From contig LT907983.1 of NCBI GenBank assembly GCA_900230115.1, positions 1,860,001 to 1,924,000 on the forward strand: a stretch of DNA of 64,000 nt, written 5' to 3'. Within the stretch, counting starts at the first letter, position 1. Each line of letters starts with the position of its first letter. This document shows positions 1 through 64,000 of the stretch, in pieces. The notes below the pieces were generated by a model. That model worked only from the letters and a program-made list of their open reading frames with translations. It ran no database searches and was not told the origin of the DNA. The position numbers and the translations under genes were made by a program. Source of the DNA: Spirosomataceae bacterium TFI 002. GTDB lineage: Bacteria > Bacteroidota > Bacteroidia > Cytophagales > Spirosomataceae.

Positions 1-9
1 TTCGATGGT

Positions 10-50
10 TTTGGTTGAAATGAGTTAAAGAAAGTAAAATATGAGTTAAT
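10..50 (+). promoter_or_regulatory. Putative LytTR operator, class A (two ATGAGTTAA repeats, 21 bp apart)
   Basis: ATGAGTTAA occurs at 20-28 and again at 41-49, a start-to-start spacing of 21 bp (two helical turns). The block from 11 to 35, and then the second repeat, recurs exactly at 7041-7079 ahead of the giant adhesin gene. LytTR proteins are known to bind pairs of about 9-bp direct repeats with this spacing, so the inference is that the LytTR protein encoded 58 bp downstream binds here and autoregulates. No clear TAnnTTTG box was found between this site and the gene. Confidence 0.6.
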
Positions 51-107
51 GGAATGATTAGCTAAAATTGATATTTACATATCAATTATTAACCAATTAG
101 CTACATC

Positions 108-437
108 ATGGAAACACTTGTACTACCAGGAAAGCAGACTATTAAATCGGAACAAATTGTTTATCTAGAGAGCGATAGTAACTATACTATTATTCATCAG
201 ACCTCACTACCAAAAAAAGTAGTTGCAGCTAAAAGCCTCTGTTATATACAGAAAGGTTTGAACCCAAAATCCTTTGTTAGAATTAATCGCCAGCAGGTTA
301 TAAACATTGCTTGTATTACCAATTTTTGGGAAGAAAACGATACGGTCAATATTGAGATTTTCAATGGTGACCTTTTCAAAACTTCCAGGAGGAGAACTAC
401 CTCATTTTTAAACTTAATTACCCCTATAGAGCTATGA
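108..437 (+). CDS. Stand-alone LytTR DNA-binding protein 1
   Basis: This 109-residue protein consists of little more than a LytTR DNA-binding domain. Visible signatures are the early hydrophobic strand with YLESDSNYT (about residues 19-28), the central FVRINRQQVINI (about 56-67) and the basic SRRRT near the C-terminus, all standard LytTR landmarks. There is no receiver domain or membrane segment, so what controls its activity cannot be seen. It is clearly more divergent from the two other LytTR proteins in the window than they are from each other. Its stop overlaps the start of the next gene as ATGA, implying translational coupling with the secreted repeat protein. It probably controls its own operon and the one starting at 7134, since both carry the same direct-repeat operator. 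Confidence 0.9.
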   Translation: METLVLPGKQTIKSEQIVYLESDSNYTIIHQTSLPKKVVAAKSLCYIQKGLNPKSFVRINRQQVINIACITNFWEENDTVNIEIFNGDLFKTSRRRTTSFLNLITPIEL

Positions 438-3400
438 AAAAAAATAACTTTTACCCCTTACTGTTTATTTTATCACTGACCTTTTGGAGTCACAACCTTT
501 TTGCAACAACCATTACTGTTACCAATGGCGGAGACGCTGGTGCAGGAACACTCAGGCAAGCCATTACAGACGCAAGTGATGGAGATATTATTGACTTTTT
601 AGGAGTGAGCACGGTTTCACTTACTTCAGCACAGCTTACGGTAGATAAAAGTTTGACTATTGATGGTGGTGTAGGCAAAGTCACCATTACCCGAGCTTCA
701 GGTACATTTAGGATTTTCCAGTTTTCTGTCAATTCATCGAAAAATGTATTTCTAAAGAATCTGAAAATTACGAATGGTAATAAGTCAGATCAGGCAGGTG
801 GAATTTTAAATGGAGTCAATCTTACCATGGAAAACTGTGAAGTCTCTGGCAATTCTTCAATTCAGGCTGGAGGTATCCAAAATGATGAAGTGCTTACTAT
901 GACCAATTGCCTAATCATCAATAATCTATATGATGGAGGCTTAGTAACGAATGGAACATCTTTTAGTGCTACTAATTGTGTTTTTTCGGGAAACCAAGGT
1001 TTTGGAATTAAAGCAGGAAACTCCAATACTGTTGTTACCCTTACGAATTGTATTGTAAGTAAAAACATCAACAATTCTTCTTCTGGTTCAAGGCCTGGTT
1101 ATGGGATGACCTTCTCAGCTGCTTCAGGTTCTAAAATAACGAATTGTACTTTTGTCAGTAATGCTGATAACGGAATCCGATTGAATACTTCTGCCAGTAA
1201 CGTGGCTATAGTAAATTCTATCTTCTCTGAAAACGGAGCTAGCAATATAAGTTATAGTGGTTCTGGGCTTGGGAGTAATTCTACCAATAACTTTGTGGGA
1301 ACTACGGCCTCAGGTGGGCTAGTTAATGGTGTTAATGGGAACATTGTAAATGATGGAAGTATTGATCTCTTTAATTTCTCTGACCCAAATGGAGCAGATA
1401 ATATCTGGCTTACTGCAGATGATGGATTAAGGTTAAATCCAACTTCATCAGCGGTTAATAGTGGTACTAACACAGGTATTTTAGCTACTGATATTTTAGG
1501 AAACACAAGACCTTATAACAGCGGTACAGCCGATATGGGAGCCTATGAATATTCGCAAGATCTTCCTCTACCTACTTTTACACTTCAGCCTGTAAGTACT
1601 TCTTTTTGTGAGGGTGCCACAGGTCAACTTTCGGTTACAACTAATTCGTACGGAATTAGCCACAAATGGCAGTTTAACTCAGGTGCTTCATGGGCAGATG
1701 TGCCCTCAGGCGGTATCTATACAGGGGAAACCACTGCGACATTAGGTATAAGCGATGTAACGGGTCTTGATACTTACAAGTTTAGATGCTTAGCTTACAA
1801 CTCCGATAATTCCAGTGCCATGTCAAATGAGGCGATTCTTACCGTAGATGCCCCAATGACCTTAATGTATGCTGGAGTTTCGAATTATTATTTGGTTGGT
1901 GACCCTATTTCGCCTCTTAATCCTGTACTTGGTGGAGGGAGTCCTAGTTCTAACTTCACCGTTTCTCCTGCTTTAGTAACAGGTATTTCTATTAATCCTT
2001 CTACCGGTATAATTTCGGGTACACCCACCACCACTTCACCTTCTACAGCATACACGGTAAGTGTGTCAAATGGATGCGGAGCAGCTACAGATATTCTTAC
2101 TTTTTCAACTTTAAACTCTCCTCCTCCTCCTACACCAGTTATTTCTAGTCAGCCTCAAGATATCAATGTTTGCCCTTCGTCTTCTGGGAGTGCCACCATA
2201 GTGGCCAGTGATGTGGAGATTTACCTTTGGCAAGTGAATGATGGCGGCGGATGGGTTGACGTTCCAAGCAGCTCTCCTTACAGCGGAGAGGATGAAGCTA
2301 CGCTGGTAATTTCAAACTCTTCAGGTCTAAATGGTTATATGTATCGCTGCAAAGTATCAAACGGAAGTGGCATAGTAACATCAAATGAAATTAGCCTTAA
2401 TGAAGGCAAAAATGTGGTAGTAACTAATGGAAACAATGCCGGTGCTGGCTCTTTAAGAGCGGCCATGGATTGTATTTCGACAGGTGATACCATTACGTTT
2501 AGTGGTGTGAGTGTAGTATACTTAACTTCCGGACCATTATTGATAAATAAAGACATGACTATTGATGGTGGAAGTGGCGTCACCATCACTAGAGGTTCGG
2601 CTTCTAAGTTTAGAATATTTACCGTAAGCAATGTTACGGCGGTTTTAAGCAATTTGAATATAACGAATGGTGAAACAACCGACCAAGCTGGCGGAATTCA
2701 AAATAGCGGTAGGCTAACACTTAATAACTGCAACATCACCGGTAATGAATCACCGCAAGGAAATGCTATTCAAAACGACGAGGTGATAGTTCTTAATAAT
2801 TGCAATGTAAGCGACAATAACGGTAACCAATACGGAAATGGAATGACCATGTATGGCGATTCTACCACAGCGAATAATACTATATTTTCCAATAATGGAG
2901 GCTCTGGAATACAGACAAACAATGGTAGTGTGGTGATTACCTTAAACAACTGCCTTTTTGTCAATAATAGTGAAAATGGAGTGAGTTTTGGCGGTGGGGC
3001 AGGTTCTAGTGTGACCAATTGTACATTAGCCAATAATACTTCCAAGGGTATCGATATAGGTAGCTCGGCGGCCAAAATTACTATAGTTAATAGCATTTTT
3101 GCTGGGAACAACTATAAGGATATTAGTCATAGTTCGCCAGACCTTGGGGCAGGTAGCACTAATAACTTAGTAGGAAGTACAAATGCAGGTGGATTAGTGA
3201 ATGGTGTAAATGGGAATAGGATAAATGTTCCAGCTTTGTTTTTAGACAATTCAGATGCCGACGGAGCAGATAATACTTGGTTTACTGCCGATGATGGCTT
3301 TTCATTAACTGCTTGCTCTCAGGCCATAAATACAGGTACTTCGTCAGGGATTTCTGGCACAGATATATTGGGCAATGCCAGACTTGGTACTGCAGACATA

Positions 3401-3898
3401 GGAGCCTACGAATATCAAAGTGTCAGTGGTTTAGAAGCAGTGGCTTCAAATGTCATGGTAGATTTTATTGATGTTTGCTCTGGAAGTACGGTTACTTTGA
3501 CAGGAAGCTGCGAAGGTAGTGGAGGATTGACATGGTATGATGTGGCTACAGACGGCACAGCATTAGGAACAGGAGTTTCGTTTACACAAAACCCAACAGA
3601 AAATTCCACTTATTATGCAGCTTGTTATGCAGGAGCATGTGAAGGTCCAAGAACGGCTACGGAAGAAGTTCAAATACTTCCAAATGCTGCAGACCTAGAA
3701 AATACGGTAACGCTTACCACAGATTATTCAGCAGACACTATCAAACTGGCAAATGATTACATCAATGCTACCAATAAAATAATATCACCTGCCGATGTTA
3801 TTTATCATAGTGGTAAAGCCGTGAATTTGAACCCAGGTTTTGAGTCTCAAAACGGTTCTGTTTTCCTTGCCCGTGCAGATATAGTTACCTGCCCTTAA
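434..3898 (+). CDS. Secreted beta-helix / Ig-like protein with 3-coathanger stack C-terminus
   Basis: This 1,154-residue protein has a signal peptide (about residues 1-24, ending LFA). It contains two right-handed beta-helix modules, about 25-370 and 657-990, each rich in short NCxxxxN turns and each ending in a D(M/I)GAYEY signature typical of choice-of-anchor Q proteins. Ig-like domains lie between and after them, recognisable from KWQ...YRC and WY...YYAAC patterns. The last 60 residues (ATNKIIS, then NPGFESQNGSVF) are a 3-coathanger stack domain, which is found at the C-terminus of large secreted Bacteroidota proteins. No enzymatic residues were identified. A role as adhesin or matrix protein on the cell surface is inferred. 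It is translated from an ATGA overlap with the LytTR gene and followed 44 bp later by a related gene. Confidence 0.85.
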   Translation: MKKNNFYPLLFILSLTFWSHNLFATTITVTNGGDAGAGTLRQAITDASDGDIIDFLGVSTVSLTSAQLTVDKSLTIDGGVGKVTITRASGTFRIFQFSVNSSKNVFLKNLKITNGNKSDQAGGILNGVNLTMENCEVSGNSSIQAGGIQNDEVLTMTNCLIINNLYDGGLVTNGTSFSATNCVFSGNQGFGIKAGNSNTVVTLTNCIVSKNINNSSSGSRPGYGMTFSAASGSKITNCTFVSNADNGIRLNTSASNVAIVNSIFSENGASNISYSGSGLGSNSTNNFVGTTASGGLVNGVNGNIVNDGSIDLFNFSDPNGADNIWLTADDGLRLNPTSSAVNSGTNTGILATDILGNTRPYNSGTADMGAYEYSQDLPLPTFTLQPVSTSFCEGATGQLSVTTNSYGISHKWQFNSGASWADVPSGGIYTGETTATLGISDVTGLDTYKFRCLAYNSDNSSAMSNEAILTVDAPMTLMYAGVSNYYLVGDPISPLNPVLGGGSPSSNFTVSPALVTGISINPSTGIISGTPTTTSPSTAYTVSVSNGCGAATDILTFSTLNSPPPPTPVISSQPQDINVCPSSSGSATIVASDVEIYLWQVNDGGGWVDVPSSSPYSGEDEATLVISNSSGLNGYMYRCKVSNGSGIVTSNEISLNEGKNVVVTNGNNAGAGSLRAAMDCISTGDTITFSGVSVVYLTSGPLLINKDMTIDGGSGVTITRGSASKFRIFTVSNVTAVLSNLNITNGETTDQAGGIQNSGRLTLNNCNITGNESPQGNAIQNDEVIVLNNCNVSDNNGNQYGNGMTMYGDSTTANNTIFSNNGGSGIQTNNGSVVITLNNCLFVNNSENGVSFGGGAGSSVTNCTLANNTSKGIDIGSSAAKITIVNSIFAGNNYKDISHSSPDLGAGSTNNLVGSTNAGGLVNGVNGNRINVPALFLDNSDADGADNTWFTADDGFSLTACSQAINTGTSSGISGTDILGNARLGTADIGAYEYQSVSGLEAVASNVMVDFIDVCSGSTVTLTGSCEGSGGLTWYDVATDGTALGTGVSFTQNPTENSTYYAACYAGACEGPRTATEEVQILPNAADLENTVTLTTDYSADTIKLANDYINATNKIISPADVIYHSGKAVNLNPGFESQNGSVFLARADIVTCP

Positions 3899-3942
3899 GG
3901 ATTTTAATAATATAAGATTTTGAAAATTAATTGTCAATAATT

Positions 3943-6900
3943 ATGAAAACGACGAGACTGGTTAAATTGACCCTTTTATTTAGTGTAATAGCTCATTTGG
4001 GCTTTGCCACCATACGTTATGTAAAACCTACAGCCACAGGAGCAGGAGATGGTTCCACTTGGGCAAATGCTTCTGCAGACTTGCAGGCAATGATAAATGC
4101 TTCTAGCAGTGGAGATGAAGTTTGGGTGGCTGCTGGTGTTTATAAGCCATTAGCGGATGGCTCAGGTGTTACAAATCCTACAGATACTAGAGACAAACTC
4201 TTTTATATGAAGGACGGGGTGAAGCTTTACGGTGGGTTTGTAGGGACAGAAACTGTACTCACACAAAGAGATTTCGCAACAAATAAAACCATTCTCTCAG
4301 GTGATATTGACAACAATGACACCAATACAGATGGTAACTTTATCAATGAGAGTCATACCGATATACAAGGTGATAATGCGTATCACGTATTTGTATTTCC
4401 AGGAACAGGAGAAACTACTGAGTTTGATGGGTTTATAATTACAGGTGGGAAGAATACTGCTTCTATAGGATACACAACACAATATGCCGGTGGTTATGGA
4501 TTTAGCTCTTTTAGAGGTGCGGCTTTGTACTGTTCTGGAGCTGCTCCGCAAATTAGAAACTGCGTAATAAGTGGAAATGAGGGATATAGCGGTGTTTTAT
4601 ATCAGAATAATCAGAACACTTCTGGTGGATGGACTACCACGATAGAAAATTTGATTTGGGTAGGAAATTATGCTAACAATGGAGTTTTATACCTACATAG
4701 AGGGCCAACTGAAGTTACTAACAACGTCTTTGCATCAAACAGTACTTACTATTCAGTTTTGTATATTTCCAGCAATATGCCGGATGGTAATAGTATTAAC
4801 TATAATCATATATCAGCATTTAATAATTCTCATGGTCAATATTCAAATTTCTTTATAATTCAGGGTGGAACTGTTCAAATTAAGAATTCAATTTTATGGA
4901 AAGAGGTAGAGGCTAACAATGCTGTGATTAACAATTCAGCTCATAGTTTGACTGTATCTAATTCTTCAATACAAGGTTCAGGAGGAAGTTCTGATTGGAA
5001 CGGCGGTTTTGGAACTGATGGAGGGAATAATTTAGATTTAGCCCCTCAGTTTTCCAATGCAGGAAATATAGCTGGAGCAGATGGTAAGTACTTTACAAGT
5101 GATGATGGGCTCATACCCATTTCTTGTTCACCATTGCTAAATAATGCAGCTGCTGGCCTAACTAAAGATATAGCGAATCAAAATCGTCCTATAGACGGGA
5201 AAAATGACATTGGAGCCTATGAGTTTCAAGGTGCTTCTACTATACCAGCAAATGCCTCTAGTGTAGCAGCAAGTAGCTATAATATTCAATGTGGGCAATC
5301 TGCAAATTTGACTGGCTCATGTGCACAGGGAACGCTAACTTGGTATGAAGAAGTAAGTGGTGGGAGTAGCATTGGTACAGGTACTAATTTTACAGTTTCT
5401 CCTTCTCCTTTGGAGAGTCCTGCTCATTACTATGCAGCGTGTGAAACAAGTGCTACTTGTGTTAGTTTAAAGCGAATAGCAGTACCTGAAATTATAGTTA
5501 ACTCACCAGAAAATGCTACCAGCGTGGCAGCAAGCAGCTATAGCATCACATGTGGGCAAACTGTAAATTTAACTGGCTCCTGTGCACAGGGAACACTCAC
5601 ATGGTATGACGAAGCAGGTGGCGGAAGTAGCATCGGAACAGGAACGAATTTTACCGTAACACCTTTAGTAAATCCCTCAAAATATTATGCATCCTGTGAA
5701 ACCAGTAGCAGCTGTGTAAGTTTAGAAAGAGTAGCCACACCCGATATTACGGTAAGTCTTCCTGCCAATCCTACGGGAGTTGCTGCTAGCCAAAATGATA
5801 TATGTCCATATACCGATGTAGACCTATCGGCTTCTTGTATAAACAGTACTACGGCAGAATGGTATAATAGTTCTATGACAGTGATAGGTTCTGGTGCTAC
5901 TTTCCAGGTTAGCCCAAATACCACAAGTACATATTTTGTGAAATGTAAAAATGGAAGCTGCTTAAGCGAAGCAGAAGAAATAACTGTTAAGGTCTTGGCC
6001 AGACCTACTGGTGACAATGCTAGCCCTGGTTATGTTTGTGCAGGTCAGGAAGTTACCTATACTGCAAGTTGTGCCGTAGGCACCGTGGAGTGGTATAACA
6101 GTTATTCTGGTGGTAACCCGATTGGTACGGGAAACTCCTATACTTTTACCCCTTCCCATGGAACTTCTAGTTATTATCGAATTTACCCATCATGTACCAA
6201 TGGAACTTGCTCGAGCAGCAGGGTGTCTGCCGATTCCTATTTTTACTTCGCCCCACCATCTGTTACAGTTTCCGAAACCGCACTATGTGCATCAAATAAT
6301 ACCGAGGTAACACTTACTGCTAACTGTACTTCATACGCAGGAGGAACTGTAACCAATTGGTATGATGCCGCTAGTGGTGGCAATTTTTTAGGTACAGGCA
6401 ACACCTTTAATCACACGCCTACCAGTACCATTACTTATTATGCAGAGTGTGTGAGTAATAATTACAGTTGCGTTTCCAGTAGAATAGCAACCGACGAAGT
6501 GGTGGTAGGGCAGCCAGTTTCTATTCCAACCTCCGTTTCGGTAAATAATACCCAAGTATGTGCAAATACAGACATTACACTTTCAGCTAACTGCTCATCT
6601 GGTACTGTTATATGGTATACTCAAGACGCTGGTGGAAGCAGCATAGGTTCAGGTCAAAGCCTAGTCTATAACGTTAGTGCTACCTCAACATATTACGCCA
6701 GTTGCGAAGATGGCTCTTGCATTAGCGACCGAGTAGCTACAGCCGAAGTAACCGTATTGCCAAGTTCTAGCGGAATTCCGCTGAACCAAACTTTGACCAG
6801 TAATATTACAGGAACAGATACCAAGCAAGCCATAGAATACATTGATGCTACAAACAAAATTATTAACCCCGCAAATGTGGTTTATGAAAGTGGCAAAGCC

Positions 6901-6978
6901 ATTAATCTTAACCCAGGTTTTGAGGTAGAAAATGGCTCGGTGTTTTTGGGGAGAGCAAACCTATCTGCTTGTCCGTAA
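3943..6978 (+). CDS. Secreted beta-helix protein with six Ig-like repeats and 3-coathanger stack
   Basis: The ATG at 3943 is preferred over the TTG four codons upstream because it begins a clean signal peptide (MKTTRLVKLTLLF, cleaved near residue 23). The product is 1,011 residues. Residues 24-425 form a right-handed beta-helix module that starts with the GDGSTWANA/DLQAMI pattern and ends DIGAYEF. Six Ig-like repeats of roughly 80 residues follow (about 430-945), each with a Cys, a (L/Y)(T/S)(A/G)(S/N)C strand and a WY motif. The C-terminal 65 residues are a 3-coathanger stack very similar to that of the preceding protein (ATNKI and NLNPGFE shared). It probably lies in one operon with the LytTR gene and the preceding protein, closed by the hairpin at 7007-7042. 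No catalytic function is evident. Confidence 0.85.
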   Translation: MKTTRLVKLTLLFSVIAHLGFATIRYVKPTATGAGDGSTWANASADLQAMINASSSGDEVWVAAGVYKPLADGSGVTNPTDTRDKLFYMKDGVKLYGGFVGTETVLTQRDFATNKTILSGDIDNNDTNTDGNFINESHTDIQGDNAYHVFVFPGTGETTEFDGFIITGGKNTASIGYTTQYAGGYGFSSFRGAALYCSGAAPQIRNCVISGNEGYSGVLYQNNQNTSGGWTTTIENLIWVGNYANNGVLYLHRGPTEVTNNVFASNSTYYSVLYISSNMPDGNSINYNHISAFNNSHGQYSNFFIIQGGTVQIKNSILWKEVEANNAVINNSAHSLTVSNSSIQGSGGSSDWNGGFGTDGGNNLDLAPQFSNAGNIAGADGKYFTSDDGLIPISCSPLLNNAAAGLTKDIANQNRPIDGKNDIGAYEFQGASTIPANASSVAASSYNIQCGQSANLTGSCAQGTLTWYEEVSGGSSIGTGTNFTVSPSPLESPAHYYAACETSATCVSLKRIAVPEIIVNSPENATSVAASSYSITCGQTVNLTGSCAQGTLTWYDEAGGGSSIGTGTNFTVTPLVNPSKYYASCETSSSCVSLERVATPDITVSLPANPTGVAASQNDICPYTDVDLSASCINSTTAEWYNSSMTVIGSGATFQVSPNTTSTYFVKCKNGSCLSEAEEITVKVLARPTGDNASPGYVCAGQEVTYTASCAVGTVEWYNSYSGGNPIGTGNSYTFTPSHGTSSYYRIYPSCTNGTCSSSRVSADSYFYFAPPSVTVSETALCASNNTEVTLTANCTSYAGGTVTNWYDAASGGNFLGTGNTFNHTPTSTITYYAECVSNNYSCVSSRIATDEVVVGQPVSIPTSVSVNNTQVCANTDITLSANCSSGTVIWYTQDAGGSSIGSGQSLVYNVSATSTYYASCEDGSCISDRVATAEVTVLPSSSGIPLNQTLTSNITGTDTKQAIEYIDATNKIINPANVVYESGKAINLNPGFEVENGSVFLGRANLSACP

Positions 6979-7006
6979 ATTTCGATAAAAATACGAGTGT
7001 ATTTTT

Positions 7007-7042
7007 AAAATGGGCTCAAAACCTAGGCTTTGAGCCCATTTT
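7007..7042 (+). terminator. Rho-independent terminator closing the first LytTR operon
   Basis: A perfect 14-bp inverted repeat (left arm 7007-7020, 8-base loop, right arm 7029-7042) has A-rich and T-rich ends, so it could act in both directions. Its right arm abuts the operator of the next operon. Confidence 0.85.
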
Positions 7043-7079
7043 GGTTGAAATGAGTTAAAGAAAGTCCGAAATGAGTTAA
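7041..7079 (+). promoter_or_regulatory. Putative LytTR operator, class A, second copy
   Basis: ATGAGTTAA at 7050-7058 and 7071-7079 again has 21-bp spacing. The sequence outside the variable 5-base spacer segment is identical to that upstream of the LytTR gene at 108. It lies 54 bp ahead of the giant gene, much as the first copy lies 58 bp ahead of its own gene. Confidence 0.6.
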
Positions 7080-7099
7080 TGATTTGATGCCCGCTACAA

Positions 7100-7107
7100 T
7101 AGCTTTG
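7100..7107 (+). promoter_or_regulatory. Bacteroidota -7 promoter box (TAGCTTTG)
   Basis: This matches the TAnnTTTG consensus of Bacteroidota primary sigma promoters. It lies 20 bp downstream of the direct-repeat pair and 26 bp before the start codon of the giant gene. A regulator bound at the repeats would sit just upstream of RNA polymerase. Confidence 0.5.
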
Positions 7108-7133
7108 CCTCCACGATAATTACTCAATTCATT

Positions 7134-10100
7134 ATGAAAAACATTTATAGGATTGTCCTTCCCAACAGAGATTTATTCAAAGTTCTCTGGCCCTCTATTG
7201 TATTTTTACAAGCACTTCTAATTTTATCAGTTAGCAATGTAAAAGCCCAAACACCTGAATTTTTAGGTAACCTTAATAACAGTCCATATATCTACTCAAG
7301 CCACCCCTCATCATTTACAACAGTGGGGAATACTGTTTTCTTTGCAGCAAAGAATCATTTAGGAACTGAACTTTGGAAAACCGATGGTACGGCTTCTGGC
7401 ACAGTGATGGTGAGTGACATTAATCAGGATCCCACTTCCTCATACCAACAAAATACCAACAGTGATATTACTGAAATGGTAAGTTTCAACAACATTTTAT
7501 ATTTTGCTGCTGACGACTACTTTCATGGTAAGGAACTTTGGAGATCGGATGGTACACCTAATGGAACCTATATGGTTAAGGATATTAGAGCTGGTTCCGC
7601 AGATGCAAACCCGACTTCTCTTTATGTTCACAATAACTTGCTCTATTTTTCTGCAAGAGGAACTGATGGAGAGAGGCTTTGGAAGTCTGATGGAACAGAA
7701 AGCGGTACTGTTTCAATATCTGGACAAGGTTATAGACCTTCTGGATTTGCTTCTTTAAGTAATTATCTTGTCTATTCTGCTGACCGCTCTGATCCTCTAG
7801 TTGTGCCATCAGGTACCTCCAATAGAGAATTGTTTGCTAGCGATGGCACGACCACATATTTGCTAGCAGATATTCGAAGCGGTATTGTAAGTTCTTCACC
7901 TAGTGAATTAACCGCTTTTAATAATGTGGTTTACTTTACAGGAAATGACGCCAGTACTTACGGTTCGGAGGTTTGGAAAACCACTGGAATCTCTGGAGGA
8001 ACATCTAATTTTGTAGACATAAACCCAGGTTCAGAGTGGAGCACACCAAGAGGCTATACTGAGTTTTCAGGACACCTTTATTTTACGGCAGGTAATGGTA
8101 CAGATGGACGAGAAATTTATAGAACAGATGGTACTGTAGGCGGAACAATTAAAGTTAAAGATATAAATCCTAGTGGTAGTTCAGATCCGATTGCTTACAC
8201 TGTTTTTAACGGCTCACTTTACTTTTTAGCAACAGATGGTACCAACACAGGTATTTGGAAGACCAACGGAACGTCAGCTGGTACTTCATTTGTAAGCTCT
8301 GTTGACTACACTTTCTCCACCAAATTCTATAAAACCAGTACAGCACTTTATTTTACCATTTACAACTCACCACAATACGAATTGTGGAAAACCGATGGAA
8401 CTTCCGGAGGTACTAGTATGGTCTCAAGTTTTGATTACATTAGTGAGGTTTACACGCACAATGATAATATATTTCTTTCTATAGATGATGGTATTAATGG
8501 TACTGAACTATGGAAATCAGATGGGACTTCTGGTGGTACAAGCTTATTGAAGGATATATACAGCGATAACCTTGGTTCGAATCCAGGATTTTTCACCACC
8601 ATTGGAAATAAATCTTTTTTTGGTGCAGTAAGTGGAAGTAATTCTGGAATTTATAAAACAGATGGTACCTCTGGTGGAACCTCGTTGGTTAAAGCAGTAG
8701 GTGATTATCATATTTCAACACTTTTTAACTTTAATAACGGTCTCCTTTTTTGGGGAGGTAATAGCTATACAGGTTATGAGTTATGGAAATCTGATGGAAC
8801 AAATGCAGGAACTGTACAGGTCAAAGAGCTAAAAACTGGTAGCCAATCAGGTGGGCCTTCCGATTTTATTTTGTTTAATAATGAAGCTTATTTTTCTGCA
8901 AATGGAGATAACGTAGGGCTTGAGTTATTTAAAACGGACGGTACCACTGCTGGTACCGATATAATATTGGATATTGTATCTGGCACCCAAAGTTCTTACC
9001 CTTCTGATTTCAAGTTATTCAATAGTGCTCTGTATTTTCAGGCGGGAGGTTATTATGATAAAAAACTTTACAAAACAGACGGTACTTCTGCTGGCACTGT
9101 GTTAGTAAAGGATATCATTATAAGTGATAAAATGATTGAGTTGAACGGAAATCTTATAATTTCGGCATATGATACAGGTAACAATAGTGAACTATGGAAA
9201 AGCGATGGTACGACAGGTGGGACTGTTTTACTTAAAGAAATAAATACAACTGGTTCGTCAACTCCTTCTGAATTAACCAAAGTAGGAAATCAAGTTTTTT
9301 TTGTTGCCAATGATGGTGTAAATGGCAAGGAACTTTGGAAAACGGATGGAACAGCATCGGGTACAGTATTGGTAAAAAATATTAATTCTGGCTCAAATGA
9401 TTCTAATCCCTCGAAATTGATCGACTTCAATGGCACACTTTTCTTTATTGCCAATAGCTCCTCCACACCCGGCGTTTATGATTACGACTTATGGAAAAGT
9501 AATGGTACCTCAAGTGGGACTGTAAAAGTATTTGATTTAAACCTTCCGGGCTTTTCGCCAAAAATCGACAATTTTATTGTTCAAGGGAATAACCTTTACT
9601 TCTCTGGTAATACTTCACAATCTATTAAAAATCTATGGAAAACAGATGGTACTACTGCTGGTACTATGCAAGTAAGTACAGGTACGCATCAAAGCTATCT
9701 AAGCCCAACAAACATAGCAAAGTTTGGAAATAGTTTAGTTTTTGGTGGCTATCACGAACTGTATGGCCAAGAACCATTTATCTACCTTAGTCCCAATTTA
9801 AGCTTAGATCCCGAAATAAACCTAAAAGGCCGAAACATATCAATATTAGATGGAGATACCTCCCCCACCACACGTGATGATACCAATTTAGGAAGGCAGT
9901 TTACCTCAGCAGGAAGCATCACTAAGACGTATACTATAGAAAATACTGGAATCGGAACTTTGAATATTTCAAGTGTAACTGTAATCGGTGGGAATGCTGC
10001 TGATTTTACGTTGACACAACCGGCTAGCACAGTGGTAGCAGGTGGTACAACTACTTTTACTGTAACCTTTAATCCATCAGCTGATGGTACCAGAACCACC

Positions 10101-13100
10101 ACACTTAATATTAATAGCGATGATACTGACGAAGCAGTTTATAATGTTAGTATTTCGGGAACAGGGTTTTCTGGCAGTGTGGTTCGATGGGTGAATAATG
10201 AAAGTGCTACCAGACCATCTACTGTGGTGGTGGATGGTGTAACTTATAGTACTGCAGCAACGACGTATACCACAATTCAAGCAGCGATAACCGCCGCGGC
10301 CAATAACGATATTGTCTATGTTACAAATGGTACCTACAGAAACCCCAATGAAGCTACTTCCACGGAGTGTAGTCTTTTTGGTACAGCTCAGGACTTAAGC
10401 CTATATCTTAATGTTTATGAAAAAGGTATAACCATAACATCTGAAACGGGTGACTATTGTTCTTCAAATGCTAGGCTAGTTGGTTACGGAATTAATTTAC
10501 GAGGGGCTGATAATACAGTGATTCAAGGACTTCATCTTGATAGTGTTCGAGTTAATGCTTTTTGGAACTCTAACTGTTGTGACTATGACCCTGCAGTTAA
10601 TGTCAAAATTCTAAAAAACAAAATTACCAATACAAGAGGACATGGAATTAAGACTGATAGTCCCGCTAGTAGCGGCTTTGGTGCTTATTCTGTAGACAAA
10701 CAGGCTTGGGATATTACTGGAAACTACTTTGAAAATATTGGCTTTTATAATGGCAGTGGTCATTGTTTAACTCCTATGAACGTTTCCGGTATCTGGATTG
10801 GCGATGCAGGCTCAAGTATACTTATTAAAGATAATGCAATAATAAACACCAAATGGGCGGCAATCTTGGCAGATGGCTATGGCGGAGGTTCCTATTTAGC
10901 CGATGGGGGAGCCTTGACGGTATCAGGAAACACCATAAATCAAACAATTGACGCGGGAATTCAGATCGGTTTTAGTTCAAATAGCAATACTTTTTATTAC
11001 CCTACAAATGCCTACATTTCAAATAATACAATTACCAATGCCAATACAAGTCAAAAAGTAGGCATTGGGGCAATTACACTACTTCAAAGTGATGTTAAAG
11101 GTGTTCATATTACAAATAATGATATATCTAATTCCTTTAATGGTCTTGCCATTGAGATAGCGGGTTGGGAAGACTCTCCTGATGTCACTTTTGTCAATAA
11201 CAATAATTTCTATAACCTCACCAGTGGAAGTTATGGTGTTACACACATTGCCGGTATAGCTCCAAATGGCTTTTATGGAGCAGCTGATAACCTTGGAAAA
11301 TATAATTTTGAGAATAATTATTGGGGATCATCTAACGGACCAAATTACGCTACAAATTCTGGAGGGACAGGTGTAGGTCTTTTTAAAGAAACTACAATAA
11401 AAGGCAGTGGAGGTAGTGCCATGGTATACTCTTCTGGAGATTTTGATTTTTTGCCATTTTCTACCTCGGCTAATGCAGTAAATTCAGTAACTCCTCAAAG
11501 TTGCTCATCACCAGAAATTAATGTAAAAGGAAACGGTCAAGACATTGCAGATGGTGATACCTCTCCAAGAACAGCAGATAATACTGATTTTGGTTCTCAA
11601 AGTGTAAGTTCAGGGACTATCGTCAAAACGTTTACCATTGAAAATACCGGAACAGGTGCCTTAAGCTTAACCGGAAACCCAAATAAAGTTACTATTACCG
11701 GAGCCAACGCCGGAGATTTTACGGTAACGGCACAACCAACTTCGCCAGTAGCGGCTAGTGGAAGCACTACTTTCCAAGTCACTTTTGACCCTACGGCGAC
11801 AGGTTTAAGAGAAGCAACTGTAAGCATTGCCAATGATGACTCAGACGAGAATCCTTATACATTTGCCGTTCGGGGAACGGGAACGGATGTTTGTACCCCT
11901 GTTGCTACCACCACCGAACTATTAACCTGGACTGGTGCCAAAAACACCACATGGAACGATGCCTGCAACTGGTCACCAAATGGCATTCCAACGGCTACGA
12001 ACGATGTGGTGATACCATCTGGTACAGCCAACAGCCCAACCATTGCCGCAAGTACAGCCGCCAATGCCAAGAGTGTTCATGTGCAAACCGGGGCAATATT
12101 TAACATTGCCAGTACAGGTAGTTTGACTATTAATAATTCAAGGGATTTTAGTGGGATTTCATCAGCCATCTACAACCAAGGCACGGTAGAAAACAGCGGA
12201 AGTCTAGTTTTAGGGAATTCCGCATCAGTTGGTTTCTATGGTCTTCAGAATTTGAATATTTTCAACAATAATGCAGGCGGGGAGCTTAAAATTGACAACT
12301 CATATTTAAGTGGTCTTTATAATCGCTCCGGTACGTTTACGAATACAGGAACAATAAACATTGGGGCAAACGCCAGTGCAGGGAGTAATGGTTTACATAA
12401 CTCAGCAATATTCAACAACAATGCAGGTGGTGATATAAGTATTGATAGGTCAGGTTCAAAAGGGCTTTATAATGACTCCATTTTTACAAATGCCGCTGTG
12501 ATAACAATAGGAGGCAACGCAAGTGTAGGTAGTAATGGCATATCCAATGATGGAACTTTTAACAACGCAACTGGTGGGGAAATCAATATGGACAATTCAA
12601 CTTCCAGCGGGCTTTTTAATCGCAGCACGTTTACTAATATGGCTGTGATGAGGGTCGGAGCCAACGCAAGTATAGGACTTAACGGAATACTTAACGATGC
12701 AATATTCAACAACAATGCTGGGGGAGAGCTCAATATTGACAATTCAACGGCAAGTGGTATTCATAATCGCTTCGGTACGATTACGAATACAGCAAAAATG
12801 ACAATTGGAGCAAACGCAAGTGTAGGGAACTCTGGCTTAAATAACGATGCAACTTTCAAAAATAATGCTGGAGGCGAGATCAATATTGACAAATCAATTT
12901 TAAGAGCGATTTATAACAATATCGGCACGTTTACCAATTCAGCGAAGATAACGATTGGAGCCAACGCAAATGTAGGAAATTATGGTTTAGACAACCGTGC
13001 AACTTTCAATAATAACACGGGTGGAGAGATCAATATTGACAACTCGACTTTAAGAGGAATTTATAACGATTCTGGCACGTTTACAAATGCGGCTATGATA

Positions 13101-16100
13101 AACGTTGGAGCAAACGCAAGCGTAGGGGAGTATGGCTTATTTAACAGGGCTACTTTCAATAATAATAATTGCGGAGAGGTATTGATGAAGCAAGGGAGGT
13201 TATTTGTTGCATCTGAAAGTACTTATACTAATAATGGCTATACTTTTGTGTCTAATGAACTTTCAAACGACGGAACTTTTACCAATAATGGTGTTTTAAA
13301 ATACGGTTCAACTACTGGAACTGCTATCGCCAATGCCACCAACCCGTCAATCATTGTCAATAATGACCCAACGCCAATATTTACTTACGGGGGAACGTAT
13401 AATGGAACAGTGAATGGTATTTATACCAATGAGGGAGCTAGCGTTTCGGCAGGGACATTCACGGCACCTAATACTTTTACGCCATCTGGTTCTTTGCCTT
13501 CTGGTTCTCAGACTCTTTATGCCAAAATTACACCGAGTGGCTGTACAGAGGCTCACGTAGTGCCGTTTACTTATGTTAACTGCACTGCTTCCGCAACTAT
13601 TTCTTATTCAGCTCCATCATTCTGTGTATCGTCTTCTAAGCAAAGTGTTACTTTAACAGGTACCACAGGTGGCGGATTTACGTCTTCACCAGCAGGTTTG
13701 ACGCTAAATGGAACTACAGGTGAGATTACTCCATCCACTAGTTCTGCAGGACTTTATACCGTAGCGTACACCATCGCAGCAAGTGGAGGATGTCCTTCGG
13801 TAACTACTACGGCGAGTGTCACCATTAATTCGCTAGATAACGCAGGTTTTAATTATGGAGCAGCATCTTATTGTGTAAATTCAGTTGACCCAACGCCATC
13901 AATTACAGGAGTAGCAGGTGGGACATTTAACAGTACAGCAGGTTTAAGTATCAATACAACAACAGGAGCAATAGATGTCTCAGCAAGTACACCGGGGACT
14001 TATACCGTAACGTATACGACTGCTGGCTCTTGTCCAAATGATTCGGATGTAAGTGTAACAATAACCGCATTGGATGATGCCAGTTTCAGTTACGGTTCAG
14101 CATCTTATTGTGTAGATGCCTCTGACCCAACGCCAACGATTACAGGCGAATCAGGCGGTGCATTTAGTAGTACAGCAGGTTTAAGTATTAATGCAAGTAC
14201 AGGTCAAATAGATGTATCAACAAGCACGCCAGGCACTTATTCAGTTACGTATACGGTAGCAGCATCAGGAGGTTGTGCATCAGCCACGGCGACTACTTCG
14301 GTAACCATTTCTAGTAATCCATCTGCCACAATTGCTTATGCAGGTTCTCCTTATTGTAGCTCTGCATCGTCAGCAGCGGTGACTTTAACAGGTACAACAG
14401 GTGGTGGATTTACATCTGCACCAGAAGGATTGGTGATCAACAGCTCCACAGGGCAAATAACACCTTCTAGCAGTACAGCAGGTGTTTACACTGTCACATA
14501 TACAGTTGCAGCTTCCGGTGGTTGTAATGCTGCTACTGCGACTACTTCGGTAGCCATTTCCAATAATCCATCTGCCACAATTGTTTATGCAGGTTCTCCT
14601 TATTGTAGTTCTGCATCGTCAGCAGCGGTGACTTTAACAGGTACAACAGGTGGTGGATTTACATCTGCACCAGAAGGATTGGTGATCAACAGCACCACAG
14701 GGCAAATAACACCTTCTAGCAGTACAGCAGGTGTTTACACTGTCACATATACAGTTGCAGCTTCGGGTGGTTGTAATGCTGCTACTGCGACTACTTCGGT
14801 AACCATTTCCAATAATCCATCTGCCACAATTGCTTATGCAGGTTCTCCTTATTGTAGTTCTGCATCGTCAGCAGCGGTGACTTTAACAGGTACAACAGGT
14901 GGTGGATTTACATCTGCACCAGAAGGATTGGTGATCAACAGCACCACAGGGCAAATAACACCTTCTAGCAGTACAGCAGGTGTTTACACTGTCACATATA
15001 CAGTTGCAGCTTCGGGTGGTTGTAATGCTGCTACTGCGACTACTTCGGTAACCATTTCCAATAATCCTTCTGCCACAATTGCTTATGCAGGTTCTCCTTA
15101 TTGTAGTTCTGCATCGTCAGCAGCGGTGACTTTAACAGGTACAACTGGAGGTGGATTTACATCTGCACCAGAAGGATTGGTGATCAACAGCTCCACAGGG
15201 CAAATAACACCTTCTAGCAGTACAGCAGGGGTTTACACTGTCACATATACAGTAGCAGCTTCCGGTGGTTGTAATGCTGCTACTGCGACTACTTCGGTAA
15301 CCATTTCCAATAATCCTTCTGCCACAATTGCTTATGCAGGTTCTCCTTATTGTAGTTCTGCATCGTCAGCAGCGGTGACTTTAACAGGTACAACTGGAGG
15401 TGGATTTACATCTGCACCAGAAGGATTGGTGATCAACAGCTCCACAGGGCAAATAACACCTTCTAGCAGTACAGCAGGTGTTTACACTGTCACATATACA
15501 GTTGCAGCTTCCGGTGGTTGTAATGCTGCTACTGCGACTACTTCGGTAGCCATTTCCAATAATCCATCTGCCACAATTGTTTATGCAGGTTCTCCTTATT
15601 GTAGTTCTGCATCGTCAGCAGCGGTGACTTTAACAGGTACAACAGGTGGTGGATTTACATCTGCACCAGAAGGATTGGTGATCAACAGCACCACAGGGCA
15701 AATAACAACTTCTAGCAGTACAGCAGGTGTTTACACTGTCACATATACAGTTGCAGCTTCGGGTGGTTGTAATGCTGCTACTGCGACTACTTCGGTAACC
15801 ATTTCCAATAATCCATCTGCCACAATTGCTTATGCAGGTTCTCCTTATTGTAGCTCTGCATCGTCAGCAGCGGTAACCTTAACAGGTACAACAGGAGGTG
15901 GATTTACATCTGCACCAGAAGGATTGGTGATCAACAGCACCACAGGGCAAATAACAACTTCTAGCAGTACAGCAGGTGTTTACACTGTCACATATACAGT
16001 TGCAGCTTCCGGTGGTTGTAATGCTGCTACTGCGACTACTTCGGTAACCATTTCCAATAATCCATCTGCCACAATTGCTTATGCAGGTTCTCCTTATTGT

Positions 16101-18275
16101 AGCTCTGCATCGTCAGCAGCGGTGACCTTAACAGGTACAACAGGAGGTGGATTTACATCTGCACCAGAAGGATTGGTGATCAACAGCACCACAGGGCAAA
16201 TAACAACTTCTAGCAGTACAGCAGGTGTTTACACTGTCACATATACAGTTGCAGCTTCCGGTGGTTGTAATGCTGCTACTGCGACTACTTCGGTAACCAT
16301 TTCCAATAATCCTTCTGCCACAATTGCTTATGCAGGTTCTCCTTATTGTAGCTCTGCATCGTCAGCAGCGGTGACTTTAACAGGTACAACAGGTGGTGGA
16401 TTTACATCTGCACCAGAAGGATTGGTGATCAATAGCACCACAGGGCAAATAACACCTTCTAGCAGTACAGCAGGTGTTTACACTGTTACATATACAGTAG
16501 CAGCTTCCGGCGGTTGTAATGCTGCTACTGCGACTACTTCGGTAACCATTTCCAATAATCCATCTGCCACAATTGTTTATGCAGGTTCTCCTTATTGTAG
16601 TTCTGCATCGTCAGCAGCGGTGACTTTAACAGGTACAACAGGTGGTGGATTTACATCTGCACCAGAAGGATTGGTGATCAACAGCTCCACAGGGCAAATA
16701 ACACCTTCTAGCAGTACAGCAGGTGTTTACACTGTCACATATACAGTTGCAGCTTCCGGTGGTTGTAATGCTGCTACTGCGACTACTTCGGTAACCATTT
16801 CCAATAATCCTTCTGCCACAATTGCTTATGCAGGTTCTCCTTATTGTAGCTCTGCATCGTCAGCAGCGGTAACCTTAACAGGTACAACTGGAGGTGGATT
16901 TACGTCTTCACCAGAAGGATTGGTGATCAACAGCACCACAGGACAAATAACACCTTCTAGCAGTACAGCAGGTGTTTACACTGTCACATATACAGTTGCA
17001 GCTTCCGGTGGTTGTAATGCTGCTACTGCGACTACTTCGGTAACCATTAATTCTCTAGATAATGCGGGCTTTAATTATTCAGCTGCATCTTACTGTGTGA
17101 GTGCTTCTGACCCTACGCCAACAATTACAGGAGTAGCAGGCGGAACATTCAGTAGTACAGCAGGTTTAAGTATCAATGGCTCAACAGGTCAGATAAATGT
17201 ATCAGCAAGCACGCCAGGCACTTATTTAATAACTTATACCTCAACAGGTGCTTGTTCAAACAGTTCGAATGTAAGTGTTACTATAAACTCACTGCCCGTT
17301 CCTCTTATCTCAGGAAATGCCAATCTAACTTGTGCAACTACTTCGGTGACTAGAACGGCTTCAGGTGGTAACTCATACGCTTGGTCGGGACCAAATTCTT
17401 TCTCTGCTAATACTGCTCTTGCAAATATGACTACTCCGGGTACTTACTCTGTAACCGTTACTGATACAAATGGTTGTGTTGCTTCTGCTACTACTGCCGT
17501 GACTCAAGATGCTTCTGTGCCAATTGCCAGTATCACAGGAAATGCCAATCTAACATGTACTACATCTTCGGTCACTAGAACGGCTTCAGGTGGAACATCA
17601 TATTCGTGGTCAAACGGACTAGGAAATAATCCAGTTGCAACAATAACTGCTCCGGGTACTTATAGCGTGACGGTAACAGCTGCAAATGGATGTTCTGCCA
17701 TAGCTACCACAATGGTAACTCAAGAGTCGGTTGCCATACAAAGTCAACCTAAGAGTGTCTCCTTGTGCCAAGGGAATCATGCTGAATTTACAGTGCAAGC
17801 AACTGGTAGCGGACTGACTTACAAATGGCAAGTAGACACTGGAGGGGGATTTGCAGATATCACAGATGACCAGGTGTACTCAGGCTCCTCATCAGCTAAT
17901 CTGCAATTATCCTTCCCTGCTCAATCATATAGTGGATATACCTACCGATGTAAAATAAGTAGTAATGCATGCTTCATTAACTCGCAAGAAGCAACTTTAA
18001 CTGTTCAGGTTTCTGGGGAAGCAATTTCGATCGTTCACTCTTCTACTATTAGTGGCGTGGTCAACTCTCAAGCAGTAGCTTATGGTGTTGCCATCAACAA
18101 AAATCTCGCTACTTCACGTGTCGACTTTAAAGCTGGTAACTCCATTGAACTCAGACCAGGTTTTGAAACTGATCCCGGGGCAGTCTTTTCTGCAAAAATC
18201 CAAAATGCATGTCAAAGCAATTCGGGTACAAACGCAGGAAATAACTCCGGTATTCCTGAAGAATTAATTAAGTAA
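7134..18275 (+). CDS. Giant modular surface protein (ELWxxDGT repeats, beta-helix, 11 identical Ig-like repeats, 3-coathanger stack)
   Basis: This is a 3,713-residue secreted protein with a long signal peptide (cleaved after VKAQ, about residue 39). Modules in order are: 17 ELWxxDGT-type repeats (about 45-890), recognisable by ELWK(T/S)DGTxxGT; choice-of-anchor D (about 893-1010); a right-handed beta-helix (about 1018-1455); a second choice-of-anchor D (about 1460-1582); a WTGA...CNW module (from about 1593); six 50-residue NNNAGGEI repeats; Ig/PKD-like domains, of which 11 consecutive copies are nearly identical 83-residue units (about 2396-3308); two NLTC...TASGG domains; an Ig domain with KWQ...YRCK; and a 3-coathanger stack ending in a short tail IPEELIK. 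It is likely exported through the outer membrane and displayed as an adhesin. Start-codon choice is supported by the signal peptide and an upstream -7 box. The next gene, a T9SS type A protein, follows within 30 bp. Confidence 0.88.
12261..13154 (+). repeat. Six imperfect ~149-bp tandem repeats (NNNAGGEI module)
   Basis: Six in-frame units of 49-50 codons each start with FNNNAGGE-like residues and continue through an IDNS, a GxxN and an IGANASVG motif. Related, more degenerate copies are present in the proteins at 23452 and 27890, so this is a shared module rather than a local accident. Confidence 0.8.
14321..17059 (+). repeat. Eleven tandem 249-bp repeats (83-residue Ig-like units)
   Basis: Unit starts fall exactly every 249 bp at 14321, 14570, 14819, 15068, 15317, 15566, 15815, 16064, 16313, 16562 and 16811. 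Units differ only at a few sites, for example ITPS/ITTS, NSST/NSTT, AIAY/TIVY and SVTIS/SVAIS. Diverged relatives flank the array on both sides. High DNA identity points to recent expansion or homogenisation, and copy number may differ between strains or assemblies. Confidence 0.95.
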
Positions 18276-18301
18276 TAATGGCTTTTAAAAATCTCATACA
18301 A

Positions 18302-19768
18302 ATGAAAAAAACAATTTTCCTTTCCATAGTTTTTGTTGGTCTACTGCTTGATTCTTTTGCGACCACATTGATCACAAGTGTTGCTCAAGTAAGCAACTCC
18401 ACCAACCTCAAAGTAGATTGGGGAGAAACAGACGTTAACATCAGTGACCCAGGAACTAGCCTGCATAAGTACAAGCTTATCTATAAACCATCAGGAGGTT
18501 CTGCAACCACAATAGATAATATCTCAAGCGGGTCAAGGTCATATACCATCAATAATTTAACGCCTGGCACCTACGAAGTTGAACTCATTGAGGTCATTAG
18601 AATTCAAGTCCCTCCTACCCCATTTTCTCCTCCTTATGTGGACAATGAAAGTTCTTCTGGGGTACAGTCAGCTTCCATTATGTCATTGAATGCAGCTCCC
18701 GTGGCTCGCTGCTCCAATAGAACGCTTTCTGTAGGTGATGGCACAACAGTTAATCTTTGGGGATATCAGGCCGGTGAAGGTTCTACTGACCCAAACGGCG
18801 ATCCTTTAACTTTTAGCTTATATCCAGAAGGTCCCTATGGGGTAGGAAACCATATGATAGAACTGACAGTAAGCGACCCTGATGGTTTAAATTCTAAATG
18901 TTATTTTACACTTACTGTGATAGATAATACTCCTCCAGTGGTTCTGGCAAAAAATGCAGTGATATTTATCAAAGCCAATGGATATACTGAGCTAAACATA
19001 GAAGATGTTGATGACAGGTCCTACGACAACGTGAGCTGGGTTCACAAAACCATTAGCAAGAGGTTATTTACTTGTGAAGATGTAGGTTTCAATAGTGTTA
19101 CACTTACTGTAACCGACGAAAATGGAAATGCTGCTTCTAAGCAAGTCACTGTTCAGGTTGTAGATAATACCGAGCCTTATATCATTGATAAACCATTAAC
19201 TTTATATGCTGACGAAAATGGGGTAGCCATTCTTTCGCAATCAATTATTGATACACTAGTTTACGACAATTGTGGACTTCAAAAAGTAGTGGTTTCTAAA
19301 GATACTTTTAACCTCGCTAACCCATCGGACAGCCTTACAATCATTGCAACTGATAAAAGTGGGAATGTATCTGCAAAAAAAATCTTAGTTACGGTTTTAG
19401 AATCCGCCTCAAAAACCGAGACCCAAAACTTCATTATCAACATAGCAAATAAAGAAGCCTTTAAAAGTCCATATTCACTCCAAAACTTTAGTTTAAATTC
19501 GACTCAAGAGAGTGATTTGGTGAACGAAAACTTTGGTAATAAAATTAGTTTTGGCCCTAACCCTAGCAGTGGTATAGTCAATTTCCAAATGCCCAATAAT
19601 TTCGAAAAAATTATTTTATACAAAGCTGATGGGCAAGAGGTACCTGTAAACATTGCTAACCAAAACAGCTCTTTTCAGCTCAACTTACAAGACCTACAAA
19701 ACGGATTATACATCCTTAAACTCCAAGACTCAAACTCCAATGAAATCATCAAACTGATGAAGTATTGA
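18302..19768 (+). CDS. T9SS type A sorting-domain protein with HYR-like domains (copy 1)
   Basis: An ATG at 18278 would be 2 bp after the giant gene's stop, but the ATG at 18302 starts a proper signal peptide (MKKTIFLSIVFVG). It also gives 488 residues, exactly the length of the paralog at 35857. The body holds a fibronectin-like segment (YKLIYKPSGG...YTINNLTPGTYEV, about 35-110) and HYR-type beta-sandwich domains with TVIDNTPPV and VQVVDNTEP motifs. The last 80 residues are a T9SS type A sorting domain (FGPNPSSGIVNF, then GLYILKL). It is co-transcribed with the giant adhesin and is probably its surface partner or anchor (inference). The middle is almost identical to the paralog while the two ends differ. 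Confidence 0.88.
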   Translation: MKKTIFLSIVFVGLLLDSFATTLITSVAQVSNSTNLKVDWGETDVNISDPGTSLHKYKLIYKPSGGSATTIDNISSGSRSYTINNLTPGTYEVELIEVIRIQVPPTPFSPPYVDNESSSGVQSASIMSLNAAPVARCSNRTLSVGDGTTVNLWGYQAGEGSTDPNGDPLTFSLYPEGPYGVGNHMIELTVSDPDGLNSKCYFTLTVIDNTPPVVLAKNAVIFIKANGYTELNIEDVDDRSYDNVSWVHKTISKRLFTCEDVGFNSVTLTVTDENGNAASKQVTVQVVDNTEPYIIDKPLTLYADENGVAILSQSIIDTLVYDNCGLQKVVVSKDTFNLANPSDSLTIIATDKSGNVSAKKILVTVLESASKTETQNFIINIANKEAFKSPYSLQNFSLNSTQESDLVNENFGNKISFGPNPSSGIVNFQMPNNFEKIILYKADGQEVPVNIANQNSSFQLNLQDLQNGLYILKLQDSNSNEIIKLMKY

Positions 19769-19805
19769 GTTGCTAAATGGGCAGTTTTTAAAATGTTATT
19801 AAACT

Positions 19806-19854
19806 AAACTTTAGGGGTAAAGTTTAAGGTGGGGCTTTAGGGTCCCCTTTTTTT
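19806..19854 (+). terminator. Terminator region after the giant adhesin operon
   Basis: A perfect 8-bp inverted repeat with a GGGG loop (19806-19825) is followed by a short GGGG...CCCC stem (19831-19847) and seven T residues. The second stem with its T-run looks like the functional terminator. Confidence 0.65.
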
Positions 19855-19939
19855 ATATTTATAGGTCATATGAGTAATTCGCCATTTGAATCTGAATTGA
19901 GTAAAAAAACTTATATTCACGCTCGGCGTACTTACTTTA

Positions 19940-22651
19940 ATGACACAACAAGGAATCATCAATGAATTACAAAATGAGCTAGACCTCCTCAAAAAGGCCT
20001 TAGCCATGGAGAAATCTGTTGAAAAGATTCGTTCTAAAACTTTGAGTATAAACCATAGTTGGCAATTTGAGCAAATACCGCTGGCCATTTTTAAGGAGTT
20101 TCGAGCTCTCGATTTAAGTATCCCTGTTATTCATTTTTACAAAAAAGTTGACTTTACATCCAAGGATTTAAGTTTTTGGGAAGTAAAACAAAATGGAAGT
20201 TCTCCATCGATTCAGGAAATTCATTTACCCTTTCAAGATGACATTTGGTTTAATACCATTCATGATCATCATGTACACAATAAGTCAACTTCTTTCGGTC
20301 TAAATAATGAAGAAACTCAGTTTTTAGAAAATTTAAAAAGAGAAATCCCAGAAGCAGCAACTTGCAAAAACTTAAGGGTCTACTTGAGTTTTGCAAGTAA
20401 AACGGGGCTAATGGTTATAGGAAATTCAGCAGAGTCAATAAACAGCGAATTTACGCAGCGTTTTGTACAACTTTTTGAAGAAGCGTACTTCCGCTACTTA
20501 GAGTTATTGAACTCCGAATTGCTGATCAAAAAAGCAGAGATAGAAGCTTCCTTAGAAAACGTACGGGTCAAAGGCATGGCCATGAAAGATACCACTGAGC
20601 TACAAGATTTAGTAAACGAGGTATCGCTTCATTTGAAAAAAAACCAAATAGACATCAACGGAGGCGTTTTTATTTGTATCAATCGTGAAGTTGATAAAGA
20701 TGTTCCGCTGTGGGGTTCTGGTGGGGCAGCAACTTATGTTCAAAAAGCCGTGGTGCCTTATATAGACAATCCCATATTTTTAAACCTCCGCAATGCCATT
20801 GTTAAAAAAACGGCATTTATAGATGAAGTAATTTCAAAAAAAGACAAAATAGCATTCTTCCAGCACCTTTTTAAGCACCATCCTTGGGATAAAGCACCCC
20901 TAGAAGCTCAAGAGAGGATGCTTGCCTTGCCAGGACCTTACGCTAGGGTGGCAACTATTTCCAACAATACCAGCATTTTTATGCTTAACAATGTGGGAAA
21001 GCCCTTTTCCGATTTCGACAAACAGGTCTTAATTCGCTCTGGTGAGGTTTTTGAGCAATTATATACTCGTTTTTTGGACTTACAAAAAGCAGAAGAGCAA
21101 AACATTAAACTACAAGAGTTAGAAGCAACAAAAACCCGATTTTACACCAATATTACTCATGAGTTCCGTACACCATTGACGGTTATTTCGGGCATGGCAA
21201 ATCAAATTGCCGACAACCCAAAAAAATGGCTAGATCAAGGAATGTCAATGATCATTCGCAATTCGGAAAGCTTATTGGTTTTAGTAAATCAAATGCTAGA
21301 CCTAAGTAAACTTGAGAGTGGAAACATGCTGTTTAATACCATTCAAGCAGATATAGCCCCCTACCTCAAATACTTGACAGAAAGCGTTCATTCTCTTGCT
21401 GAAATGAAAAATATCACATTGATTTTCAATTCAGCTGACGAAAAGAAAATGTTGGATTTTGACAAAGATAAAATCCAACAGATTATGCTCAATTTACTCA
21501 CCAATGCGATCAAATTCACACCTGATGGCGGTAAAGTTAATGTAGCTATCAAACTAAAGGCTGAGCAGAAACCCTTGCTTCATATCAGCGTTGAAGACTC
21601 CGGTATTGGTATATCAAACAAGCATATTCCACACATTTTTAATCGTTTTTATCAAGTAGACGACACCAGTACAAGGCAAATTGGAGGATCAGGTATTGGG
21701 CTTGCTTTGGTTAATGAACTTGTACAGCTCACTGGAGGAAGCATTCGAGTAGAAAGTGAGATCAATAAAGGAACCAAATTCAGCATTGAGCTTCCCGTCA
21801 CAAATAAAGCTCCCTTAGACGACTTCAAAGAAATAGAACCTAAACCAAAACTGATAAAGCAAGGTATTTGGCCTAAGGAAATGAACTTGAAAACCAACAA
21901 AGGTTTGCCACAAATTCTTTTAATAGAAGACAGCCCCGATATGGTAACCTATATCGTTTCTTGCCTAGAAAAGGACTTCGAAATTAGATTAGCTAAAAAT
22001 GGGCAAGAAGGGGTCAATATGGCTATGGAATTCATTCCTGATTTAATCATTTCGGATGTCATGATGCCTTTTAAAGATGGTTATGAAGTATGTCACAATT
22101 TAAAAAATGAAATAAAGACAAGCCACATTCCTATCATTTTACTCACCGCCAAAGCTGACTTAGAAAGCAGACTGGAAGGTTTTGAGAAGGGTGCCGATGC
22201 CTATTTGGCAAAACCTTTTCATAGTGAAGAGCTTATCATGCGAATAAGCAAATTGCTGGAATCAAGGAAAAAACTACAAGCTTTTTATCTTTCTCAAATC
22301 GGTAATAGTGCCCAGCTGGTTAATGAGCAAAACCCAGAGAACGAATTCATTCTGAAAATACAAGGAATTATAGAAGATAACCTGCTCCATCAAGAATTTA
22401 ATGTGGAAAGTCTATGCGTTATTATAGGCATATCTCACTCCCAATTACACAGAAAACTAATGGCTTTAGTAGGTATTTCACCCAACAAGTTAATTAATCA
22501 AATTAAGCTGCAAAATGCCAAAAAGTTGCTCGAAAACTCTACCTTAAACATAAGTCAAATTGCTACGAATTCAGGATTTAACGACCCTGGATATTTCAGT
22601 AGAATCTTTAAAAAGGAATTTGGCAAAACTCCGCAAAGTTGGCGTTCCTAA
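19940..22651 (+). CDS. Soluble hybrid histidine kinase / response regulator with AraC-type HTH
   Basis: This 903-residue protein joins sensor, kinase, receiver and DNA-binding output in one chain. The N-terminal 390 residues look like one or two GAF-like cytosolic sensor regions, with no signal peptide and no membrane segment. The kinase core has an H-box THEFRTPLTV (His about 407), an N-box LNLLTNAIKF, and G-boxes EDSGIGIS and GSGIGLALV. The receiver begins ILLIEDSPDM, with phospho-acceptor Asp about 706 in SDVMMP and the conserved Lys in AKPF. The C-terminus is an AraC-type HTH ending in GYFSRIFKKEFGKTP. Most Bacteroidota hybrid two-component regulators sense periplasmic glycans through a beta-propeller. 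This one lacks that region and would sense something inside the cell. Its position between adhesin operons suggests, but does not prove, a role in controlling them. Confidence 0.9.
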   Translation: MTQQGIINELQNELDLLKKALAMEKSVEKIRSKTLSINHSWQFEQIPLAIFKEFRALDLSIPVIHFYKKVDFTSKDLSFWEVKQNGSSPSIQEIHLPFQDDIWFNTIHDHHVHNKSTSFGLNNEETQFLENLKREIPEAATCKNLRVYLSFASKTGLMVIGNSAESINSEFTQRFVQLFEEAYFRYLELLNSELLIKKAEIEASLENVRVKGMAMKDTTELQDLVNEVSLHLKKNQIDINGGVFICINREVDKDVPLWGSGGAATYVQKAVVPYIDNPIFLNLRNAIVKKTAFIDEVISKKDKIAFFQHLFKHHPWDKAPLEAQERMLALPGPYARVATISNNTSIFMLNNVGKPFSDFDKQVLIRSGEVFEQLYTRFLDLQKAEEQNIKLQELEATKTRFYTNITHEFRTPLTVISGMANQIADNPKKWLDQGMSMIIRNSESLLVLVNQMLDLSKLESGNMLFNTIQADIAPYLKYLTESVHSLAEMKNITLIFNSADEKKMLDFDKDKIQQIMLNLLTNAIKFTPDGGKVNVAIKLKAEQKPLLHISVEDSGIGISNKHIPHIFNRFYQVDDTSTRQIGGSGIGLALVNELVQLTGGSIRVESEINKGTKFSIELPVTNKAPLDDFKEIEPKPKLIKQGIWPKEMNLKTNKGLPQILLIEDSPDMVTYIVSCLEKDFEIRLAKNGQEGVNMAMEFIPDLIISDVMMPFKDGYEVCHNLKNEIKTSHIPIILLTAKADLESRLEGFEKGADAYLAKPFHSEELIMRISKLLESRKKLQAFYLSQIGNSAQLVNEQNPENEFILKIQGIIEDNLLHQEFNVESLCVIIGISHSQLHRKLMALVGISPNKLINQIKLQNAKKLLENSTLNISQIATNSGFNDPGYFSRIFKKEFGKTPQSWRS

Positions 22652-22751
22652 AGTTCAAATCAGGCACAACTCTTCACTTCTCCAAAAGGCTATAAGCTAA
22701 ACCACGCTCCTCCGCAGCTAAGCCAATATTCCTTCAAAAACTCACAAACGC

Positions 22752-22781
22752 ACAGTTTGTCCCATTATTTGGGCAATTTGT
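22752..22781 (+). promoter_or_regulatory. Putative LytTR operator, class B (ACAGTTTGT N12 GCAATTTGT)
   Basis: Two 9-bp direct repeats start 21 bp apart. The left one fits the published LytTR half-site pattern [TA][AC][CA]GTTN[AG][TG] at all nine positions, and the right one at seven. The block, including the TTTGTCC cores and the central CATTATTTGGGCA, recurs upstream of the LytTR gene at 27477. Confidence 0.65.
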
Positions 22782-22806
22782 CCTACTGCTCATTATCTAG
22801 GCCTTA

Positions 22807-22814
22807 TAACTTTG
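22807..22814 (+). promoter_or_regulatory. Bacteroidota -7 promoter box (TAACTTTG)
   Basis: This is an exact match to TAnnTTTG, 26 bp after the TTTG of the right half-site. The identical 26-bp distance in the second copy (box at 27209) supports both elements. Transcription would start near 22821. Confidence 0.55.
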
Positions 22815-22820
22815 TAATCA

Positions 22821-23083
22821 GAGAAAACCTTAATGCAAAAGGTAATGAATAATACTAAAGCATAAACCCTTTCAGCTTAGGATACTTTACTTTCTCGACT
22901 TAAAGCCATGAAGACTAATTAATACCAAAAAAAACTTGGTTTTAAAATCCTAATAATCGCTCGAAAAGAAAAGTAGGGCCTTCGGGTAAAATATTGGGGG
23001 CTTCGTCCTAGATCAGTTTCTTAATAAACTGTATAGACCCAAATTTAATGCGTGAGATAAATAAAAACTTGCTAAAAACTGTC
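22821..23083 (+). other. Long conserved 5' leader of the second LytTR operon
   Basis: This is the non-coding stretch between the predicted start of transcription and the LytTR start codon. Several blocks match the leader at 27223-27476: a mini-ORF (ATG at 22908, 4 codons, MKTN), two CTTCG-containing elements around 22980-23010, and a short hairpin CAGTTT/AAACTG (23014-23031). The conserved blocks suggest a structured or regulatory leader RNA. Otherwise nothing recognisable lies in the gap 22652-22750. Confidence 0.4.
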
Positions 23084-23455
23084 ATGAAAGCTACCCTTAA
23101 TTCTTCTAAGATTCATGCTTCTGTAAAAATAGGAAGCCGAATGGAAGTGTTTCCAAACCAGATTTTAATGCTTAAAGCCGACCAAAACTATACCTATGTA
23201 TTTTTAAAAAATGGCTCTAAAATACTTAGCTCCACCACTTTGGGCACTATTGAAAAAAGACTTGTAGGAAATACCTTTTTCAGGGTGAACCGGTCAACGG
23301 TGGTAAACACCCAGCACATTATAAATACTGGAAGAAAAAACTTAGAAATACAAACCACTGAAACAAGTAAACCTCTGGTCATAAAAATCTCACGACGCAG
23401 AACTAAGCCTTTTTTGGCCTTTACTAACCTGAATAATTTAAAACCCCTTTTATGA
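23084..23455 (+). CDS. Stand-alone LytTR DNA-binding protein 2
   Basis: An ATG at 23048 is possible, but in the homologous region upstream of the gene at 27477 that codon is absent. The conserved start is therefore the ATG at 23084, in the shared GTCATGAAA context, giving 123 residues. The LytTR domain shows ADQNYTYVFLKNG, the FFRVNRSTVVN core and the basic ISRRRTKPF end. It is closely similar along its whole length to the LytTR protein at 27477 and distant from that at 108. There is no receiver domain. Its stop overlaps the next gene's ATG by 4 bp (ATGA), coupling it to the BspA-like surface protein. The predicted operator upstream suggests autoregulation. Confidence 0.88.
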   Translation: MKATLNSSKIHASVKIGSRMEVFPNQILMLKADQNYTYVFLKNGSKILSSTTLGTIEKRLVGNTFFRVNRSTVVNTQHIINTGRKNLEIQTTETSKPLVIKISRRRTKPFLAFTNLNNLKPLL

Positions 23456-26400
23456 TGAAACAACTACTCATTACTGTTTTGCTTTTATGCTCTTTTGGCA
23501 GCTTGCATGCAGTCGATAAAAACGGAAATGGTGATTTAAATGACCCTAAAAACGAACATTTCGAGCCCTATACCGCTGATAAAAAGGCATTTATTGTAAA
23601 TCATGAATCGACTGTATCAAGTTTAAAGACAAATTCTATTGACCGTACCAACGATAATTCAGGTAAAAAACCTGATAACATTTCAAATGGAGTTGCCTTC
23701 CTTCCTTTTATCACCACTTGGAATACAGCAGCTTTAAGTTCAGGTTCTTCAAATAGTACCTCCATCACTATCCCAACAGAAGGAACTGGATACAATTACG
23801 ATGTGGACTGGAACAATGATGGCACTTATGATGAATTTGGAGTAACGGGTTCTGTCACGCACGACTATGGTACAGCCGGTACTTACAGCGTAGCTATCAG
23901 AGGAACATTCCCAAGAATCTATTTTAGTAACAGTGGAGATAAGCTTAAACTGGTCTCAATTGACCAATGGGGCGATATTGTCTGGTCAAGTATGGGACGT
24001 GCTTTCTTTGGTTGTCAAAATATGGTGCTAAATGCAACAGATATCCCAAACACGGCCGCAGTTACCGATATGAGTTTTATGTTTGGTTTGTGTCAATCTT
24101 TTAACCAAGCCTTACCCGATGGATTTAACACTTCGGCGGTAACAAATATGTGGGGAATGTTTTCCTTCTGTACCGCGTATAACCAAGCTTTACCTAACAG
24201 TTTTAATACCAATAATGTTACTAGCATGGAGAGTATGTTTGAGTATTGCACTTCCTACAACCAAGCTTTACCCAACAGTTTTAACACCACGAACGTAACC
24301 AATATGCGTTCCATGTTTTCCAATTGTAGTTCTTTTAACCAAATATTGCCAATGAGTTTTAATACGGGCAATGTTACTGTCATGGAAGGTATGTTTGTTA
24401 ATTGTACCTCTTTTAACAAAGCGTTACCAGAAAGTTTTAATACTGAGAAAGTAAGGTATATGAATGGCATGTTTTATGGCTCCAGTGCTTATAACCAAGC
24501 CTTGCCTCAGAACTTTAATACAGGTGAAGTAATAGAAATGCGTGACATATTTACCGGATGCAGTGCTTTTAACCAATATGTTGGCAACCTTAACTTAAGT
24601 AATGTTACTAACATGGTTAATATTTTTCTAAATTCAGGTATTTCACAAAGTACTTATGATGCAATCTTAAAAGCGTGGGATAATGCGGGTTATACCAATA
24701 AAAACTTGGGAGATGCATCACCGTTGAGCTATTGTGCAGGGCAAATTTCCAGAAATAATTTGATAACTAACAAAGGCTGGACCATAACAGGAGATGTCCC
24801 TGCCGCATGCCGCGAAATTAACGTTAAGGGAAACAATGTAAGCATTGTCAATGCAGCCGCTACATCATCAGCCTTAGACTCAACAGATTTTGGAGCCATA
24901 ACCATGGGCCAAAGCAACACCAATACTTTCTGGATTATAAATGAGGGTACGGTAGCTTTAACTTTAGGAGCAAACCCTATAAGCCAAATAGGGACCAACC
25001 AAGCTGACTTTACCTTAACACAGCCAAGTCCTACCACTATTGCAGCAGCAGATTCTGTCTCTTTCCAAATCACTTTTGACCCCACTGCAGAAGGCCTGAG
25101 AACAGATATTGTGAGCATAGCCAACGATGATGTGGATGAAAGTCCTTTTACGTTTGCAATTACGGGTACTGGTACAACTTGTAGCATAACAGCCACTCCA
25201 ACGGACTTGCTCACCTGGACAGGAGCTAAAAACAATGTATGGAATGAAGCTTGTAACTGGACACCCATAGGGGTTCCATCTGCCACAAATGACGTAGTAA
25301 TTTCAAGTGGCACGTTAAACGAACCTACACTCTCCGTTAATAATGCTTCTGCCAGCACGGTAGAGGTACAGTCTGGAGCCACATTCACCATTGCTACAGG
25401 TGGAAAACTAGAGCTTAATGGGGAAAGGGCCATTTTGAGTGCCTTAAACTCAACTTTCTACAATAATGGTACGGTAGATAATAAAGGGAAAATAGTTATG
25501 GGTAATATAAATGCAATTGGTTCTATCGGTTTGTCAAATCATTCAACTTTTAATAACATTTCTGGCGGAGAGGTTCTCGTAGACAATACTACTTTAATTG
25601 GTATATTCAACTCAAGAGGAAACTTTAACAATGAAGCAAAAATTACTATTGGAGCAAATTCTCATTCAGGTACCTTCGGATTAACTAATGACGAATCAAC
25701 CTTTAACAATAACCCGGGAGGAGAAATAACTATTGATAGAACAGAGAATGGAATTAGCAATGTAGAAGGAGCAATAATTAGTAATAATGCCAAAATAACA
25801 ATAGGTGCAAATTCCCCGCTTCAAACAAGTGGTATCGATAATCGATACAATAGTTATTTTAATAATAATGCTAATGGTATAATAACTATTGATAGGACGG
25901 GTCAAAAAGGAATATGGAACGCCCTTGGCTCTTCTTTTACAAATTACGGCAAGGTAACTATAGGGGAAAATGCCCCTGTGGGTATAAATGGAGTTCAGAA
26001 TGGCTCCACTTTTATAAATTCTCAATGTGCGGAACTTAAACTAATACGGGGTGACTTTTTGAATAGTGCAACATATTCTACTTCAAACGCTGGCTATATT
26101 CTTGTGTCGGATTCTTTGAAAAACGAGGGCACCTTTACAAATGATGGCATTCTAAAATATGGTGTACAAACCAATAATCCTATCGTAAATACCGCAAATT
26201 CTTCCGTCATTGTAAAAGACACACTTTCTTCCATCTTTGCCTATGGAGGCACTTTTAATGGTACCGTGAATGGCATTTTCAAAGATGAAGCAGCTACTAA
26301 TTTAGCAGGTACATTTACAGCCCCAAATGGTTTTACCCCATCAAGTACATTGCCATTGGGTGTTCAAACACTCTACGCTAAAATCAGCCCTGAGGGATGG

Positions 26401-26955
26401 TGCAGCCATATAGTACCGTTTCTGTTTGATTTCGAATGTACAATCCCCAGTATTACGCTTCAACCCGTAAGCCAAAATATGTGCCCAGGCAACCCTGTTA
26501 CCTTGGAGGTGCTAGCCAATGGAAACGAATTGAATTATCAATGGCAGGTAGCCAATGGTACAGGATTTACAAACCTAACAGATGGCGGAATTTATCAAGG
26601 TGCCACTACTGCTTCCCTAAATTTAGCATACCCTACAGCTGACATGAATACTTACCAATATCGTTGTGTAGTTTCTGGAAGCGGTACATGTAATTTACTT
26701 GCAGATACCTCCGCTATTGCCGATGTAGCGATAGGCGTAGTAGCTCTAGGTCAAACCGTCACCTACACTGCTCCCATCAGTAATGATGATGGTGTAACAC
26801 AAGCGGCAATTTCCGTTTTAGGTACCAATTCTATCTTATCTACTGGTAAAGCGGAGTTCAGGGCGGGGAACGATGTTATTTTAAACCCTGGCTTTCATGC
26901 TCACTCTGGTGCTGTTTTTACTGCTAGAATAAAAGCCCCCTGTCCAAATGAATAA
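23452..26955 (+). CDS. BspA-like leucine-rich repeat surface protein with 3-coathanger stack
   Basis: This 1,167-residue protein has a signal peptide (MMKQLLITVLLLC, cleaved near HA-VD). Residues about 80-150 hold the PKD-like FITTW...VDWNNDGTYDEFG segment that usually precedes BspA repeats. Residues about 205-400 contain 26-residue BspA/DUF285 repeats with the pattern MxxMFxxCxxFNQxLP. They are followed by choice-of-anchor D (about 455-575), a WTGA...CNW module with degenerate NNNxGGEI repeats (about 583-900), an Ig-like domain (YQWQ...YQYRCVV, about 1005-1095) and a 3-coathanger stack (about 1100-1167, NPGFHAHSGAVF). BspA-type repeats mediate adhesion in other bacteria, so an adhesin role here is inferred. 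It is coupled to the upstream LytTR gene and no partner T9SS type A gene follows. Confidence 0.87.
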   Translation: MMKQLLITVLLLCSFGSLHAVDKNGNGDLNDPKNEHFEPYTADKKAFIVNHESTVSSLKTNSIDRTNDNSGKKPDNISNGVAFLPFITTWNTAALSSGSSNSTSITIPTEGTGYNYDVDWNNDGTYDEFGVTGSVTHDYGTAGTYSVAIRGTFPRIYFSNSGDKLKLVSIDQWGDIVWSSMGRAFFGCQNMVLNATDIPNTAAVTDMSFMFGLCQSFNQALPDGFNTSAVTNMWGMFSFCTAYNQALPNSFNTNNVTSMESMFEYCTSYNQALPNSFNTTNVTNMRSMFSNCSSFNQILPMSFNTGNVTVMEGMFVNCTSFNKALPESFNTEKVRYMNGMFYGSSAYNQALPQNFNTGEVIEMRDIFTGCSAFNQYVGNLNLSNVTNMVNIFLNSGISQSTYDAILKAWDNAGYTNKNLGDASPLSYCAGQISRNNLITNKGWTITGDVPAACREINVKGNNVSIVNAAATSSALDSTDFGAITMGQSNTNTFWIINEGTVALTLGANPISQIGTNQADFTLTQPSPTTIAAADSVSFQITFDPTAEGLRTDIVSIANDDVDESPFTFAITGTGTTCSITATPTDLLTWTGAKNNVWNEACNWTPIGVPSATNDVVISSGTLNEPTLSVNNASASTVEVQSGATFTIATGGKLELNGERAILSALNSTFYNNGTVDNKGKIVMGNINAIGSIGLSNHSTFNNISGGEVLVDNTTLIGIFNSRGNFNNEAKITIGANSHSGTFGLTNDESTFNNNPGGEITIDRTENGISNVEGAIISNNAKITIGANSPLQTSGIDNRYNSYFNNNANGIITIDRTGQKGIWNALGSSFTNYGKVTIGENAPVGINGVQNGSTFINSQCAELKLIRGDFLNSATYSTSNAGYILVSDSLKNEGTFTNDGILKYGVQTNNPIVNTANSSVIVKDTLSSIFAYGGTFNGTVNGIFKDEAATNLAGTFTAPNGFTPSSTLPLGVQTLYAKISPEGWCSHIVPFLFDFECTIPSITLQPVSQNMCPGNPVTLEVLANGNELNYQWQVANGTGFTNLTDGGIYQGATTASLNLAYPTADMNTYQYRCVVSGSGTCNLLADTSAIADVAIGVVALGQTVTYTAPISNDDGVTQAAISVLGTNSILSTGKAEFRAGNDVILNPGFHAHSGAVFTARIKAPCPNE
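24070..24612 (+). repeat. Seven tandem ~78-bp BspA/DUF285 repeats
   Basis: Methionine codons opening each unit fall at 24070, 24148, 24226, 24304, 24382, 24460 and 24538. Each unit of 26 codons reads MxxMFxxCxxFNQxLPxxF followed by NTxxVT. A shorter degenerate unit follows at 24613. Confidence 0.85.
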
Positions 26956-27153
26956 TAAATAGTGGACTTATATATCATAGGAACAGTAAAGTGAAGAGCC
27001 GTATAGAATACTCCATTTCACAATGCATAAAAACACTAAGCTGTCAATCACAAATAGAAAATGAGGGATAGTGTCTCGTGAATAAATAAAGCCGCAATTT
27101 TCCTCCTTCTTTTATTAAGTCGAGCTTTTCCCTTTCCAAAAAAGGACAAATGC

Positions 27154-27183
27154 ATAGTTTGTCCCATTATTTGGGCAGTTTGT
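27154..27183 (+). promoter_or_regulatory. Putative LytTR operator, class B, second copy (ATAGTTTGT N12 GCAGTTTGT)
   Basis: The 9-bp direct repeats are again 21 bp apart, and each matches the LytTR half-site pattern at eight of nine positions. The core between them is identical to the copy at 22752-22781. An upstream GGACAAA at about 27143 also forms an inverted repeat with the first TTTGTCC. Confidence 0.65.
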
Positions 27184-27208
27184 CCTAACACTCATTTTCA
27201 ATGAGTTA

Positions 27209-27216
27209 TATCTTTG
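27209..27216 (+). promoter_or_regulatory. Bacteroidota -7 promoter box (TATCTTTG)
   Basis: This is a TAnnTTTG match placed 26 bp after the operator, exactly as at 22807. The two upstream regions differ around it, so the conserved spacing is informative. Confidence 0.55.
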
Positions 27217-27222
27217 CTAAAT

Positions 27223-27476
27223 AGAAAAAACACCGAAACATACCCTAGAGCTATACCAAAAAAATACAGCTTCTAATGTTTAGGATATTTAGCTTGCTCA
27301 ACCTTATAGCCATGAAAGCAAATTAAGAAAACAGCCGCCTGAGGTTCTGTCCTTTGATCAGGGAAACAGGGCCTTCGGACAAAAAAACAGGGGCTTCGTC
27401 CTAGAACGGTTTCTTAATAAACTAAATAGGTTCAAATTTAAAGCGTGAGCTAAATAAGAAATACTTAAAAAATGTC
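27223..27476 (+). other. Long conserved 5' leader of the third LytTR operon
   Basis: It matches the leader at 22821-23083 in blocks: a 4-codon mini-ORF (ATG at 27312, MKAN), the CTTCG elements at about 27370-27400, a hairpin-like GGTTT/AAACT (27408-27423) and the AAATTTAA-GCGTGAG segment before the start. In the preceding stretch 26956-27150 I see no gene or convincing terminator. Confidence 0.4.
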
Positions 27477-27833
27477 ATGAAAACTACTCCTAATACAGCT
27501 AAGCTTCATATTCCTGTTAAAATAGGAAGTCGAATGGAAGTGATTCCAAACCAAATTTTAATGCTTAAAGCCGACCAAAACTATACTGAAGTGTTTCTTT
27601 TAAATGGTTCTAAGATATTGAGCTCTACCACTATGGGTACCATTGAAAAAAGATTAGTAGGAAATGTTTTTTTCAGAGTGAACCGCTCCACTATCATAAA
27701 TACCCGTCATATTATTAAGACGGGCGAAAAAAACCTAGAAATACAAACCACCGAAAAAAGCAAGCCTGAGCTTGTGAAAATATCACGACGCAGGGCTAAA
27801 CCTTTTTTGGCCTTTACCAGCCTAAATAATTAA
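27477..27833 (+). CDS. Stand-alone LytTR DNA-binding protein 3
   Basis: This 118-residue protein is almost entirely a LytTR domain, with the same landmarks as the protein at 23084: VKIGSRMEV near the N-terminus, ADQNYTEVFLLNG, FFRVNRSTIIN and KISRRRAKPF. The two are clearly recent paralogs. Unlike the other two LytTR genes, it does not overlap the next gene. It is separated by 56 bp from the signal-peptide start of the large beta-helix protein. Autoregulation through the class B operator upstream is inferred. Confidence 0.9.
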   Translation: MKTTPNTAKLHIPVKIGSRMEVIPNQILMLKADQNYTEVFLLNGSKILSSTTMGTIEKRLVGNVFFRVNRSTIINTRHIIKTGEKNLEIQTTEKSKPELVKISRRRAKPFLAFTSLNN

Positions 27834-27889
27834 AACCCCTACAGAAGATGAAGCATACAACTGCTAACATCTTTCTTAAACCAATAGAT

Positions 27890-30800
27890 ATGAAAAAACT
27901 TTTACAACTCATTCTCACCTTCTTATGCTTTACTTCTATAAGTTTAGCACAGGATATTTATGTAAACGTAAATGCCACTGGTGCCAATAACGGCTCTTCA
28001 TGGACAGATGCCTACATAGATTTACAAGATGCCATAGACGCAGCTACTGCAAACCAAGAAATTTGGGTAGCTGCAGGCACTTACTTGCCTACAGCTTCAC
28101 CTGATGACATATCTACCGACCCTCGTGACAAAAGTTTTCATATAGGTACAGACATGAAAATTTATGGTGGATTTAATGGTACGGAGACTGCACTATCTCA
28201 AAGAGACTGGACTAACAATGCTACCATCCTAAGTGGAGACATAGGCACCGTAGGTAATAGCACAGACAATAGCTACCACGTATTTATTACAGCTAACCTT
28301 ACCAGTGCAGCGATTATTGATGGATTTACTGTACAAAACGGTTATGCAAACGGAAGTAGTACTATTTCCTACTCATCTCCTATACCGCTGTGGCGACTTG
28401 GTGGCGGCGGAATGAGTAATGTTTCTTCTTCCCCTACAATTAACAATGTGACTTTCACCGCAAATTCGGCTGATTACGGCGGAGGGATGCTTAATAATTC
28501 TTCCTCACCTATAGTTAACAATGTAACTTTCACCGCAAATTCGGCTAATTTCGGCTTCGGAGGTGGGATGCATAATCAAAATTATTCTTCCCCCACCTTG
28601 AAAAACGTAACTTTCTCCGCAAATTCGGCTAATTTGGGCGGCGGCGGCGGAATGTATAATTCTTTATCCTCACCTACAGTTAACAATGTAATCTTCTCGG
28701 CAAATTCATCCACAGGCGACGGTGGCGGGATGTTTAATATTTCTTCATCCCTTACACTGAGCAATGTAATCTTTGCTTCAAACACGTCGAATTCCGGCGA
28801 CGGCGGGGGAATGTATAATCGTGATTCTCCTTCCACTACATTGACCAATGTGACATTCAAGGGGAATATAGCGACTAACGGCGGCGGGATGTATAATTAT
28901 AACTCTTCTCCTATAATTACCAATTCTATCTTTTGGGACAATATGAAAGGTACAAGCACTACCGTTGCGGGAGCAGATATAGAAAATCTTTCTTCTACAC
29001 CTACCGTCACCTACACCTCACTTCAGGGCTATACCGGCGGTACAGGATGTATTACTGGAGACCCGCTATTTGTAAATGCTACAGATGCAGATGGAGCAGA
29101 TAATGTATGGATGACTGCAGATGATGGACTACGCTTAGTAATGGGTAGTCTCGCTATAAATGCAGGAAACAATGCAGCTATACCCAGCGGTATCACCACA
29201 GATATCACAGGAGCTGTACGTATACAAGATGTAACGGTGGACATGGGGGCATATGAAGATGTAGTGTGTAGTTTTGCTACATTATATGTAGATAGCACTA
29301 TAGCAGCCAGCGGAAACGGTAGTTCATGGAGCACCGCATTCAAAACCCTGAGCGAGGCCATAGACCGAGTATGTACCAATACAGATAGTATACTCGTAGC
29401 AGCAGGGACATATTTACCTACCAGCAAACCTACGGGAGTGGTAACAGCAGACCCTAGAGACGTGACCTTTTATCTAAACCAAGACATAATACTCCTAGGA
29501 GGCTACCCAGCAGGTGGGGGTACGCGAGATGCAGCAGCCAATCCAACCATCCTAAGTGGAGATATAGGCGTTTTAGGAGATTCTTTGGACAATAGCTACC
29601 ATGTTTTTATTACTGCTAGTCTTTCTAATGCAGCGGTTATTGAAGGCTTTACTATACAAAACGGTAATGCAAATGGAAGTAGTATTATTTCCTACGCATC
29701 TCAATCGCTGAGTCGACGTAATGGCGGCGGAATGATTAATCATAATTCTTCACCTACAGTTACAGATGTGACCTTCTTGTCCAATACGGCGAGTAACATT
29801 GGCGGCGGGATGCTGAATGAAAATTCTTCTCCGACACTTACCAATGTGAACTTTGTGTTCAATAAGGCGGATGGCGGAGGTGGGATATATAATGGAAATT
29901 CTTCACCTAGTTTAAGTAATCTGACCTTTGCCTCCAATACAGCGAATATCGGTGGCGGGATGCAGAATTATTATTATTCTTCTCCTATCTTAACCAATGT
30001 GCTTTTCTCTTCCAATTCGGCAGGTCTTGGTGGTGGAATGGCCAACGATTTCTCCTCGCCAACACTTACTAATGTAACCTTCTTTTCCAATTCGTCAAGT
30101 TCAAGTTATGGTGGCGGAATATATAATAACAATACATGCTTTCCTGTAGTAACAAATTGCATCTTCTGGGAGAATATGCAAGGTACAAGCACAACCGCAG
30201 CTGGGGCAGATATGGAAAGTTATAGTTCATCCTCACCTGTAGTCACATATACCTCATTACAAAGCTACGCTGGCGGTACAGGGTCTATCAACGGAGACCC
30301 ACTTTTTGTAGACGCTGCCAATGGGGATTATAGGTTAAAAGCTTGTTCTCCAGCTATTAATATGGGCACTACGGTAAGTCATACTACCGATATATTGGGT
30401 AATAATCATTTTGGAATAGTGGATATGGGAGCCTATGAGTATCAAGGAAACCCTTTTAGTAGCACTGCCATTTACGTTAAAAAAGATGCTACTGGTGACA
30501 ATGATGGCTCATCATGGGCAAATGCCTATACTGATTTACAAGATGCCATAGACAACCAATGCAATGGGTTAGATATTTGGGTTGCCGCGGGCACTTACTT
30601 GCCTACAGCTTCACCTGATGACATATCTACCGACCCTCGTGATAAAAGTTTTCACATAGGCACAGATATGAAAATATACGGTGGATTTGATGGTACAGAG
30701 ACTGCACTCTCTCAAAGAGATTGGGAATCAAACGTCACTATATTAAGTGGTGATTTTGATGGTAATGATGTGGTAACAGGAGCCGGTAGCAGCTTATCTT

Positions 30801-33800
30801 TTACTAATAATGAAGAGAATGCTATCCATGTACTCATTACTGCAGATTTAACCACCTCAAGCATAATTGATGGATTTACCATTACGAAGGGGAATGCTAA
30901 TGTATCTCCTGGAGCTATTACTTATCAGTCTAAGAGTTTTTTCGGTAGCTTAGGAGGTGGATTATATAATTTTACTTCTTCACCATTCATCACCAATACC
31001 ACATTTGTCAATAATAATACAGATTTTCACGGTGGTGCAATGTCAAATTATGGTTCATCGCCATCAATTACTAATTCTGTTTTTGCCAATAATAACGCTG
31101 ATAGAAATGGAGGAGGAATTTATAACGAGTTTTCTTCGCCAGCAATTACCAACACCACCTTTGTAAATAATAATGCAGCTTTAAAAGGTGGCGGAATTTA
31201 TAACATACAATTTTCACCAACAATCGCAAATACTATTTTTTGGGAGAATACTCAATTGGGTGGCAATGCCGTCGCAGGAGCGGATATATCAGACAATGGA
31301 AGTGCCACGAACGCAACCTACTCCCTTACCCAAGAAAACAGTGATTTTAGTACAGGAACGGGCATCATTAATAATGAAGACCCACTTTTTGTAGATGCTG
31401 CCAATGGTGACTTTAGGCTGCAGGCTTGTTCGCCAGTAATAGATAAAGGAACCGCAGATACCACAGGACTTAACTTAGGCTTGATAGATTTGGCAGGAAA
31501 CCCAAGAGTTTTAGATGGCAGAATAGACATGGGAGCCTATGAAGGTGCAAGTGTAGGACTCGCCACCGCCACAGACTTACTCACATGGACAGGAGCAGTA
31601 GATACAGTATGGAACAATGCCTGTAACTGGTCTCCCGCAGGTATTCCTACTGCTACTAATGACGTAATTATTCCTGCAGGGCTAACAAACCAGCCGACAA
31701 TCTCCATTATTAATGCCGTGGCAAGCACAGTGGAAGTATATGGAGAACTCACCATTGCCTCTGACGGAAAACTGGAACTTAATGGGGCAATATTTTTCCC
31801 AAGCGGTAGTTTTAATGGCAATTTCTATAATTGGGGTACGGTTCATAACAATGGTGAATTAGTCATAGAAAACCTGAATACTATAAGTAACTTGGGATTA
31901 TTTAACAGAGGAACTTTTAACAATAATACGGAAGGAGAGATTATAATTGACAATACGACTTCAGGTGGTTTAAGTAATACTTTCAATACTGCTTCTTTTA
32001 AAAATAGTGGTAAAATCAACATAGGTACCAATGGCCCTATAGGTTCTACAGGGATTTCAGTTTTTCAAGGCACTTTTACGAATTTTTCAGAAGGAGAAAT
32101 TAATATTGACAATACAGCAAACACAGGTATAAGCATCTCTGGAAGTACTATTTTTAATAATGAAGGTAAGATTACTATAGGTGCCAACTCCACAGAGATT
32201 AAGAATGGATTGGAGAATAATTACTCCACTTTTAATAACACCTTGTGTGCTGAGTTTAAAATTTTCAAGGGTATTTTACACAATAATTCAACACAATACT
32301 TTACCGCAACAGTAACAAACACAGGCTATATTTTAACTATGGATAGCCTAAAAAATGAAGGTACATTTACCAATAACGGCGTATTAAAATATGGTGTACA
32401 AACTGGTAACGCTGTCGCAAATTCAACAGATTCTTCTATCATTGTCAATGATACGCTTTCTACCATCTTTACCTATGGTGGCACTTATAATGGTACGGTA
32501 AATGGCATTTTCACGGATGAAACGGCCACAGTTTCAGCTGGGTCTTATGAAGTAGATAGAGATGTTGATTTTATAGCAGCCTGTAATTTACCTAGCGGTA
32601 CACAAACCCTTTATGCTAGTATAACATCTTCTTCATGTACCTCGCCAGTTATAGTACCTTTCCTTTACAATAATGTAGTAGCCACCCCTACTGACTTACT
32701 CACATGGACAGGAGCAAAAAACACTGACTGGAACAATGCCTGTAACTGGTCTCCCGCAGGTATTCCTACTGCTACTAATGATGTAATTATTCCTGGGGGT
32801 TTATCAAATCAGCCTACTATAACTATTGATACGGCCAAAGCTGGGAGCATGAAAGTAGAATCTGGAGCCATATTTACCATAGCGGCCAGTGGCAAGTTGG
32901 AGCTTTATGGGTCAAAAGCTAATTTTAATATTGAATCATACACTTTCATTAATTCTGGCACAGTAGAAAACAATGGTACATTAACTATCGGAATTGAAAA
33001 TTTTATCGATGACTATGGTCTGGCGAATTATTTTCACTTTAACAATAATGTAGGAGGAGAAGTCATCATTGATAGAAGTACAGAAGCAGCCATATTAAAT
33101 GTTGGTACCATAACCAATGATGCTAATATTACCATTGGTTCAAATACTGGAATAGGTGATTATGGCTTTTATAATTTTTCAACTTTTAATAATAGTATTT
33201 GTGCCAACCTTAAAATTGAACAGGGTAAATTTAGAAATAACAATGGAACAGCAGTCACTAACTTGGGCTATGTCTATTTGGCTGATACCTTAGAAAATGA
33301 AGGCATATTCACTAATGATGGCCTTTTAAAAAGCGGCGTACAAACAGGAAACCCAGTTGTAAATAGTACAGATTCTTCTGTCATTGTCAATGATACGCTT
33401 TCTACCATCTTTAGCTATGGTGGTACTTTTAACGGTACGGTCAATGGTATTTTCACAGATGAAGCTGCTACCGTTTCAGCAGGTGCGTTTACTACTCCCA
33501 ATAGTTTTGTACCCTTAAGTACATTGCCTTTAGGCAGTCAAACACTTTATGCCAAAGTAACGCCTAATGGCGGTGCCTGTAGCCATGTGGTACCATTCCT
33601 GTTTGATAACTTTAGAGAAATAGACGTAAGAGGAAATTATGTAAGCATAGCCAATGGAGACATGAGTCCATCGGTTTCAGACTTGACAGACTTTGGTGTA
33701 GCGGGTATAACTGGTGGAACTATTTCCAATATTTTTACGATAGTAAATGAAGGTACCTCCACTTTAACTTTAGGTGCTAATCCTGTTACTAAATCTGGAC

Positions 33801-35830
33801 CACATGAAGCTGATTTTACAATTGTTCAGCCAAGTGAAACTACCATAGCTCCGGGCGATAGTGTATACCTTGATATTATTTTTGACCCCTCGGTTTTCGG
33901 AGAGAGAAACGCCACTATAAGTATTGCCAATGACGATGCTGATGAGAGCCCTTACACCTTCGCCATTTTAGGTAGTAGTATTTGCAATACCTCACCTACA
34001 GCAAGCATCTCAGATTCGCAAAACCTCACTTGTACTGTCACTTCTGTTACAAGAACAGCAAGTGGTGGAACTTCTTATTCTTGGTCGAATAGCTTGGGAA
34101 CCAATGCTACAGCCAATATTACAGCAGCAGGAACTTATACTGTAACGGTCACTGCCGCGAATGGATGTACAAGCACTGCAACAACAGAAGTGACTATTGA
34201 CAATACGCCACCAACCGCAAGTATCTCAGGTACACAAAACCTCACTTGTTCCACCACCTCAGTAAGCAGAACAGCATCTGGAGGAACAAGCTACTCCTGG
34301 TCAAATGGAGACAATACAGCGATTGCGACAATAAATGCTGCTGGAACTTACACGGTAACAGTCACTGCAGCCAATGGCTGTACAGCGACAGCAACTACAG
34401 CTGTAAGCCAAAATATAACGCCTCCGACTCCAAGTGTCACAGGGTCAGATAACCTCACTTGTACTGTCACTTCTGTTACAAGAACAGCAAGTGGTGGAAC
34501 TTCTTATTCTTGGTCGAATAGCTTGGGAACCAATGCTACAGCCAATATTACAGCAGCAGGAACTTATACTGTAACGGTCACTGCCGCGAATGGATGTACA
34601 AGCACCGCAACTACAGAGGTGTCCATTGACAATACGCCACCTACAGCAAACATCTCAGATTCGCAAAACCTAAGCTGTACCATCACCTCGGTAAGCAGAA
34701 CAGCATCTGGTGGAACAAGCTACTCCTGGTCAAATGGAGACAATACAGCGATTGCGACAATAAATGCTGCAGGAACTTACACGGTAACAGTCACTGCCGC
34801 CAATGGCTGTACAGCGACAGCAACTACAGCTGTAAGCCAAAATATAACGCCTCCGACTCCAAGTATCACAGGGTCAGATAACCTCACTTGTACTGTCACT
34901 TCTGTTACAAGAACAGCAAGTGGTGGAACTTCTTATTCTTGGTCGAATAGCTTGGGAACCAATGCTACAGCCAATATTACAGCAGCAGGAACTTATACTG
35001 TAACGGTCACTGCCGCGAATGGATGTACAAGCACTGCTACTACAGAAGTGACTATTGACAACACGCCACCAACCGCAAGTATCTCAGGTACACAAAACCT
35101 CACTTGTTCCACCACCTCAGTAAGCAGAACAGCATCTGGAGGAACTAGCTATGCATGGTCTAACGGATTAGGAACAAATGCCACAGTAAATATCAATTCC
35201 ACTGGGACTTACACCGTAACCGTAACTGCTGCCAATGGCTGTACAAGTTCTGCAACTACAGCAGTGATACAAGAAAGCACAGAGATTGCGATCTTAACCC
35301 AACCTCAAAGCACTAGTATTTGCCAAGGAAACAATACTATTTTCAATGTTATTACAAATCAAACTGGTGTCAATTATCAATGGCAAGTATATGAGGGGAA
35401 TAGTTGGGTAGACATCTCTAATTCCACAATTTATGGAGGTGCTAATACGTCAAGTTTAACATTGACCTTCCCTTCGGTGGCTTTCAATGGCAATCAATAT
35501 CGCTGCAAACTCACCAAGGATATTTGCACGAGCTATTCAGGCACAGCTGTTTTAAGCGTCTCTATAGGTGCGGAGGCTATTTCGGTTGTTCATGTGTCCA
35601 CCATAAGCGGCGTTGTCAACTCGCAAGCAGTATCTTTTGGTGTAGCAATTAATAAAAACCTTGCTGGGTCAAGAGTAGACTTTAAAGCTGGAAACTCCAT
35701 TGAACTCAGGCCAGGCTTTCTTGCTGAGACTGGCTCGGTTTTCTCTGCCAAAATTAAGAATGCCTGCCAAAATGAAGGAAGTGCCAATTCTCGAGTAAGC
35801 AACATTATTCCAAAAGAATTAATTAAGTAA
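27890..35830 (+). CDS. Giant triple beta-helix surface protein with six PKD-like repeats and 3-coathanger stack
   Basis: The ATG at 27890 is preferred to that at 27848 because it directly begins a signal peptide (MKKLLQLILTFLCF, ending LAQ). The product is 2,646 residues. Three right-handed beta-helix modules (about 25-460, 465-858, 860-1220) each open with a GSSW(A/T/S)xA pattern. They carry many SSPTxxNVTF and GGGM(Y/L)N turns resembling chlamydial Pmp repeats, and two end DMGAYE. Next come two WTGA...CNW modules (from about 1223 and 1600), choice-of-anchor D (about 1908-2035), six NLTC...TASGG PKD-like domains (about 2036-2465), an Ig domain (YQWQ...YRCKL), a 3-coathanger stack (about 2563-2635) and a tail IPKELIK like that of the other giant protein. 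An adhesin or matrix role is inferred. A T9SS type A gene follows. Confidence 0.87.
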   Translation: MKKLLQLILTFLCFTSISLAQDIYVNVNATGANNGSSWTDAYIDLQDAIDAATANQEIWVAAGTYLPTASPDDISTDPRDKSFHIGTDMKIYGGFNGTETALSQRDWTNNATILSGDIGTVGNSTDNSYHVFITANLTSAAIIDGFTVQNGYANGSSTISYSSPIPLWRLGGGGMSNVSSSPTINNVTFTANSADYGGGMLNNSSSPIVNNVTFTANSANFGFGGGMHNQNYSSPTLKNVTFSANSANLGGGGGMYNSLSSPTVNNVIFSANSSTGDGGGMFNISSSLTLSNVIFASNTSNSGDGGGMYNRDSPSTTLTNVTFKGNIATNGGGMYNYNSSPIITNSIFWDNMKGTSTTVAGADIENLSSTPTVTYTSLQGYTGGTGCITGDPLFVNATDADGADNVWMTADDGLRLVMGSLAINAGNNAAIPSGITTDITGAVRIQDVTVDMGAYEDVVCSFATLYVDSTIAASGNGSSWSTAFKTLSEAIDRVCTNTDSILVAAGTYLPTSKPTGVVTADPRDVTFYLNQDIILLGGYPAGGGTRDAAANPTILSGDIGVLGDSLDNSYHVFITASLSNAAVIEGFTIQNGNANGSSIISYASQSLSRRNGGGMINHNSSPTVTDVTFLSNTASNIGGGMLNENSSPTLTNVNFVFNKADGGGGIYNGNSSPSLSNLTFASNTANIGGGMQNYYYSSPILTNVLFSSNSAGLGGGMANDFSSPTLTNVTFFSNSSSSSYGGGIYNNNTCFPVVTNCIFWENMQGTSTTAAGADMESYSSSSPVVTYTSLQSYAGGTGSINGDPLFVDAANGDYRLKACSPAINMGTTVSHTTDILGNNHFGIVDMGAYEYQGNPFSSTAIYVKKDATGDNDGSSWANAYTDLQDAIDNQCNGLDIWVAAGTYLPTASPDDISTDPRDKSFHIGTDMKIYGGFDGTETALSQRDWESNVTILSGDFDGNDVVTGAGSSLSFTNNEENAIHVLITADLTTSSIIDGFTITKGNANVSPGAITYQSKSFFGSLGGGLYNFTSSPFITNTTFVNNNTDFHGGAMSNYGSSPSITNSVFANNNADRNGGGIYNEFSSPAITNTTFVNNNAALKGGGIYNIQFSPTIANTIFWENTQLGGNAVAGADISDNGSATNATYSLTQENSDFSTGTGIINNEDPLFVDAANGDFRLQACSPVIDKGTADTTGLNLGLIDLAGNPRVLDGRIDMGAYEGASVGLATATDLLTWTGAVDTVWNNACNWSPAGIPTATNDVIIPAGLTNQPTISIINAVASTVEVYGELTIASDGKLELNGAIFFPSGSFNGNFYNWGTVHNNGELVIENLNTISNLGLFNRGTFNNNTEGEIIIDNTTSGGLSNTFNTASFKNSGKINIGTNGPIGSTGISVFQGTFTNFSEGEINIDNTANTGISISGSTIFNNEGKITIGANSTEIKNGLENNYSTFNNTLCAEFKIFKGILHNNSTQYFTATVTNTGYILTMDSLKNEGTFTNNGVLKYGVQTGNAVANSTDSSIIVNDTLSTIFTYGGTYNGTVNGIFTDETATVSAGSYEVDRDVDFIAACNLPSGTQTLYASITSSSCTSPVIVPFLYNNVVATPTDLLTWTGAKNTDWNNACNWSPAGIPTATNDVIIPGGLSNQPTITIDTAKAGSMKVESGAIFTIAASGKLELYGSKANFNIESYTFINSGTVENNGTLTIGIENFIDDYGLANYFHFNNNVGGEVIIDRSTEAAILNVGTITNDANITIGSNTGIGDYGFYNFSTFNNSICANLKIEQGKFRNNNGTAVTNLGYVYLADTLENEGIFTNDGLLKSGVQTGNPVVNSTDSSVIVNDTLSTIFSYGGTFNGTVNGIFTDEAATVSAGAFTTPNSFVPLSTLPLGSQTLYAKVTPNGGACSHVVPFLFDNFREIDVRGNYVSIANGDMSPSVSDLTDFGVAGITGGTISNIFTIVNEGTSTLTLGANPVTKSGPHEADFTIVQPSETTIAPGDSVYLDIIFDPSVFGERNATISIANDDADESPYTFAILGSSICNTSPTASISDSQNLTCTVTSVTRTASGGTSYSWSNSLGTNATANITAAGTYTVTVTAANGCTSTATTEVTIDNTPPTASISGTQNLTCSTTSVSRTASGGTSYSWSNGDNTAIATINAAGTYTVTVTAANGCTATATTAVSQNITPPTPSVTGSDNLTCTVTSVTRTASGGTSYSWSNSLGTNATANITAAGTYTVTVTAANGCTSTATTEVSIDNTPPTANISDSQNLSCTITSVSRTASGGTSYSWSNGDNTAIATINAAGTYTVTVTAANGCTATATTAVSQNITPPTPSITGSDNLTCTVTSVTRTASGGTSYSWSNSLGTNATANITAAGTYTVTVTAANGCTSTATTEVTIDNTPPTASISGTQNLTCSTTSVSRTASGGTSYAWSNGLGTNATVNINSTGTYTVTVTAANGCTSSATTAVIQESTEIAILTQPQSTSICQGNNTIFNVITNQTGVNYQWQVYEGNSWVDISNSTIYGGANTSSLTLTFPSVAFNGNQYRCKLTKDICTSYSGTAVLSVSIGAEAISVVHVSTISGVVNSQAVSFGVAINKNLAGSRVDFKAGNSIELRPGFLAETGSVFSAKIKNACQNEGSANSRVSNIIPKELIK
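33993..35279 (+). repeat. Three tandem 429-bp repeats (six alternating PKD-like domains)
   Basis: Near-identical blocks begin at 34022, 34451 and 34880 (AACCTCACTTGTACTGTCAC), a period of 429 bp or 143 codons. Each period contains two different ~71-residue PKD-like domains in the order A-B, so the array reads A-B-A-B-A-B and was expanded as a dimer. Confidence 0.85.
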
Positions 35831-35856
35831 AAAAGTCACACAAAACTTCTAAAATA

Positions 35857-37323
35857 ATGAAAAGGTATATTTTACTCTCTATTTTATTAATCGTTGCAAC
35901 TTTGGATTCCAAGGCAACCACATTCATAAGTAATGCAAGCCAAGTATCTGGCACCTTGAATTTACAGATCAATTGGGGTGAAACTGACGTTAACATTAGT
36001 GACCCAGGAACTAGCCTGCATAAGTACAAGCTTATCTATAAACCATCAGGAGGTTCTGCTACCACAATAGATAATATCTCAAGTGCCTCAAGGTCATATA
36101 CCATCAATAATTTAACGCCTGGCACTTACGAAGTTGAACTCATTGAGGTCATTAGAATTCAAGTCCCTCCTACTCCATTTTCTCCTCCTTATGTGGACAA
36201 TGAAAGTTCTTCTGGGGTACAGTCAGCTTCCATTATGTCATTGAATGCAGCTCCGATTGCTAACTGCTCCAATAGAACACTTTCTGTAGGTGATGGTACT
36301 ATGGTAAACTTATGGGGCTATCAAGCAGGCGAAGGTTCTACTGACCCAAACGGCGATCCTTTAACTTTTAGCTTGTATCCAGAAGGTCCCTATGGAGTAG
36401 GAAACCATATGATAGAACTGACAGTAAGCGACCCTGATGGTTTAAATTCTAAATGCTATTTCACGCTTACTGTGATAGATAATACTCCACCAGTGGTTCT
36501 GGCAAAAAATGCAGTGATATTTATCAAAGCCAATGGATATGCTGAGCTAAACATAGAAGATGTTGATGACAGGTCCTACGACAACGTGAGCTGGGTTCAC
36601 AAAACCATTAGCAAGAGGTTATTTACTTGTGAAGATGTAGGTTTCAATAGTGTAACCCTCACCGTTAAAGATGAAAGTGGAAATACAAGTTCTAAAAACG
36701 TGACTGTTCAGGTTGTAGATAATACCGAGCCTTATATTATTGATAAGCCATTAACTTTATATGCTGACGAAAATGGGGTAGCCATTCTTTCGCAATCAAT
36801 TATTGATACCCTAGTTTACGACAATTGTGGACTTCAAAAGGTCGTAGTTTCTAAAGATACTTTTAACATCGCTAACCCATCGGACAGCCTTACAATCATT
36901 GCAACTGATAAAAGTGGGAATGTATCTGCAAAAAAAATCTCAGTTACGGTTCTAGAATCCGCCTCAAAAACCGAGACCCAAAACTTCATTATCAACATAG
37001 CAAATAAAGAAGCTTTTAAAAGTCCATATTCGATTCAAAGCTTTAGTTTACAGTCCGCTCAGGAAAGTAGTTTGGTAAACGAAAATATAGAAAGTAAAAT
37101 TAGTTTTGGTCCTAACCCTAGTACAGGAATTGTAACCTTTCAAATCCCAAACAATTTTGAAAAAATTCATTTATATGATACCAACGGACACAAAGTCCCT
37201 CTGAACATCACAAACTACAACAGCTCTTTTCAGGTAAATTTACAAGATCTGCGAGACGGATTGTACATTCTCCAACTCCAAAATTCGAAGGTCAATAAAA
37301 TTATAAAACTGATGAAAAATTGA
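35857..37323 (+). CDS. T9SS type A sorting-domain protein with HYR-like domains (copy 2)
   Basis: This is a 488-residue paralog of the product of the gene at 18302, in the same position behind a giant 3-coathanger protein. The signal peptide (MKRYILLSILLIV) and the T9SS type A domain (FGPNPSTGIVTF...GLYILQL) differ from copy 1. The central ~350 residues, containing the fibronectin-like and HYR-type domains, are nearly identical in protein and DNA. T9SS type A domains direct export through the outer membrane and surface attachment. No enzyme motif was seen. A strong terminator follows, so this is the last gene of the third LytTR operon. Confidence 0.88.
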   Translation: MKRYILLSILLIVATLDSKATTFISNASQVSGTLNLQINWGETDVNISDPGTSLHKYKLIYKPSGGSATTIDNISSASRSYTINNLTPGTYEVELIEVIRIQVPPTPFSPPYVDNESSSGVQSASIMSLNAAPIANCSNRTLSVGDGTMVNLWGYQAGEGSTDPNGDPLTFSLYPEGPYGVGNHMIELTVSDPDGLNSKCYFTLTVIDNTPPVVLAKNAVIFIKANGYAELNIEDVDDRSYDNVSWVHKTISKRLFTCEDVGFNSVTLTVKDESGNTSSKNVTVQVVDNTEPYIIDKPLTLYADENGVAILSQSIIDTLVYDNCGLQKVVVSKDTFNIANPSDSLTIIATDKSGNVSAKKISVTVLESASKTETQNFIINIANKEAFKSPYSIQSFSLQSAQESSLVNENIESKISFGPNPSTGIVTFQIPNNFEKIHLYDTNGHKVPLNITNYNSSFQVNLQDLRDGLYILQLQNSKVNKIIKLMKN

Positions 37324-37363
37324 GTCGCTGAATAATTATAAAAATACGAATATCTCAAATTAG

Positions 37364-37391
37364 AGTGGGACTCCTTCGTCCCACTTTTTTT
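37364..37391 (+). terminator. Rho-independent terminator
   Basis: An 8-bp perfect stem (AGTGGGAC / GTCCCACT) with a 6-base loop is followed by seven T residues. It sits between convergent genes and closes the third LytTR operon. Confidence 0.9.
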
Positions 37392-37450
37392 GTATTCGTT
37401 AAGTTTATATTTAGGTTCAAGATCTTCTTACAATATGTCGTTTGAGTTTG

Positions 37451-38383
37451 TTATAAAACAAGGTCTACCTCATACATATCTGCGAGTGCTTTGAATGAGT
37501 CAAATAGGGCATCTAGTCTAAGCTTATCTACATAACTCAATGTATCCTGAGGTATGCGTGTATTGCTTTCGATCTTTAATCCTCTTTTTATCAAAAATAA
37601 CTTTGATGAATAAGGATAAAATGAATGCGTAACCCGATCCATCATTGTCAAAAGTGCCTGTAAACGGTTTACTTCATCGGTCCGCCCATTGGCAAAGTAT
37701 TCTTTCAATAAATGGCTGTAAAGTTCTGGGTAAAAATTTCCAGATATGGGCGAAATTCCTCTAGAGCCACTTTCGAGCGAATCTAAGGCTGTTGTGGTAT
37801 CCGCATTATAAACCCCAAAGCCTGTGCCTTTTACCGCTGCTGCTTTTTTCTCCAGTGCAATAGAATGACAACTTGTGTCTTTGTGATAAACGAATCGGCC
37901 TGATGAAGCCATCCATGTCATAATTTCAGGACTCAAAAGTCGCTTGTATGGCATAGGACACTCATATACACCCAAAGGGATATTTCCAGTATCGGTTAGT
38001 AATTTTTCTATTCTACTTTTTAAAATTGACTCGCTTTCATCTGGTTCTGCCAAAAGGCTAGTTATCAAAATCACAGCATTTACACCCGTATCGTAGATCT
38101 TTTTAATGAAATCTGCATTCTCATTTTGGTCTCTACTAAATGTCCCTGTAGCAACTACTGGTACTCTGTTATTGCTAATTTTCACCACATTACTGGTTAA
38201 GAAAAGTCGCTCTTTTGTAGTTAGTTGATACATCTCGCTTGAGAGGCAATTGGCAAAAAGACCATTTGAGCCTGCATCCAAGTACAGGTTGGTGAGCCTT
38301 TCTAAACCTGGCAAATCTATTTCGTTACTATTTGTAAAAGGTGTAACCATTACCGGCCAAAGCCCTTTTGGCAACATTTCCAT
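37451..38383 (-). CDS. Dihydrodipicolinate synthase / N-acetylneuraminate lyase family aldolase
   Basis: This 310-residue class I aldolase of the DapA/NanA family has a (beta/alpha)8 barrel. The N-terminus shows the family pattern LWPVMVTPF. The Schiff-base lysine is the K in VYHKDTS (about residue 168), preceded by GVYECPMPY. Substrates in this family are 2-keto acids such as N-acetylneuraminate or keto-deoxy sugar acids. The exact substrate cannot be read from the sequence, but the sialidase-like gene in the same operon makes a sialic-acid-like substrate conceivable. A second in-frame ATG two codons in (38377) is equally possible. It is the last gene of a four-gene minus-strand operon, 24 bp after the YidR-like gene. 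Confidence 0.82.
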   Translation of the reverse strand: MEMLPKGLWPVMVTPFTNSNEIDLPGLERLTNLYLDAGSNGLFANCLSSEMYQLTTKERLFLTSNVVKISNNRVPVVATGTFSRDQNENADFIKKIYDTGVNAVILITSLLAEPDESESILKSRIEKLLTDTGNIPLGVYECPMPYKRLLSPEIMTWMASSGRFVYHKDTSCHSIALEKKAAAVKGTGFGVYNADTTTALDSLESGSRGISPISGNFYPELYSHLLKEYFANGRTDEVNRLQALLTMMDRVTHSFYPYSSKLFLIKRGLKIESNTRIPQDTLSYVDKLRLDALFDSFKALADMYEVDLVL

Positions 38384-38407
38384 ATTGTATACTTTATTGG
38401 TTGAATA

Positions 38408-39769
38408 TTAATCCTCTAATTTAATTACAAAAATCTGCTTGGCTGCCTTCTCCTTGTATTTAACAATTCTGTTAAAAGCCAACAATTTCCCACTGTGCGA
38501 CACCACCAAATTTGTTGGCGAATCATCAGTGGGTTTTGATATTTGTGTAAGTTTTTTATCAATTCTACTTGAACCCAGTTGGCAAAAGAATATGCTCTTT
38601 TCACAAATGTAAAAAAGGCCTTTTCCATTTGGATGCCACCTAACGCTGCCTTCCACATCTGTATCTTGAAAAGTAACTTGCGTCATTTCTCCACCATTGG
38701 GATTGATCGTAAATATTTGCTTGATTCCGTTTTCATCTTTGGCTAGAAAAGCCAAAGTACTACCATCATATGAAGCTCTCACAATCCCCTCGCAACCAGA
38801 TTGGCTTGTATTGGCTGTAAAAGTTAAACGTCGTTGTGTTGCACCTTTGGGCGGCATAGGCAAGCTTGTTTCTGTCCCCTCTAGTGGGCCAAAAGCTCCA
38901 TTTTTGCTTATATCCTCAGGTATATCAACAATGAAAACCTCATCTACATTTTCGCCGTCTTTATTTTTTGTAGTGCCTATAAATGCACGAGCTAATTGCA
39001 GCTTTCCGTCTGCTTTCAAATAGCCATTCTTCCCTACCCAACTATCTCCTGCAGCATGGCTTATTTCATCGGAACCGGGAATGGGTTGCGGTACCACTCG
39101 AACCACCAAAGCACTGAACCACTTGCCGCTAAAGTTTTCACCCGATTGAGTTACCGAAACCGCTTGTCCTCTCTTTGAAACCCCTATTGTACGTAAATTG
39201 TGTTTTTCGCCTGTGGATACTTCCAAAGCTTGCATGATGGCATCGTTGTATGTAAACCCTACCCAATTGCCATCTCCGCTAAATTCATGCCTGTGGGAAC
39301 CTCCTCTTAAAGCTCCTTTGGTATATGGAGCGTCAATGTCTCGGGCATCCATAAATATTGGTTTATCAAGGTTTGATTCATTTACAATGACTCCACTTCT
39401 TCGCCATTGCTGATACGGATTGCTTTCACTTGAATTGCCCAAGCCATGAATAAAAACGATTTCATTTTCCACAGGAGAAAAGCTCACAGCTCCTACTCCT
39501 GGGCCAAAATCTTCATTTCCGTCAATACGATACAATACTTTCTTTTCACCTGTAGTGATATTTACTTTTTCAACTTTAGAAGAAGCTGCAATACCTCCTA
39601 AATCTGTTCTTGTATCATAAACCAACCATTGATCGTCGGGTGAAAAATTATCATTATTGTCTAAGTCATGATTGTAATCACTGTCATTAGTAACTTGACG
39701 CTCCTCACTATAATTCATTGCTTTACAGCCTATTAAAAAACAAAAACCAACTACAATTAAATATTTCAT
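38408..39769 (-). CDS. YidR-like (DUF3748) beta-propeller lipoprotein
   Basis: The chosen start gives 453 residues with a lipoprotein signal (FLIGC, Cys 15). An in-frame ATG 25 codons upstream would destroy this and lie inside the upstream gene. The ATGA overlap with that gene's stop also supports the chosen start. Family signatures shared with E. coli YidR include FSPDDQWLVYDTR, a RRSGVIV segment, DIDAPYTKGALRGGSH, FSGDGNWVGFTYND and the GTETSLPMPPKGATQRRLTF stretch. TolB/WD-like propeller blades continue to the C-terminus. YidR has no established biochemical role, and E. coli yidR lies near sugar-acid genes. Here the gene is between a glycan-related protein and an aldolase, so a role in sugar handling in the periplasm or on the surface is likely. 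Confidence 0.85.
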   Translation of the reverse strand: MKYLIVVGFCFLIGCKAMNYSEERQVTNDSDYNHDLDNNDNFSPDDQWLVYDTRTDLGGIAASSKVEKVNITTGEKKVLYRIDGNEDFGPGVGAVSFSPVENEIVFIHGLGNSSESNPYQQWRRSGVIVNESNLDKPIFMDARDIDAPYTKGALRGGSHRHEFSGDGNWVGFTYNDAIMQALEVSTGEKHNLRTIGVSKRGQAVSVTQSGENFSGKWFSALVVRVVPQPIPGSDEISHAAGDSWVGKNGYLKADGKLQLARAFIGTTKNKDGENVDEVFIVDIPEDISKNGAFGPLEGTETSLPMPPKGATQRRLTFTANTSQSGCEGIVRASYDGSTLAFLAKDENGIKQIFTINPNGGEMTQVTFQDTDVEGSVRWHPNGKGLFYICEKSIFFCQLGSSRIDKKLTQISKPTDDSPTNLVVSHSGKLLAFNRIVKYKEKAAKQIFVIKLED

Positions 39770-41985
39770 TTCTTCACTGGAGCAGCATCCACTGGGGCAC
39801 TTATCACTCCTAAATACCTCCCCATCCAATAAGGTAAAAGCCAAATATCACCTGCACTATTTTCCGATACACCGTTTCCGCCTTGACGGTCCAAATTAAA
39901 CATATTACCATTGTGTCTTTGAATTGGCCTCTCATCTGGTGGAAGTACTTCTTTGGTGGTTTGCTTTCTGAAATTTGGCTCCAACAATTCGATATCTTTT
40001 CGGTGACTGTTACTAATGTCCCAATTTATCAGGTCGATTGGGTGTTCTTGTAAATACCAAACTGCTTCCTCCAAATCAAAATCAGAAGTATTGGTCAAGG
40101 CTGTGAAAATATTCCAAGCTCCTTCTTTTTCTGGTCTTTCTGCCTCCCAATGATCAATAATAGCCCTTTTGTATTTTTCACGTAAGGTTTCGTCAAAAGC
40201 ATAGCGGTATAATCCCCAATAACCCAAAAAGTACATTTCATCGTCGGAGTGATTCCAAGAATCAGACAGCAATTTACTCTTATCATTGTCATTGTCGTTC
40301 GCTTTACCAATTTCCTCCATTGGTCTCAATAGGTTTTCCAAATAACCGAATTTGTACATGAGCTCCATGGCTTTCTCTTTATATTTCTCCTTTTGGGTGA
40401 AATGATAAGCTGTTTGTAACATGGCGATAATGTTGGACGAATTAAGTTTTCTATCCCCAATATTGGTAGGAAATGAATTGACATAGTCAGGATTCCATTT
40501 TCCCCAAAGTGTGGGTTTTCCGTCAAAATCAATCAAGTACATATCGTTCTTTACAATGTGCGACATCAAAGTATCTATTAAGGCTATCGACCTCTTTTTC
40601 ATTTCTTGATCAGGAATCAACTCGGCAATGGCACCAAAAGCGAAAATATGACCAATTACTTCATCGCTACTAGTCGTTGATTTCCAATCCCATTCAGGAT
40701 CAGGTGCATGTTGCCAACGCTCAGGATCATGAAGTTTCTCAATAAATCCCCTACGCTCAAAAGAACGAGAAGGAAAACCAGGAACTGGATTAATGGTATA
40801 AAGCCTTTCCATGGCATCCAATGATTCTCTTAGATTCAATAAAGCTTCAGGACTTTTTGTAGTGGCGTATTTGAAGATCTCACCACCCATGTACATGGTC
40901 GTCCATAGGCCATCATTGTCAGAATCTGAAAGGTAGCCTGTAGCAATATTTCCCTTTTCCATGTGACTAAGCGAGGCATTGAAACCATTACGGATATGCC
41001 TGCTACGCACTTGCTTATCAAAAAAGTTAGCCTTTTCTTCAAGCGTCATTTTTTTGAAACAGATTTGACCCAATCCAGCCTCGGTCAAGATAAGCATTGA
41101 ATTGTCGGGTCCTTCAGAAATATGAACTACGCTATTGCTTGGTAACCATCGCTCACCATTGTAGTAATCGAATTTTCCATCACTACGTTTGGCAAAAGCA
41201 CCGTTTTTTGACCCAAACCATATTTTTTCACCCGAAACCTTCACTGCTGTGATTTCGGTGACGGGCAGTTTTTGTTGTAAAACGCCTTGCTTTTTGGTAG
41301 CTGTATTGAATTCAAAGTAACCATTGTTTGTACCCACAATAAGGCTGTTGCCTTTCAGATCAAATGCCGTAAAACCCTTTCCCTTAAGGACGCTAGAAAG
41401 GGAATTTGTTTTAACTGAATAAGCAGCAATAGTTTTTTGACCCAAAATCCAAAACTTATTGGACGACGCCTGAAATTTAATAGCTATCACCACATCGTTT
41501 GCTAAAGCACCTTTCCACAAGGTTTGAGAGTTTTTTACAAAGTGCAGATTTTGCTTATCCGATATCAAATAACCAAAATCGTCGCCTGCTTCAAAAATAG
41601 AAGCCTGTGGCAAATTGTGTTTAGAAAATAAGCTGCCTGCCCATGCATTACTTAGCACCGCTTGGTTATCTAATAACACGAATTGATTCTTATCCACCCC
41701 AAGTGCTGCGATTTTCTTGTTTTCTAGCGTGTGATAGGTCTTATCTTCTACAAAAGTACCAGGGTATAAAAACTGCCCATCATAAGGAGTCATTACACCG
41801 CTTTCGGTATAAACTTTTATGTTCCCATTCCTGTCGGAAAATGAATTTTTGAATTTCCCTTCTCCATAAAACTTTATGCTGTAATCTTGCCAAAAGGGTT
41901 TGTCTTGATAAATAGGCTGTTTGCTCTGGGCGAACGAAACATTTAAATAAAGACCGAATGCGAAAAACAAAAAGAATGCTTTCAT
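39766..41985 (-). CDS. Secreted two-domain protein: beta-propeller plus alpha-barrel, function unknown
   Basis: This 739-residue protein has a signal peptide (MKAFFLFFAFGLYLN...FAQ). Residues about 30-320 carry short beta-rich repeats like two-component-type propeller blades (IWFGSKNGAF, LIVGTNNGYFEF). Residues about 330-720 are helix-rich with aromatic and acidic motifs (DSDNDGLWTTMYMGG, GFPSRSF, SDEVIGH, WKSTTSS, GRYLGV), suggesting an (alpha/alpha)6 barrel as in many glycoside hydrolases and lyases. I do not recognise the family and assign no reaction. It is tightly packed in the operon, 5 bp after the sialidase-like gene and overlapping the YidR-like gene by 4 bp. It therefore probably acts on the same substrate. 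Confidence 0.75.
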   Translation of the reverse strand: MKAFFLFFAFGLYLNVSFAQSKQPIYQDKPFWQDYSIKFYGEGKFKNSFSDRNGNIKVYTESGVMTPYDGQFLYPGTFVEDKTYHTLENKKIAALGVDKNQFVLLDNQAVLSNAWAGSLFSKHNLPQASIFEAGDDFGYLISDKQNLHFVKNSQTLWKGALANDVVIAIKFQASSNKFWILGQKTIAAYSVKTNSLSSVLKGKGFTAFDLKGNSLIVGTNNGYFEFNTATKKQGVLQQKLPVTEITAVKVSGEKIWFGSKNGAFAKRSDGKFDYYNGERWLPSNSVVHISEGPDNSMLILTEAGLGQICFKKMTLEEKANFFDKQVRSRHIRNGFNASLSHMEKGNIATGYLSDSDNDGLWTTMYMGGEIFKYATTKSPEALLNLRESLDAMERLYTINPVPGFPSRSFERRGFIEKLHDPERWQHAPDPEWDWKSTTSSDEVIGHIFAFGAIAELIPDQEMKKRSIALIDTLMSHIVKNDMYLIDFDGKPTLWGKWNPDYVNSFPTNIGDRKLNSSNIIAMLQTAYHFTQKEKYKEKAMELMYKFGYLENLLRPMEEIGKANDNDNDKSKLLSDSWNHSDDEMYFLGYWGLYRYAFDETLREKYKRAIIDHWEAERPEKEGAWNIFTALTNTSDFDLEEAVWYLQEHPIDLINWDISNSHRKDIELLEPNFRKQTTKEVLPPDERPIQRHNGNMFNLDRQGGNGVSENSAGDIWLLPYWMGRYLGVISAPVDAAPVKK

Positions 41986-41990
41986 TATAA

Positions 41991-43190
41991 TTAGTTTGAG
42001 ATTTTTGAAGGATTAATAACCACGTATTTTATTGATTTTGTATCACCATCCAAATGATAGGAATAGGTAATATGCAAGAGTCCATCTTGGCTTTGGATAA
42101 GACTTGGGTAAGAAAAACTACCTTTTTGAGTTTCGTCATTTTCAAGGAAAGTCTTCCATTTCCAAGATTTGCCTTCATCATCGGATAAATAAAGACTTAA
42201 TTGACTTCTACCATCAGGAAGTATATTACCAATAAATGCCCATCGGCCATCTTTTAGCACCAAAAGCTCTACACTTGCAGTATTGGGCATTTCTGTTTTT
42301 ATGCTGCTAGTCCAAGATTCTCCTAGGTCTGAAGATTCACTGTACTGAACTCGTGGAGGATAATCTCCACTATCTCGCATTAAGGCGACAATGTTTCCAT
42401 TCTTCTTCTGAACAATCGCTGGCTGAATTGGTCCACGACCTACTAAAGGTAGGCTTGGTTTCCATGATGTTCCCTTATCCATAGAAATGGCCATGAGCGA
42501 CATATTATACCCATCGGAATATAGAGGAAGCACAATACGACCATTGTCCATCAGGAGCGGTTTTATGCGAGTCATCCAGCCAATACTTCTCTTGGTGTCG
42601 TCTGCACTTGCAGCAACTATCATTTCGTCGTATTTAGGTGCATAAGCGGACCATCCTTTGCCACTTGGAGGCTGCATTTTCATTTTCAATGCGACCTCAT
42701 TAGCAAAGCTGTCATCTGGTTTCAATAATATATTGTCTTGCCAGTTCCAATTGGGCGGCCCAGGCTTCAAGTAATCGGTAGCCGTTTTATACCTTAATAT
42801 GGATTGCTCCCATTTATTGGCCTGAACAGCGATCCAAACCAAGAAGAGTTTATTGTCCTGATTAAGAAAAAGCACTGGATTACAGTCTGGAATGTTAGGG
42901 GTATCTGCCATTGGAAATGGATCACTCCATTTGCTTTCTCCTTTTTTTAACCTAGCACCCATTAATTGTACATCGTCCGACTTGCGTTCACCACTCCCAT
43001 AAAACCAAACAACCAAAAAGTCACCATTGGGCAGACCAACTATACTACTAGAGTGTACGTGTTTTGATTGAAGCGGAAAAATAAGCCCTGACTTTACCAA
43101 AGCTTCTGTGCTATTGATATTTTCCTGAGCAAAAGCTGTAACAGTAAATAGAAAAGCTAAAACAGAAATCCACTTTTTATTTATGATCAT
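41991..43190 (-). CDS. Sialidase-like (BNR repeat) secreted protein
   Basis: This 399-residue protein has a signal peptide (MIINKKWISVLAFLFTVTAFAQ). Three Asp-boxes of the sialidase fold are visible: SMDKGTSW, SSDLGESW and SDDEGKSW. A further GLPNGDFLVVWFYGSGER opening segment is characteristic of the exo-alpha-sialidase-like six-bladed propeller. Many members of this superfamily in Bacteroidota are not true sialidases but act on other acidic sugars, so activity on sialic acid is unproven. It is the first gene of the operon leading to an aldolase of the N-acetylneuraminate lyase family. It is transcribed divergently from the ECF sigma gene across a 425-bp gap. Confidence 0.8.
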   Translation of the reverse strand: MIINKKWISVLAFLFTVTAFAQENINSTEALVKSGLIFPLQSKHVHSSSIVGLPNGDFLVVWFYGSGERKSDDVQLMGARLKKGESKWSDPFPMADTPNIPDCNPVLFLNQDNKLFLVWIAVQANKWEQSILRYKTATDYLKPGPPNWNWQDNILLKPDDSFANEVALKMKMQPPSGKGWSAYAPKYDEMIVAASADDTKRSIGWMTRIKPLLMDNGRIVLPLYSDGYNMSLMAISMDKGTSWKPSLPLVGRGPIQPAIVQKKNGNIVALMRDSGDYPPRVQYSESSDLGESWTSSIKTEMPNTASVELLVLKDGRWAFIGNILPDGRSQLSLYLSDDEGKSWKWKTFLENDETQKGSFSYPSLIQSQDGLLHITYSYHLDGDTKSIKYVVINPSKISN

Positions 43191-43615
43191 TTAATTCAAA
43201 ATTACTTGTTCAGTTTGACCTTAATACTCGCATTTTAATATTTGGTACTATCGCAAAATCTGAAAAGTATGGATTTCTTTTAAAAAATAGCAATTCAAAT
43301 TGTTCCGCGTGTTAATATTCTATTAAGAAAAATTAATGCTTTTGACCACAAAATTAAATTTTCCAACTTTTGCGTGATTTGAGGTTTTATTTACGCATTA
43401 TGCGAATACTACTGCCCTAAATTGCGGCTATATTTATTTGAAATTTAAAAATAGCAACTTTTTTCAACCTTATAATCAGGCATTTATTTAAAATAAATTA
43501 ATTTACTTCTGTCGATTTTGTAAATTAGAAAACAAAGAAAATGCCAGTCCACCAATAGCAATTTTAGAAGATTTTTTTGAACCATTACAGTCTTTAATTA
43601 TAAATGTAAACAGCT
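43191..43615 (+). other. AT-rich divergent intergenic region
   Basis: This 425-bp gap separates the sialidase operon (- strand) from the ECF sigma gene (+ strand). It must contain both promoters. The only clear structure is an 11-bp palindrome, CGCATTATGCG, at 43394-43404. No gene or clear promoter consensus was recognised. Confidence 0.5.
43394..43404. promoter_or_regulatory. Palindrome CGCATTATGCG (possible operator)
   Basis: A perfect 5-1-5 palindrome stands out in AT-rich DNA midway between divergent genes. It could bind a dimeric regulator of either operon. There is no second copy in the window to support it. Confidence 0.3.
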
Positions 43616-44158
43616 ATGGAACCTATAAATGATATCATCAAGAAAATGACCGATGGCGATGCTCATGCTATGACCAAGCTATATGATTATTATCGAGAAC
43701 CTGGAATTCGGTTTATCACTTCTATCGTAAAAGATAAAGAGGAGGCCGAAAATATGCTTCAAGAGATATTTATTAAAATATGGACACGTAGAGATCAAAT
43801 CAACCCTGAGCTCAACTTCAAGGCATATTTTTTTACTTGCTTAAAAAACATGGCTTTTGACCATTTGAAAAAGTTGGACAAAAACCAGCAAATGAAAACG
43901 CAATACTTACATAGTATAGAAGAGAACTACGACCAAAATAATGAAATAGAAGAAGTAAAAGTCAATAAGCTCCTTCATGCGATGTCTACTCTTCCCAAAA
44001 AACGCAAAATGATTTTGGAGCTTATAGTGGAGGAAGGAAAGTCGTATCAGGAAATTGCAGAAATAATGAGCATTTCAAAAAATACGGTGAAAAACCAGCT
44101 CGTAAAAGCAAAGAAGTTTCTAAAAAGTAGTGTAGATTTAGCTGCCGTATATAGATAA
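43616..44158 (+). CDS. ECF sigma factor (FecI-like, SusC-associated type)
   Basis: This 180-residue RNA polymerase sigma factor has a region 2 at about residues 20-85 (LYDYY, then ENMLQEIFIKIW and LKNMAFDHLKK). Region 4 lies at about 120-170 (LPKKRKMILELIVEEGKSYQEIA, then SISKNTVKNQL). This size and pattern is typical of Bacteroidota ECF sigma factors that drive SusC/SusD operons under control of a FecR-type anti-sigma factor. The SusC gene follows 294 bp downstream, but no full FecR gene is present in the window. The only candidate is the 66-residue ORF at 52325. It may therefore be controlled by a remote or truncated anti-sigma factor. Confidence 0.92.
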   Translation: MEPINDIIKKMTDGDAHAMTKLYDYYREPGIRFITSIVKDKEEAENMLQEIFIKIWTRRDQINPELNFKAYFFTCLKNMAFDHLKKLDKNQQMKTQYLHSIEENYDQNNEIEEVKVNKLLHAMSTLPKKRKMILELIVEEGKSYQEIAEIMSISKNTVKNQLVKAKKFLKSSVDLAAVYR

Positions 44159-44191
44159 GAAACAGCACCCAAAAAGGGTCAAATCTTAAGT

Positions 44192-44208
44192 GAGTAATAC
44201 TATTACTC
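44192..44208. promoter_or_regulatory. 17-bp palindrome GAGTAATACTATTACTC (possible operator)
   Basis: A perfect 8-1-8 palindrome lies 33 bp after the sigma factor gene and about 240 bp before the SusC start. It is too tight to form a hairpin loop, so a protein-binding site is more likely than a terminator. The rest of the 294-bp gap shows a 9-T tract at 44398-44406 and no gene. Confidence 0.35.
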
Positions 44209-44452
44209 CGTGCATTCCTCTCAAATAATCAAGTCTGTATTATTTTACAATTCGAATTTCCCACAAAATTCGCAAATGACTTATATGTAGTCGTTTACTC
44301 CCAATGCCCATTAGGCACACCAAAGATTTAGAATTTCGAAGTCCATTTATTTCTCGATTCTAAAAAACAAATTTTTTATTCCTGAAAAGGAGTAGTCTTT
44401 TTTTTTACTATCGAAGTATTAGGAGTACAAACAAACTTAAATCTTAACTTTT

Positions 44453-47400
44453 ATGAAACAACGCTCTACTCATTCTTACGTTTTGCGGCGTTTATTTTTT
44501 ACAGCCGCAATCTTTGGTCTTTGTTTTTCTACTGTGTGGGCACAAAATCGAACCGTGACTGGTAGAGTTACGGCAAGCGAAGATGGCTCGTCAGTTCCCG
44601 GTGTTAATGTGGTCTTAAAAGGTACTACCACAGGAACCACTACAAATGCCACCGGAAATTATTCTATTGATGTAAAAGGAAACAATGATATCCTTATCGT
44701 ATCATTTGTGGGCTATATGTCGCAAGAAATACCGGTCGGTAGCAGAAGTGTAGTAAACATTGAATTAGCATTAAACGCATCGACTTTAAATGAAGTCGTA
44801 GTGACAGCATTAGGTATCAAAAGAGAAGAAAAATCTCTTGGGTATTCTGTTGGGAAAATTGACGGTAAAGACATGAACCGGGTTACCCAAGAAAATGTCT
44901 TGAACGGCATGTCAGGCAAAGTAGCAGGTGTGGCTATCAATTCAACAGGAGGAACAGGTTCTTCTGTAAGTATGGTTATACGCGGAGCCACATCTCTTTC
45001 AAATGACAATCAACCTTTATTCGTTATTGATGGAGTACCTATTATCAACTCCTTAAATAATGTGACTGAGTTGGGTAAAGACAACAAAGTGGATTACGGA
45101 AATGCCATTTCTGATTTAAATACCGACAATATTGAAAGTATCTCTGTATTGAAAGGACCAAGTGCAGCAGCTTTGTATGGCTCTAGAGCAGGTAATGGAG
45201 TTGTAATCATTACAACTAAAAATGGTTCTAATTCTAAAAAAATGACAGTCAATTTAACTACTAATACGGTTTTTGACAATCCATACAAGTTTTTGAATAT
45301 GCATTCAAAATTTGCAACTGGTATATTACCATTTACTCCAGACAACAACCCTTATCCGGGTGGAGTATTGTATATAGATGAAGGCTCTGCAGGAGGCGTG
45401 GGACCAGAATTGGACAAAGGTTACAATGCCATTCAGTGGAATAGCCCTAGAGACGCCAATGGTAACCCTATTCCTAGTCCTTTGGTTTCTCATCCAAATA
45501 ATGTTAAAAACTTTGTACAAACAGGAATTACCACTACAAATGGTGTTTCGATAGCCAATAGCAATGATGCTATCTCTTATAGAATTTCATATTCTAATAT
45601 GATCAATAGAGGTATCATTCCAAACTCTGACCTTTTCAAAAACTCATTGGCAGTTAACACTTCAATGAAGCTTTCAAATAAATTGAGATTGAGCACTGCT
45701 ATTGATTTGAGCCGTAACAATTCTAATAACCGTCCTGCAAACGAAAGAGGTACTAACCCATTACAATGGGCATATGCAGTTTCCCCTCATATTGATATTC
45801 TTGAAATGAAAGATTATTGGATGTCTGGTCAAGAGGGACTTCAGCAAAAAACGCAAGCGAATGGAGACTACAACAACCCATATTTCTTAGCACATGAAGT
45901 CAACAACTCATTCGAGAGAAATAGGCTTTTTGGAAACCTTAAACTTGACTATCAATTAACCCCAAACCTGAATTTAATGGCCAGGTATGCTCTAGATAGC
46001 TATGACGAAACTAGAGAAACCAAAATTGGAAATAGTTACACTGGTGAACCTCGTGGTGCATATGGAATCGTTAATTTAGGCAGGTTAGAGCGAAATATTG
46101 ATTTCCTTGCTACTTATTCTAAAAATCTTAAAGATTTTTCTGTTACTATCTCTGGTGGTGGTAATGCTAGAAATCAAGAATATACTGATTTGAGTAATTC
46201 AAGTAGGAGTGGAACAGGACTTGTTATACCTGGTCTTTATTCTCTGCAAAATATAGCCCCAGCAAATCTAAATTATTTCAGTAGCCTTTCTCGAAAAGTA
46301 GTATATAGTGCGTACGGTATTGCCAATTTAGGCTTTAAGGATATACTCTATCTTGACCTTACAGCAAGAAACGATTGGTCAAGTACTTTACCAGTAGCAA
46401 ACAGGTCTTATTTCTATCCTTCTGCTTCTTTAAGTTTCTTGGTTAATGAGTTGTTCCCTGTTTCTTCCAATACAATCAATATGTTGAAACTAAGAGCTGG
46501 TGTTGCACAAGTTGGTAATGATACTAATCCTTATAGTTTATTGAATACATTGGACAATAACGAAGCCTGGGGAGGTGTAACTCGCTTGTCAAAATCAGGA
46601 ACTATCCTTTTACCTGATTTGAAACCAGAAATTGCAACTTCATATGAAATGGGAGTAGATGCTACCTTGTTTCTTAACAAATTAAGATTTTCTGGAACAT
46701 ACTACGTAGTTGAAAACCGTAACCAAATTATTCCTACAAAATTGCCTTCTTCTACGGGTTATACTTCGAAGAATATCAATGCTGGGCTATTGGTTAGTAA
46801 AGGAATTGAATTGTCACTTGGTGGTACTCCATTTGAGCGAAATGGCTGGAGACTTGACGTGACTACAAACTTCTATAAGAACTCTACCACAATTAAAAGT
46901 CTATCAGATGGTTTACCTTTCTACACTTTATGGACAGATGCAAAAGGTGGAGCTTGGACATATGTAGGAGAGAAAATTGGAGATATTTATGACCGCGAGT
47001 TGGTAACAGTTAAAGATCAAAACTCCCCATATTACGGATACCCTATCTTAGACTCTGACGGCTCATGGCAGGACATAAGTGCTTCAAATACAAAAACGAA
47101 AATAGGTAACTTCAATGCTGACTTTATTCTAGGAATGCAAACCTCACTTAACTACAAAAGATTTAGTCTTAATATGACATTCGATTGGAGAAATGGTGGT
47201 GATTTTATTTCTCAAACATATCGATATGGAGAGTCTGACCTGAAATCTCAAAGGTTTTTGGATAACTTGATTAATCCTAATGGTTTAAGTGGTGATGCTC
47301 TAAGAGACTATCTCGTAGCAAATGAGGATGACTTGATACGAGTGAATGGCAACAATTTTCATATTGTAGGTGGACCAACTGCGGAATATGGTGGTTATCC

Positions 47401-47848
47401 ATTTGAATACGGAGGAAATACCTACGCATATGGTGTCTTTAATCCTGGAGTTTTGGCACAATACGATGCTGAAGGTCAAATATCAGGCTATACCGAAAAC
47501 TTAGGAGGACCTGGAACTAAGATTATTCCATACGGCGACAACTACCCTTGGAGTTTTTCAAAAGCAGCATTATTTGATGCTTCATTTATAAAAATGAGAG
47601 AAATATCTTTTGCATATGATTTGTCTGGGCCAAAGATTAAAAAGGCTGGAATTCAAAATGCATATCTGTCTGTATACAGCCGAAACATCATTCTTTGGAC
47701 TGCGGCTAAAATTGGAATTGATCCAGAAATGGCTTTCCAACCACAATCTAACCCACAGGCTGGTTCTCAATTTAAGCAAGGAATAGAGAGGTACAACGTA
47801 ACCCCATGGGTGATCCCAGTAGGAGTTAAACTGAATTTGACATTTTAA
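44453..47848 (+). CDS. SusC/RagA-family TonB-dependent outer membrane transporter
   Basis: This 1,131-residue protein has a signal peptide (about 1-31, ending VWAQ). A carboxypeptidase-regulatory-like domain follows (about 33-115: VTGRVTASEDGSSVPGVNV), ending in the NEVVVTALG TonB-box region typical of SusC proteins. The plug domain (about 120-260) has the SusC hallmarks PLFVIDGVPI and LKGPSAAALYGSRAGNGVVIITTK. The rest is a 22-strand barrel ending in a C-terminal Phe (KLNLTF), needed for outer membrane assembly. It imports oligomers together with the SusD lipoprotein 18 bp downstream. Length and motifs fit the family well. The substrate is unknown. The neighbouring ceramidase-like and hydrolase genes suggest a glycolipid or decorated glycan. 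Confidence 0.95.
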   Translation: MKQRSTHSYVLRRLFFTAAIFGLCFSTVWAQNRTVTGRVTASEDGSSVPGVNVVLKGTTTGTTTNATGNYSIDVKGNNDILIVSFVGYMSQEIPVGSRSVVNIELALNASTLNEVVVTALGIKREEKSLGYSVGKIDGKDMNRVTQENVLNGMSGKVAGVAINSTGGTGSSVSMVIRGATSLSNDNQPLFVIDGVPIINSLNNVTELGKDNKVDYGNAISDLNTDNIESISVLKGPSAAALYGSRAGNGVVIITTKNGSNSKKMTVNLTTNTVFDNPYKFLNMHSKFATGILPFTPDNNPYPGGVLYIDEGSAGGVGPELDKGYNAIQWNSPRDANGNPIPSPLVSHPNNVKNFVQTGITTTNGVSIANSNDAISYRISYSNMINRGIIPNSDLFKNSLAVNTSMKLSNKLRLSTAIDLSRNNSNNRPANERGTNPLQWAYAVSPHIDILEMKDYWMSGQEGLQQKTQANGDYNNPYFLAHEVNNSFERNRLFGNLKLDYQLTPNLNLMARYALDSYDETRETKIGNSYTGEPRGAYGIVNLGRLERNIDFLATYSKNLKDFSVTISGGGNARNQEYTDLSNSSRSGTGLVIPGLYSLQNIAPANLNYFSSLSRKVVYSAYGIANLGFKDILYLDLTARNDWSSTLPVANRSYFYPSASLSFLVNELFPVSSNTINMLKLRAGVAQVGNDTNPYSLLNTLDNNEAWGGVTRLSKSGTILLPDLKPEIATSYEMGVDATLFLNKLRFSGTYYVVENRNQIIPTKLPSSTGYTSKNINAGLLVSKGIELSLGGTPFERNGWRLDVTTNFYKNSTTIKSLSDGLPFYTLWTDAKGGAWTYVGEKIGDIYDRELVTVKDQNSPYYGYPILDSDGSWQDISASNTKTKIGNFNADFILGMQTSLNYKRFSLNMTFDWRNGGDFISQTYRYGESDLKSQRFLDNLINPNGLSGDALRDYLVANEDDLIRVNGNNFHIVGGPTAEYGGYPFEYGGNTYAYGVFNPGVLAQYDAEGQISGYTENLGGPGTKIIPYGDNYPWSFSKAALFDASFIKMREISFAYDLSGPKIKKAGIQNAYLSVYSRNIILWTAAKIGIDPEMAFQPQSNPQAGSQFKQGIERYNVTPWVIPVGVKLNLTF

Positions 47849-47866
47849 ACTATTAAAATTAAAATC

Positions 47867-49501
47867 ATGAAAAATAAAATTATCATAACCTTGTTCATTT
47901 TGATGGGCACATTCTTCTCTTGCGAAGACTTGACCGAAGTGAATAATAATCCAAATGGTGTTCAGCCGGATTTGGTAAACCCAAACCTGATAATGCCAAC
48001 AGTCCTTACTGAGTCAGCTAAAATGTATCTAAACTATGGCTATCAAGACATAGCTGGTGTAGTACAGCATACTCAAAAAGACGCTTGGTCATCTGGTCAT
48101 AATGACTATGATTGGGGTGGAAATCAAAGTTGGAGTAGCCACTACGACATACTTAGAAACAACGCTTTATTCTACGATCGTGCAGTAGCTTTAAACCTAG
48201 AGTTTCACCAAGGAGTTGCATTGGTAATGAAAGCCTTTAATTTCGGCCTTATTACCGACTTATGGGGTGATGCTCCTTATACGAATGCACTAAAAGGAGA
48301 AGAAGGCGGCACTGCTAATATCCTTCCAGAATTTGATAGCCAAGAAGTCATTTACATGGGTATCATTGCTGATTTAGAAAAAGCTAATACATTGCTTTCA
48401 AAGCCTAAAAGTGAATACACAAGCATTATTGACAACGTGGATGTTTTTTACGGAGGAAATCCTGCAAAGTGGAGAAAAATGGCAAACTCTCTAGCTTTAC
48501 GTTATTACATGCGTATCTCTTCTAAAAAACCAGAAGCTGCTAAAGCTGGAATTGAGAAAATAGTAAGTAATGCAGCAACATACCCAATTATTACTTCTAA
48601 CTCAGACGATGCTACCATGAGTTTCCCAGGTACTAGTGATGCTACCTCTTGGCCAGCAAATGCGGTTTACGATGCAAGTGGAAGCAATTACAGAAGATTG
48701 AAAATGTCTGCAACATTTGTAAAAGCACTACAAGTTTTAAAAGATCCTAGACTAGCTGTATGGGCAAATAAAGTGGAGGTTCCATTGGTTGTAGATGCTA
48801 CATTACCAGCAGGAACAGACATGATTGTTAATGGAAAAAGAATGTTATCGCCAGACAAAGTGGGTAATACAGTTGTTGATACAAATCCAGATTACGTTGG
48901 TCTACCTCCTAGCTTTTCTGCCTTACCATCGGCTTATAACCTCAACCCTACTCCAGGTCAAACATCTTACAATCCACATGTTTCGTTTTTGAATAGCATG
49001 TATAAGCAAGCAACTGGTCCGCTTTTGAAAGCAAGATTAATATCTGCAGCTGAAGTAAACTTCATTTTGGCAGAAGCAGCTATAAAAGGATGGTCAGTAG
49101 GTGATGCAAAAACCTTTTACGAAGCAGGCGTATCTGCCTCAATGTCAACTTGGGGAACTGGTAATATGACAAGTACCTATTTGGCAAATGAAGGTGTGGC
49201 ATTTAACAACACTCTGAAACAAGTAATAGAGCAAAAATGGATTGCTAGTTGGACAGGAGCCACTGAAGCGTGGTTCGATTACAGAAGAACAGGCTTACCT
49301 GAGCTAAAAGCTGGACCAGCTGCTAAAAGACAAGCACTTCCGCTCCGTTTTTACTATATGCAAGATGAATTGAATATCAATAAAGCAAATGCTCAAGCTG
49401 CTCTCAATAAGCTTGAAGTAACTAATTTTTCACAAGCCGATGAAAAAAATAGCCCATGGTCCAAGTCTTGGTTGATCCAAGGTACTGGCAAACCGTGGTA
49501 A
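47867..49501 (+). CDS. SusD/RagB-family substrate-binding outer membrane lipoprotein
   Basis: This 544-residue lipoprotein has a lipobox ending at Cys 19 (FFSC). The N-terminal segment (LTEVNNNPNG...PTVLTES), the helix-rich TPR-like body and the C-terminal EQKWIASWTGATEAWFDYRRTGLP segment are typical of the SusD-like_2 group (Pfam PF12771). Such proteins form the lid over the SusC channel and capture substrate at the cell surface. It is in one operon with the SusC gene and is followed by a strong hairpin, after which the ceramidase-like gene begins. Substrate specificity cannot be inferred from the sequence. Confidence 0.93.
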   Translation: MKNKIIITLFILMGTFFSCEDLTEVNNNPNGVQPDLVNPNLIMPTVLTESAKMYLNYGYQDIAGVVQHTQKDAWSSGHNDYDWGGNQSWSSHYDILRNNALFYDRAVALNLEFHQGVALVMKAFNFGLITDLWGDAPYTNALKGEEGGTANILPEFDSQEVIYMGIIADLEKANTLLSKPKSEYTSIIDNVDVFYGGNPAKWRKMANSLALRYYMRISSKKPEAAKAGIEKIVSNAATYPIITSNSDDATMSFPGTSDATSWPANAVYDASGSNYRRLKMSATFVKALQVLKDPRLAVWANKVEVPLVVDATLPAGTDMIVNGKRMLSPDKVGNTVVDTNPDYVGLPPSFSALPSAYNLNPTPGQTSYNPHVSFLNSMYKQATGPLLKARLISAAEVNFILAEAAIKGWSVGDAKTFYEAGVSASMSTWGTGNMTSTYLANEGVAFNNTLKQVIEQKWIASWTGATEAWFDYRRTGLPELKAGPAAKRQALPLRFYYMQDELNINKANAQAALNKLEVTNFSQADEKNSPWSKSWLIQGTGKPW

Positions 49502-49521
49502 GAATTTAGTTTAATAAATAT

Positions 49522-49560
49522 AATTGGTGGCCTGACCACTTGAAGGCCGCCAATTTTTTT
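49522..49560 (+). terminator. Rho-independent terminator after the SusCD pair
   Basis: A 12-bp stem (one G-U pair) with arms 49522-49533 and 49544-49555 and a 10-base loop runs directly into a T-run. Partial read-through into the downstream genes is possible and would lower their expression relative to SusC/SusD. Confidence 0.85.
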
Positions 49561-49607
49561 ACCCTCATACCACATCAAACTCTTGAATCCATAAATTCTA
49601 CTTTTTA

Positions 49608-50894
49608 ATGAATATTATTCGTAGCAAGAAAAAGCTGTTTACCTGCTATCTGTTTTGCTTCAGTTTAGTTTTTTCAACTATTTCAGCTCAAAACTTTAAA
49701 GCGGGAGCAGCCTTTAGAGTCATTACACCTGACCCTCTTTTATCGGTAAGTGGTGGAATGGGGAAACCCAGTCCTGTCAAAGAAAAAAAGGGCGACCTAT
49801 TTGCTAGAGCAGTAGTATTAGAAAACAATGGAAAGCGTATTGCAATTGTAAGCGTAGATAACCTAGGCTGGTCTGCTGTCCTTGGAAATAAATCTCGAGC
49901 ATTGGTAAAAAGCATTGCTCCAGAGAACATAATCATTGCCGCAACACATACGCACAGTGCTCCGGATGCCTACGGTTTCCCAGATGAAACAGGAAAGGCT
50001 TCGGCTGATTTGAAATACTTAGACTTTTGCGTTGTCCAAATTGCCGAAGCGATTAACGAGGCCGTAAAAAACCTAGAAGCAGCTACATTGAAAATTGCAG
50101 TAGATGAAGCCAAAGGCAAAATTGCTTACAATTACTACGCTCCACAGCTTTACGACCCACGCTGCGGAGTGATTCAAGCAATTTCAAAAAACAATAAAAC
50201 CATTTTTACTTTGGTAAACTATGCGGTTCATCCCGAAGTGCTCGGTTCTAATAGAGGAATTTTGAGCCCCGACTTATGTGGTCCATTGTATGACGTAATT
50301 GAAGCCAAAACTGGCGGTATGGCTATATTCCTAAATGGAGCACAAGGAGGAATGGTAACTGCTGATACCAGATTAGAAAGTGGTATTGATTCTCAAGGCG
50401 GTAAAGAAGCCAATACTTGGGAAGAATGTATTCGAATTGGAACTCTATTGGGCGAGGAATCACTCAGAATAATTGCAAGTGCACAAGTTTTAGTAAATCC
50501 TTCTATTTTTTGCACTTCAAAAAAAGTAGAGTTCCCTGTAGAATCAGAAATGCTTAAATATGTTCTCAAACACTCTTCATTGGAATACAAATTCACCAAA
50601 GAAGATACAGTGAATACGCAGGTAAACCTTATCAATATTGGCCCTGCACAAATCCTTACAATTCCGGGTGAAGCACTTCCAAATATTGGTTATTATTTGA
50701 AACGTAAAATGCCTACCAAAATGCCCTTCCTTTTCGGTCTAGCAAATGACGCTTTTGGTTATATTCTCACTAAAGAAGATTTCAATAGTTTTAAAAGATA
50801 TGACTACGTGAGCAGAACTAGCTTAGGCGAAATGACAGGAGACATCTACATAAACGAAGCACTAAAACTCATCAAAGAAAACCCAAAACCTTAA
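49608..50894 (+). CDS. Neutral/alkaline ceramidase-like secreted protein (N-terminal domain type)
   Basis: This 428-residue protein has a signal peptide (about 1-27, ending SAQ). Recognisable family segments (Pfam PF04734) are FKAGAAFRVITPD at the mature N-terminus, GDLFARAVVLE, the metal-binding THTHSAPDAYGF, NYAVHPEVL, and NGAQGGMVTAD in place of the usual NGAQGD. True neutral ceramidases are about 650-750 residues with an extra C-terminal domain. This shorter form carries only the N-terminal catalytic-type domain, and its substrate may not be ceramide. Amide hydrolysis in the periplasm or at the surface is the best guess. It follows the SusCD terminator and is 34 bp ahead of the PqaA-like gene. 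Confidence 0.82.
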   Translation: MNIIRSKKKLFTCYLFCFSLVFSTISAQNFKAGAAFRVITPDPLLSVSGGMGKPSPVKEKKGDLFARAVVLENNGKRIAIVSVDNLGWSAVLGNKSRALVKSIAPENIIIAATHTHSAPDAYGFPDETGKASADLKYLDFCVVQIAEAINEAVKNLEAATLKIAVDEAKGKIAYNYYAPQLYDPRCGVIQAISKNNKTIFTLVNYAVHPEVLGSNRGILSPDLCGPLYDVIEAKTGGMAIFLNGAQGGMVTADTRLESGIDSQGGKEANTWEECIRIGTLLGEESLRIIASAQVLVNPSIFCTSKKVEFPVESEMLKYVLKHSSLEYKFTKEDTVNTQVNLINIGPAQILTIPGEALPNIGYYLKRKMPTKMPFLFGLANDAFGYILTKEDFNSFKRYDYVSRTSLGEMTGDIYINEALKLIKENPKP

Positions 50895-50928
50895 ATTTTA
50901 AATACTTCATTACTAGAAAAATACCTTT

Positions 50929-52278
50929 ATGAAAAAAAGAATTACAACTGCAATTTGCAGCCTTTTGATTTTAACGATTGGTCATGTTTCTCTTGCCCAA
51001 AACATAACACCACAAACTGCCCTAAAAAGCTATATGGATAATGGTGACAAAACTTATAACTGGGAGTTAAAAGACTCCACAAACTTGGGCAATGTGATGG
51101 CCTATCATTTGCTTATGACTTCTCAAAAATGGCGTGAATATACTTGGAGACATCAATTGACAGTTTTTGTTCCAAAAACAAAAATTTACGATGGAGCATT
51201 GCTCTTTATAACTGGCGGATCAAATAAAGATGAACAACCCAATTGGAACTCGAATGATGGCTTGTGGGGAGTTTTGGCAGGAGTTGCCGAAAAAAACAAA
51301 GCGATAGTTTCCTTGATAAGACAAGTACCTAATCAACCCCTATATGGCGATTTGACTGAAGATGAATTGATTTCTTATACATTACACAAATTCAAAGGAG
51401 ACAGAGATTACTCTTGGCCACTACTTTTCCCAATGGTAAAATCTGCCGTAAGAGGAATGGACGCAGTACAAGAGTTCGCAAAACAAAAATTCAAATATAA
51501 TGTGAGTGACTTTGTGATTTCGGGAGCTTCCAAAAGAGGATGGACAACATGGTTATCATCGGCCATAGACGACAAGCGTGTAAAAGCAATTGCTCCAATG
51601 GTAATAGACATGCTAAACATGCCAGCAACCCTAAATTACCAATATACAACTTATGGTGAGTACAGTATTCAAATTGAAGATTACGTGAAGCTAGGTATTC
51701 CACAAGGCACTGATACCGAAGATGGTAAAATGTTGACTGCTATGATTGACCCTTTTTCGTACCGAACGAACCTCACTGTTCCTAAAATGCTATTCATAGG
51801 CACCAACGATGAATATTGGACGGTTGATGCAATCAAGCATTATTGGAATGAAATCCCTGGCAAAAACATGATCCATTACGTACCAAATGCCGGACATAAC
51901 CTTGGTGGCGGAAAACAAGCAATGGAAGCCTTAAGTGCATTCTTTGGAACCACAATTATGAATAAAACTTATCCGGTTGTTAACTGGAATATTACTGACA
52001 CCAGCAATGGAGTTGAATTAGAAGTCAAACCTGATTTGAATGAAATAGTGGAGGCTACATTATGGCAAACCACCTCATCAGACAAGGATTTCAGAAACAA
52101 CTTGTGGTTGAGTAAAAACATTAAATTAAAGGACTTACCACTAGTGAAAATAAAACAATCATATCCGAAAAAAGGGTACGAAGCATTTTATGTAGACCTA
52201 AAGTATAAAGATCAAAACGGCGGAAACTATACGGTGAGTACTCGGGTTTTTGTTACTGACAATGGTAAAGTATTGTAA
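50929..52278 (+). CDS. PhoPQ-activated pathogenicity-related (PqaA-like) alpha/beta hydrolase
   Basis: This 449-residue protein has a signal peptide (MKKRITTAICSLLILTIGHVSLAQ). It matches the PqaA family (Pfam PF10142): WREYTWRHQLTVFVP near the N-terminus, the GASKRGW nucleophile elbow (Ser about 201), MVIDMLNMP, the acid GTNDEYW (Asp about 294) and the base NAGHNLGGG (His about 323). A complete catalytic triad is therefore present. PqaA proteins are secreted hydrolases of unknown substrate, associated with antimicrobial-peptide resistance in Salmonella. In Bacteroidota they are often found in glycan loci, where esterase activity on decorated glycans is plausible. It lies in the ceramidase-like gene's operon. 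Confidence 0.88.
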   Translation: MKKRITTAICSLLILTIGHVSLAQNITPQTALKSYMDNGDKTYNWELKDSTNLGNVMAYHLLMTSQKWREYTWRHQLTVFVPKTKIYDGALLFITGGSNKDEQPNWNSNDGLWGVLAGVAEKNKAIVSLIRQVPNQPLYGDLTEDELISYTLHKFKGDRDYSWPLLFPMVKSAVRGMDAVQEFAKQKFKYNVSDFVISGASKRGWTTWLSSAIDDKRVKAIAPMVIDMLNMPATLNYQYTTYGEYSIQIEDYVKLGIPQGTDTEDGKMLTAMIDPFSYRTNLTVPKMLFIGTNDEYWTVDAIKHYWNEIPGKNMIHYVPNAGHNLGGGKQAMEALSAFFGTTIMNKTYPVVNWNITDTSNGVELEVKPDLNEIVEATLWQTTSSDKDFRNNLWLSKNIKLKDLPLVKIKQSYPKKGYEAFYVDLKYKDQNGGNYTVSTRVFVTDNGKVL

Positions 52279-52324
52279 TACAACTTGTTGAAAATTATCT
52301 AGATTTGGATTTTAAATAAATAAA

Positions 52325-52525
52325 ATGGCACCAGCACGTGCAAAATATTTAATGAGTAATCTCCTCAAGAATACGATTTCGGAGGAGGAACTAAACGAAT
52401 TGCTATCAACATTAGGTAGTGATGAAATGAACGAGGAATACGAATTAGTACTCCAAAATTATTTCAATGAACTACTGGTTGAAAACACAGCTAAAAAGTT
52501 TTGTGAAAGCAATATTCAAGACTAA
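52325..52525 (+). CDS. 66-residue protein resembling the N-terminus of a FecR-type anti-sigma factor
   Basis: The segment KYLMSNLLKNTISEEELNEL, followed by a helical acidic stretch ending NYFNELLVE, resembles the cytoplasmic N-terminal helices with which Bacteroidota FecR-like anti-sigma factors bind their sigma factor. The ORF ends there, with no membrane helix or periplasmic FecR domain, and a strong terminator follows within 25 bp. It starts 47 bp after the PqaA-like gene. It could be a decayed anti-sigma gene or a short soluble regulator of the ECF sigma factor at 43616. The similarity is weak and judged by eye. It may equally be an unrelated small protein. Confidence 0.5.
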   Translation: MAPARAKYLMSNLLKNTISEEELNELLSTLGSDEMNEEYELVLQNYFNELLVENTAKKFCESNIQD

Positions 52526-52549
52526 AAAACCCAACTAGTAAAATAAATT

Positions 52550-52590
52550 ATCCTGTTATTATGGTTCATAACTTACCATGATAACAGGAT
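52550..52590. terminator. Bidirectional terminator hairpin
   Basis: A 16-bp stem (one G-U pair) with arms 52550-52565 and 52575-52590 starts with ATCCTGTTAT and ends ATAACAGGAT. T-rich sequence follows on the + strand and AT-rich sequence on the - strand. It separates the SusCD-side operon from the convergent membrane protein gene. Confidence 0.8.
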
Positions 52591-52672
52591 TTTGAATTTA
52601 TATGCTTCTAACAATAGTGGCAATTGAAGAAGCTTCCGGCTTTACTGCTTTTAATTCAACACTAAGCTTTTC

Positions 52673-53981
52673 CTATTTAGCCAAAACAGTTGTTGTATCG
52701 TTTCCAAATCTCTTTTTTGCCCCTTTTAGTTCCCCATGTGAAATAATAGCTACAAAAGCCAAAATAGCAATGATCCCAATAATTGCTACTAGAGAACTTG
52801 CCCATGTTTTAGTCTTATTGTTACTAGAAATAATGGGAACTTTCACCTGGTCAATCAGAACAAACAAAATCGCAAAGTTTACAAAGTATAAATACTGCTC
52901 TACCCTATACGTACTTAAAAATGCACCAGTAATAAACCAGGACAAAATCATATACACTCCAAAAAAGCCAAAGTAAAAGTTTTTAATTGAATTATAGCTC
53001 CTACTGTCCTGAGCCAATTGTTTTCCAGAGAATTTCCTGTAGTTAAATATTGCAAATGCCAACACGAGTATCAAAGAGAACCATTGCGTTATTCGTTGCC
53101 ACATGTCGAGATTGAGTACACTAATTTCGGCAAGAATTTTTGCGATACGATCAAATTCAAACGACTGTTGCCATACAATAAAGGGAATAATTAAAACTAG
53201 GCCTATCAAGGGTGTCAATTGGGATTTTCTTGAATCCATTACTGGCTCCTCTTCCCACTTGGCAGTAAACGTACCGTATGCCATTCCTAAGCCTCCAAAA
53301 AAGCCCAAAGAGTATTCCATAACATTCCAAAAATTAAATTGTATTCCAGAAACATTTCCAATAACATGTAAGAAATTACCAAAGGCGAATCCAAAACCTC
53401 CCCCTAAGCCCGCATAAACTGCAACCCTGAGAGATGCCTCCTTTTTGTTTCGTACCATAAAAGAAGTGAGGGCCAATGCCATTCCGAAACAAACTGCCCA
53501 CAACTCCGACCGTGGAGGTGTCATTTTCCAGCCAAATTGCTCTACTACGAAGAAATAGAATATTATCCCTCCTACTACCATTTCCACTGTCAACCTTATC
53601 CATTCTACTTTATTTTTTTTCGAATTTTGTAGAGCCAAGCCAAATAGCCCCCCCCCCTATAAACCCATATAAAGCACCTATCACAAATAACATTAATAAA
53701 CCATAAAACACATTGCCAAAGTCCGAACCACGGCCGTACCCCACCACAACTCCATAACTCATCATTCCTCCTAAACCCCAACCTATCGCACCTGCCAAAG
53801 TAGCACTGAATACTTTGCTAAACCAATCGCCTCTTTTTGCCACTAATAAAACACTTAATGCACCAATTGCACCCGCCCATGCGGCTCCTTGCTCATGTCC
53901 AAATTGCCCTCGAATTGCCCATGCCGTTCCTAAAGACATACCAACCAAAAGCATAGCTAAGCTTAACTTTCTGTTTTTCAT
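52673..53981 (-). pseudogene. Polytopic membrane protein interrupted by a frameshift at homopolymer tracts
   Basis: Two minus-strand frames look like one protein. The first (53981 to 53610, 123 residues) starts MKNRKLSLAMLLVGMSLGTA and has glycine-rich membrane helices (GAAWAGAIGAL, GAIGWGLGGMMS). The second (to 52673, about 320 residues) has at least seven further hydrophobic helices and no convincing start codon of its own, only TTG at 53638. They overlap around a run of ten G (53648-53657 on the + strand as C) and a nearby run of eight A. Removing one G, or one A, joins them into about 430-440 residues. This could be a decayed gene, a phase-variable gene or a sequencing error. The family was not recognised. 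It is divergent from the GH2 gene and may share its operator, which suggests a role in the same sugar pathway. Confidence 0.65.
53648..53657 (-). repeat. Homopolymer tract of ten G (coding strand)
   Basis: This is the longest G/C homopolymer I noticed in an otherwise AT-rich window. It sits exactly where the reading frame of the membrane protein breaks. Such tracts mutate by slipped-strand mispairing. Confidence 0.85.
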
Positions 53982-54032
53982 CCAAAATATAAGTTTAATG
54001 AACTCCCTATTAAAACTTATACTTTAATTCTA

Positions 54033-54042
54033 TACAATTGTA
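54033..54042. promoter_or_regulatory. Palindrome TACAATTGTA (putative operator of the sugar genes)
   Basis: This perfect 10-bp palindrome lies between the divergent membrane protein and GH2 genes. Together with its flanks (ATACAATTGTA) it resembles the palindrome AATACAACTGTATT upstream of the ROK operon. A shared site for the XylR-like regulator is inferred. Confidence 0.4.
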
Positions 54043-54144
54043 CTATTTGGAATAAATAAAATGATTGAAAATAGTCCCTAAAGACATTTAAGCAGTATTA
54101 TTATGTAGAATTATATTGAAAATCATAGCCAACTATTTCTGAAT

Positions 54145-56814
54145 ATGACAAAAGCAATCCGAATAATTAGTGTAGCCTTAAGTTTCTATGCATTAATCAG
54201 TTGTAGTACTAAAATAAACATTAGTGAAACTATTTTAAGCAGTAATTGGGAACTGATAGCTAGCAATGAGGTTCAAGAATCTGGTGAAAAACTCTCGGCT
54301 GAAACAATTAATACTGAAAAATGGGCCAAAACTACTGTGCCAAATACTGTGATGGGAGCATTGGTAGATGCTGGTAAATACCCAGATGTTTTTTTTGGCG
54401 ACAACTTGGCAAAAGTTTCTGTCGACCAGTTTGAATCATCTTGGTGGTTTAGAAACACTTTCGAAATCTCTGACTTCAAACAAGAATCTGAGCAATTGAG
54501 ATTGCTCATAGACGGCATAAATTATCGTGCTGACATTTGGCTAAATGGAGAAAAAATAGCTCAAAACGACACTCTTTACGGAGCTTTTCAACAATTTGAA
54601 TTAGATATTACTTCAAAAGCAAAAGCAGGAACAAATATTCTATTGTTAGAAATTTTCCCACCACAAGTCCGCGACTTTTATATGGGATTTGTGGATTGGG
54701 CTCCAGTACCACCTGATCATAATATGGGTATTTTTAGAGAGATACACTTAAAAAGATCTGGTAAAGTAACTATTGATGCATCTTTTGTCGCACCAGATGT
54801 GGATACCCAAAACCTAGAAAAAGCTTCCCTAGTAATCAGTTCCGAAATGAGCAATCACAGCTCCGAGGTAAAGACTATTTTAATAAGTGGGAAAATAGAA
54901 AACATCTCTTTCCAGAAGAAAATATCCTTACAACCTCACGAAAAAATTGAAGTTAAGTTTACACCAGAGGAGTTTAAGCAACTACACATAAATCAGCCCC
55001 GACTATGGTGGCCAAATGGTCTTGGCGAACCTAATTTATATACCCTAGAACTCGAAATTAGTGAGGATGGTAACTTACAAGATGTTCAACATACAAGGTT
55101 TGGAATTCGTAAAATTGAAACATACCTCAACTCGAAAAATGTGAGAGGTTATAAAGTAAACGGAAGGGAAGTTTTAATCAAAAGTGCCGGTTGGGTGGAT
55201 GACCTATTCCTCAGGTATATGCCTGAAAAAGATGCCGCTCAAATCCGATATGTGAAAGAAATGAACCTCAATTCTTTAAGGTTTGAGGGTGTATGGGGCA
55301 ATAATCACCACATATATGACCTATGCGATGAGAATGGTATCCTGCTCATGGTAGGTTGGAGTTGCCAGTGGGAATGGCCCGATTACCTTGGAGAAGTTTT
55401 GGAGAAAAAAGAAGGGGACGAAAACTTACCTATCAATGAAGATGTAGCAAAGTATGGCGTAAAACTCAGTCCCGAGGAGGAAACGCTATTCTCCAATTAT
55501 TTCAGAGATCAAGTAAAATGGCTCCGCAATCATCCTAGTATTTTTACTTGGGCAGGTGGAAGCGATGCCATGCCTATGCCATCACTCGAAAAACGATATA
55601 CCGAAACACTTGCAGCATATGACCCTACACGACCTTTCCTCATTTCAACAGGTGAGTTTGAAAGTGATATATCGGGTAAGTCAGGCATGAAAATGTACGG
55701 ACCATACGAATACGTACCACCAATTTATTGGTACGAAGACAAGGAAATTGGCGGAGCCTACGGTTTCAATTCTGAGGTTGGTCCTGGCCCTCAAGTACCG
55801 CCAGTAAGTAGTATTAAAAAGATGATTCCTGAAGGCCAACTTTGGCCAGTTGAAAACGAAATATGGAACTACCACTCGGGCAGAAAAGACTTTAACACTT
55901 TAGGAGTTTACTTAAAAGCCTTGAATGCTAAATATGGTCAACCTCAAGACCTTGATGATTTGGCATTCAAAGGGCAATTGATGAATTACGAGGCTATAAG
56001 GCCCATGTTTGAAGCTCATGTCATGAATCGCCCAGCTGCTACTGGGGTGGTGCAATGGATGCTAAATTCTCCGTGGCCAGAGTTCTATTGGCAATTATAC
56101 GACTATTACCTCATGCCAAACGGGGCATATTTTGGAACAAAAAAAGCCCTTAGTCCCGTGAGCATAATGTACAATTATTATGACCATAGCATACAGGTCA
56201 GTAATGATTCCGAAGGTGATTTAGCAAATAACACAGCCGAAATAAAGCTTTTGGATATTCATTCAAAAGTAGTTTTGGAGAAAAAAATCACCATCAACTT
56301 AGGCTCAAATAAAACCATAAACATTTCCAAAATACCTGAGCTTGAGGGCAAAAATGAAGTTTACTTTTTGGACTTAAAAATTAAAGATGCTTCGGGCAAA
56401 ATCAAAGCGGATAATTTTTACTGGCTTGCGAGTAAAAAAGACCAAATGGATTGGGCACAGAAATTCTGGTTTTATACTCCCCAAAAGCAATATGCTGATT
56501 TCACAGGTCTAAATAAGTTATCCAAAGTTAAAATAGACGCATCAAAAACCATTGAAACTAAAGATGATGAGTATCGGGTTGAATTAAAATTATCAAACCC
56601 AAGCGATCAAATTGCATTTTTTATTGAGGCAGAACTGACTTTTGGAGACAAAAATGAACCCATCTTACCTGTTTTTTGGTCAGATAATTACATCTCTCTT
56701 TTGCCAAATGAAACAAAAACCTTGACAGTTAAATGCTATAAAAAAGATGCCAACAACATAGCACCCAAAGTTGCCATCAGGGTGTATAACGGAAAAGGAA
56801 AAGAAGAGATTTAA
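54145..56814 (+). CDS. GH2 family exo-beta-D-glucosaminidase-like lipoprotein
   Basis: This 889-residue protein has a lipobox at Cys 20 (LISC). It shows the GH2 architecture: sugar-binding jelly roll (WWFRNTFEI, DGINYRADIWLNGEKI), an Ig-like domain ending in RLWWPNGLGEPNLY, a TIM barrel, then two further beta domains. In the barrel, the acid/base position reads AGGSDAMP (Asp about 474) and the nucleophile FNSEVG (Glu about 544). This matches the Asp/Glu pair of exo-beta-D-glucosaminidases such as CsxA rather than the Asn-Glu of beta-galactosidases. Other shared segments are SGMKMYGPYEYVPP, WMLNSPWP and PNGAYFGTKKA. It likely removes GlcN (or a related residue) from the non-reducing end of oligosaccharides. 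Its stop overlaps the convergent XylR-like gene's stop within TTAA. Confidence 0.85.
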   Translation: MTKAIRIISVALSFYALISCSTKINISETILSSNWELIASNEVQESGEKLSAETINTEKWAKTTVPNTVMGALVDAGKYPDVFFGDNLAKVSVDQFESSWWFRNTFEISDFKQESEQLRLLIDGINYRADIWLNGEKIAQNDTLYGAFQQFELDITSKAKAGTNILLLEIFPPQVRDFYMGFVDWAPVPPDHNMGIFREIHLKRSGKVTIDASFVAPDVDTQNLEKASLVISSEMSNHSSEVKTILISGKIENISFQKKISLQPHEKIEVKFTPEEFKQLHINQPRLWWPNGLGEPNLYTLELEISEDGNLQDVQHTRFGIRKIETYLNSKNVRGYKVNGREVLIKSAGWVDDLFLRYMPEKDAAQIRYVKEMNLNSLRFEGVWGNNHHIYDLCDENGILLMVGWSCQWEWPDYLGEVLEKKEGDENLPINEDVAKYGVKLSPEEETLFSNYFRDQVKWLRNHPSIFTWAGGSDAMPMPSLEKRYTETLAAYDPTRPFLISTGEFESDISGKSGMKMYGPYEYVPPIYWYEDKEIGGAYGFNSEVGPGPQVPPVSSIKKMIPEGQLWPVENEIWNYHSGRKDFNTLGVYLKALNAKYGQPQDLDDLAFKGQLMNYEAIRPMFEAHVMNRPAATGVVQWMLNSPWPEFYWQLYDYYLMPNGAYFGTKKALSPVSIMYNYYDHSIQVSNDSEGDLANNTAEIKLLDIHSKVVLEKKITINLGSNKTINISKIPELEGKNEVYFLDLKIKDASGKIKADNFYWLASKKDQMDWAQKFWFYTPQKQYADFTGLNKLSKVKIDASKTIETKDDEYRVELKLSNPSDQIAFFIEAELTFGDKNEPILPVFWSDNYISLLPNETKTLTVKCYKKDANNIAPKVAIRVYNGKGKEEI

Positions 56815-57968
56815 GTCGAAAACTGGTTCCGATATTCAATAGGCGTACAACCTTTGATTTGCTTGAATTGTCGAGCGATATTCTTAGTATCGGTAAAACC
56901 CAACTCTAAGGCTATTTCAAAAACGCTTAAGTCTGTTTCAAGCAATTTTTGACTAAGTTTTTCAACTCTTAGGTTAAAAATGTACTTGTAAATGGGATAG
57001 CCCGTCATTTTAAGAAATCGCTTTTCTAGCGTCCTTCGAGATAGCGGAACTTGTTTAACGATGTCATCTACGAGTAGTTTTTTATCAATGTTTTGATGTA
57101 TGTATTTTAATGTAGTAGCAATATTCTTATCATTGGTAGAATAGATATCGGTGGACTGACGTGTAATCACTTGTGTAGGTTTTACAACAATATCGTAAAA
57201 CTCAGAAATCCCATTATCCATCATGTGGTGTAAGAGTTTGGCGGCATCGTAACCTCCTTTTTCCGTATCCTGACCTATACTCGACAGTGGCGGATCCGAA
57301 AACTCACAAATCATTTCGTCGTTGTCAACTCCCAATACAGCTACATCCTCTGGAATACGAATATTAGCATGCCTGCAGGCTTCAGTAATGTGCTGACCTT
57401 GGTTGTCGTCACAAGCCATCAAGGCGATAGGTTTGGGTAGAGATTTTAACCATTGACTTAGCGAACTAGGTTTGTAATACCACACCTCTGTAGAACGGGA
57501 CATGGCGTGCTCAAAGTAATAAACTTTATAACCCGATTTGGTGATCCTTTCTTCGAAACCTTCCGCTCTTTCTCTCGACCACACTATGTCTTTGAAACCA
57601 TAAAATGCGAAGTTTTTAAACCCTTTTTTGAGAAAATACTCAGCACCCATTATTCCAGCTTCCTTGTGTGCTCCAGTGATGTTAGGAATCTCACGAAATC
57701 GCTCTTTAAAATCCTGTGCAATTACTGGAATTCCAGCCTTTAGAAACTTCTCAATGCCTGGGTCATTATAAAGTTGGCCTATTATTCCATTGGCACCCCA
57801 TTCTTTGGAAAAATCTAGTATTCCATCCATACCGATAGTTTCTCTTTGAAACAGAGGCATTCTACAAAATATCCAATGACCATTTTCCTTAGAATATTGT
57901 GCAATGCCTTTCAAAAGAGCCTTGCTGTATTCTTCAGCAAAATCTATCAAAAGAATAATTTTATACAT
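56811..57968 (-). CDS. XylR-like transcriptional regulator (LacI-type sensor plus AraC-type HTH)
   Basis: In this 385-residue protein, residues about 1-275 form a periplasmic-binding-protein-like sugar sensor of LacI type (GIIGQLYNDPGIEKFLKAGIPVIAQD, LMACDDNQGQHITEACRH, VAVLGVDNDEMICEFSDPPLSS). Residues about 285-385 are an AraC-type double HTH (LLVDDIVKQVPLSRRTLEKRF, then FEIALELGFTDTKNIARQFK). This domain order is that of XylR-type sugar-responsive activators. It overlaps the MFS gene by 8 bp and ends the ROK-MFS-regulator operon, so it likely senses the sugar moved and phosphorylated by those proteins. It may bind the shared palindrome upstream of the operon and of the GH2 gene. Confidence 0.9.
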   Translation of the reverse strand: MYKIILLIDFAEEYSKALLKGIAQYSKENGHWIFCRMPLFQRETIGMDGILDFSKEWGANGIIGQLYNDPGIEKFLKAGIPVIAQDFKERFREIPNITGAHKEAGIMGAEYFLKKGFKNFAFYGFKDIVWSRERAEGFEERITKSGYKVYYFEHAMSRSTEVWYYKPSSLSQWLKSLPKPIALMACDDNQGQHITEACRHANIRIPEDVAVLGVDNDEMICEFSDPPLSSIGQDTEKGGYDAAKLLHHMMDNGISEFYDIVVKPTQVITRQSTDIYSTNDKNIATTLKYIHQNIDKKLLVDDIVKQVPLSRRTLEKRFLKMTGYPIYKYIFNLRVEKLSQKLLETDLSVFEIALELGFTDTKNIARQFKQIKGCTPIEYRNQFST

Positions 57969-59217
57969 TAAAAATTTCTCGCCAGCTTTTTACAGTAGAA
58001 TTGTTTACCAAGGGCTTTGCCCAAATGCCAATACTTAAGATATATCCTAAAGTTACTAATAAAAAAAGCATCGCCAACTGCAGTCCGAAAACTTCGCCCA
58101 AGCCACCAATTATCAAAGGCACAAATGCCCCTCCAGCTATTCCTGTACATAATATTCCTGAAAATGTACCATGATGACTTGGAACAGAATTTAGGGCCAA
58201 AGAAACGATTATAGACCACATCACCGAAGCGAAAAACCCTGTAAGTGGAAAACAGATCAATGCAACACTAAGTGGGCCAAATAATGCTAACAATAGAGAA
58301 ATAATTGCACCTATAGAAAAGAAAATCAGCACTTTTCGACTATCGAAAAACTTCAATAAAATCAGTCCTAAAATACATCCTATCGTCAGGAGTCCCCAGA
58401 AATAAGAAATGATACTTGCTCCTTGAGTTGCAGGGTCAACATTATGGGTAATTTGAAGGTATTTGGAAGTCCAATTGGCTATGCCTTGCTCCGTACCTAC
58501 GTAACAAAATATGCCGAGGAAGAAGAGTACCACTTGCTTGTTTTTCAGAAGCTCTTTGAAAGCACTCCCAATCTCAATCCTTTCGTCATCCTCCAACTCC
58601 ACTTTAGGGAATTTAACAGCATATATTATTAGAATCATTAATAAAGCAACCACTGCAAATACCCAATACAAGGAAACCCATTTCATATCAGATGGCACTA
58701 CTTTGTTGATGAAATCTATGATGAAATTTGAAGATTCACCTGAATGTACATTTTGAACAAAATAAGTGTACAACATTGGACTTAAAAATGAAGCTCCGCC
58801 AAAAAACAACTGAGCCATCACGGAATTAAATGCGAAGTTTTTTCCGCCTCCCGCTACTCTAAGTAGTGGATTAATAACCACCTGGAGCATTGCCATACCA
58901 GTTCCGATGATAAAAAGTGATAGTAATGCAATTGGAAAAATAGGAATCATTGCAAAAAGCAAAGCACCAAAAAAGGCTAAAAAGAAGGCCAGAAGCAGCA
59001 CTTTCTTTTCTTTGTACTTTTCTACTAAAATCCCTCCTGGGATTGAAGCGATACCATAGGAGACAAAAAACGAAAAAGGGAGAAAACCAGCTAAACCAAT
59101 TCCTAAATCAAAACTATTGAGTATATCGGGAATTATGGGTCCTAAAATGTTGCTGAGAAATGAGATTACAAAAAAGATAAAAAAGATAAGTAATACGATC
59201 AATACGTTTTTCTTCAT
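57961..59217 (-). CDS. MFS sugar transporter
   Basis: This 418-residue integral membrane protein has about 12 hydrophobic helices, beginning NVLIVLLIFFIFFVISFLSN. It has the MFS loop-2/3 type basic segment LVEKYKEKKVLL after helix 2 and a second-half equivalent LLKFFDSRKVLIFF. The general pattern resembles the FucP/sugar:cation symporter group of Bacteroidota. It is placed 18 bp after the ROK gene and overlaps the XylR-like regulator by 8 bp, so import of the monosaccharide or disaccharide released by the nearby glycosidases is likely. The substrate is not determinable from the sequence. Confidence 0.87.
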   Translation of the reverse strand: MKKNVLIVLLIFFIFFVISFLSNILGPIIPDILNSFDLGIGLAGFLPFSFFVSYGIASIPGGILVEKYKEKKVLLLAFFLAFFGALLFAMIPIFPIALLSLFIIGTGMAMLQVVINPLLRVAGGGKNFAFNSVMAQLFFGGASFLSPMLYTYFVQNVHSGESSNFIIDFINKVVPSDMKWVSLYWVFAVVALLMILIIYAVKFPKVELEDDERIEIGSAFKELLKNKQVVLFFLGIFCYVGTEQGIANWTSKYLQITHNVDPATQGASIISYFWGLLTIGCILGLILLKFFDSRKVLIFFSIGAIISLLLALFGPLSVALICFPLTGFFASVMWSIIVSLALNSVPSHHGTFSGILCTGIAGGAFVPLIIGGLGEVFGLQLAMLFLLVTLGYILSIGIWAKPLVNNSTVKSWREIFNV

Positions 59218-59235
59218 AGCTTTTTTGAATTGTAA

Positions 59236-60069
59236 TTAGTTTTTAGAACCTAGAGCAGCAGCTCCTAGAAGTGTAATATTATCATTTTTTGACTTGAGAA
59301 TCTTTATTCTTTTTAAGGATTCTGGAAATTCAAAATCCAACAGGGCATTATTCATCTCTGTTTCAAAGAATTCATACGCTTTACTGATTGACCCTCCTAT
59401 GATGATTACTTCAGGATCAAAAACATACATAATGGTTTGAATCGCAGCACCGAGATGTTTACCAAATTCGGCAAATGCTTGTATCCCTATCAAATCTCCA
59501 CTAAGAGCTTTTTTATAAGCAGTGAGGGCATCAAAGCCATAGGTTCTTTCAAAAAAAAAGCTACCAATGTAATATTCATAATTTTTTTCGAGATACTTCA
59601 CTAAGCCTATTTCTCCAGCACCACAATTATTCCCTTTATACAGTTTGTTATCAATGATAATACCCGAGCCTAAACCAGTTCCAATCGTAATACCTACAAC
59701 TGAGCTATAACCTTTTGCATCCCCATAGAGGTACTCACCTAGGGTAAAGCAGTTCACATCATTATTGATAAAAGTAGGTATTTGAAACTCATTTTCAAGG
59801 ATATCTTTTAGTGCCACTTTCTCCCAAGAGGGAATATTCGTTACATTATAAACAATCCCATTTTCTATATCTACAACTGACGGCACACCAATACCAATTT
59901 TCTCAATCGTTTTCGAAAAATGAGGTCTGATAAGTTCGATAAGTTGAGTTAATGTAGAAGATAATGAGTCTTTTCGAAGCAATAGAGCTGTGGTCTGATT
60001 TAAAATCACATTGCCCTCTGCTACCCCTACTTTTATTTTGGTACCTCCTAGATCAACTCCAATATTCAT
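59236..60069 (-). CDS. ROK family sugar kinase lacking the zinc-binding motif
   Basis: This 277-residue protein has the actin-like ATPase signature DLGGTK at residues 5-10, a second phosphate-binding segment ITIGTGLGSGI, and the catalytic region NNDVNCFTLGE. In typical ROK kinases a GEIGH motif and a CxCGxxGC loop bind zinc. Here the corresponding region reads AGEIGLVKYLE, with the His replaced by Leu and no cysteine cluster. The protein is also shorter than the common ~300-320 residues. It probably phosphorylates a hexose or amino sugar brought in by the adjacent MFS protein. First gene of its operon. Confidence 0.85.
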   Translation of the reverse strand: MNIGVDLGGTKIKVGVAEGNVILNQTTALLLRKDSLSSTLTQLIELIRPHFSKTIEKIGIGVPSVVDIENGIVYNVTNIPSWEKVALKDILENEFQIPTFINNDVNCFTLGEYLYGDAKGYSSVVGITIGTGLGSGIIIDNKLYKGNNCGAGEIGLVKYLEKNYEYYIGSFFFERTYGFDALTAYKKALSGDLIGIQAFAEFGKHLGAAIQTIMYVFDPEVIIIGGSISKAYEFFETEMNNALLDFEFPESLKRIKILKSKNDNITLLGAAALGSKN

Positions 60070-60627
60070 GTTGAAAGTTTTATTGGTTTAAAAAAATTAA
60101 TGATCGAAATTTCCTAAAACCTGAATACAACTGTATTACTTTATTTGGGCCAAAAAATACCACTGAGAATTAGAATAGTTTTCGACAATGTCGGTGGCTA
60201 GCACTTAGTTTTTAGGTCTACTAAACCCTAATTTTGCTTGTCAAAGTGGCAATGCAGATAGATTTTCAGGATTTTGACTGATGAAAAAATATAGCTTTGT
60301 TTCCATCCTTAAAATTCGCTCAAGTCAAATTCGGGCTGCCTTCAATTGATAACCCGCAATGGTGTGAAGGTAATTTTTATCAAAACTCCACACACCTCTT
60401 CCCAATAGGAAGTCATAGAGTCCAATGCCATCAGAAGATAACTGAATTGCTGACTTTAGATTAAATCAGTTTTTTGGTTTAGCTTAAATACGAGCAGATT
60501 ATAAGCCCCAAAATGAAGTCTAGCTTTGAAACAAAGGAAGTTAATTGCCAAAAGTTAAATGGCGTATAAAATTCCTTCAATTCAAAGCTGATAGACTTAT
60601 TTAAAAGTGTGTAGATTAAGTAACAGA
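60070..60627. other. Intergenic region without a recognisable gene
   Basis: This 558-bp gap lies upstream of the ROK operon and downstream of the rhodanese gene. Apart from the palindrome at 60124-60137 near the ROK start, I see no complete gene, RNA or repeat. Short open stretches on both strands are interrupted by stops and show no family motif. Confidence 0.5.
60124..60137. promoter_or_regulatory. Palindrome AATACAACTGTATT (putative operator of the ROK-MFS-XylR operon)
   Basis: Two perfect 6-bp arms (AATACA / TGTATT) around a 2-bp centre lie about 55 bp ahead of the ROK start codon. The site shares ATACAA-TGTA with the palindrome in front of the GH2 gene, the only other copy noticed. Confidence 0.45.
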
Positions 60628-60930
60628 CTACAATAAATTGCGAAAACTTCCTGCGTTATAAACTTCGTCAAATCCCTTAGACTTTAGTAAACGAGTAGCA
60701 GAACCACTACGCATTCCGGAAGCACAACAAGTTATTATTGGTGTGTTTTTCTTTAACATTTTTAGCTTATTCCCTAGTTGATCCAAAGGAATATTTATTG
60801 CCCCTTTTACACTACCGCTTTTGAATTCGCTTGAAGTTCGAACATCTAAAAGGACTGCACCTTTTGCTAAAAGCTCCTGATAATCAACACTAGGAGCACT
60901 TGAAAATATTTTTTTTATAAAATCGAACAT
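60628..60930 (-). CDS. Rhodanese-like sulfurtransferase domain protein
   Basis: This 100-residue single-domain rhodanese begins with a short hydrophobic or amphipathic stretch (MFDFIKKIF). It contains the DVRTSSEFKSGSVKGAINIP segment and the active-site loop CCASGMRS, where the catalytic cysteine sits after a second Cys. Such proteins transfer sulfane sulfur, possibly to a thiol or to cyanide. It starts 2 bp after the stop of a two-helix DUF2892 membrane protein. In E. coli YgaP the same two domains are fused, so the pair probably acts together at the inner membrane. Confidence 0.9.
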   Translation of the reverse strand: MFDFIKKIFSSAPSVDYQELLAKGAVLLDVRTSSEFKSGSVKGAINIPLDQLGNKLKMLKKNTPIITCCASGMRSGSATRLLKSKGFDEVYNAGSFRNLL

Positions 60931-60932
60931 GT

Positions 60933-61136
60933 TTAATTTTTCTTTTTAGTTGAAATCCCGAAAGGTAAATACAGTGGACAAAAGCTGATAAAGCTTGTAA
61001 GAATAAATACAGCTGCAAAAGCCAATAATATAATGGCAGCTAAGCCACTTATTTGACCCATAAAATAAAGTGCGATTATTACCAAAGCAACAATAATTCT
61101 TATTGCCTTGTCTACTGTGCCCATGTTTGCTTTCAT
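60933..61136 (-). CDS. DUF2892 two-helix inner membrane protein (YgaP membrane domain-like)
   Basis: In this 67-residue protein an amphipathic N-terminus (MGTVDKAIRIIVALVII) is followed by two hydrophobic helices and a short FCPLYLPFGIST segment with a conserved cysteine. It ends in a basic tail. The NMGxxDRxIR-like start and the CPLY motif are typical of the DUF2892 family. It is co-transcribed with the rhodanese gene, and partnership with it is inferred from the fused YgaP arrangement. Confidence 0.85.
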   Translation of the reverse strand: MKANMGTVDKAIRIIVALVIIALYFMGQISGLAAIILLAFAAVFILTSFISFCPLYLPFGISTKKKN

Positions 61137-61173
61137 GATTTTTTTGATTGATTTGAATGCAAAAATAGGTATC

Positions 61174-61199
61174 CTCAGTCGCCCCTAGGGTGACCTGAG
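61174..61199 (-). terminator. Terminator-like hairpin after the small lipoprotein gene
   Basis: An 11-bp stem with one bulged base and a 3-base loop (CTCAGTCGCCC / GGGTGACCTGAG) is followed on the minus strand, after a few bases, by a short T-rich stretch. It lies between the lipoprotein gene and the DUF2892 gene. Confidence 0.4.
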
Positions 61200-61224
61200 T
61201 TACACAATCATGTGAAAGGGATTT

Positions 61225-61767
61225 CTACTTCAATGTTTGAGATCCTTCGCTTCCTACTTTCATTCCTTTCACTCTTCGAGTTTTAAGTTGGAACTTCGTG
61301 TAGGCTTTTTTGCTGATCTCTAGGTGTGCTCCTTTTCCTATTTCAACGTAATAGCGAGCCCCATCATAATCGATCATGTAGTCATCTTGCATGGCAAGTA
61401 CTAACCTATCGGTGGTAGGGTGCCACGTGAATTTTAAAGACTTTTGTTTGGCATCACCCTCTTCAAACTGTACGTAGTAGTTTTTTTGTCCAAAATTGGT
61501 ACATACACCTGTGAGTTCTTTGAAAATAAACTGACCAAATACCACTCTTTCACGAGTAATGGTATTGAATATCTCTATTTCTCCCTTTTGTAGTTCTTTG
61601 GTTTTTTCTTCCTTATTGGTCTGTAATGCTACCTTATTTGATAAGTAATACTGAATTTGAGTTGGCTTAACTCCAAGGCTAGCTAGTTCGTCTTGTACTT
61701 TTTGAGTGTAAGGAATACGCGTACAACTTGTACCTACTACAAGTAGTGCTAAGATTAATTTTTTCAT
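61225..61767 (-). CDS. Small lipoprotein of unknown function
   Basis: This is a 180-residue protein when started at the ATG that begins a lipoprotein signal (MKKLILALLVVGTSC, Cys 15). An in-frame ATG 21 codons earlier would bury it. The mature protein has a helical start (YTQKVQDELASLGVKPTQIQ) and then a beta-rich body with ARYYVEIGKGAHLEI near the C-terminus and a basic tail (KTRRVKGMK). I do not recognise the family. It probably faces the periplasm or outer surface. It has no obvious partner among its neighbours. Confidence 0.7.
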   Translation of the reverse strand: MKKLILALLVVGTSCTRIPYTQKVQDELASLGVKPTQIQYYLSNKVALQTNKEEKTKELQKGEIEIFNTITRERVVFGQFIFKELTGVCTNFGQKNYYVQFEEGDAKQKSLKFTWHPTTDRLVLAMQDDYMIDYDGARYYVEIGKGAHLEISKKAYTKFQLKTRRVKGMKVGSEGSQTLK

Positions 61768-61903
61768 GTCGGGACTGTTTAAGAAAGCAATTTGTTCCGC
61801 AAATATAGGAAGGGATTTGTTATAATACACTTTTAGCTGCTACTGGAGTGTATTTTGTTCGCAATACGTAATTCTTAAAAGTTTAATAAGAATGATTTTA
61901 GAG

Positions 61904-64000
61904 CTATTCTAAGAGTAACCAAACATAGCCTTCAGCCGGAATAGTTACCTTGTAATCCACCGTATAATCCCTATTGAGATTGTGCATAGTTTTCGCATTT
62001 CCATTGAGAGAGATACTTACCTTTTCCGTTAACCCTGTGTAGTACAATGGAATAGAGATTGTTCTCGTGACATCTTCTTTAAGTGGATTATACAACATCG
62101 CGAGGCCTTTTTCTTTCAAATCTGGGTTAACATGCAAGATTCCATCCCAATCTCGACCATCTGCACGACGAAGGTGCATGATATCCGAATTCAAAATTTC
62201 CCTGTACTTCTTATACCACTGAATTGTTTCTATTACTACTTGTTTTGTTTCCTCAGTGTCGTATAGTCTTGGTCCACGATAACAGGCCTGTACTCCTGCC
62301 CCGTAGTACTGCATCATGAGTTGTTTATAGTCTTTTAAGTGATCTTTGAGGGGTTCCAAAATTGCACTTTCGTCACCTCCTTGGTATTTGGTAAGAGGCA
62401 CAAAGCCCCAACCCATTGAAGGCGTTTTCTCCCAAGTCGCATCGAAAATATTTTGGCGATTAAGAATTTTTTGTTGCTCACGCGAAAGCGAAAAGTTAAC
62501 TTCTCTATAGCCCAATGCAATCTTGTTTGAACCATCCAAAAAATACCAGTCCGGAGCATTCACATATACTCCTCGTGCATTGAGCCATTGGTAAAGTTCT
62601 TTTTGCATTTGCATTTGCACCCATTGAGAATCATGAAGCCCTTCGTGACCTGGATGTACGGTAGACGCACACACATCCCCAGGATAAGGCCCATCATGTT
62701 CAAGTAAATCAAAACCAGTTTCGGCAATGAACTTCTTTAGGCTTTTGATGTATCCTATGCCCCACTTACTAGCCAAACAGGGTGCATGCCCAAAGAATGC
62801 TCCTTTATTTGGCAATCCGGTTATTGGGTCTATAACATCGTTCTTGTCATCAATACTTCTACTACTGAACAAAGAGTAGCCTCCAAGTAGTATACCTTTG
62901 GAATGAGCATAATCCGTCAGAGATCTAAATTTTGCAATATTAGCCGCAGAAGTATCTTCCATACTCAAACCACTCCCAAAACTTAATATCACCATTTCGT
63001 ATCCTGTTGCTACACATTGGTCTATCACGTCTTTTACCTTGGCTGGCTCAGTACTTATTAAGTGCATGAAAATTGGATTCTGATTTGTCCACGGAGCGAG
63101 TGTTCTGTACATTTTTCGTACAGCTAATCCTCTTCTTTCTCGGTCATAGGAGTCTTGGAGTAGTTCGTTTGTCCTAATAGACTTGTACGACTCGCCTGGC
63201 TTCAAACTAATTCCTACGCCCAAGCTAGGATAAACTTCAACCAGACAGGGAGTTTGAAAATTATAATTTACTTGAGAAGTGTAAGTGCTATCAATTTTCC
63301 AATGTGTGGCTTGATCACTCAATTCATACTTCATAGAGTTATTAAAGGCAAAGTTGTTTTCGATGTAAATCCCTTGCTGTTTTCTCATTTGAGTGGGAGC
63401 ACCTACCACCGCGGATTCCTCTTCAGGCATTGCTAATATTTCATTCACTACTTGGTCTATTTGAATGCTCTTACCGCTTTTGTTTTCAATTATTACCCAT
63501 TTTGATATCAAAGGAACTCCATCATAAATGGCATAATGAACTTGAATTTTTATTCCTTGCAAATCTTTATTTAGAGATTCGTATAATAATACAACTTCCT
63601 TTCCTCTTGGAGCTTTATCACTACTCGTCCATGTATTAGTTTTGGTAGGAAAAGCTGGAACCAGCTCAGAAACCACCGCACTTTTATATTGAAAGTCAGC
63701 TTTATTTGCATGTAGCTTAACCATCCATTCGTCTAAATAGTAAGCATGTTCTTTTTGACCATAAAGCCCCCCTACATTATAAGTTTTCCCATTCAAAACA
63801 ACCCTTGCTTCTGGGCGAAGCGAACGGATGAGCTCTTGTCCACTTGTTAGGTTTTTGAAACTTGTAGAAACAGCATTTTTCTCAATATTAATGGTTCTCG
63901 CAACCAGTCCATTTTTAAGTACTATTTGCTGCTTACCAACGGCAATTTCGCTAGTATAGCCTTGATTCGAAATCAACCAATCGCTTGATTGTCCAAATCC
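61904..64000 (-). CDS. TIM-barrel glycosidase-like protein, N-terminus beyond the window (partial)
   Basis: The reading frame is open to the window edge, so the true start lies outside and at least 698 residues are seen. The N-terminal half is beta-rich (NGLVARTINI, a VHYAIYDGVPLISKWVIIEN supersandwich strand pair). The middle is a TIM barrel with EMVILSFGSG, GGYSLFSSR, GFDLLEHDGPYPGD and NAPDWYFLDG motifs. The C-terminal part is a beta sandwich ending EGYVWLLLE. This layout resembles the alpha-galactosidase-like enzymes of clan GH-D. The Asp in EHDGPY is the best candidate for a catalytic residue. The exact family and specificity are uncertain. No signal peptide can be judged because the start is missing. 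Confidence 0.65.
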   Translation of the reverse strand, partial: GFGQSSDWLISNQGYTSEIAVGKQQIVLKNGLVARTINIEKNAVSTSFKNLTSGQELIRSLRPEARVVLNGKTYNVGGLYGQKEHAYYLDEWMVKLHANKADFQYKSAVVSELVPAFPTKTNTWTSSDKAPRGKEVVLLYESLNKDLQGIKIQVHYAIYDGVPLISKWVIIENKSGKSIQIDQVVNEILAMPEEESAVVGAPTQMRKQQGIYIENNFAFNNSMKYELSDQATHWKIDSTYTSQVNYNFQTPCLVEVYPSLGVGISLKPGESYKSIRTNELLQDSYDRERRGLAVRKMYRTLAPWTNQNPIFMHLISTEPAKVKDVIDQCVATGYEMVILSFGSGLSMEDTSAANIAKFRSLTDYAHSKGILLGGYSLFSSRSIDDKNDVIDPITGLPNKGAFFGHAPCLASKWGIGYIKSLKKFIAETGFDLLEHDGPYPGDVCASTVHPGHEGLHDSQWVQMQMQKELYQWLNARGVYVNAPDWYFLDGSNKIALGYREVNFSLSREQQKILNRQNIFDATWEKTPSMGWGFVPLTKYQGGDESAILEPLKDHLKDYKQLMMQYYGAGVQACYRGPRLYDTEETKQVVIETIQWYKKYREILNSDIMHLRRADGRDWDGILHVNPDLKEKGLAMLYNPLKEDVTRTISIPLYYTGLTEKVSISLNGNAKTMHNLNRDYTVDYKVTIPAEGYVWLLLE

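Follow-up and report, generated by a model that had tools for sequence, protein, structure and literature searches.

AraC of Escherichia coli binds araI1–araI2, a pair of half-sites of about 17 bp that repeat with a 21-bp period beside the promoter and carry TCC in the second box. The motifs of Bacteroides HTCS regulators are direct repeats with a mean distance of 21 bp, those of HTCS_Man consisting of 16-bp sites with a 5-bp spacer (PMC3878776). In LytTR regulatory systems, repeats separated by 12 bp lie next to the promoters (PMC6193735), and the heptamer GTTTGTC lies within CCGTTTGTC, a site of the LytTR regulator AlgR (PMC4064291). By computational means only, we compared with these systems two sites in a 64,000-nucleotide stretch of DNA (the window; C1:1860001–1924000 of a 5.46-Mb source genome, G000, that forms the one contig C1), each of which precedes an operon encoding a stand-alone LytTR protein and an adhesin.

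Twin sites and their promoter geometry

Operator A consists of the half-sites ACAGTTTGT and GCAATTTGT, separated by 12 nucleotides (22752–22781 of the window), and operator B of ATAGTTTGT and GCAGTTTGT with the same gap (27154–27183). Direct reading confirmed the coordinates that a sequence-only reading had given for these paired 9-bp direct repeats, 21 bp apart, and a 32-bp string, AGTTTGTCCCATTATTTGGGCARTTTGTCCTA, was matched exactly at 22754 and again at 27156 but did not appear in any of 100 shuffles. The TAnnTTTG box described alongside them begins exactly 26 nt past the right TTTG in both operons; we predict −7 boxes at TAACTTTG in operon A (22807–22814, + strand; consensus from PMC7366714) and at TATCTTTG in operon B (27209–27216, +; by comparison of offsets). 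The twin sites are real, conserved and beyond chance.

Genome-wide, this site type (class A) was found four times with spacing and box offset kept: at A (22.75 kb of the window), at B (27.15 kb) and at two unrelated loci, C (C1:810403–810462, − strand) and D (C1:3443133–3443192, −), the boxes of which are TAATTTTA or TAAATTTG. Site C lies about 110 bp ahead of a gene for a 1327-aa repeat adhesin with no LytTR gene between, and site D ahead of another stand-alone LytTR gene (3442 kb). In a search of 222 family genomes that allowed up to two mismatches, the composite pattern was present only in the source genome, in G047 (two sites) and in G150 (one site), the latter two belonging to genera other than the source genus, which brings class A to seven sites; three-mismatch matches were present in genera g2 and g11. 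A broader 7-mer pair pattern gave only chance-level matches in four genomes. In all seven class A sites the right GTTTGT core is followed by a −7-like box 31 nt further on, counted from first base to first base (in order, TAACTTTG, TATCTTTG, TAATTTTA, TAAATTTG, TATCTTTG, TAAATTCA and GAACTTTG), and a LytTR gene follows six of them. The fixed promoter geometry and common regulon proposed from the first two sites are upheld and extended by the others.

Alignment of the seven sites revealed that the conserved unit is 16 bp long (TGCACAGTTTGTCCYA) and is followed by a 5-bp spacer and a second unit starting with TG. Class A units repeat with a period of 21 bp, have TG at positions 1–2 (seven of seven right units, six of seven left units) and GTCC or ATCC near the end, and the right unit ends 21 nt before the −7 box; the conserved TG falls outside the 9-bp LytTR half-site. 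On the + strand of the window the units are CGCACAGTTTGTCCCA (22749–22764) and TGGGCAATTTGTCCTA (22770–22785) for operator A, and TGCATAGTTTGTCCCA (27151–27166) and TGGGCAGTTTGTCCTA (27172–27187) for operator B. Class B operators, GTTCAAAATGAGTTAA, span the same positions with respect to the −7 box. Direct repeats upstream of 113 stand-alone LytTR genes were enriched at spacing 21 only; at 12/14 identity or better, such repeats preceded 12 of 73 LytTR genes of other genomes compared with at most one at any other spacing, a few of them being the CTTCGG leader element described below. Related arrangements occur elsewhere in the source genome. A class B-like 21-bp repeat with a poor −7 box (TGAGTTAAA-N12-TGAGTTAAT; window 21–50) comes after another AraC-type regulator gene and precedes a LytTR gene (108–437), and triple 21-bp repeats like ACCAACCATTTA abut the promoter at LytTR genes of another subfamily (C1:4103637 and C1:4074429, both −).

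Gene content of the locus

All genes described here lie on the + strand of the window. Operon A encodes stand-alone LytTR protein A (23048–23455; PF04397), with a likely start at 23084 on the basis of paralog alignment, and an 1167-aa surface protein or adhesin with DUF285 repeats (23452–26955). Operon B encodes LytTR protein B (27477–27833; PF04397) and a repetitive surface protein of 2660 aa with PKD and Ig-like domains (27848–35830); a gene for a secreted protein with a Por_Secre_tail sorting domain (35857–37323) is probably its last. Tiny conserved frames, MKTN-stop and MKAN-stop, are present in the two leaders (22908–22922 and 27312–27326) and are possible leader peptides.

Directly upstream of operator A, positions 19940–22651 encode a 903-aa hybrid histidine kinase–receiver–AraC regulator that has HisKA, HATPase_c, Response_reg and HTH_18 (Pfam) on one chain, as HTCS proteins do. 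Because it has no transmembrane stretch (highest 19-residue hydropathy, 1.23) and a Pfam search recognized no sensor domain, the protein appears to be soluble and HTCS-like, not a classical HTCS. Judged by sequence, it is the best candidate for the binder of the twin operators.

Association of the sites with HTCS genes

In G047 and G150, a class A site sits between an ortholog of the HTCS-like gene (79% and 58% identity, respectively), directly upstream of the operator, and a LytTR ortholog (86% and 57%). The order HTCS–operator–LytTR is kept in three genera, even though the LytTR protein is only 57% identical to that of G150. The site at 404 kb of G047 precedes a LytTR gene (55%) without an adjoining HTCS gene, as does site D. 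G047 also carries a second LytTR–adhesin pair directly after the first (L102:15172–18999), which has the CTTCGG leader and no class A operator.

An HTCS-type gene lies directly upstream of 11 of 111 LytTR genes, and strong 21-bp repeats were found in 6 of these 11, compared with 16 of the other 100. AraC ends were located by profile, as a strict regular expression had missed most. Behind 29 HTCS genes, 16 had 21-bp repeats at 11/14 identity or better. At 26 of these 29 loci of the family there is no LytTR gene within the examined flanks, and 15 of these 26 have a 21-bp repeat plus a −7 box at about the class A offset (other spacings with a −7 box: none at 19, at most one at 22 and up to seven at 20). 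Among the 11 best LytTR-free sites, seven have TG at positions 1–2 of both units (for example L133, TGAAACAATAGTCCAC/TGGGATTATAGTCCAC) and several have GTCC at positions 11–14. Locus L125, with perfect 21-bp repeats before a surface-protein gene and no LytTR gene, parallels operon A.

Operator sequence also followed the recognition helix of the HTCS protein. At the LytTR-free loci, GTCC often occurs near positions 11–14 where the helix is DP[GK]YFSR; more broadly, the right unit had TCC in its second half in 10 of 14 cases with a DPxYF[ST]R helix and in none of 18 without this helix, in counts that include related sequences and weak sites. Counted by distinct helices the association was 7/10 versus 0/15 (Fisher p = 2.5e-4, a value that is indicative only, since the motif, the helix classes and the offsets were all chosen by exploring these data). 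Helices of the ESLxYFSK type pair with GAGTTAA or other sequences. Outside the family, HTCS genes with DP[AS]YFSR frequently had GTCC or TCC, in several cases at least, and out-of-family HTCS loci had no clear enrichment at spacing 21. The twin sites share with HTCS operators the centre distance of about 21 bp, the adjoining regulator gene with its synteny, and the unit grammar with its −7 offset.

Alternative binders and origins

The sequence-only reading had assigned the sites to the stand-alone LytTR proteins, which would bind the 9-bp repeats, each of them controlling its own operon as well as that of the other. Several observations speak for this assignment and against the HTCS-like regulator: a LytTR gene follows most class A sites, two of the sites (D and G047 404 kb) lack an HTCS neighbour, 12-bp gaps are typical of LytTR sites, and the half-sites agree with the loose LytTR consensus and with the GTTTGTC of AlgR; the result at spacing 21 outside the family also counts against HTCS binding. 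The fit to the LytTR pattern holds at 7 to 9 of 9 positions, but pairs scoring 16–17 of 18 also lie upstream of several other LytTR genes in the genome, and the consensus match therefore carries little weight. The genome encodes 56 LytTR domains, of which stand-alone proteins of less than 190 aa account for about 40, and a consensus scan upstream of all 56 genes gave no general enrichment; a literature search for Bacteroidetes LytTR operators returned nothing useful. LytTR binding is not favoured because LytTR-free HTCS genes share the geometry and unit grammar, because operator sequence tracks the HTCS helix, and because the contact residues (NYT, NRS and SRRR, at positions that we take to correspond to those of AgrA) are identical for GTTTGTCC and GAGTTAA operators, such that operator sequence does not vary with them between the two classes. 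Further, the offset of the GTT core to the −7 box is not the same in the two classes, and the 5-bp shift would place the core on opposite DNA faces; the conserved TG extends beyond the half-site, and the second LytTR gene of G047 lacks such a site. We consider direct LytTR control of the twin sites, with its auto- and cross-regulation, unlikely.

Both proteins might act, with the HTCS-like regulator activating at the twin units and LytTR competing or assisting at the GTTTGTC cores. GTTTGTC overlaps the HTCS B-box, and LytTR genes are accompanied by a leader element that contains TTCGTCC units; for LytTR at the twin sites themselves, however, the loose consensus match is all that speaks, and we regard joint binding as very improbable. 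Since operons A and B are paralogous (their upstream regions have several other blocks in common), the twin sites by themselves could be relics of recently copied operons, identical without function. This is outweighed by the sites at unrelated loci and in other genera. Although the DNA is otherwise dissimilar at C, D, the G047 404-kb site and G150, all of them retain the units, the spacing and the −7 offset, which already contradicts mere duplication and leaves it scarcely credible.

Proposed regulation

We propose that the twin sites are most likely operators of the HTCS-like regulator, which would activate the two nearby LytTR–adhesin operons and, probably, two further targets in trans. On receiving a signal, the activated protein would bind both 16-bp units on one face of the DNA and recruit RNA polymerase to promoters without a clear −33 element. 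This would switch on operon A (LytTR and DUF285 protein) and operon B (LytTR and large adhesin) and, in trans, the adhesin gene at 810 kb and the LytTR gene at 3442 kb. In this scheme, the HTCS switch would yield the LytTR proteins, which would act downstream, perhaps by way of the CTTCGG element of their own leaders. Of the earlier interpretation, the operators, promoter geometry and regulon stand, and LytTR as binder is disfavoured.

The leader element is CCTTCGGGTA-N13-TTCGTCC in operon A (22979–23008, +; 21-bp period) and CCTTCGGACA-N13-TTCGTCC in operon B (27372–27401, +), two candidate LytTR sites found by sequence comparison; the A copy differs from CCTTCGGACA at ACA, and a third CTTCGG-like unit is often present 21 bp upstream. 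The element also occurs upstream of LytTR genes in several genera and, in other genera, about 70 bp downstream of a receiver-LytTR gene. A LytTR-domain gene was present at 12 of 30 examined loci (cross-genus loci include L255–L283), and nine of the remainder are near-identical matches that look like one coding-region family. We rejected an interspersed repeat, as the element is rare in genome searches and mostly beside LytTR genes; an Rfam search for a known RNA gave no match. The element follows LytTR genes from genus to genus and, as a candidate LytTR operator, is to be preferred to the twin sites. Tentatively, two switches built of 21-bp repeats may be stacked in each adhesin operon, with an HTCS operator by the promoter and a separate LytTR operator in the leader (the CCTTCGG/TTCGTCC array), in which case the soluble hybrid kinase would turn on LytTR, LytTR would tune its own adhesin operon, and the array would be a general LytTR operator of the family for stand-alone LytTR and receiver-LytTR proteins.

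Comparison with known systems

These results probably correct the assignment of the regulator and, for a group that has received little study, point to a specific regulon of adhesin genes. They also suggest a rule for predicting HTCS targets, including those outside sugar utilization: 16-bp units with a 21-bp period, about 21 nt from the end of the right unit to the −7 box, and DPxYFSR paired with GTCC. The twin sites resemble araI1–araI2 of E. coli AraC in half-site size, 21-bp period, promoter adjacency and TCC in the second box, and differ in regulator architecture and sigma factor. As in LytTR operators (AgrA, AlgR and LRS; PMC4064291, PMC6193735), two imperfect repeats about 12 bp apart lie upstream of a promoter, with the GTTTGTC core of one AlgR site; unlike them, the twin sites are conserved over 16 bp, have TG outside the half-site and follow a grammar found without LytTR genes. 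A further likeness in layout, direct repeats about 21 bp apart with the 16-bp units and 5-bp spacer of HTCS_Man near the regulator gene, is to Bacteroides HTCS operators (PMC3878776), from which this system differs in having a regulator without a transmembrane stretch or recognized sensor domain and in its targets, which are LytTR–adhesin operons here and polysaccharide utilization loci there.
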